Shown here piece after piece: positions 1 through 32,838 of a stretch of DNA of 32,838 nucleotides. This stretch comes from Candidatus Poseidoniales archaeon. Lineage in GTDB: Archaea; Thermoplasmatota; Poseidoniia; Poseidoniales; Poseidoniaceae. The stretch covers positions 1 to 32,838 of the forward strand of contig DUDM01000013.1 of NCBI GenBank assembly GCA_012959275.1, written 5' to 3'. A program made the translations under genes and the position numbers. Under the pieces are notes generated by a model. The model was not told the origin of the DNA, ran no database searches, and saw nothing but the letters and a program-made list of their open reading frames with translations. Numbering within the stretch: the stretch's first letter is position 1; the number at the start of each line of letters is the position of its first letter.

Positions 1-231
1 ATCCCCAACCAAAATTGTAATGTTGGTCACATCCCAACCGAAATCCTCATCCTCAAATGGTACCATTACAATATCAACTAATTCATCCGAAGTTCCATTT
101 GAGACTGCACTACTGGAATCTGTGGCTGAGAATGTGATATGGGACCAATCCCCACCATGATCACCTGCTAGGCAACCTGACAAGGAACTGAAAATCAAAA
201 TCAAACTGAACATCAGGGTTGTTAGCTTCAT
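1..231 (-). CDS. Putative lipoprotein, 5' part only (runs off left edge)
   Basis: This gene is absent from the ORF track because it is cut by the window edge. Reading the minus strand from ATG at 231 gives 77 uninterrupted codons. The N-terminus has a short basic start (MKLTT), a hydrophobic core and a lipobox-like LSGC at about residues 17-20, so the product is probably exported and lipid-anchored at the outer face of the membrane. The mature part begins with a Gly/Asp/Ser-rich stretch and then acidic residues (FEDEDFGWD). An AT-rich box lies 20-29 nt upstream, consistent with a leaderless or very short-leader mRNA. No family can be assigned from this fragment. The lipoprotein at the right edge of the window shares the LSGC signal but no other obvious similarity. 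Confidence 0.75.
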   Translation of the reverse strand, partial: MKLTTLMFSLILIFSSLSGCLAGDHGGDWSHITFSATDSSSAVSNGTSDELVDIVMVPFEDEDFGWDVTNITILVGD

Positions 232-309
232 AACCACGCCTAGAAGAGCAAACTAATAATCTCAGTGCCGGACGTTTAGATACAAATCCAATGTTGGGAT
301 TCTGACTTT
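232..309. promoter_or_regulatory. Intergenic spacer with TATA-like box for the left lipoprotein
   Basis: This 78-nt gap separates the trhO stop from the lipoprotein start; both genes are on the minus strand. On that strand ATTATTAGTT (251-260) ends 20 nt before the ATG, the distance expected for an archaeal TATA box driving a leaderless transcript. A GGCGTGG run just before the ATG could alternatively act as a weak Shine-Dalgarno site. No hairpin terminator was seen after trhO. Confidence 0.4.
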
Positions 310-1155
310 TCAAGACTGCGTAATGCAGTATGAACAAGAAACTCCAAGCACATAATCCTCATTCTCTTGCTCCCCAACCGTCAATGGCTCCCTACAAGCG
401 AAACAAACTTCTGTCCTAGTCTCATTCAACTGCGTATCAACAGCAACCCGTCTATCGAAGACGAAACACTCTCCATCCCAATAGTCGCCACCTGCATGCT
501 CAAAATATCCAAGAATTCCACCTTGCAATTGGCGCACATCTTTGAATCCCTCTTCCAACATGACAACACTGGCCTTCTCACAACGAACTCCGCCTGTGCA
601 AAACATCACGACTGGCTTTTCCTTGTCTAAATTGCAATCTTTTACCGCTTGAGGGAATGCTCGGAAAGATTGGATATTAAAATCAACAGCATCTTCAAAA
701 GTACCCAAGCGGATTTCGTAATCATTCCTAGCATCAAGAATTGTGATGTCTTTGCCTTCATCCAGCCATTGCTTGAATTCGGCTGGAGTAATATTATCGC
801 CGGTAAATTCCGCTGGCTTGACTTGCTCAACTCCCATGCTAATGATTTCTTTCTTCAAGCGGACATTCATTTTCCTGAATGCACTATCTGAACTGTAGGA
901 AACTTTCTGAGCCATGCCAGCAAAGCGCTCATCCTTTTCGATATATTCTGTGAAGCCATCGATTGCCTCTAGACTGCCCGATAGAAAGAAGTTGATTCCT
1001 TCTGTACTTAGTAGAATTGTCCCTAGTAAGCCGAGTTCCTGACAGATATCCTTGAAGGGTTGACGCAGGGCATCCCTATCGGGCAAATCTACAAATCTGT
1101 AGCCGGCGGTATTGACATACTGCTTCGCCATCAAGGTGGGCGAAACTGCTCTCAT
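310..1155 (-). CDS. trhO: tRNA uridine(34) hydroxylase, rhodanese family (TrhO/YceA-like)
   Basis: The product should be a cytoplasmic tRNA-modifying enzyme; TrhO proteins form 5-hydroxyuridine at the wobble position of certain tRNAs. The N-terminal ~110 residues match the acylphosphatase-like TrhO domain, with a TEGIN motif. They are followed by a rhodanese domain (about residues 120-220) with the active-site loop CTGGVRCEKA, whose first Cys is the catalytic position and which is typical of this family. The C-terminus has paired cysteines (CFAC and CSYC), the usual TrhO zinc-like knuckle, and then stops. At 281 aa it is shorter than E. coli YceA (about 350 aa). The start at 1155 lies 10 nt after the nuoN stop; an alternative ATG lies at 1131, and neither has a strong Shine-Dalgarno site. 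It sits at the end of the nuo operon and may be cotranscribed, but no functional link is evident. Confidence 0.9.
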   Translation of the reverse strand: MRAVSPTLMAKQYVNTAGYRFVDLPDRDALRQPFKDICQELGLLGTILLSTEGINFFLSGSLEAIDGFTEYIEKDERFAGMAQKVSYSSDSAFRKMNVRLKKEIISMGVEQVKPAEFTGDNITPAEFKQWLDEGKDITILDARNDYEIRLGTFEDAVDFNIQSFRAFPQAVKDCNLDKEKPVVMFCTGGVRCEKASVVMLEEGFKDVRQLQGGILGYFEHAGGDYWDGECFVFDRRVAVDTQLNETRTEVCFACREPLTVGEQENEDYVLGVSCSYCITQS

Positions 1156-1165
1156 TCTTCAATGC

Positions 1166-2950
1166 TCAGGAGAGCGCAAAGAAAGATTCAGCCGCGTTAT
1201 TACACAATATGATCAGGTGGTCTCCCGCAACACCAAAGGCGAAGGTACCTAGTGCACATGACCAGATGGCCAAACGTAGGAACCAAGCACGAGGCAAGGG
1301 TTTCCTGCGGTCGCTCTCTGCTTCTTCGAAGAACATGATAACTCCAATTCGAAGATAGTAGAACAATGAGATGGCGCTATTGATGAAGACCGCCAATGCC
1401 AACCACCAAACCCAATGTAGGTCCCAAAATGCTGTTATTCCTCCACTGGACATCAGTGAACCTGCATCGCCGGCTGCTACGTTGACTATCCCAGCGATTA
1501 GCATGAATTTGCTCATGAATCCAGCCAGTGGTGGTACACCTGCCAATGCCATCATGAAGATGAACATCGAGGCTGCAATGACTGGGTCTCTCCTTGCCAA
1601 TCCAGATAGAGAGCCACTGCGACTTGCTCCACCATCTAATTCTAACAGTGCCAATACGAGGAAAGCACCGAGTTTGAAGGTGACTAATACCACGAGGTGG
1701 AACATGATGGCAGTGACTACCCAAGTAGCCGCTTCTTCTGGAGCGCTGATATGTCCCCATCTCCAAGCGCCAACTGCAGTTAATGCAGCCATCATATAGC
1801 CAGCATGAGCAACTGAGGAATAGGCCAACATACGCTTTGGATTATCAGAGCCCAAGGCCGCGAGATTACCCCATGTCATGGTGATGACGGAAAGAGTAGC
1901 CAAGCAAATCAGCCATGCAGCTGAGCCATCGCCTTCAGGAAGTGATATCAAAAGTAGAACACGCATCAAGCCAATGAATCCCATCGCCTTCGATGCCGTG
2001 GCAAGAACCCCAGCAATAGGTGAAGAGGCCCCCGAATAGGCATCAGGAGCAGCAAAGTGGAATGGAACAGCACTAACCTTGAAGCCGAATCCAACCAACA
2101 TCATTCCCAGCGCAATATATGCTAAAGAATCAGCATTCTCAAAAGCCCTATCCAATCCCTGGATGACGATAACACCGCTATCTGCTGAGAAGACATGGGA
2201 AGAAATCTGTAAGTTTCCGTGCCAGATGTAGAGTAGCGACATGCCGTAAAGTCCGATTGCCGAGGCAGTAGCACCGACGATGAAGTACTTGACACCGCCT
2301 TCAGTACCAGCCTTACTCTCTTTGTGGAAGGCGACTAAGACATAAATTGCAAGACTTGCTAATTCAAGTCCTAGGAAGAGCATGAATAAATCTTGAGCCA
2401 ATGCAACGATTGCCATTCCCAAACCTGACATCAGCAATAAGATGTGGAAGTCTACTTGACGACGATTATTAATCAGCGCCTTGACTGAAAGATTCTTGCT
2501 CGGCTTACTAGCGGGCATTCTCGAAACTGTTGCTACAGCAGCCAACATCAAGGCGCCAAAGAATAGAATCTCAAAGACTCTAGCAAAACCATCAACCTTT
2601 AGCAATACTATCATTTCAGTTGATTCTCCCGAATATAGAATCCAACGCGTAGCATTTCCCATCAGGCTTGCAAGAGCAAGAATAGTCGCTATCAGCAAGG
2701 TTGCAATAGAGATTATCGCAGGTATACGAGGGTCAGAAGTTGTCTTGAAGCGCTGTCCTCCAAAGAACCACGGAATACGAATCTTTGTCAGCGGTAGGCG
2801 AATCATCGCCTTACCAAGATTTGGCACAACGATAAGAGCGATGATTCCCATCAACATGACGAATTCTGGCATCAAAGCACTCAAAGTTTGACTGTCGCTG
2901 AATAATTGCTGCCAAACCGCTTGGCTTCCTTCATCCACATGGCTTGTCAT
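1166..2950 (-). CDS. nuoN: Complex I subunit N (proton-pumping membrane subunit)
   Basis: This is an integral membrane antiporter-like subunit of the complex I membrane arm, about 594 aa, with roughly 14 predicted transmembrane helices. Family residues are visible: the TM5 glutamate in FLGLELASLAIY and the discontinuous-helix region VPFHFAAPDAYSG-ASSPIAG. The N-terminus is somewhat extended, with a soluble-looking loop near residues 60-85 (IRIPWFFGGQRFKTT). The ORF-track start at 2959 is a GTG lying inside the Shine-Dalgarno sequence GGAGGTG. I prefer ATG at 2950 (MTSHVDEG), which follows GGAGGTG at a normal distance and just follows the nuoM stop at 2952. It is the last nuo gene of the operon, and trhO follows closely. 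Confidence 0.95.
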   Translation of the reverse strand: MTSHVDEGSQAVWQQLFSDSQTLSALMPEFVMLMGIIALIVVPNLGKAMIRLPLTKIRIPWFFGGQRFKTTSDPRIPAIISIATLLIATILALASLMGNATRWILYSGESTEMIVLLKVDGFARVFEILFFGALMLAAVATVSRMPASKPSKNLSVKALINNRRQVDFHILLLMSGLGMAIVALAQDLFMLFLGLELASLAIYVLVAFHKESKAGTEGGVKYFIVGATASAIGLYGMSLLYIWHGNLQISSHVFSADSGVIVIQGLDRAFENADSLAYIALGMMLVGFGFKVSAVPFHFAAPDAYSGASSPIAGVLATASKAMGFIGLMRVLLLISLPEGDGSAAWLICLATLSVITMTWGNLAALGSDNPKRMLAYSSVAHAGYMMAALTAVGAWRWGHISAPEEAATWVVTAIMFHLVVLVTFKLGAFLVLALLELDGGASRSGSLSGLARRDPVIAASMFIFMMALAGVPPLAGFMSKFMLIAGIVNVAAGDAGSLMSSGGITAFWDLHWVWWLALAVFINSAISLFYYLRIGVIMFFEEAESDRRKPLPRAWFLRLAIWSCALGTFAFGVAGDHLIILCNNAAESFFALS

Positions 2951-2951
2951 C

Positions 2952-4697
2952 TCAGGCACCTCCTGCTACAAGATTGAGTAATCCACCCATATTGAAGTAG
3001 AAGTGGGCGTTTGCATAGGCCGACATCATATCCCAAATAATCCATGGAAGAACTCCGAATAAGACGATTAGAAGAGCCATCAACAGATTGCCAATATTCT
3101 CCCAAGGTGAGAGATCTCTTGCATCTTCTGCTGCCATGCCTTCTGGTAAGACGACATCTCCAGAGCCTTCGAAGATAGTGCGCTGCATCGACCAGAGGTA
3201 GTATCCAGCGGTTATTACTAGAACAAGTGCTGGGAGCAATACCCACCAACCAAAGGTCATCCAAACTGCAACGAGGACTGTTATCTCAGCAACGAATCCT
3301 GCTAGTAATGGTAGGCCAAGGCTGGCCATCCATGAGAACATCATGTAGCCTCCTAAGAATGGACTGGCCTTTGCTAAGCCGCGAGTAGAACCAATCTCCA
3401 AAGTATGGTAATGATGCTTGAAAGAACCACAGACCGAGAATAGCATCGGCGAAATAATTCCATGAGCAAACATCATGAAGATAGCACCAGCAAAGCCGAG
3501 AGGTTGCATACTTGCAATTCCTAATATTACGATCCCCATGTGTGAAACCGATGAATAAGCGACCATCCGTTTCAGATTAGTCTGACCTAGACAAACTATT
3601 GAGCCGTAAACTAAACTGATCATCCCAATAGCCAACAGTAGATATTGATACTCTGCAAGGGCATGTGGGAACAAGGTTAGAGGTAGGCGGAACATTCCGT
3701 AAGCACCCATCTTCAGCATGACACCAGCCAGCACCATCGAGCCACTTGTCGGAGCCTGAACGTGGGCATCAGGAAGCCAAGTATGGAATGGAACTGCTGG
3801 CAGTTTTACCAAGAATCCAAGCATCAACATCAGGAACAGAGCATTCTGCATACTCTCACCCAACCAAACAGAGCCATCATTGGCGGCCATTTGTGCATTA
3901 TTTGTCATATCTATCATGCTGAAAGTTCTACCAGTTAGGACTCCTCTATCGATGAGATATTGACTTGGGTCTTGAAGGAAGTAAAGGGTGACGATACCCA
4001 AGAGCATGATAACTGAGGCAGTAAAAGTGTAGAGGAAGAATTTCTGGGCCGCATAGCGTCTATCTTTTCCTCCCCACTTTAAGATAAGGAAGAACATTGG
4101 AATCAATGTTAATTCCCAAAAGACGTAGAACATGAACAAGTCAAGTGCTACGAAGACACCGATTAGAGCACCCTCCATCAATAATAACAGTGGGTGGTGG
4201 TACCAGCCTGAGTTTTCTTCCCAAGTGGTAATCATAGTTATGGGGATAATCAGAGTAGTCAACCATAGCATCGGGAAGGAAAGGCCATCAAGACCAACAT
4301 GCCAAGAAATTCCGAGGCTGTTTATCCAAGTGTACTCATGATTCATGTTATATTCATTGATTTTCAGAGTAGTCCAATCTATGGATCCCAACCAACCGAA
4401 GAATAAGGCGCTGCTAATAGCCAAGATGAAAAGGGAGAATCCAAGACTTGCTGCCTTTACTGGGAAGGCCATATTTTCTTTCATACCACGCGGTTGTTGA
4501 CTTGCCAAGGCAAGGAGAATGATTGATGCGAGTATCGGGAAAGCTACCATTGGAATGGTTATCCAATCGATTTCTCCAACTGCTTCCTCAAAGAATAATG
4601 GGAAGGATAGTAGTAAGGCACCTGCTCCAACGACAAGAGTTGCAACAATGCTGAACTCTCGTTCAAATATTGCCTTTTTAGAACTGTTTTCGGACAT
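2952..4697 (-). CDS. nuoM: Complex I subunit M (proton-pumping membrane subunit)
   Basis: A 581-aa antiporter-like subunit with about 14 transmembrane helices. Diagnostic stretches are the TM5 glutamate in FYVFWELTLIPMFF, the conserved HTWLPDAHVQAPTSG and the lysine-bearing VMLKMGAYGMFR. It forms one of the three ion channels in the membrane arm, between NuoL and NuoN. The start is clear: GGTGG-N5-ATG, with the site inside the last codons of nuoL and the nuoL TGA abutting the ATG, suggesting translational coupling. A Glu/Asp/Met-rich cytoplasmic stretch near residues 505-525 (DVVLPEGMAAEDARD) precedes the last helices. No truncation or unusual key residue is seen. Confidence 0.96.
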   Translation of the reverse strand: MSENSSKKAIFEREFSIVATLVVGAGALLLSFPLFFEEAVGEIDWITIPMVAFPILASIILLALASQQPRGMKENMAFPVKAASLGFSLFILAISSALFFGWLGSIDWTTLKINEYNMNHEYTWINSLGISWHVGLDGLSFPMLWLTTLIIPITMITTWEENSGWYHHPLLLLMEGALIGVFVALDLFMFYVFWELTLIPMFFLILKWGGKDRRYAAQKFFLYTFTASVIMLLGIVTLYFLQDPSQYLIDRGVLTGRTFSMIDMTNNAQMAANDGSVWLGESMQNALFLMLMLGFLVKLPAVPFHTWLPDAHVQAPTSGSMVLAGVMLKMGAYGMFRLPLTLFPHALAEYQYLLLAIGMISLVYGSIVCLGQTNLKRMVAYSSVSHMGIVILGIASMQPLGFAGAIFMMFAHGIISPMLFSVCGSFKHHYHTLEIGSTRGLAKASPFLGGYMMFSWMASLGLPLLAGFVAEITVLVAVWMTFGWWVLLPALVLVITAGYYLWSMQRTIFEGSGDVVLPEGMAAEDARDLSPWENIGNLLMALLIVLFGVLPWIIWDMMSAYANAHFYFNMGGLLNLVAGGA

Positions 4698-6923
4698 TCA
4701 AGCCACCCCCCAGATGAGTAAGAATAGTGCTAATGTCCCAAGTGCTGCCATCATGATATAATCACGGGCGCTACCAGTTGTTAGGCTGCGAATATTGCGG
4801 CTTGCTTCTTGACTTCCTGTCTCGATGCCCTTGATGACTCCGTCGATTATTCTACGGTCGAACCAGGCGGCTGCATAAGAAAATGGAACCACAATCTTGA
4901 GCATTAGTGAATCATACCATTGATCGAAGTAGAGGCGATTCCTAAGGGCTGTGCTGAGGCCTGATTCTGCCCAAATGCTATTGTCAAACTTATAGGTGGA
5001 GTGAATTCTTCCACTCAGAGTAATAATCCAGGCGATTGACCAGTGGGCTTTCTGTCCCTTAGCCAACTTGCCCCCATAGAGAGACATTGCATAGAATGGT
5101 CCAATTACCATCGAAAGCAAAATTGTCGTCCAAGTGATAATCAGAATAAATGGATCCATTTGTCCATCAGAGCCCAAAGCAAGGAATGCATGGGTTATCT
5201 CGTGCCATAGGTGACTTGGAGCATGAGAGAGACTGAGGTGAGTTGAATTTTCTCCCAACCAGCCTGCGAAATTAAGGCCTGCAAAGAGGATGCCTCCAAG
5301 TGTCATAAAAGTTAGAGTAACTAGGGGGATTGGGATGAATGGAGTTGTCTCTTCTACATTAGCAGCAACTTCGGTCTTTGGCTTGCCTGCAAAAGTCATG
5401 AACCACATCCTACTCATGTAGAAGCCAGTCATTCCCGCAGTTAGTAATACCAAGATTGCTGGAATAATGAATAAGCCACCGCCATCATACATGACTGCCT
5501 TCCATGCTGAGCCGACGATGCCTTCCTTAGACCAGAAACCGCCAATCAGTGGGATACCGATAATCGAGGCTGAACCTGCGGCCATTGCAATGGCTGTGAT
5601 TGGCATACGAGATGCTAAGCCTCCCATATTGTCCATGTCTTGAGCATCGAAATGGTGGTCATCATCTTCATCGTGTCCATCCTCGCTTTGTTCTAAATGA
5701 TGGTGAGCATGGTGCATTTCGTGGATGACACTTCCACTGGCCATGAATAGCATTCCCTTGGCCATGGCGTGATTGAAGAGATGGAACATCGAAGCACCAA
5801 AAGCAAAGAATGCCAATTCATCATGGCCGTTATTGACGAACCAAAGTGCGGCGCCGAGTCCAGTAAAGATGTAGGCTAATTGGCTCATCGTCGAATATGC
5901 CAATACCTTCTTGATGTCTTTTTGAACGAAGGCTATCGCTGCCGCCATGAAGGCGGTTATTCCTCCAATCATCGCGATTAGTAAGGCGACATCCCCTAAT
6001 TCTCCCGCCATTGCAGGGGCTGCAAAGAATGGGAACATACGAGCCACCAAGTAGAGACCGGCATTGACCATTGTTGCGGCGTGAATAAGAGCCGATACAG
6101 GGGTAGGTCCCTCCATCGCATCTGGAAGCCAAACGTGCAAGGGGAATTGTGCCGACTTTCCAACTGCTCCAATGAACATTAGGAGGAGCATTGCCTTGAT
6201 TAGACCTGCATCTGCGGCGCCAATATTGGCTGCATTAAAGACCACTGCAAAATCCCAAGAGCCGAATTCAGCATGCATGATTAGAAGACCGACAAAGAGG
6301 AAAATATCTCCAACTCTCGTAGTTAAGAATGCCTTCTTTGCTGCATAGGATGCGCTTGGCCTCTCATAATAGAAGCCGATTAAGAGGTAGGAACAAAGAC
6401 CCATTATTTCCCAGAATATGAATAACCAAAGGAAATTATCAGCCAAAACCATTCCGAACATTCCAGCACAAAACAGAACGAATTCACCATAAAATCTGTG
6501 ATTTCGGTTTTCATTAACTTCATCGGTATTCATGTAGCCCAACGAGAATATACAGATTAGTAAACAAAGGAAAGAAGCGACGAAGAGGAGCATAACTGAA
6601 ACATGGTCCAGTTGCATTCCGAAGCCAAGTTCCTGTACTTTCATGTCACCATGTTCAGTGAATAATTGGTAAGAAACCCAATTTCCAACATCAGTGACAA
6701 CATCATCACCATTACCTTCAGAGAAGGCTGATACATGGCCTACGATTAGCCAAAGAGAAAGAAGGAAAACGATAGCCATAACTGCTGTTGCGATGGTTCC
6801 TCCTTCCTTCCAGAAGCCCTTCCATTTTGCATTACCATTGAATAATTGCCCTAAAAATAGGATGACCGGCATTGCCAAAATAGGCAATACGGGAATAAGA
6901 ATTGCTAGTTCACTTGCTTCCAT
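4698..6923 (-). CDS. nuoL: Complex I subunit L (distal proton-pumping subunit)
   Basis: A large antiporter-like subunit, about 741 aa from the preferred start, with some 16 membrane segments and a C-terminal part that should include the long lateral helix. Family signatures include FIFWEIMGLCSYLLIGFYYE, the LPDAMEGPTPVSALIHAATMV stretch, and QKDIKKVLAYSTMSQLAY. Odd feature: between GSVIHEMHH and the conserved Q-DM-NMGGL there is an extra His/Asp/Glu-rich stretch (HHLEQSEDGHDEDDDHHFD) that looks like a metal- or cation-binding loop. The ORF-track start at 6959 overlaps nuoK and has no Shine-Dalgarno site. The GAGGTGG at the nuoK stop lies exactly 5 nt before ATG 6923 (another ATG, 6926, is only 2 nt away), so 6923 is chosen. 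Confidence 0.96.
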   Translation of the reverse strand: MEASELAILIPVLPILAMPVILFLGQLFNGNAKWKGFWKEGGTIATAVMAIVFLLSLWLIVGHVSAFSEGNGDDVVTDVGNWVSYQLFTEHGDMKVQELGFGMQLDHVSVMLLFVASFLCLLICIFSLGYMNTDEVNENRNHRFYGEFVLFCAGMFGMVLADNFLWLFIFWEIMGLCSYLLIGFYYERPSASYAAKKAFLTTRVGDIFLFVGLLIMHAEFGSWDFAVVFNAANIGAADAGLIKAMLLLMFIGAVGKSAQFPLHVWLPDAMEGPTPVSALIHAATMVNAGLYLVARMFPFFAAPAMAGELGDVALLIAMIGGITAFMAAAIAFVQKDIKKVLAYSTMSQLAYIFTGLGAALWFVNNGHDELAFFAFGASMFHLFNHAMAKGMLFMASGSVIHEMHHAHHHLEQSEDGHDEDDDHHFDAQDMDNMGGLASRMPITAIAMAAGSASIIGIPLIGGFWSKEGIVGSAWKAVMYDGGGLFIIPAILVLLTAGMTGFYMSRMWFMTFAGKPKTEVAANVEETTPFIPIPLVTLTFMTLGGILFAGLNFAGWLGENSTHLSLSHAPSHLWHEITHAFLALGSDGQMDPFILIITWTTILLSMVIGPFYAMSLYGGKLAKGQKAHWSIAWIITLSGRIHSTYKFDNSIWAESGLSTALRNRLYFDQWYDSLMLKIVVPFSYAAAWFDRRIIDGVIKGIETGSQEASRNIRSLTTGSARDYIMMAALGTLALFLLIWGVA

Positions 6924-6933
6924 CATAACCACC

Positions 6934-7236
6934 TCAGTGTTTGAGTAACTTGACCTCATCTAGTGAAATCGTCTCATGCTGCGAGTACATCGCAAGGAAA
7001 ATGGCCAAACCAATGGCTACTTCTGCTGCCGCGATGGCGATTGCGAAGGCTGTGTATACCCAACCGGTAGCATCTCCATGTTGAGCTGCTCCAGCGATGA
7101 AGTTCAGGTTAACTGCATTAAGAATTAACTCGATTGACATCAATACAATGATTGCATTCTTTCGAGTGAAGGCACCCCAAAGTCCGATACAGAAAAGGAA
7201 GACTCCTAGTCCAGCAACCCATGATGGATCTATCAT
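6934..7236 (-). CDS. nuoK: Complex I subunit K
   Basis: A 100-aa, three-helix membrane subunit of normal NuoK length. It has the conserved NAIIVLMSIELILNAVNL segment with the membrane-embedded glutamate needed for proton translocation in this family, and the second glutamate in AIAAAEVAIGLAIF. It starts at ATG 7236, which shares one base with the TGA stop of nuoJ2, and is preceded by GGAGGTGA inside the nuoJ2 coding end. Its own stop lies within the Shine-Dalgarno site of nuoL. Confidence 0.96.
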   Translation of the reverse strand: MIDPSWVAGLGVFLFCIGLWGAFTRKNAIIVLMSIELILNAVNLNFIAGAAQHGDATGWVYTAFAIAIAAAEVAIGLAIFLAMYSQHETISLDEVKLLKH

Positions 7237-7505
7237 CAGGCCTCACCTCCTTCTTCTAATTCCCACAGGAGATTGACCTTGCGCTCATCTCTAACCAAGT
7301 ATGCCGCACCAACCATGGCCATTGCCAATAATGCACCAAGCACCAACAAACCAATGGCCCAATCGACAAGAATCATTTCTGCCATACTCTCAGTAGTAGG
7401 GACGCTTGCATCTCCATCCCAAACACTACTGCCGGAAATAGCCTGCAATAATACGACGCCGAGAAATACAATCCCCAAACGGGTTAGGATACTGAGTAAC
7501 TTCAT
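7236..7505 (-). CDS. nuoJ2: Complex I subunit J, C-terminal half (NuoJ2)
   Basis: An 89-aa membrane protein with two hydrophobic helices (about residues 8-24 and 46-72) and an acidic tail. It corresponds to the C-terminal part of a standard NuoJ, which here is encoded as two genes. The motif around SMAEMILVDWAIGLLVLGALL resembles the last transmembrane pair of NuoJ. Split nuoJ1/nuoJ2 genes are known from haloarchaea. The ATG overlaps the nuoJ1 stop as ATGA, with GGAGGAGG upstream, so the two halves should be made in a coupled way. The acidic C-terminus ELEEGGEA is short and cytoplasmic. Confidence 0.88.
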   Translation of the reverse strand: MKLLSILTRLGIVFLGVVLLQAISGSSVWDGDASVPTTESMAEMILVDWAIGLLVLGALLAMAMVGAAYLVRDERKVNLLWELEEGGEA

Positions 7506-7780
7506 TCGAAATCCTCCTCCAAGATTTGTCTCCTAGTCAGCATTATCCCGAATAGAACAACCAACATAACGCTAGCCAAGTAGACAAGAATCTGAACTAC
7601 AGCGAGGAATTCTGCCTCCATCAAGATAAATATTCCACCAACTGCCATGAAACAGAAAATCAGGTACATCATTGAGTGGGCTACTCTTTGGGCATGGACT
7701 AGACCGAGTGCACCAAAAATTGCAATTCCAGCCAATATGAAAAATGCTCCCATTTCAGCATATGAAGATGCACTCTCCAT
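7502..7780 (-). CDS. nuoJ1: Complex I subunit J, N-terminal half (NuoJ1)
   Basis: A 92-aa membrane protein with three hydrophobic helices. It contains the NuoJ hallmark MEAEFLAVVQILVYLASVMLVVLFGIML, where the pi-bulge helix and conserved Tyr/Val residues of NuoJ lie. The protein ends after this helix with RRQILEEDFE, where ordinary NuoJ would continue; the remainder is the next gene. The start at 7780 is 2 nt beyond the nuoI stop and is preceded by GGAGG. There is no sign that the split is a frameshift error, because each half has its own ribosome binding site and a clean ATGA junction. Confidence 0.9.
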   Translation of the reverse strand: MESASSYAEMGAFFILAGIAIFGALGLVHAQRVAHSMMYLIFCFMAVGGIFILMEAEFLAVVQILVYLASVMLVVLFGIMLTRRQILEEDFE

Positions 7781-7782
7781 TC

Positions 7783-8742
7783 TCAGGCCTCCGCTTTCTT
7801 TGCTGCTCTAGCGGCTGCCTTCTCGCGCTTTTCTTTCTCGCGCTTTGCTCTATGTGCTAATTCTGCGTCAACTGCTTCTTGGTGTTCATTGACCAAAACG
7901 CGAGTTCGACTTGCATCAAACCAGAGGTCTTGGCGTGTAAATCCTGACATACCATCATATTCATTGGTCATGAAGAAAGATGTGAATTTGCAGGCTTCCA
8001 TGCATAAACCACAGAACATACAGCGCCCCATGTCGATTCGGCCACTGACAATTTGATCATCTGCGACAAGTAAATTAGATTGCTCCATGACTTCCTCTAT
8101 TCCTGAATCATTCCAGCGCACAGTGGCGCTGTCTCCAGTCAAATCGATGACTTCAGCAAAACGGAATTCGTCAACAGGTGCATCATGGGCTGTTATCGGG
8201 TCTCGCTCTGAATGCTCATCGACAATTCCTTCGATTTCAACTGCTGCATAACCTCCGACTTCCAATTCTCCACCATAACCAGAGTTCTCTCCTTCTGCTC
8301 CATCGAGAACATCTACTCGTAATTCAGTAGTCATGTGAAGACAGTCGTTTGGACATATCTTAACGCATAATTTACAGGCGGTGCAAGTCTCCCAAATTAC
8401 TCCAATTCTACCATTATAATTACCAGGAACGAAGAGCCAAGGCTCCATGTCCTCAAGTCTTTCATAAGGATACATGATAGTTACAGGGCGCCAAATGCTT
8501 GGCACCAAGGTTGAGGATTCGCGGTCAGCGCTATATTCCTGCTTGCCGACCTTATTCATTTTTGAACCCTTTACTCGATTCATACTCTCTGCATCGAGCA
8601 TTATTGCCTTCTTGTTGTGATAACCATTAGAAAATATCTTTCCAATAATTGGGAAGGTTCTCAATGCAGTTTTCAAAGTCATCCAAAATGGCTTGATGAA
8701 GAGGTTCCTGAAATTGGGCTTTGCGTGTTTGTGCATTGGCAT
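7783..8742 (-). CDS. nuoI: Complex I subunit I (two 4Fe-4S clusters), enlarged
   Basis: This is the ferredoxin-like subunit that carries clusters N6a and N6b toward NuoB. Both four-cysteine motifs are present: CTACKLCVKICP at residues 120-131 and CMFCGLCMEAC at 241-251. The second motif has Lys where Pro normally follows the last Cys. It is 319 aa, against roughly 160-220 in most homologues. The excess comes from a ~35-residue segment between the N-terminal membrane-associated helix and the conserved VTIMYPYE, from about 75 extra acidic residues between the two cluster motifs (C130 to C241, where about 35 residues are usual), and from a Lys/Glu/Ala-rich tail. The start at 8742 lies 4 nt after the nuoH stop, with GGAGAGTGA upstream. 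Confidence 0.95.
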   Translation of the reverse strand: MPMHKHAKPNFRNLFIKPFWMTLKTALRTFPIIGKIFSNGYHNKKAIMLDAESMNRVKGSKMNKVGKQEYSADRESSTLVPSIWRPVTIMYPYERLEDMEPWLFVPGNYNGRIGVIWETCTACKLCVKICPNDCLHMTTELRVDVLDGAEGENSGYGGELEVGGYAAVEIEGIVDEHSERDPITAHDAPVDEFRFAEVIDLTGDSATVRWNDSGIEEVMEQSNLLVADDQIVSGRIDMGRCMFCGLCMEACKFTSFFMTNEYDGMSGFTRQDLWFDASRTRVLVNEHQEAVDAELAHRAKREKEKREKAAARAAKKAEA

Positions 8743-8746
8743 ATTC

Positions 8747-10249
8747 TCACTCTCCTGCTTTGTGCGTTCCCGCTGGTTCTAATGTCTGGGCATGGAATGG
8801 ACGTTCGACCATCTCTCCTGGCTCCTCATCCAATGAATAAAGAACGAATAATACTGAAAAGATGAAGGTGACAATAATTGGAACAACCAAGAATAATCCT
8901 ATTCCACCATCCCATGCGAAACCACCTCGGTCATTGAAGCGCAAATTTTCGGCATCGAATAAGTAGAGGCGCATGACCACAGTGATGACCAACTGAACGA
9001 TTGACAATGGCAATAAGTATCTCCATCCAAATTCGAGAATCTGGTCAGTTCGAATACGAGGTAATGCAGCCCTTAGCCATGCAAAGATAACGAAGACAGC
9101 CCAGGCTTTGAGCAGAGTCCAAATGATTCCGGGTATAAGCAGATAACCTGTGCCAAGAATTGGAATGGAGCCGATAACGCCTTGGAATGGAGCATGCCAG
9201 CCGCCAAGGAAGAAGTGGGTGAATAGGAAACAGGCTGCATAAGTACGCATATATTCCGCAGAGAACATCAATCCCCAGCGCATTCCACCGTATTCTGTCC
9301 ACCATCCTTCGACCAATTCTGCTTCTGCCTCAGGCATATCGAAAGGAATGCGCTCTACTTCTGCTACCATCGCTATCAGGAAAATGGCTGCACCAAGTGG
9401 CATTAAGAAGAGGTTCCATGAACCCGCATAATGCTGGTTCTCAACTAATTCTACAAGATTGAATGTGCCACTCAAAATACAAGCGCTGAGTACTGCGATT
9501 AACATGGGTATCTCGTAGGCTGTCAACTGAGCCGCAGAGCGAATTCCCCCCAGTAATGTGTATTTGTTATTGGAAGACCAACCTGCAAAGAATACGCCTA
9601 GAGGGGCTATTCCGAAAATTGCCATCATGAAAAGAACGCTCATCTTTGGATTGATGGCATAGAAGTTTTCCGAAAACGGAATGAATCCGAGGATGACAAC
9701 TGTTGAAGAGATGATTAGGAATGGTGCGATTTCGTAAATCCACTTATCCGCCTTACGTGGAACCATGTGCTCTTTGGTCATGAATTTCATTCCATCAGCC
9801 AGATTTTGGAAAAATCCAGGGAATAAGAACCAGACTCCATGCCATGAGCGGTTGTTTACTCTGTCAACAGTTGGGTGTTTTGGGTCGCGGTTACCTGCAA
9901 CTCGATTCAAGAATCCATTGAGGGCGCCGATTGGACGACCAAGTCCGTATGGTACTTTATTCCACCATGCTCCGGCAGTTACTCCGCTTTCACCAACCCA
10001 AAGAGAGCGCATTGCGGTTATTGCTCCACGCCTGTCCATCAGGCGGCCAAGGATTTTTCTCTCCATCCAAAGGATAACGAACATGGTATTCATGATTCCA
10101 GCAAAGATTAGAGTACAGAGAATCATCTTCTCCATGAAGAATCCCAAGTATTCTGCTTGCTCGGGCCATGGAGTTAATCCCATCATTTCATTTGCCAAGA
10201 AAAGGGAGCCTTCATGCACCCAGTCATTGATTCTTAACCAGTCGCCCAT
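8747..10249 (-). CDS. nuoH: Complex I subunit H, enlarged
   Basis: This membrane subunit forms the quinone-access chamber with NuoB and NuoD. At 500 aa it is longer than the usual 320-430. Landmarks are TM1 ending in WMERKILGRLMDRRG, then FQNLADGMKFMTKE, APFLIISSTVVILGFIPF, and the cytoplasmic acidic loop FDMPEAEAELVEGWWTEYGGMRW, all typical of NuoH. An insertion of about 55-60 residues (approximately 75-135) splits the first cytoplasmic loop, and the near-universal GPNRVGP-G motif is not recognisable there. The C-terminal ~40 residues (EPGEMVERPFH...) are also extra. The start is ATG 10249 with GGTGAGGTGA exactly 5 nt upstream; the gene begins 10 nt after nuoD ends. Confidence 0.95.
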   Translation of the reverse strand: MGDWLRINDWVHEGSLFLANEMMGLTPWPEQAEYLGFFMEKMILCTLIFAGIMNTMFVILWMERKILGRLMDRRGAITAMRSLWVGESGVTAGAWWNKVPYGLGRPIGALNGFLNRVAGNRDPKHPTVDRVNNRSWHGVWFLFPGFFQNLADGMKFMTKEHMVPRKADKWIYEIAPFLIISSTVVILGFIPFSENFYAINPKMSVLFMMAIFGIAPLGVFFAGWSSNNKYTLLGGIRSAAQLTAYEIPMLIAVLSACILSGTFNLVELVENQHYAGSWNLFLMPLGAAIFLIAMVAEVERIPFDMPEAEAELVEGWWTEYGGMRWGLMFSAEYMRTYAACFLFTHFFLGGWHAPFQGVIGSIPILGTGYLLIPGIIWTLLKAWAVFVIFAWLRAALPRIRTDQILEFGWRYLLPLSIVQLVITVVMRLYLFDAENLRFNDRGGFAWDGGIGLFLVVPIIVTFIFSVLFVLYSLDEEPGEMVERPFHAQTLEPAGTHKAGE

Positions 10250-10259
10250 CTATCTCACC

Positions 10260-11399
10260 TCACCTATCTGTCTCCCCAATACAGGGGTCAAAACTGCCCA
10301 TGATGGCAGGGATATCGGCTATTTTGTAGCCAATCATTGTTTCAGCAACGAATGGAATTGTAATGAACATCGGCGAGCGGATACTGACTCTGTAAGGGTA
10401 CTTTCCGCGTCCTTCTCCTCCTCCTTGCAAGTAGAACATCGATTCTCCACGGCTGTCCTCAAAGTGGTGGTGCCCAGTTGCACCCTCAGGTGCTCGAATT
10501 GGAACCTTTGTCAAGATTTTTTCATCTCCTGATTGGTAATGGCTTTCTGCTCCGCCTGGAATTTTATCAAGAGCATCCAAAACCATGCGGCAAGACTCTT
10601 CCATTTCGGTCATTCTGACTCGGTAGCGGTCATAACAATCCGCACCTTTCACTGAACCAGGTTTCTCAACAGATGAAGTCCAATCAACTTCATCGTAAAC
10701 TGAATAGGGGTGGGCCCAGCGTACATCGTAATTGACACCAGCCGCTCGAACATTTGGTCCAGTTACACCTGCATTGACCATGTCTTCGGCTCTCGCATAG
10801 CCAACACCTTGAGTTCTGACAAGGAAAATTGTAGATTCGTCAAGAAGCATTTCGTATTCTTTCATTCTCTCTTTGAACATCTCTATCTTTACACGGGCTC
10901 TTTGAGCAAAGCCAAGTGGCAAATCGCGCTTTACTCCCCCTGGGCGTGGGAAATTGTAGTGCATTCTGCTTCCACCTAATTCTTGCATTAGGTCAAGGAA
11001 CATCTCACGGTCTCTTAGGCACCAAACGAATACCGTCAAGTTTCCAACATCGGGAGTATAAGCACCAAGCCACATCAAGTGAGAAGCGACTCTCTGTAAT
11101 TCAACCGCAATTAAGCGGATATATTCAGCGCGCTCTGGAACATCAACCTCAAGCAAATCTTCTACTGCATAACAGTAAGAATGGGCCCAGGTCATGGCAC
11201 TTGCATAGCATAAGCGATCGCAATATGGGATGATTTGAGTGAAGTCTCTGCTTTCGCATATTTTCTCAACTCCACGGTGAATGTAACCTAATTCTGGTTC
11301 AGTGTCAACTACTGTCTCCCCATCAATTTTCACGCGAAGTGTCCACAAGCCGTGTGTCATTGGGTGTTGAGGGCCCATTGTAATCCACATTTGTGCCAT
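10260..11399 (-). CDS. nuoD: Complex I subunit D (49-kDa-type)
   Basis: A 379-aa soluble subunit of normal length that, with NuoB, lines the quinone site. It has the N-terminal GPQHPMTHG loop (residues 9-17), ELGYIHRGVEK, and the C-terminal DIPAIMGSFDPCIGETDR segment. The quinone-site tyrosine is in CDRLCYASAMTW; the usual RLDY sequence here reads RLCY, an Asp-to-Cys change next to the key Tyr. NuoC and NuoD are separate genes, not fused as in E. coli. The start ATG abuts the nuoC TAA and is preceded by GGTGA-N5. There is no evidence of NiFe ligand cysteines, so this is a complex I subunit and not a hydrogenase large subunit. Confidence 0.96.
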   Translation of the reverse strand: MAQMWITMGPQHPMTHGLWTLRVKIDGETVVDTEPELGYIHRGVEKICESRDFTQIIPYCDRLCYASAMTWAHSYCYAVEDLLEVDVPERAEYIRLIAVELQRVASHLMWLGAYTPDVGNLTVFVWCLRDREMFLDLMQELGGSRMHYNFPRPGGVKRDLPLGFAQRARVKIEMFKERMKEYEMLLDESTIFLVRTQGVGYARAEDMVNAGVTGPNVRAAGVNYDVRWAHPYSVYDEVDWTSSVEKPGSVKGADCYDRYRVRMTEMEESCRMVLDALDKIPGGAESHYQSGDEKILTKVPIRAPEGATGHHHFEDSRGESMFYLQGGGEGRGKYPYRVSIRSPMFITIPFVAETMIGYKIADIPAIMGSFDPCIGETDR

Positions 11400-12053
11400 T
11401 TACTTCACCAACCCCGAGTCAACTGGCTTTCTTCCGAAGCCTTGTGCATCATCATACATTTCGTTATAACCATCGTAGCGTAGTCTGTGCTGTTTCTGGA
11501 GTGGATGGAATCCGATAGGGGAATCGTGGGGGTTTAGGACTCTCATCATATCTTCATGGCCTTTGAAGTCGATACCAACTAAGTCCCAAGTCTCCTTCTC
11601 ATTCCAATCAGCACCTTTCCAAATCATTTGGATGCTATCGATGCTTGGAGCATCTCCTTTTGCCAATGGAATGAATACTTCAACCTCAAGTGGGATATCA
11701 TGGCCAGTCAAATCTGCCGCTTTGTACTCAAGACACTGACCGGGTAATTGGTCCACAACTGGCATTCGCATGAAGTGGTAGGCTACTTCCCAACCGCGGT
11801 CGTCATCCCCATCTGGGAAGTGGGTGCCAGTAATCATAGAACAGTAGTTGATTCCAAGGTCGAAGCGAAGAAACTTGGCTAGTCCAAGCCAGTGTCGAGG
11901 GGTGCTTGTTATTCTCAAAAAGTGGAAGTGCTTTCCAGAAGTCCTCTCTACACTTGTCGCCTCGATGCCTGAACCATCAAAGCGGCCATTAATTGCAGAA
12001 ACTGCAGCATCAACTGCAGCATGATTTTGTTCTGAAGAGAGAGACATTCCCAT
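11400..12053 (-). CDS. nuoC: Complex I subunit C (30-kDa-type)
   Basis: A soluble peripheral-arm subunit of about 217 aa from the preferred start. The family signature is present in slightly divergent form: WDLVGIDFKGHEDMMRVLNP, followed by HPLQKQHRLRYDGY. The ORF-track start at 12068 overlaps nuoB by 14 nt. I prefer ATG 12053 (MGMSLSSE), one base after the nuoB stop, with GGAGAGG 8 nt upstream. The first ~30 residues are weakly conserved and lead into a region (about 45-105 of the ORF-track numbering) matching the usual N-terminal domain with FLRFDLGINYCSMITGTHF. No unusual residues stand out. Confidence 0.95.
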   Translation of the reverse strand: MGMSLSSEQNHAAVDAAVSAINGRFDGSGIEATSVERTSGKHFHFLRITSTPRHWLGLAKFLRFDLGINYCSMITGTHFPDGDDDRGWEVAYHFMRMPVVDQLPGQCLEYKAADLTGHDIPLEVEVFIPLAKGDAPSIDSIQMIWKGADWNEKETWDLVGIDFKGHEDMMRVLNPHDSPIGFHPLQKQHRLRYDGYNEMYDDAQGFGRKPVDSGLVK

Positions 12054-12054
12054 T

Positions 12055-12645
12055 TCAGTCCTCTCCAACGATTATTGGTGCCTCACTCGGGCGTTCCTTG
12101 CTTGGTACAGCACCGATGCGGATTATTTTTTCACGTAATTTTCCGAATCCGTCTATCAATGCTTCAGGGCGTGGTGGGCAGCCTGGGATGTAGACGTCGA
12201 CTGGGATTACGGTATCAACACCTTCCAAGATATTGTATGATTGGAAATATGGCCCTCCTGAAATTGCACATTCTCCCATTGCTATGCACCACTTTGGTTC
12301 AGGCATTTGTTCCCACAAGCGAACGATTGGGTCGGCGAATTTCTTAGAGATCGGTCCGTTTACGAGCATCACATCACACTGACGAGGGCTTGAGCGGAAA
12401 ATGACACCAAATCTCTCGGCATCGAAACGTGGACCACCTGCTGCTGCCATCTCAAGAGCACAACATTTGATTCCTAAATGGAGCGGAAATAGAGATTTCC
12501 TTTGAGCCCAATTAAAGAATCTCCCCCCAAGAGTTCCAATGAATTGTTTCATCTTGGTTGCCTTCAGTGCTTCATCGGTAACATCGCCGACCATGTCAAC
12601 CAATGTGCGGCTGTTGAATACGGAATAATTCTCTCCTTCAGACAT
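12055..12645 (-). CDS. nuoB: Complex I subunit B (cluster N2)
   Basis: This subunit holds the terminal 4Fe-4S cluster N2, which passes electrons to quinone. All four ligand cysteines are visible (ORF-track numbering): adjacent C64-C65 in GIKCCALEM, C129 in MGECAISGG and C159 in YIPGCPPRPEA. The ~65-residue spacing between the pair and the third Cys matches the family. The ORF-track start at 12654 is a GTG embedded in the Shine-Dalgarno run GAGGTGG. Two ATGs follow (12648 and 12645); the second lies exactly 5 nt after GGTGG, as in nuoD, nuoH and nuoM, and is preferred. The nuoA stop falls inside this ribosome binding site. Confidence 0.96.
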   Translation of the reverse strand: MSEGENYSVFNSRTLVDMVGDVTDEALKATKMKQFIGTLGGRFFNWAQRKSLFPLHLGIKCCALEMAAAGGPRFDAERFGVIFRSSPRQCDVMLVNGPISKKFADPIVRLWEQMPEPKWCIAMGECAISGGPYFQSYNILEGVDTVIPVDVYIPGCPPRPEALIDGFGKLREKIIRIGAVPSKERPSEAPIIVGED

Positions 12646-12655
12646 CATATCCACC

Positions 12656-13123
12656 TCAGATGTAAATCCTGCCTCGCTTCCTAAAGACGTGCCAAACGCC
12701 CAATATCATCAGGCTCAAGAATGCTGAAAGTGCAAGTAAGCCTTTCTTTGCAATGCTGCCATCAAGATCGGCATCGGTCTGAGCGCCAGAACTCAAAAAG
12801 CCGCCCAAAGCCATGAACATAAATGCAACATCAAACACTAGGAAAATAATGGCATACCAATAATATTGGAAGTGGAATTGAATCATCGCATCCCCAACTG
12901 GCTCGCTTCCACATTCATATGTTGAAAGACGGCGAGGGTAGAGAGTATGGTCTGTCTCATATCCTTCCAAAAAATAAGAACGTGTGATGTTAGGATTGGA
13001 GGCATCAGTCACCGGTCTGAGGAAGCGAGTCATGATGAAAGACATCAATGGAAAGCCGATTCCAATGAGAGTCATCAGCGCTACAGCAAGATAAGCGTCT
13101 GGAACTGAGTCTGCCGATGCCAA
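12656..13123 (-). CDS. nuoA: Complex I subunit A
   Basis: A three-helix membrane subunit of 155 aa, first gene of the nuo operon. Helix 1 (residues 9-36), the conserved loop CGSEPVGDAMIQFHFQYYWYAIIFLVFDVAF, and helices 2 and 3 match NuoA. The cysteine in the flexible TM1-2 loop (YECGSEPVG) is conserved. The loop carries an extra stretch before YECGSEP compared with short bacterial NuoA. The start codon is TTG, not ATG, at 13123 (TTG GCA TCG), supported by AGGTGA four bases upstream; no in-frame ATG fits the family N-terminus. The start lies about 100 nt downstream of the preceding gene on the same strand, so the operon promoter is probably in that gap. Confidence 0.94.
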   Translation of the reverse strand: MASADSVPDAYLAVALMTLIGIGFPLMSFIMTRFLRPVTDASNPNITRSYFLEGYETDHTLYPRRLSTYECGSEPVGDAMIQFHFQYYWYAIIFLVFDVAFMFMALGGFLSSGAQTDADLDGSIAKKGLLALSAFLSLMILGVWHVFRKRGRIYI

Positions 13124-13219
13124 TTAATCACCTAGAGTGTGTTTACGCTCTCTAAGTTGGCCCAACCGAAGGACGGACATAAGCATAACCGTTGCCCCCC
13201 TACGGGGGGCCTCAACCAT
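13124..13219 (-). promoter_or_regulatory. Probable nuo operon promoter region
   Basis: This 96-nt gap lies between the end of the CARDB-like gene and nuoA, both on the minus strand. Reading that strand, a strong hairpin comes first. It is followed by an AT-containing TATA-like run (GGTTATGCTTATG, complement of about 13178-13190), then roughly 55 nt, then the AGGTGA ribosome binding site and TTG start. This fits a transcript with a short leader of about 30 nt. The exact start of transcription cannot be set from sequence. Confidence 0.4.
13194..13210 (-). terminator. GC hairpin just after the CARDB-like gene
   Basis: GCCCCCC-TAC-GGGGGGC forms a perfect 7-bp stem with a 3-nt loop, starting 9 nt beyond the stop codon of the 971-aa gene. 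There is no T-run behind it on the minus strand, so it is not a bacterial-type terminator. A 3'-end stabiliser or processing structure is equally possible. Confidence 0.4.
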
Positions 13220-16135
13220 TCACTGCTTCTTTCTGCCATTAAGCAACATTGCTGCACCTAACATCGAGATGATGCCGAGGGCTGCAGTGAACCCTGGCAA
13301 GCCCTCAAATATGCCGACATCTTCAGGCTCTCCATTGATTGTAAACTCCATATTCTTTCTACCTACTAAGCCGCTTTCAGACGGTTCTGCGGAGAAAGTG
13401 AACTCGAAAGTATCCGATACTTCAGAGGAATGTGGAGGCTTCACATCAACCTCTATTGTCACTGACTCTCCGACGTCGAGGATGCAGAGCAATTCTTCAT
13501 CATCTGTTACTTCACAGACCTTGGAATCTTGTTGACTGATACTAATGACCCAACCACGAAGAGCCTCACTGGTGAAAACTCGCATCTCAAATTCAGTATT
13601 TCCTTGGTTGCTCAATTGGATTTCAAAACTTGTTGAGGTAGAATAATCGGTATCGACTTCAGTATCTCCGGTGTGAGTCATGCCGATTTTCTTGATGGTA
13701 TTTACCGAAACTGAAATTGTCAATTCTTCCATTTCTATCATGTTGTTTTGGCTTGCTGCCTGGAAAGTGATAATGCCTGTTCTGCCATTTTCTGAATTAC
13801 TCGAAATGGTAACCTCGATGTAAAGAAGAACTTTGTAAAGAGCAGGTTCATGACTATCGACAAGTCCGTTATCGAAAATATATTGCCATGCTTTATCTTC
13901 AGTGCAATTAGCATCACATAATGGGCTTTCTTCAAACACCACAACTACACCATTTACATCTATCTCAAATTCTCCTGAACTTAGGTTATTGATTGCATAT
14001 CCTTTTGATACAGGCATTCCATCTTCGATTGGCAAACCATTCGAATCAGTTAATTTGATACTGCCCATGCCCTCAAGTCCTGTTGCAGAAATATAGGCGA
14101 TATCGCTCAAATCACCGACATTAAACAGCCATATTGGAATGGTATCTGTACCACCCGGTGCTAGGGAGATTGAGCCCCCATTTTGAGCATCCCATTCCGC
14201 ATCGATTTCTGCATCCATCAAAAATATCCTATTGGAAAGTATGGCTCTAAAAGCCATTTCTGCCTGATTATCAGGGACACCATCACCATCGTCATCTGCA
14301 GTGTTGGAATCACCAATATTTGTCACTCTGACTGTCAAGCGGGTATTCGCTAATTCTTCTTCACCCTCGATCTTGACTACGAGAATTGCATTTCGCGTTT
14401 CTTTTGCTGGTACGATGATTTCAGTGACTGGAGTTTCGCCACCATCTTCCCACAAGAAATGGGTATTCCATCCGGGATTAGAAGTTTGGCTGATGACTGA
14501 AAGCCTGAATCTGTCCTGTGTGTTTCCTGTATTTTCAACTTCGAATGGGAAGTACACCTCTTCATTGCCCTTGCCTGTTTGATCGTCGGCAGAAGTAGTA
14601 ACAAACATTCCATGCACCGCTGCAACACTGATTGAAGCATTAGTTGAGTCGTAGGCGGCTCCTCCAGAAGATGATGAAACTGATATTGGGATTGTGATTA
14701 CTTCATCAGCGAGTGCATCAAATGGTACAGTTATCGCCAATACTGCTTCATTTTGTTTTGCTGAACCATGCTTACTACCGACGGTCAAAACAGTAGTTCC
14801 AATTCCCCCGCTGATAGTCGCACCATCAAGGCTGCCCATCCAACCATTTGGAAGAGTGACTGTAATTCGCATTGATTCCTCACCATTTCCTTGATTGGTC
14901 ACCATAATCGTAGTGCTATCATTACCACCAGGGATGACATTCGTCATCATTGACTTAGAGAGGCTAACCGCTGCACCATGAGATTGACCCACTCGAACTG
15001 TCAAGTCTGAGCTACATTTGACTGGGCCATTTCCATCTTTTCCTTCGATAATGAGAATAACCTCTGAGCCTGAACTGACCGAATCATCGGGAGAGACATC
15101 GATGTCAAATGACTTCGTATCATCTTCAGTATTGTATGGCAAAGTTCCAGAAGATGTACCATCGAATTCAACCCAGTTAGCCTTTGAGCCACTTACTCGC
15201 GCTTGGAGCGACCATTGGGTGTTTCCGGTATTGGTAAATGTAATCGTTGTTGACTTAGTTTCATCGGGGTCAATAACCAATAAATCCGAAGTTAATTCTG
15301 AATCACATTCGTGTAATTCAGGAATTTCAAGGTTGACAGGTAGGTCATCAGTGGAATTGGCTTGTGGGTCATTGGTAACCGATGCATGTACGTTCCAACA
15401 TTGCTTTTTTGCTTGTTGGCCATCAGGAACATCTACTTCCAAATCTACCCATTCTGAAGAGTCATTGTCTATGCTGAGAGAAGTTTCTGAAAGGGTTGCA
15501 GTCAATTCCAGTGGGTCGCATCCCGGTGCATCATCGTCCTCAACTTCCAAAGAAATTGTGGCATTCGTTCTGCCCTTATTCGTGACTTCAATCTGCCATA
15601 TTACTAAGTTCTCGCCTTCCCAATCGCGGTTTGGTTCAGCGGTTTCAAGTTCTACTGCCCATAGTTCATTTGATCCATCTCCATCCACACTTGTGGTCAC
15701 AGTGATGTTCTCTTGAGCGGTTGCACCTGGTGTGTCTGGTGGAGTTACTTGTTCATTTGCGATGGCAGTGACTGTTGTTTCGCATGGGTCCTCCCCAGCG
15801 CCTTCAGTTACATTTACTCTCAAAGTTGTAGTTTCACTGGCGCCCGAATCTATTATTCCAGTAATTTGGTCTACTTGACTTGAAAATCCATTGCAGTCAT
15901 CCCCTTGAGCCTGAGAAAGTTGTACTGTAACTGGGTTGCTCCCTGTATTCCGAATTGATATCGTGTATTCTGCAGTTTCTCCTTTTGGCACCTCTTGGGA
16001 CATCGGGTTGGAACTTATCACAATCGAAGCATCGCGACCAGAAACTGCTGCTGCCGGTACACTGGCTGCAAGCATTGAGGTTAGCAACAATAAGACGAGG
16101 AGGGTTGATTTCCTTCCTTGAAAACGATTCTGCAT
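13220..16135 (-). CDS. Exported CARDB/NEW3-like repeat protein with PGF-CTERM tail
   Basis: A 971-aa surface protein of unknown exact role. It begins with a clear Sec signal peptide (basic NRFQGRK, a long Leu-rich core, cleavage near PAAAVSG). The body is about six or seven Ig-like beta-sandwich modules of roughly 100-130 residues. Each has the phrase pattern of CARDB/NEW3-type domains, in which a hydrophobic strand ends in N-G or NTG (IRNTGSNP, VTNKGRTN, FTNTGNTQ, VTNQGNGE, VENTGNTQ, LSNQGNTE). A Ca-binding-like DDDGDGVPDNQ lies near residue 620. The C-terminus, LPGFTAALGIISMLGAAM plus a basic tail, resembles the archaeal PGF-CTERM signal handled by archaeosortase A. The start ATG has no Shine-Dalgarno site and an AT-rich box about 25 nt upstream. 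It lies downstream of the subtilase gene. Confidence 0.85.
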   Translation of the reverse strand: MQNRFQGRKSTLLVLLLLTSMLAASVPAAAVSGRDASIVISSNPMSQEVPKGETAEYTISIRNTGSNPVTVQLSQAQGDDCNGFSSQVDQITGIIDSGASETTTLRVNVTEGAGEDPCETTVTAIANEQVTPPDTPGATAQENITVTTSVDGDGSNELWAVELETAEPNRDWEGENLVIWQIEVTNKGRTNATISLEVEDDDAPGCDPLELTATLSETSLSIDNDSSEWVDLEVDVPDGQQAKKQCWNVHASVTNDPQANSTDDLPVNLEIPELHECDSELTSDLLVIDPDETKSTTITFTNTGNTQWSLQARVSGSKANWVEFDGTSSGTLPYNTEDDTKSFDIDVSPDDSVSSGSEVILIIEGKDGNGPVKCSSDLTVRVGQSHGAAVSLSKSMMTNVIPGGNDSTTIMVTNQGNGEESMRITVTLPNGWMGSLDGATISGGIGTTVLTVGSKHGSAKQNEAVLAITVPFDALADEVITIPISVSSSSGGAAYDSTNASISVAAVHGMFVTTSADDQTGKGNEEVYFPFEVENTGNTQDRFRLSVISQTSNPGWNTHFLWEDGGETPVTEIIVPAKETRNAILVVKIEGEEELANTRLTVRVTNIGDSNTADDDGDGVPDNQAEMAFRAILSNRIFLMDAEIDAEWDAQNGGSISLAPGGTDTIPIWLFNVGDLSDIAYISATGLEGMGSIKLTDSNGLPIEDGMPVSKGYAINNLSSGEFEIDVNGVVVVFEESPLCDANCTEDKAWQYIFDNGLVDSHEPALYKVLLYIEVTISSNSENGRTGIITFQAASQNNMIEMEELTISVSVNTIKKIGMTHTGDTEVDTDYSTSTSFEIQLSNQGNTEFEMRVFTSEALRGWVISISQQDSKVCEVTDDEELLCILDVGESVTIEVDVKPPHSSEVSDTFEFTFSAEPSESGLVGRKNMEFTINGEPEDVGIFEGLPGFTAALGIISMLGAAMLLNGRKKQ

Positions 16136-16177
16136 GTTTGTCGGACGAGCCGGACCATAATCAACCCAACGCCCCTA
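16136..16177 (-). promoter_or_regulatory. Leaderless-type promoter of the CARDB-like gene
   Basis: On the minus strand the sequence reads TTGATTATGG, then about 20 nt, then GTCCGACAA-AC-ATG. The AT-rich GATTAT box is centred about 25 nt before the ATG and no GGTG-type ribosome binding site is present. The GTCCGACAA word just before the start also occurs just before the start of the subtilase gene. Confidence 0.45.
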
Positions 16178-16194
16178 TGATGCCGTAGGCATCA
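16178..16194 (-). terminator. Hairpin just after the subtilase gene
   Basis: TGATGCC-GTA-GGCATCA makes a perfect 7-bp stem with a 3-nt loop, 5 nt past the subtilase stop codon. It has the same geometry as the hairpin after the next gene (13194-13210). No T-run follows, so the terminator role is uncertain. Confidence 0.4.
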
Positions 16195-16199
16195 ATGAA

Positions 16200-19100
16200 T
16201 TATCCTTTCACAAAACCGCTAACTGGGCTTTGACAACCTCGGCATTTTTGTAAATTTTCAACTCCACAACCATGCTCCTTTGAGTGGTATCTTGCGCCAC
16301 ATCCTGGGCATGCTAATGCCGGCTCTGAAGAGATGTCCTTCATACAAGACCAGCACTGAACTGCCACCGCAGAAACGGATTCTGTATTTGCAGAAAAAGC
16401 CTCAGCGGCTGGCGCTGCAACGGGCGCTACCACAGGTACAAAAGCAGGTGATTCAATTTGTTTTGGGATTGAAGTTAAATTAGCCGCAGTAGGTTTGCGT
16501 TGAGTTATAATAAATGCTATTAATATCAATCCAATTATGATGACGACGAAACTCGACCAAATGACTACCGATGAACCACTCGCTGTTGAATCGGTTATGA
16601 CCTCTCCTTCTGCAGTCAACTCAATTCCATGCTCATTTCCATCCACAGCATCTGCCTCTGAAAGACTGAGAATAACCATCTCAGTTCCTGGTTTGTTTGC
16701 AATAATTCGCAACCTGATTGTCTGGGCCTGTCCGGGTTCGATTTGAATCAGGTTTGAACCATCAAAATTGATTGACCAGCCATCGGGCCTTTCTCCAATC
16801 TGGAGACGATGGCTCAACGCAATGTTTCCATCATTCCAAAGTTGAACTTCGATTGTTGCTTCTTCACCGGTTTCCAAAGTTGGAGTTTTGACATCTGACC
16901 AAGATATTCTGCGGATTTCTTCAACATACATTGAGATTGTACTTTCACGACTGATGCCATCGCCATTCAATGTGAGCACTAATTTTGGCTGACTACCTGG
17001 TGTTAAATCCGAAGTCAAAAACACTGAACAAGTGATTTCAGTTACTTCATCTGCTTCCAATGTCCCAGGGTTTGTACAGTCGCTGATTACTCCTTGGTCG
17101 GCACTGATGGAGACTGTTGGTTGCCAACTCCCCTCACCTTCGTTGATTAGATACCAAGTGAAATTGAATTCCTTACCAAGAGGGTGGCTTCCGGGGCCTA
17201 GTGGATGCTCCCAAGTTTTCCCATCTATCTCGATATTTGCAAATTGCAATGTTGGCTCTGCTAAGGCGAGAACATCAAGTTCCCCCTCCCAAGTGAAACG
17301 GTTTGAAATCCCCGTTAAATGAAGTTTGAAAACTCCACCAACAGCATTACCATTTCCTTCGATTGAAACCAACCAATTTTCTGATTGTCCCGGTGAAACT
17401 TGCATAGTTTGCATTGCAGAGCTCAGGGACCAACCCCCAGGTAACTCAGCAGTTGGAAAAAGAGAAAGAAGACTATTTCCACTATTGAAAACAGTAAATT
17501 GAAGGTTCAATGATGAATCAGGACGCAATGTTCCAAGTGTACTCTCAAGAGTGATAGAGGCATTCTCCACTGTCTCCACAACAAGGTCGATTGAAAGATT
17601 CCACATTCGACTATTATTTGATTGGGAAATCGCTAAGATATCCAATTGTAATTGTGAGCCGGCAGCAACCATCGCGGTTGGTGGAATGATAGTTATTCCA
17701 ATCTCACGCACATTGTTTTTGGGAATGGCTCCGGTTGAACCAGAAGGTGCACCTGGACGGCTCCCTAAATCGTCAAAACCGGCTTGCCAACCACTTGGAG
17801 GTTGAATGAATAAATTCCACCCTTGAGCAGAATTTCCTTGGTTTTCCACCCCAATGATGAGTGGAGTTGGCTGTTCTGGAGATACTGCAATGGATTGAGA
17901 ATCTAAATTGAATACAAGGTCAGGAATTTCTAGAACTTCGAGTGTTAAATCGAAAGGATAAGTGATTCCATTATCAACATCAATACCTAATAATGGCAAG
18001 ATGTAGGTGCCGGGGTCTGGTGGGGAAGGATGTACCAATGTGATGTTGACACTTGCCGAACCCTTACCTTCAAGGGAGAAATTAGAACCGCTGCTTCCAA
18101 TGAACCACTCACTAAAATCCGCGCCATCAGATTGGCGATAAACAGTATCCGTGGTCAAAGAGGCATTTGTTTCCAGCAAAGCAGTATTGGTCAAGTCAAC
18201 CTGCCATGTGCTTACACTATGGGTCGGATCCTCAACAATGACGGTCGACATCGCTGATTCTACTTTCACACCTGGCGCAGTCACTTCAATTATCGTCGTG
18301 ATGTGGTTGTTATTCTCTTCGATTTCATCTATCAAATCATTAGGGTCAGCGCGAATCACAATGGTTCTTTCACCCGCTTGAGTCGGTGTCCATGGCCATG
18401 ACAAGCCCTTGCTTTCCCCAGGCCCTAAATCTATGGTATATGTTGCTAAATCCACTGCGTCTGCAACTGCCTTAACTTCAAGGTCATTTATTTGGACATT
18501 GCCAAAATTTTGGATTTGAGCAGAAATTGTGACATCATCCCCAACTTGGGGAATGGGGATGTTGATACTAACCGAATCCTGTACAGGTGATGCATCTGGG
18601 CGCAAATCATTCACTCCTACGCCTGAAATTGAAAGTGCGTAGGGCTGTGAACGCGACCCACCGTGGCTGTGATCCTTGATACGAACCGTCCAAATCCCAG
18701 ATTGGGCTTGATCGATTAGAACAACTTCAACATTATTCAAATCATCCCATGCACCGCCGGTAGTGCTTCTACCATTGAAGAAATCATTTCCGCGATAGAT
18801 TGTACCATCCGGTGATTCAACTTCCAAATTCAGGTCATTGACCAATTGAGCGCCATTTGAAAAACGGGACCCGCGTTCATCTGACCAAACTAAACTGGAC
18901 TTGAATGCTACATTCCCCGTGGTGATATTGAAAGAATAAGTCTTCACTGAGCCACTACTTGAAACTACACTGCGGTCATCAACCCATATTCCTCGGCCAG
19001 CATTTGGAGCCAAAGTATTGCGCAGATTTATCCTACCCCAACCCTCATCGTTATTCGGTATATCTCTGCTACTTCCACTATCTTCAGCACCGAGAATTAG

Positions 19101-20765
19101 AAGTGATTTTACAAGTGCACCTTGGGGTTGTTGGCGCTGGGCAATCTCTGTCAGGTATTCACGAACCATGGCTGCAGCACCTGCTGCGTTTGGCGTTGCC
19201 ATCGAGGTTCCAGTGTACTCCATATACCATTGATTTGACCAAGTGCTTCCCGAGGTATCCTGTGCCTCTTGAGCACGACAGGAACGAACATATCCTCCAG
19301 GAGCAAGTAAATCAGGCTTGATTCGTCCATCATCGGTTGGACCACGGCTTGAACTACTCATGATATCGTTTGGAGCACCGCTGTAGCGAGCCTGATGCAT
19401 CCCCACTGAAATCGCATTCTTGGCGGTAGCAGGAGCACCCACAGTGCCAGAATTAGGACCATCGTTTCCATTTGCAAAAAGGACTGTTAAACCATCTCTC
19501 CCGCTATAATAGCGGTCATAATAATTGGTTCTGTCATCAACATCTTCTGCATCAGTAGTATATTTTCCATAATCACTTGAAGACTTTGAACCCCATGAAT
19601 TAGTATGTGTCCTTGCGCCATTACTGTAGCCTGAATTGAGTAAAGTGTTGATGCTCGCAGAATACATATTTCCTGAAGCATCGTGTTCCATTGCCTGAAA
19701 ATACAATTCCGCTGCTGGGACAACGCCTGCATAACCTCCTTGTGAGCCATCGCCAAGCACGGAACAAGCAACATGGGTTCCATGTCCAGAATCAGTATCG
19801 GCGGTCGAACTATCACCCACCATATCCACCGTCTGAATAATTCGTGTGCCAAAATCACCATGGTCATCATCTATTCCAGTATCCGCAATCCCCACAATTT
19901 GACCTGAACCATCCAAGTCTGAAGTAAACCAAGTGGACATGGTGTTTGCATTCATGTGAGAACGAGATTGATCATTCCAAATTCCAAAGACAGGAGGTTG
20001 ACGAATCCATGCAATAGCAGGGTCCTGCGATAATTCTGCGAGTGAATCAATCGGCATCATGCCTTGCCAACGCCCTTCAGCGTGCCACCATGCATCATCG
20101 AGAAGGACCCTTGCACTATATCCAATATCTCCGCCAATTCTCTTTCCACTGATATCAGTGAGAACGAAATCTGATGAAATCACTTCATTTGCATCATCTC
20201 TCCATGCCTCGATTCTAACTTCAATGGTTTCATTTGAAAACAACAATGAATCATCTACAACCATCGCTGCAGGTACATGATGTATGGCTACAACTTCTGG
20301 AAGTAATTCTGCCTGAGCAAGAGCGAGTTTGGTTCCTTGTAATAGATAGCCAGAAGGTGAAATATATTCCCTGACCAATAAACCGCTGATATCGGAAAGG
20401 TTTGCCCTTGCAATATCCAATGCGACATCGCTCGAAACTAATGCCAAGCCGAGGTCACCTCTTGGCACAGTTGCCCATTCTGCTAATTCAATGCTAAGAC
20501 TCAGTCCATCCACACTAAAATCACCTAAACGGCTCTCTGCTATTTCTGGTCGCCTGAAGGTAATTTCTTCCCAAGAGGCTTCCAAACTTCCTCTTGCATC
20601 GAAGATTTTATTTTCATCAATCGAAAAATATAGTCGCTCAGGCTCACTGTTTTCTAAGTTTACATCCACTTCTGATGGAATGTCATCTGGAATGGCGAGG
20701 CTTGTAAATCCAGCCAGCAAGAATAGCACTAGCATCGATAGGCTGGTAGCCTGACGAGTCCTCAT
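16200..20765 (-). CDS. Membrane-anchored KP-43-like subtilase with RING-like cytoplasmic tail
   Basis: An exported serine protease of about 1520 aa. In order (ORF-track numbering): signal peptide (1-25); a propeptide-like region (about 30-260); an S8 catalytic domain with Asp near 297 (IVGIADTGID), His near 330 (SGHGTHVA), the oxyanion Asn in FANGNDGPN and Ser near 522 (YTGTSMATP); a beta-barrel C-terminal domain as in KP-43 proteases (SSLVWSDERG, VNDLNLEVESPDG, NNVEVVLID); a CARDB module (about 725-835); several Ig-like modules; a transmembrane helix (about 1400-1423); an Ala/Pro linker; and a terminal zinc domain CWSC-x11-CPGCGARYH-x3-H-x-C-x7-CRGC, like RING-type fingers. ATG 20765 is preferred over TTG 20768. 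No Shine-Dalgarno site is visible. Substrate is unknown. Confidence 0.9.
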   Translation of the reverse strand: MRTRQATSLSMLVLFLLAGFTSLAIPDDIPSEVDVNLENSEPERLYFSIDENKIFDARGSLEASWEEITFRRPEIAESRLGDFSVDGLSLSIELAEWATVPRGDLGLALVSSDVALDIARANLSDISGLLVREYISPSGYLLQGTKLALAQAELLPEVVAIHHVPAAMVVDDSLLFSNETIEVRIEAWRDDANEVISSDFVLTDISGKRIGGDIGYSARVLLDDAWWHAEGRWQGMMPIDSLAELSQDPAIAWIRQPPVFGIWNDQSRSHMNANTMSTWFTSDLDGSGQIVGIADTGIDDDHGDFGTRIIQTVDMVGDSSTADTDSGHGTHVACSVLGDGSQGGYAGVVPAAELYFQAMEHDASGNMYSASINTLLNSGYSNGARTHTNSWGSKSSSDYGKYTTDAEDVDDRTNYYDRYYSGRDGLTVLFANGNDGPNSGTVGAPATAKNAISVGMHQARYSGAPNDIMSSSSRGPTDDGRIKPDLLAPGGYVRSCRAQEAQDTSGSTWSNQWYMEYTGTSMATPNAAGAAAMVREYLTEIAQRQQPQGALVKSLLILGAEDSGSSRDIPNNDEGWGRINLRNTLAPNAGRGIWVDDRSVVSSSGSVKTYSFNITTGNVAFKSSLVWSDERGSRFSNGAQLVNDLNLEVESPDGTIYRGNDFFNGRSTTGGAWDDLNNVEVVLIDQAQSGIWTVRIKDHSHGGSRSQPYALSISGVGVNDLRPDASPVQDSVSINIPIPQVGDDVTISAQIQNFGNVQINDLEVKAVADAVDLATYTIDLGPGESKGLSWPWTPTQAGERTIVIRADPNDLIDEIEENNNHITTIIEVTAPGVKVESAMSTVIVEDPTHSVSTWQVDLTNTALLETNASLTTDTVYRQSDGADFSEWFIGSSGSNFSLEGKGSASVNITLVHPSPPDPGTYILPLLGIDVDNGITYPFDLTLEVLEIPDLVFNLDSQSIAVSPEQPTPLIIGVENQGNSAQGWNLFIQPPSGWQAGFDDLGSRPGAPSGSTGAIPKNNVREIGITIIPPTAMVAAGSQLQLDILAISQSNNSRMWNLSIDLVVETVENASITLESTLGTLRPDSSLNLQFTVFNSGNSLLSLFPTAELPGGWSLSSAMQTMQVSPGQSENWLVSIEGNGNAVGGVFKLHLTGISNRFTWEGELDVLALAEPTLQFANIEIDGKTWEHPLGPGSHPLGKEFNFTWYLINEGEGSWQPTVSISADQGVISDCTNPGTLEADEVTEITCSVFLTSDLTPGSQPKLVLTLNGDGISRESTISMYVEEIRRISWSDVKTPTLETGEEATIEVQLWNDGNIALSHRLQIGERPDGWSINFDGSNLIQIEPGQAQTIRLRIIANKPGTEMVILSLSEADAVDGNEHGIELTAEGEVITDSTASGSSVVIWSSFVVIIIGLILIAFIITQRKPTAANLTSIPKQIESPAFVPVVAPVAAPAAEAFSANTESVSAVAVQCWSCMKDISSEPALACPGCGARYHSKEHGCGVENLQKCRGCQSPVSGFVKG

Positions 20766-20827
20766 CAAGGATTGTCGGACCGCGGAACGGATTTGAACCC
20801 ATTCCCTTCAGAACCCCTTCCCAAATG

Positions 20828-20844
20828 CGCTACCTATGGTAGCG
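20828..20844. repeat. 7-bp triloop hairpin CGCTACC-TAT-GGTAGCG
   Basis: A perfect inverted repeat with a 3-nt loop, lying between the 215-aa gene and the subtilase gene. It has the same geometry as the hairpins at 13194, 16178 and 26301. Role unknown. Confidence 0.5.
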
Positions 20845-20943
20845 GTTGTCGCAAACAGACAAAATCACAACAATTTTTCTCCAAAAAAACTTCATTAACT
20901 GTTGCCATTAAATGAATAAAATATTGCTTAACAATCCCCGCGG

Positions 20944-20960
20944 CAGCCATTTTGTGGCTG
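20944..20960 (-). terminator. Hairpin plus downstream T-run after the 215-aa gene
   Basis: CAGCCA-TTTTG-TGGCTG forms a 6-bp stem about 60 nt after the stop codon of the 215-aa gene. AT-rich sequence ending in seven T lies a further 55 nt along. Together they are a plausible transcription end for the two-gene unit 26357-21020. Confidence 0.35.
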
Positions 20961-21019
20961 AAAGTAAGGTCCAATCACAAATTTGGTGAGAAAGGAATTG
21001 ATGCAACAATAATTGGAAA

Positions 21020-21667
21020 TTAGAATAATATCCAGTTTCTACCGGCTTCATCAAAGAAATGTTCTGAAGTCCATTCTCCTACTTGATGGCTAAAAGTTTC
21101 AGAATGCTGACGCCCAGAATCATCTTGCCAAGATAAACTGAGGATGATTGTATATTCATCCCAAACCGTATAACCCTGGACTAATAATTCTAAATCATCC
21201 CCCGAATAACTGCTATGTGATGGTAATTCGCCTTTATGCCATGAAGTTTCAGCGATATTGAATCCTTCTGAATCCTCAAATATTAGAGTCAATGAGATAT
21301 CTTTTATTGTTCGGGAACCGAGGTTATCCACTTGAACCAAGATGACATGCCCGCCTCCTCGTTGAAAGTAAACAGTCTCTACATCTACTGCATCTCGGGG
21401 AATAACCCAATACCAAGTTGCAAATATTGAAAATAATAATAACAAGACAATTGCTGATGCTGCAAAAACTCTGACTGGAGTTATTGATCTACCCAAACGC
21501 AACAGCCTTTCTGCGGCTTGTTGAGCAATTTCATATTCCTCTTCGGTTGCTTCATCGAGAACTTGAATAGAAGCAATTTCAGAATCGTCAGTAACCACTC
21601 GGCCATCTGCGGTGACAACGAAGCCCTCTTCATCATCCCACAATTCCATCGCCTTCTTTCCACTCAT
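21020..21667 (-). CDS. Single-pass membrane protein, family not recognised
   Basis: A 215-aa protein with an N-terminal acidic cytoplasmic part (about residues 1-67, including WDDEEGFVVTADGRVVTDD and a helical EEEYEIAQQAAERLLRLGR). One transmembrane helix (about 68-92, VFAASAIVLLLLFSIFATWYWV) is followed by a ~120-residue outside domain of predicted beta strands, including the FxLYD-like phrase VQVDNLGSRTIKDISLTLIFED. Without a cleavable signal it should sit N-in/C-out as a signal-anchor protein. The start is well supported by GGTGA-N5-ATG, and the gene lies 10 nt after the 1559-aa gene, so the two are almost certainly one operon and the product may be its membrane partner. Function is unknown. 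Confidence 0.8.
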   Translation of the reverse strand: MSGKKAMELWDDEEGFVVTADGRVVTDDSEIASIQVLDEATEEEYEIAQQAAERLLRLGRSITPVRVFAASAIVLLLLFSIFATWYWVIPRDAVDVETVYFQRGGGHVILVQVDNLGSRTIKDISLTLIFEDSEGFNIAETSWHKGELPSHSSYSGDDLELLVQGYTVWDEYTIILSLSWQDDSGRQHSETFSHQVGEWTSEHFFDEAGRNWILF

Positions 21668-21677
21668 CTAAATCACC

Positions 21678-24600
21678 TCATAGGAAAGTTGCCACCAGCG
21701 TTAAAATCAAAGAAGTAAATGGTTCGGGAACAATGATGTGAGTAGTACTTGCAGAGCCCCCAGTAAATGCATTAAGAATAGAAAGGTCGCTAACAACACC
21801 ATTGACGCCAATTGTTGATGCTGTTGGAATGATGCCTGTTATTTGGGCATCAAGTAGAACTCCTCGAGCGTCCCATTCTGTGCCGAATAATTCCACTTTC
21901 GCATCTGCAGTTGCAACTATTCTACCACCTGTGATATCATCGATAATGATAATTGGATAAGGACCTACATTATTGATGTGAATTGTAGCACTTTTGAGAT
22001 TTTCACCTGCTATTTCTATCTGCTCTATCCACAAACCTGGTTGAGCTGGAATATTGGTTTGTTTGAGATATATTTTGCTGATTCCTTCCCCTGAAGATGC
22101 AACTTCAACCCCCCAATCCTCTGTCGGTGCGATGACTGTTCTTTTGGCTAAATTTTCCGCTAACATCAGGGTGTCTCCGCGTTGCTCAATTGCCCTTCCT
22201 GTTGATTCTACATAGAGATCCATTGTATCTGTATTGCTGGTATAATCAAGGGTCATTGCGCCTTGGAATTGCATCGGGGAATTGATATCGAATATTTGTT
22301 GCGGGCGCATTGACAAATCCATGAATCCGGGTAAATCTCTCATAAATACAGTAGCAGGCCACCACCTATCCTCCTTCCATCTCAGCATCTGTAGCATCAC
22401 AGCCTCAGCTGAACGAGTTCCTATTCTCAGATGCTCTGGCACTTCAAAGTTAATCAAAAGAATATCACCAATCGTTGCAACCAACGAGGCCTCTGAAGGA
22501 ACATCTTTGACAAAGACCTCAACTCTTTGTTTAACTCGATGATTAATCATCAAGGCCCGAACGTGGTCAAGTCTTTTTCCAAGATTGAAATACATATCCA
22601 CATTGGTTCGAGGAACCGCATAAGCATCATCTGTGCCAATTAACATTCTAACTTCAGCATCCTGAGGCTGAGTTGTGTCAAGGCCATCCAATTCAAACTC
22701 TATATCATATCCATTTAGACCCTTTATTTCAATCCTCAAAGCACTAAGAATCGGTTGCCAATCCTTTACTTTGAGCAGTATTTCCCAAGTAGGGACTTCT
22801 GCATTTCTACTATAATTAAAACGTATTTCTTCGATATTTTGAGGTAGACTAGGAATCCAAGTTCGGATATGCCATGAACGTCTTTCATCAAAGACAAAGC
22901 CATTGGCTGTCAACATCTGTTCATCCATGCGCAACCATTCGTCTTCGGTAATTTCACCATCCATCAAAGTGTCTGCCAAACGAGTAGCATTATCAACACC
23001 GATAATAGTTGAAATTCTGTCAATAAAATCTTGTCGTTCATCTCTGACAAGGATGCCGTCGGCGAGCAGATCTTCCACCGCTTCTTGCTTGCTACTAGTG
23101 AAAATAACCGGTAGTAAGGTGTGATTCCAAGATAATCTACTGTGTCTGGCAATACCCATTCCAATTCCATGCATCCAAGCTGGATCCTCAGCGACCATAT
23201 CTCCTTTTTCAATATCTGCTATGAAACTGAAGTCTTCGCCTGCATTCAGGGAGAGTGAAAGTAGTACGTTTTCATCCTGCCCTTCCCCGCCTGCAAGGTC
23301 AATTGTTAAGGCCTCAAGTAAATCGCTGACTGTCCTTCCAAGTGATACCATGTCGCCGATGAAAAATGCTAATGAAGCGACACCGTCTTGTTCACCTAAT
23401 TGTGGTAATTCCAAACTGCCGCTACTAACTTCACTTGGATAATCGAAGCCTACTGATGCTGGGAGAGGGTCTAGGCGAATTGTAGCATTGAATCCCAAAT
23501 AAGGGTCTGCATGTGAAGATTCATCCCGCAACATAATATCAAGGCGTGAAGAAGATGCTCGCTCAAGAATAACATGCCCATTACCGGCTTGACCGGATGC
23601 TCCTTCGACCTCTGGAGAACTTCTTGACAACTTCGTGATATTGGAAATTCTTCCGGAAAGAGTTGCTTCACCTAGGTCTTTATCGGTAGTAAATAAAATA
23701 TGGTCACCGTTCATCGAAACCGGTTCTGTTGCATTGCTTATCTGTAGGTGTATAGCCCCTATGGGCTCTGATGACGAATATCCCAATTCATCGCCAAGCA
23801 ATATTTCAAAACTCGATGGAAGGGATTCTAAGCGCAGCGCATTCTTCTGCTTTCCTTCTGAAGCGGTGTATGTTATGGTTCCAATGTTGTCATCAGCATC
23901 ATATTTCACATACTCAGTAGTTTGTTCCATGCGGATGTTATTCGGTCTATCAGATATGTGTGCATCTTGCATTTGCCCTTCCAATGAGCCTGAATCATGC
24001 TCCATGTAAATGAAATCCAAAGCGGCTCTTGAAGTTCCATTTATCTCAATAATTCTCACTTCGGTATCAGGGTTATATTGGTGCATTAATCGAGAAATTC
24101 CACTCATTTTTATACTCAAAGCGACTTCAACTAAGGGGATTTCATCCTTTGTTCGGCCAGGGACAGGGTTGAGGTTTCTGTCGGTAGCAAGTAGGAGGTG
24201 GTCTCCTTCCTCAAGAACGGGATGGTCACTTGAAGCCATCTCCAAGCCTAAAGTTCCAATCGATTCAGATACCCTCAATAAGTTTCCACTACCTTTGCTA
24301 ACCCTGCTATACAACTCGACTGACACAGTTCCTCCGCCTTGGCCAGTGCTGTCAAGAATTGCGGCTGGTAATCCATTAACGATAGCACCAATATCGAGGA
24401 CAATTTCTACTATTGTCAATAAGGTGTCATCGAAGAATTGAGAAAATAAATCAAGATTTGGATTGTCATATAATACTCTAATTCCTCCACCAGATGGCAA
24501 TTGAAATGTACCTTGAATAATGAATACTGGCGGTAAATCCTTGAGAATTATTGCCGTTCTACTGCGGTCATCATTTGAGCCATAACGCTTGATATATGCA

Positions 24601-26357
24601 ACGAATTCTACACTCTTGATGCGGTCAGTAGAAATTACACAAACCAAACTATCTGGTGGTGAACCTGGGTTAACAGGTAAGTCCGGGTGGTCACCATTTC
24701 CATCGGCATCACGGGTGAAATTCTTGATTCCGATTATCATAGTCAATTGTGTCGGAACTCGACCTGGCAAATCGTCCGAGTCAGGAGCCATCCCAAGCAT
24801 CGTGAAAATAGCGGCGATTTCCTCTTCACTCATACTTCCAGAAGGTAGGCCCCTCAACCAGATTTCTGCATCCGTAATATTTCCATAAGGTTCGGTTGAA
24901 TCCGGTTCAGTATAGTTTGAACGGTCTTCAAAATAATGCACATACAAATCAGCATCTTCATTACTGAAATACTCTAAGGTATCCAAGGAATTTGCCTGCA
25001 AATTATCATTTCTCAAGATGATGTCGATTTCTTCAGGTAACTTTCTTCGGCCTTCGATTGGATGGGCTGCAGCATCAAGATATGCAACTTCCAAAACCTC
25101 TCGTTCGCCTCCAGAGTCTTTGGCATCAAAGTGAATGTAGCCAATACCTACGCCTAATGCACAGCGATGGGCATGACTTGGTGAATCGTAATCACGCGAA
25201 ATATTGTACCATGGCTCATTAGATACTTCGACTCCGCCTTGACAGGTGGTTTGACGTGGGTTTCCAGAGGTATCGGGATTCTCGATTTCGATTAGATAAG
25301 GAGCAAGGACTTCAGTTATTGACAAGGTCGAACCATCTAGACCTGTACTGAATAATGAAAGAACTACTTCTGCAAGAGTATTGAATGCACCTGTGATGGA
25401 AAAAGTAACCCTTTCGATTCCGACTTTCAGTTCAAAGTCATCAGGAGGTTGGGTAAATCTTGAATCGATGACCAATGCATAAGATTCACCGTCGCTCAAT
25501 AAATTGTAAGCAAATCCCTTCATCAATGAGACTTGCATCGTAGCCATGCTATCCCATAAATCATCGCCGGCATTTATCATCTGAACATTCCAAACAATGG
25601 TTGGCCGAATCCAAATCGCATCGGGGACCGGTAGCAAATCATTTGTCATTTCAACATCCCATGTTTCTCCTTGACCGTCTAATGAAAATCCCTCAACTGT
25701 AATACTAACAAGAATATCATCTTCCTCATCTCCGTCGATATCCATCGAATTTACAAAGGGTCTGAAATCATCTCCAAAAGCAATAATATCTCCAGTAAAT
25801 GAACCATAATCCCACGCCTCATATTGAGGTCCGCCAAATCGGGAGGTGTAATTCAAGTAGAGCACATAACTGTTCAAACCGATTGCCAAAGGGTCGTTAA
25901 AATCATCTGGTAACTCGAATAAAGTGTCGATTAAATTATCGGGAAAACCTGGGGGCTGCGTCTCTGTATCCATTAACAATCGGTAGGGCCTTGGGTGGTC
26001 AGGGGCTGGAGCGGTGGTGTTTCGCATGCTTACTTTGGTTCTGCCTTCGTCTACTTCTGAGAGTGGATCGTTAGAGTTTATTTGCCTCATGTTGGCTTCA
26101 ACATCGCTCATATTGGCCATTGCCATGATTTCTACTTCAGGGGAGTCTGCATCACCTGCTCGCTGCTGGAGGGCGGAATCGAGGGCAGCGAGGACTCCGA
26201 AGTCATCACTTGCTACTTGTAATGTGCTTGCAGCCATACCAACTGGTAAGACCACAGGGATTAGTAAAATTACCACAAACAGCAGTGCTACTTGCCTCGT
26301 ACGCCCCCTTAGGGGGCGTTGTCCGGCAACCACAAGCCGTACATTTGGTACTGTCAT
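21678..26357 (-). CDS. Giant exported protein of unknown function (1559 aa)
   Basis: I do not recognise a family. The N-terminus has a basic stretch (QRPLRGRTRQ) and a long hydrophobic core ending near VGMAAS, a likely signal peptide or anchor. The body is rich in short amphipathic beta strands and acidic loops. A loosely repeated phrase recurs along the whole chain: a strand ending in Leu/Val-x-x-(L/V)P (ILKDLPPVF, LRLESLPSSF, IRLDPLPASV, VFVKDVPSEA, VFMRDLPGFM). This suggests repeated lipid-binding-like or solenoid beta modules. Near residue 370 is an Asn/Cys segment (TTCQGGVEV) and later RCALGVGIG, perhaps a disulfide. The C-terminus VPEPFTSLILTLVATFL is hydrophobic and PEP-CTERM-like but has no basic tail. 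It is followed in operon by the 215-aa membrane protein. The start is uncertain; no Shine-Dalgarno site is visible. Confidence 0.75.
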   Translation of the reverse strand: MTVPNVRLVVAGQRPLRGRTRQVALLFVVILLIPVVLPVGMAASTLQVASDDFGVLAALDSALQQRAGDADSPEVEIMAMANMSDVEANMRQINSNDPLSEVDEGRTKVSMRNTTAPAPDHPRPYRLLMDTETQPPGFPDNLIDTLFELPDDFNDPLAIGLNSYVLYLNYTSRFGGPQYEAWDYGSFTGDIIAFGDDFRPFVNSMDIDGDEEDDILVSITVEGFSLDGQGETWDVEMTNDLLPVPDAIWIRPTIVWNVQMINAGDDLWDSMATMQVSLMKGFAYNLLSDGESYALVIDSRFTQPPDDFELKVGIERVTFSITGAFNTLAEVVLSLFSTGLDGSTLSITEVLAPYLIEIENPDTSGNPRQTTCQGGVEVSNEPWYNISRDYDSPSHAHRCALGVGIGYIHFDAKDSGGEREVLEVAYLDAAAHPIEGRRKLPEEIDIILRNDNLQANSLDTLEYFSNEDADLYVHYFEDRSNYTEPDSTEPYGNITDAEIWLRGLPSGSMSEEEIAAIFTMLGMAPDSDDLPGRVPTQLTMIIGIKNFTRDADGNGDHPDLPVNPGSPPDSLVCVISTDRIKSVEFVAYIKRYGSNDDRSRTAIILKDLPPVFIIQGTFQLPSGGGIRVLYDNPNLDLFSQFFDDTLLTIVEIVLDIGAIVNGLPAAILDSTGQGGGTVSVELYSRVSKGSGNLLRVSESIGTLGLEMASSDHPVLEEGDHLLLATDRNLNPVPGRTKDEIPLVEVALSIKMSGISRLMHQYNPDTEVRIIEINGTSRAALDFIYMEHDSGSLEGQMQDAHISDRPNNIRMEQTTEYVKYDADDNIGTITYTASEGKQKNALRLESLPSSFEILLGDELGYSSSEPIGAIHLQISNATEPVSMNGDHILFTTDKDLGEATLSGRISNITKLSRSSPEVEGASGQAGNGHVILERASSSRLDIMLRDESSHADPYLGFNATIRLDPLPASVGFDYPSEVSSGSLELPQLGEQDGVASLAFFIGDMVSLGRTVSDLLEALTIDLAGGEGQDENVLLSLSLNAGEDFSFIADIEKGDMVAEDPAWMHGIGMGIARHSRLSWNHTLLPVIFTSSKQEAVEDLLADGILVRDERQDFIDRISTIIGVDNATRLADTLMDGEITEDEWLRMDEQMLTANGFVFDERRSWHIRTWIPSLPQNIEEIRFNYSRNAEVPTWEILLKVKDWQPILSALRIEIKGLNGYDIEFELDGLDTTQPQDAEVRMLIGTDDAYAVPRTNVDMYFNLGKRLDHVRALMINHRVKQRVEVFVKDVPSEASLVATIGDILLINFEVPEHLRIGTRSAEAVMLQMLRWKEDRWWPATVFMRDLPGFMDLSMRPQQIFDINSPMQFQGAMTLDYTSNTDTMDLYVESTGRAIEQRGDTLMLAENLAKRTVIAPTEDWGVEVASSGEGISKIYLKQTNIPAQPGLWIEQIEIAGENLKSATIHINNVGPYPIIIIDDITGGRIVATADAKVELFGTEWDARGVLLDAQITGIIPTASTIGVNGVVSDLSILNAFTGGSASTTHIIVPEPFTSLILTLVATFL
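26301..26319. repeat. 8-bp GC triloop hairpin inside a signal-peptide coding region
   Basis: ACGCCCCC-TTA-GGGGGCGT is a perfect 8-bp stem with a 3-nt loop. It encodes the basic QRPLRGRT stretch at the N-terminus of the 1559-aa protein. It lies about 105 nt past the stop of the PKD-protein gene. Role unknown; it could influence translation initiation of the mRNA. Confidence 0.5.
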
Positions 26358-26422
26358 TGCTAACGGTGGCGTACTCGTTGACCTTCAACCATTGGGTCGT
26401 ACGAGTGATAAAAGTGATGAGT
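26358..26422 (-). promoter_or_regulatory. Short spacer between the PKD-protein and 1559-aa genes
   Basis: This 65-nt gap lies on the minus strand. A TTTTATCAC run (complement of about 26405-26413) could be a TATA-like box giving a leader of around 25-30 nt. No GGTGA-type site precedes the ATG. Readthrough from the PKD gene is also possible. Confidence 0.25.
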
Positions 26423-28909
26423 TCATCGACTAAACAATTGTTCGAGGCCACATTTCGGACAATCAACCAATACTTCGCTAACTCCTTGAGGAAGTTGTAC
26501 TGCGAAGGCCTGACCACAGGAACTGCAAGTTCCCTTTGAGCCAGAAGGCTTTGCTGCCGGTTGCTGTTGCGTAGTTTTTTGTTGAGGAACACTGACGCCG
26601 CCACTCTCTGAGGTTGAAATTGAAGGTACATTTTTCTTGACTTGACCAGGCTCCTCATCAACAAATAATGCCGCTGCATCTAATGCCGCAGCCTGTTGTG
26701 CTGAATCCAACGTTCGAGAAGTAGTTGTAGCGCCACCTGCGCCTGCCATAGCAGCAAACTCAGCATCTGCGCCGGCTCTAGAACTGGCTGGTGAAGCAAA
26801 CCCTGCGTTGGGGTTTGCCTGTGTTCCATCACCATAAAGTCGCTTCAATTCAGCCTGCTTTGCAGCCTCAGCCTTTTGCTCTTCAGTCATTTGTTGAGAA
26901 CTTTCACCGAGGCCTGCAAGAACCACGCTCTTTGCGAAGAATGAAGGTTTTTGAGTCTCCTTCACATGGTTCATTCTGACAACAGTTTCTTCATGGGAAA
27001 GACCATGTGAAGCCAATAATTGGCGAGCCATTCCCATCTCTTTTTGTCGCCACATGAAGGCACCTGCCCCAGCGCATATTACGAGGATTGCAATAACCGT
27101 CATCACAGTACCCATAATACTAGTTTTAGGAGCACTTTCAACATTAACAGTAAATGGAAATGAAGCTGTATTCCCGCTAGAATCTACCACATTCAAACGA
27201 ACTGATTCTTCCCTAACCTCTTGGAAAACAACATTTTGAACAGGCCCGCTTAATTCTGCATCATTCCACTTGATGCCGTCTCCATCCAAATCAGTATCAA
27301 GGTCAAAATCCCAACCATAAGTCAAGGTTGAATCATCATCCCAACTATCACTTGCGGCGTTTGATGCATCGAATACAACAACTTTTCCGGCAACAGCCGT
27401 TTCAGGAATGTTGACCTTGCTTTCATCAATTATCGGTTCGGTATTATCTACTACCTCGATCTCCAATTCTGTTCTAGCGGAATTTCCAGAAACGTCAGTG
27501 GCTTCCAATACCAAAGTATGATTGCCCAAAGAAGTCCAGCCTTTAGTCCAAACTTCATCAGAACTAACCTCGACTCCATCCAGACTCCAACGCTTACCAG
27601 CAATAATGTGGTCATCACTAACCTGAGCAGTAAATTCTACCATTTCGCCAACCGGAGCAAGAACCTGACCAAGGCTATTTGAACCTGTATTATGCACAAT
27701 TAAAACTGATGGATTGACTACATCAACAACGCTAATCTGATGACTAGCCTGCGCCTTTGCTCCGGTTGGAGTTGTTACTGTCAACAATACGCGATGACTA
27801 CCAGGGGTATTCCATGAAGTGCTAACTTTCCAGCCGGTTTTATCGACATCATTGTCAATATCCCCATCATTATCGGTATCCTCATCTAAATCTAAATCCC
27901 ATTCCAAAATTTGTATCTGACCTTGCCGATTAGCAGTAGATGTAGCATCAAACTCCACTGATTGCCCCAGCACAGCAGCATTTCCATCTAAGTCATCAAC
28001 TATCATCGGGTCCACGATAGGGTTAATTTCAACCTTTATCGAAACTCTTGATTCAGAAGAACCATCTCCGCCACCGACTGGAGTACCCTCATTATCGACC
28101 ATCAGGAATAATGGTTGGCCATCGTATTCTTGAGTCACGGTCCACAGCAAATTTGTTTGCTGCGAAAGTGAAAGCATTGAGGCCCCAGGAATATGGAAAC
28201 TTCCGCTTCCTTGGTTCAAGTAACTAGTTCGATGTGATTGATTCATCAAATATATATCTGGCATTCCTTGCATTGGCCATGCAGTTATGGAAATTTCACT
28301 CCCCGCATCCAAAGTTAATTCCTGAGAGCCTAGTATCTCCTCGTGGCTTCCCGAGTTCAATACACTCAAGCCGTTGAATGCCGTCCAATGTGAATTTTGA
28401 ACTTCATTTAACACAATTGAAACTGACGACGTAGAACCGCCCATATCTCCCTCATCACCATCATTATCATGGTCAAGGTTATCAAAAACTAAACGGAATT
28501 CTTCGTATTGGTCATTCGCATCAGGGCTCCAATGGAATGAATATGTGCCAGTTGCAGAAAGTATCGAAGAGTCTTCAACAGCGTGAAGGTGACTAAAGCC
28601 ACCAGCATAGGCATCGAATACATTATCGAGCATGAACATCAAATCGATGGCATCATCCGAAATATTAATTTCCAATTCCAAGACACTATTCGATGATACC
28701 ATGCCAATATCATAGATTCTGCATTGGCCATCCTCAACTTGGAAATTGCTCAGTCCTGAGGTTGAAACGGCAGTACAAACTACCGCATCTCTACCACTCG
28801 CTTCGACTGGTGAAACGGTCAATACGAGTGAAGAAATGAGCAGTAAGGCCAAGGCCAAATGGCTGCGCATATTTACGGCTACTCTCGCTTTCATTTGAAG
28901 CAAACCCAT
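26423..28909 (-). CDS. PKD-domain surface protein with transmembrane helix and cytoplasmic zinc ribbon
   Basis: An 828-aa type I membrane protein. Signal peptide about residues 14-38, cleaved near VEASG. An N-terminal beta-rich domain (about 40-290) is followed by three PKD/Ig-like modules (about 300-590) with acidic Ca-binding-like runs (DLDEDTDNDGDIDND, DLDTDLDGDGIKWND). A transmembrane helix lies at about 597-617. The cytoplasmic part is about 210 residues: a helical segment (SHGLSHEETVVRM, then a Glu/Lys/Ala-rich coil), a disordered Ala/Gln/Ser/Pro linker, and a C-terminal zinc ribbon CSSC-x19-CPKC. Exterior sensing coupled to an internal zinc-binding module is inferred, not shown. One PKD linker shares an 87.5%-identical 64-nt stretch with the zinc-ribbon gene at 31781. 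Start 28909 has no Shine-Dalgarno site but a TAAATA box about 26 nt upstream. Confidence 0.88.
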   Translation of the reverse strand: MGLLQMKARVAVNMRSHLALALLLISSLVLTVSPVEASGRDAVVCTAVSTSGLSNFQVEDGQCRIYDIGMVSSNSVLELEINISDDAIDLMFMLDNVFDAYAGGFSHLHAVEDSSILSATGTYSFHWSPDANDQYEEFRLVFDNLDHDNDGDEGDMGGSTSSVSIVLNEVQNSHWTAFNGLSVLNSGSHEEILGSQELTLDAGSEISITAWPMQGMPDIYLMNQSHRTSYLNQGSGSFHIPGASMLSLSQQTNLLWTVTQEYDGQPLFLMVDNEGTPVGGGDGSSESRVSIKVEINPIVDPMIVDDLDGNAAVLGQSVEFDATSTANRQGQIQILEWDLDLDEDTDNDGDIDNDVDKTGWKVSTSWNTPGSHRVLLTVTTPTGAKAQASHQISVVDVVNPSVLIVHNTGSNSLGQVLAPVGEMVEFTAQVSDDHIIAGKRWSLDGVEVSSDEVWTKGWTSLGNHTLVLEATDVSGNSARTELEIEVVDNTEPIIDESKVNIPETAVAGKVVVFDASNAASDSWDDDSTLTYGWDFDLDTDLDGDGIKWNDAELSGPVQNVVFQEVREESVRLNVVDSSGNTASFPFTVNVESAPKTSIMGTVMTVIAILVICAGAGAFMWRQKEMGMARQLLASHGLSHEETVVRMNHVKETQKPSFFAKSVVLAGLGESSQQMTEEQKAEAAKQAELKRLYGDGTQANPNAGFASPASSRAGADAEFAAMAGAGGATTTSRTLDSAQQAAALDAAALFVDEEPGQVKKNVPSISTSESGGVSVPQQKTTQQQPAAKPSGSKGTCSSCGQAFAVQLPQGVSEVLVDCPKCGLEQLFSR

Positions 28910-28980
28910 AGTTGGTCCATCGCGCTTTGGACTATTTACCTATCAATCAACAGAAATGGCGTTTACCTCTCCCTCGCGAG

Positions 28981-28994
28981 CGCGCATATGCGCG
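28981..28994. repeat. Perfect 14-nt alternating palindrome CGCGCATATGCGCG
   Basis: A self-complementary stretch with strict purine-pyrimidine alternation, flanked by a second palindrome CTCGCGAG at 28973-28980. It lies about 70 nt upstream of the PKD-protein start. It may be a protein-binding site or a Z-DNA-prone segment. Confidence 0.6.
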
Positions 28995-29058
28995 GGTCAA
29001 CACACGCGACTGTTTCCCACGAGCAAAAGCAGTTTTCTAAGGTCTAAAACAAACACCT

Positions 29059-29078
29059 CGCGTACGCGGCCGTACGCG
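29059..29078. repeat. 8-bp hairpin CGCGTACG-CGGC-CGTACGCG
   Basis: A perfect inverted repeat with a 4-nt loop, followed directly by CGCCGCGCG. It is about 94-113 nt past the RNase Z stop and far more GC-rich than its surroundings. It could be a terminator-like structure or an operator. Confidence 0.55.
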
Positions 29079-29091
29079 CCGCGCGACTACA

Positions 29092-29130
29092 CAGAAGATA
29101 CGGGTTCAGACCAGAAGATGGGGTTCAGAC
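29092..29130. repeat. Two-copy tandem repeat, 20 and 19 nt
   Basis: CAGAAGATACGGGTTCAGAC (29092-29111) is followed at once by CAGAAGATGGGGTTCAGAC (29112-29130). The copies differ by one missing base and one substitution. It lies between RNase Z and the PKD-protein gene and its function is unknown. Confidence 0.6.
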
Positions 29131-29171
29131 AACTGTTTGAACGGAAAAGAAGACTATTTGGGAATGATAAC

Positions 29172-30314
29172 TCAAAATGAATCATGGAGTTGTGACCAAC
29201 CACGACCATCATACCTGAGGTGAGAAATGCCACCTTCCAAATCCATCTTGACAATATCTCCATCTACTGCAGCAGCGGTCGAAGGATGAATCTCTCGAGC
29301 CTCTGCCAATAATTGTGAAGTGTCTTCAATTCTTGAACTATAATGAGTCAACAACAAATGCTTAGCCGACATCTCCATTGCTGCATTAGCAGCATCTTGG
29401 GAGGTAGAATGCAACCACTGGCGGGCTCTATCCACTCTTTCGCTAGTATAAGTCGCCTCATGAATCAACAGAGTTGGCCCAACTTCAATCTTTGAGAAAG
29501 ATGGAGCACCTGCTCCCGTATCACCACTAATCAAAACACAGGGGGCAACTCTTGGAAGTCCACGGAAATCTTCAGCCTTCAATAATTCACCATCGATTTC
29601 TACATTTTCTCCGGCCGCAAGACTTCGCTTCTGCTCAGAATCAAGATTCATTTCGGATGCTTTTTCTCTTTCAAAGCGTCCAGCCTTGTCAGCAAGTTGA
29701 ATCGACCAGCCACAACTTGGAACAGAATGCAATGTCTCATGCGGGTGGACACATACTCCATCCATAAGCACTGGCGGGTTATCCAATAAACTACATTCTC
29801 CGCTTTCTGGGTTGAGTTTTAACCAACGTTCACCGATCGAAAAATCAACCGCAAACCAAGTGATATCATAACCAAGTTCTGAATTTGTTGCGCCAAGACT
29901 CCACCATTGTTGCCACTGGCGAGCCAAATCGACCTTGACGATTCCTGGGTCGTTCAAAATAGCATTTGCACCATTAGCCAACAGGGCATCAAATGAAATG
30001 TCAGAAATTGGACCTGCAACAGCTAATGGTTTGTTGCGTCCATCGAGCGACATAGTCTGCAACATCGGCAACACACCCCAACAATGGTCGAGATGTCCAT
30101 GAGTCAACAACAACAATCGCAGACGGGTGTGACGTAGGCGTTGTTTCATATCACAAGCCTTCAACTGTGAATTGTGGACTAACATTCTTTCTTGGAACCC
30201 CTCACCACAATCAACTACGATTTGGCCCGTCGGTGTATCTACTACAGAGCCAGAAACATGCCTGCCATGAGCAGGACGAGCCGATGAAACACCAAGCACA
30301 TGTACCTCTAGCAT
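29172..30314 (-). CDS. rnz: Ribonuclease Z (tRNA 3'-processing endonuclease)
   Basis: A cytoplasmic metallo-beta-lactamase-fold enzyme expected to cut pre-tRNAs after the discriminator base. The metal-binding motif THGHLDH is at residues 75-81 (ORF-track numbering). Other family points are ISGDTGAG (metal-bridging Asp), LLIHEATYTSE and the late LLLTHYSSRIED. The early VLGVSSARPAHGRHVSG and VVDCGEGFQERM are typical of RNase Z. The length (380 aa) is on the long side for archaeal RNase Z; extra sequence lies between residues 130 and 220 and includes WQQWWSLG and HPHETLHSVPSCGWSIQ. The ORF-track start is a TTG at 30326. ATG 30314 (MLEVHVLG) is preferred because GGGTG precedes it by 5 nt. It follows the PRC-barrel gene by 25 nt, likely in one operon. 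Confidence 0.92.
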   Translation of the reverse strand: MLEVHVLGVSSARPAHGRHVSGSVVDTPTGQIVVDCGEGFQERMLVHNSQLKACDMKQRLRHTRLRLLLLTHGHLDHCWGVLPMLQTMSLDGRNKPLAVAGPISDISFDALLANGANAILNDPGIVKVDLARQWQQWWSLGATNSELGYDITWFAVDFSIGERWLKLNPESGECSLLDNPPVLMDGVCVHPHETLHSVPSCGWSIQLADKAGRFEREKASEMNLDSEQKRSLAAGENVEIDGELLKAEDFRGLPRVAPCVLISGDTGAGAPSFSKIEVGPTLLIHEATYTSERVDRARQWLHSTSQDAANAAMEMSAKHLLLTHYSSRIEDTSQLLAEAREIHPSTAAAVDGDIVKMDLEGGISHLRYDGRGWSQLHDSF

Positions 30315-30339
30315 GACTGCACCCAAAGCCTCGGACAGG

Positions 30340-30621
30340 TTAGGGGTTCTTTGGGATAGGGGTAGGTGGGAACCAGCGTAATATCACAACATCATTGATT
30401 CCACGCACCCATTTCCATGGAATTGCCAAGTGAATTCCACCTTCTACTAACTCCGGAGAGGTGTCTTTTACGAAGAGATGAGAACATTGCCAGTCTTCCT
30501 CATCGATGACCGTATCATGAACAATACCGACCTTTCTGCCATCTGCAAGGTAGACCCCGAGGCCCCTCATCGAAGATAGTCGCCTCTCGCCCACAAAACA
30601 CCTCAGAATGTAGCCCTCCAT
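30340..30621 (-). CDS. PRC-barrel domain protein
   Basis: A small cytoplasmic protein of 93 aa from the preferred start. The pattern, a strand (ILRCFVGERRLSS), a G-VYLADGRKVGIVHDTVIDEEDW turn, a strand HLFVKD, and IPWKWVRGINDVVIL at the end, matches archaeal PRC-barrel proteins, which are linked to RNA metabolism or cell division in other archaea. The ORF-track start is a GTG at 30633. ATG 30621 (MEGYILRC) fits better, because a TATA-like TTTTGTAC lies 20-27 nt upstream as for leaderless mRNA and no Shine-Dalgarno site exists for any candidate. Being first in a unit with RNase Z fits an RNA-related role, by inference only. Confidence 0.8.
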   Translation of the reverse strand: MEGYILRCFVGERRLSSMRGLGVYLADGRKVGIVHDTVIDEEDWQCSHLFVKDTSPELVEGGIHLAIPWKWVRGINDVVILRWFPPTPIPKNP

Positions 30622-30667
30622 CAACATTGGCACAAGAAAAGTACAAAATCACAAGAAGCGATGTGGC
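30622..30667. promoter_or_regulatory. Compact divergent promoter shared by PRC-barrel and CBS genes
   Basis: Only 46 nt separate the two start codons. The near-palindromic GAAAAGTACAAAATC (30636-30650) supplies TACAAAAT 19-26 nt before the plus-strand ATG (30668) and TTTTGTAC 20-27 nt before the minus-strand ATG (30621). Both genes would therefore be leaderless and share overlapping TATA boxes, which could make their expression mutually exclusive. Confidence 0.5.
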
Positions 30668-31756
30668 ATGAAGACTCATAATGAAGTAGAACAACGGCGA
30701 AGCATGGCCGACATTCCGATGATTGGAGACATGTCCATCACCGACGAGCATAAATTGGTTCCATTGAAGACCAAAATGAAGAAAATTCTTGATATTTTGA
30801 GGAATGAACCCTCAACGGCTATCATCCTTGCCGATGGAAAAGGAGAGAAGATGAAAATTGCTGGAGTGATAACCGCCGAAGATATTGACAAGGCTGTTGA
30901 TGCGGGCAAAAACCCGAAGAAACTTAGCGTTTCAGATGTCATGCTAACCAATATACTTGAAGTTCCAAATGATGTGCCAATCGACCAAGCCATAGAAGTC
31001 ATCGCCCAAAAAGGACCCGATGCTGTTATCGTACGCCATAAGAAAAATGGCGGCTTTGCTGGATACTTCAGTGTTGAAGATTACCAAGAGGCAAAAGGTA
31101 TCGTTGAATCTCAACAACAACGAGCCCAAGATTTCCAAAAGAATACCAAGGGTTTCGAGGGCCGCGCCCAAGCATTACAAAATCAACTTGAAGATGATGG
31201 TGCTGACGATGATGATGATGACTACATTCCTGCTGGAATGAAAGGATTACCAATCTCACCACAGATGAAGAGCGTATTCAAGTCAGTATCTCGCTCAAAG
31301 CCTGATGCAAGTAGAGCACCCGCAGCAAAACCCGACCTTTCCAATGATCCAAATCGGGTTAGCGTTGAAGCGCCAAGCGGGCCAGGGCGCGAGGTAAAGG
31401 GTACTTCAGGACCTCCTCAATCTCGTGGGCCACCCGGCAAAACGGCAGGACCTCCGAGTCGCGGACCTCCAGGGAGAAGCAAAAAAGAATCTGAGCCGGA
31501 GATGGAAACTGCTCGCCCAGCCGGCCCATCACTTCCAGGAGGAGGACCTCCTAATCGTGCACCCACCAGTGGTGGTGTCACAAACATTGGCGATGAGAAG
31601 GCTGGAGCCGTAGACCATAACACAACCCGCTCAAACAGGGGGGCGGTTGTCGCTGGCGGTGGTGGTAGTGATGAGCAGCCCTGTCCCTTTTGTGGAGAGA
31701 CAATCAAAGCCGCGGCCAAGAAATGCCGCTTCTGTATGGAATGGCTTGATAACTGA
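30668..31756 (+). CDS. CBS-domain protein with disordered linker and C-terminal zinc ribbon
   Basis: A 362-aa cytoplasmic protein. Residues about 28-145 form a pair of CBS motifs (VPLKTKMKKILDILRN, VITAEDIDKAV, LSVSDVMLTNI, GYFSVEDYQEA), a module that often binds adenine nucleotides. A short helical segment (residues about 145-180, QQQRAQDFQKNTKGFEGRAQALQNQL) leads to an Asp run (DDDDDDY). Then follow about 120 residues rich in Pro, Gly, Ser and Arg, surely disordered, and a terminal zinc ribbon CPFC-x10-CRFC-MEWLD of the short treble-clef type. It starts at ATG 30668 with a TATA-like box placed for a leaderless transcript. The next gene begins within 25 nt on the same strand and also has CPxC-x10-Cx2C ribbons, so they likely work together. 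Ligand and partners are unknown. Confidence 0.85.
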   Translation: MKTHNEVEQRRSMADIPMIGDMSITDEHKLVPLKTKMKKILDILRNEPSTAIILADGKGEKMKIAGVITAEDIDKAVDAGKNPKKLSVSDVMLTNILEVPNDVPIDQAIEVIAQKGPDAVIVRHKKNGGFAGYFSVEDYQEAKGIVESQQQRAQDFQKNTKGFEGRAQALQNQLEDDGADDDDDDYIPAGMKGLPISPQMKSVFKSVSRSKPDASRAPAAKPDLSNDPNRVSVEAPSGPGREVKGTSGPPQSRGPPGKTAGPPSRGPPGRSKKESEPEMETARPAGPSLPGGGPPNRAPTSGGVTNIGDEKAGAVDHNTTRSNRGAVVAGGGGSDEQPCPFCGETIKAAAKKCRFCMEWLDN

Positions 31757-31780
31757 ACTCTTGAAAAAATGAGGGATTCG

Positions 31781-32473
31781 ATGCAGTTAGAATGTCCAGT
31801 ATGTGCAGAACAGATTCCTGCTTCCAGTGAGGTTTGTCCAGTTTGTGCAGAGCCAACCAGTTTCTATGGAACAACAGGATTAGACGCTGATGATGGAGGA
31901 ATTGAATGTCCAGTTTGTGCCGAAGTAATCGACTTCTCCTCTGATGTTTGCCCTGTATGCGCCGAAGCAACAGGGTTTGGCGAGGCTGTTCCTGCGGGTG
32001 GCATTGAGTGTCCAGTATGCGCTGAAGTCATCGAACCCTCGTGTGATGTGTGCCCAGTATGCACAGAGCCAACCGGTTTCACAGACATGGGATATGTCGA
32101 TGATAGCATCGAGTGTCCAGTATGTGCAGAAAATATTCCTTCAGCGAGTCAAGTCTGTCCAGTTTGTGCAGAGCCCCTCGAAATGGTAGATAATACCGAA
32201 CCCATGATTGGTGAAAGCAAGGCCGAAATTCCTGATTCGGCTGTTGCCGACACCTTGATTCTCGACGCTCCAACTGCTGCTCCCGAGACTACGGATGCGG
32301 CTATGCCACCTTCCCATTCAGAGCACGACGAAGTTATGAGTGCCGATGATGAGACCTGGGATCTTGTCAAAGACAGCAACAACGTCGCTGATATCGAGTA
32401 TTATCTAGAGAATTATCCAACTGGGAAGTATTCAATTCCAGCCAAACTGAAACTGCGGCAATTGAGCCGCTGA
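31781..32473 (+). CDS. Tandem zinc-ribbon protein (four repeats) with PKD-like insert and helical tail
   Basis: A 230-aa protein from the preferred start. Residues 9-133 (ORF-track numbering) hold four copies of a C-x2-C-x10-C-x2-C ribbon (CPVCAE...VCPVCAEPT), spaced 38, 34 and 35 residues apart; copy three has an extra Cys. Residues about 138-165 (VDNTEPMIGESKAEIPDSAVA) match a PKD linker of the 26423-28909 protein, at DNA level too. After a Thr/Asp/Ala-rich stretch the last ~40 residues (WDLVKDSNNVADIEYYL-ENYPTG) resemble the short helical repeat W-x-V-x-x-S-x(n)-F/Y-L-x-x-YP-x-G found beside many caspase-like and TPR proteins. Start: the ORF track uses 31769, but GAGGG lies 5 nt before ATG 31781. 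No enzyme domain is seen; an adaptor role is inferred. Confidence 0.82.
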   Translation: MQLECPVCAEQIPASSEVCPVCAEPTSFYGTTGLDADDGGIECPVCAEVIDFSSDVCPVCAEATGFGEAVPAGGIECPVCAEVIEPSCDVCPVCTEPTGFTDMGYVDDSIECPVCAENIPSASQVCPVCAEPLEMVDNTEPMIGESKAEIPDSAVADTLILDAPTAAPETTDAAMPPSHSEHDEVMSADDETWDLVKDSNNVADIEYYLENYPTGKYSIPAKLKLRQLSR

Positions 32474-32648
32474 AAGTAGTTTGAAATCATTCGTAATCGA
32501 GGAATCAACCCTTGCAACACCCACGAGTGAGACGTATGTTGCATGGGTCCCATCCAACACCCGTTAGTTGCATGGGGACCCTTCCAATTGATTTGAAGTA
32601 CCAGACGTTCATAGATACACAAATTAAGTAAAGACAATACAGGGAACC
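32474..32648 (+). promoter_or_regulatory. Spacer with repeated words upstream of the right-edge lipoprotein gene
   Basis: A 175-nt gap without a gene. CAACACCC occurs at 32515-32522 and 32555-32562, and GTTGCATGGG at 32538-32547 and 32567-32576. The first GTTGC faces a GCAAC at 32514-32518, so the block (about 32511-32580) combines direct and inverted repeats and may be an operator. ACAAATTAAGT (32622-32632) is placed about 17-27 nt before the ATG as a TATA-like element. Confidence 0.4.
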
Positions 32649-32838
32649 ATGAAACGAATTAAACCTCTCCTCCTTTGCTCACTTCTCGTCCTTTCATCTC
32701 TATCGGGTTGCATTGGAACCGATGAGCCAGATGTGGAAAGCAATCCCCAAAAAGAAGATTCGACTGAACTTTCCAAATGGACCACCTACTATGCAGTCGA
32801 TTTGAGTGACCTTCCTGCCTGCAATACCGACTCAATCG
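32649..32838 (+). CDS. Putative lipoprotein, 5' part only (runs off right edge)
   Basis: This gene is missing from the ORF track because it is open at the window edge. From ATG 32649 there are 63 codons without a stop. The start is MKRIKPLLL, with a hydrophobic core and lipobox LSGC at about residues 18-21, followed by an acidic mature start (IGTDEPDVES). A signal-peptide-bearing, lipid-anchored outer-face protein is the best reading. AGGGA close to the ATG could be a weak ribosome binding site, while an AT-rich box further up also fits a leaderless mRNA. The visible part does not allow a family assignment. Confidence 0.75.
   Translation, partial: MKRIKPLLLCSLLVLSSLSGCIGTDEPDVESNPQKEDSTELSKWTTYYAVDLSDLPACNTDSI

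Follow-up and report, generated by a model that had tools for sequence, protein, structure and literature searches.

An in-frame segment of a zinc-ribbon gene in a Poseidoniales archaeon, probably copied from an opposite-strand PKD surface-protein gene

We asked how a stretch of coding sequence belonging to an extracellular protein could come to lie, in the same reading frame, inside the gene of an intracellular one. The window (the whole 32,838-nt stretch of DNA that was analyzed) carries both genes. The first, on the minus strand (26423..28909), encodes an 828-aa PKD-domain surface protein with a signal peptide-like stretch (residues 17–35) and a TM segment (601–619). The tract of interest, residues 487–507 (27389..27451, minus strand), comprises the end of one Ig/PKD-like domain and the first strand of the next. 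Since it falls after the signal peptide-like stretch and before the TM segment, it is predicted to be outside the cell, as the initial annotation had proposed. The C-terminus of the same protein, on the presumed cytoplasmic side, has a CxxC...CxxC zinc ribbon-like end (weak Pfam match). The second gene, on the plus strand (31781..32473), encodes a protein of 230 aa in which four double CPVC zinc ribbons are followed by an Ala/Pro linker and a short helical tail. This protein has no hydrophobic segment, in keeping with the intracellular location claimed for it, and its length is correct given a start at the ATG at 31781; a longer ORF of 234 aa (four codons more) is broken by a TAG in the sister species G165.

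The near-copy described in the initial annotation was reproduced by alignment. Positions 32186–32249 (plus strand) and the reverse complement of 27388–27451 match without gaps at 56 of 64 bases, the initial 17 being identical, and share a reading frame (the zinc-ribbon gene has VDNTEPMIGESKAEIPDSAVA, the PKD gene VDNTEPIIDESKVNIPETAVA); the inner ends of the two segments are 4,734 bases (~4.7 kb) apart. Searched at the DNA level, the whole of the own genome (1.92 Mb, 77% complete) gave the pair with E = 8.5e-17 and no third copy. The same codon is used for 14 of the 15 residues common to both peptides, with ~6.4 expected from codon usage. When codons were drawn according to usage with both peptides fixed (n = 100,000), the mean was 43.8 ± 2.2 matches (maximum 53), and no draw reached 56. 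The claim of a copy at the DNA level was thus borne out: because identity reaches synonymous sites, the two sequences point to homology through copying and not to a mere common motif. An explanation by a common PKD-family motif, or by convergence under codon bias, could appeal to the V-D-N-T-x-P of the tract, which we take to be like common Ig/PKD linker wording. The codon-usage draws speak against this, as does the lack of any other such segment in the own genome; within the family, the PKD gene of G165 alone matches. We see practically no chance that a motif is the answer, and the objection that the initial annotation had raised against itself, a common family motif with biased codons, is excluded by the codon-level identity and the lineage-specific presence of the segment.

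Comparison with related genomes indicated the direction of copying. The window is collinear with its counterpart in the sister species (G165:C33) over ~32 kb at 91.9% identity. The initial annotation had suggested checking zinc-ribbon orthologues, and three out of three were without the segment (L014 of G165, the syntenic sister; L012 of G168; L013 of G167). The empty site is intact in all of them: the orthologues read ...CAEPLEM-ETSTP/EAPTP/EDPAP-APTAAPE..., and the window reads ...CAEPLEM-VDNTEPMIGESKAEIPDSAVA-DTLILD-APTAAPE.... The PKD orthologue in G165 has the same tract (VDNTKPTIDESKVNIPETAVA), and diverged but homologous PKD tracts are found in G164, G167 and G168. Relatives of the PKD gene occur in 147 of the 171 family genomes, including all 21 high-quality ones, in contrast to the zinc-ribbon gene, which is confined to the window's genus. 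Because the orthologues lack the segment, the G165 PKD gene has the tract, and a family-wide gene is set against a genus-confined one, these comparisons identify the PKD gene as the source and the zinc-ribbon gene as the recipient, as the initial annotation had supposed, and they place the insertion on the window's own branch. A single genome, a Poseidoniaceae (marine group II archaea) MAG that is 77% complete, has this insertion.

The reading that we favor for the insert is a length of exactly 63 nt, or 21 codons (32186..32248, plus strand; residues 136–156 of the zinc-ribbon protein). Global alignment with the sister yielded an insertion of precisely this length at 32186, and position 64 of the alignment, which also matches, is the initial G of the next native codon. 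Local alignment left window positions 32187–32266 opposite 14 bases of the sister, and the net gain of the recipient relative to the sister is 66 nt. The 18 nt 3′ of the insert (32249..32266, plus strand; D-T-L-I-L-D) match, by eye, the sister's native ETSTP codons (GAAACCTCCACTCCT) at nine of 15 bases, plus 3 nt extra, and the donor continuation at seven of 18; they are probably either native linker that has been altered or filler from the repair. An exact 10–13-mer search found no source for 17 of them (32250–32266) within the window. The further claim that protein similarity continues for ~15 residues (FDAS/LDAP) did not hold up, as the donor 3′ flank and the empty site agree at 5 of 24 bases only and APTAAPE is native linker, present in the orthologues. 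The sequence is native from GCTCCAACTGC onward, and the LDAP similarity is therefore coincidental or marginal.

What was moved had been called a module piece. The tract is PKD-derived, as this wording implies, but it is not a folding unit: it consists of an inter-domain linker plus one strand, and Pfam detects no PKD domain in the zinc-ribbon protein, so a whole domain was not transferred. The insert lengthens the linker behind the four zinc ribbons and ahead of the helical tail. In a structure model that is poor overall (mean pLDDT 50), this linker is the lowest-confidence part (~35 in the insert region), as in disordered stretches, and the model would place the insert in a disordered Ala/Pro linker. 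Its effect is most likely a longer, neutral linker with no new function.

We then considered the age of the copy. It differs from the window PKD gene at eight positions and from the G165 PKD gene at nine, and the two PKD genes differ at five. Polarized with the G165 PKD gene, five of the eight changes fall on the zinc-ribbon copy, one falls on the window PKD gene, and two can be placed either way. Seven of the eight alter amino acids. Synonymous differences between copy and donor number one in 14 sites and nonsynonymous differences seven in 49, an N:S ratio that shows no difference from neutral (Fisher p = 0.67); by these counts the evolution of the insert appears indistinguishable from neutral drift and indicates no function. 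Neighboring genes of the window and G165 have a pS of 0.24–0.30, save one 97-codon gene at 0.12. At 0.24–0.30, the chance of one synonymous difference or fewer is 0.05–0.12, and the chance of eight or fewer total differences in 63 is 0.02 at pS 0.24. Because of these probabilities, the copy probably arose after the window's species and G165 had split, in agreement with its absence in G165. The term "recent" is thus apt insofar as the copy probably postdates the split from the sister, and misleading insofar as it is old enough to carry eight substitutions.

The recipient gene has a history of its own. Its pS is 0.32 to G168 and 0.51 to G167, and its immediate neighbors are mostly at 0.6–0.9; between the window and G168, the directly adjoining end of the CBS gene has a pS of 0.85 and the MBL gene 0.77. 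Between G168 and G167, all three genes (zinc-ribbon, MBL and CBS) have an ordinary pS of 0.42–0.50. Because the pS of the zinc-ribbon gene to G168 is far below that of its neighbors while the comparison of G168 with G167 is ordinary, an exchange between lineages of the genus probably swapped this gene, not long before the window and G165 diverged; the boundary is sharp and lies at the gene start. The insert was probably added after this exchange.

We think it likely that the segment arose by templated insertion, from the PKD gene on the same chromosome into the zinc-ribbon linker after the split from G165, and that it was tolerated and has been drifting. Following that split, the linker region would have suffered a break or a stalled fork, mended by copying ~63 nt from the opposite-strand PKD gene 4.7 kb away; the copying may have gone through templated end joining or a template switch dependent on microhomology. 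The outcome would be an in-frame inverted copy in the recipient and an unaltered donor; the 21 new residues would have been tolerated because the frame was kept, with drift thereafter. Templated insertion accounts for the inversion, the retained donor and the net gain of sequence. Consistent with it, the source tract itself is retained in both the window and G165, and relatives (G165, G167 and G168) have an uninterrupted pre-insertion site. The junctions have a 1-nt G in common, with TCGA four bases 5′, and demonstrate no mechanism signature, the ancestral site being known only via relatives. Counting against this reading, the eight mismatches would also be compatible with a donor allele of a different strain instead of the own chromosome, and it does not account for the 18 nt past the insert.

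The initial annotation had spoken of a recent copy or gene conversion, and only the copy survives. Ectopic homologous conversion between two partly similar genes would agree with the DNA-level similarity and with the retention of both copies 4.7 kb apart, but it requires homologous flanks, which were not found: the donor flanks match the empty site at 7 of 20 and 5 of 24 bases. There was also no earlier homologous stretch in the recipient, the three orthologues having empty sites, and conversion is hard to square with the net gain of 66 nt. We regard it as highly improbable; because the donor and empty-site flanks are non-homologous, templated insertion or illegitimate recombination fits better. 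Could the tract instead have been taken up as DNA of another cell (a related-strain PKD allele or an unsampled paralogue) and integrated by illegitimate recombination? The 8/64 mismatches, the evidence for inter-lineage exchange of the recipient gene itself and the 77% completeness of the own genome all give this some weight, and one informative site puts the copy with the G165 PKD gene against that of the window. Two informative sites, however, put it with the window PKD gene, most of the polarized differences fall on the copy's own branch, and there is no other close source among the 171 family genomes (nor any better donor in these or in the own genome). We therefore judge a foreign template unlikely, though worth keeping in mind. 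An assembly chimera in the MAG might be suspected from the occurrence in one genome only and the position of the insert 590 nt from the contig end; we consider it very unlikely given that copy and donor differ at 8/64 sites, the reading frame is intact, and collinearity with the sister extends to both sides of the insert.

Two further candidates were rejected. For an in-frame mobile coding repeat (of the Rickettsia palindromic element kind), the own genome has the donor and one copy only, and the only other match is the G165 PKD gene. For the template/variable pair of a diversity-generating retroelement, three of the eight differences lie at a donor G, T or C and not at template adenines.

Templated insertion and illegitimate recombination both have known parallels. 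In Acinetobacter baylyi, short ectopic segments integrate without full homology by homology-facilitated or short-patch illegitimate recombination. That route was shown in a transformable bacterium; in Poseidoniales such a pathway would be hypothetical. Homology-facilitated illegitimate recombination is cited in PMC5312590, and our literature search on the full name "short-patch double illegitimate recombination" returned nothing. At yeast double-strand breaks, templated and inverted insertions have been documented (PMC11724301). As in our case, short copies from elsewhere are found at the repaired site, some of them inverted, and microhomology is the guide proposed in that study. The yeast insertions are experimental, and the local foldback ones are mostly 5–34 bp; the archaeal case is an evolutionary inference, 63 nt long, with a source 4.7 kb off and little junction microhomology. 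Template switching in yeast (PMC8604942) likewise produces a multi-residue protein change for which adaptation is not needed. Those events replace bases and take place between inverted repeats that already exist, whereas here the sequence is new and there was no prior inverted repeat. A literature search combining Poseidoniales with PKD found nothing.

Rarity was assessed in 345 kb of the own genome, with direct repeats checked gene by gene in part. Apart from the pair described here, the near-copies in this sample came from a tRNA-Leu pair, direct repeats (within a gene or nearby), Asp-rich repeat proteins and long stretches shared by paralogues. There was also one 72% match of 75 nt; leaving this aside, we found in the 345 kb no other pair of similar identity that was short, non-tandem and in-gene. 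As an instance of errors in DNA copying that alter a protein, the case is clean but small. It would be a well-resolved case, from an uncultured marine archaeon, of a protein lengthened by a short templated insertion: the donor, the recipient, the empty sites and the direction can all be seen. It shows that one step is enough for part of an extracellular protein to end up in an intracellular one. Its importance is limited by the single occurrence and the neutral-looking drift. A much broader reading would have Poseidoniales regularly gain protein segments by frequent short in-frame inverted intragenomic copying, with exchangeable genus-specific genes, the zinc-ribbon gene being named as an example, as hot recipients; we give this little credence.

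Finally, we noted several features of the neighborhood. The zinc-ribbon gene was not found in G164; there the CBS-domain protein (L008 1498–3048) carries the helical tail of the zinc-ribbon protein (ETWSMVKDS...LKLKQLSR) as a fusion, and part of the repeat-rich linker is masked as N. In G166 (L009 1006–1764), an unrelated 252-aa protein carries, close to the C-terminus, a single CPICAE double zinc ribbon, which resembles the fourth ribbon of the window protein. Collinearity with the sister stops abruptly just past the zinc-ribbon gene (window 32530–32838), and a lipoprotein-like ORF starts in this same stretch, near the contig end.
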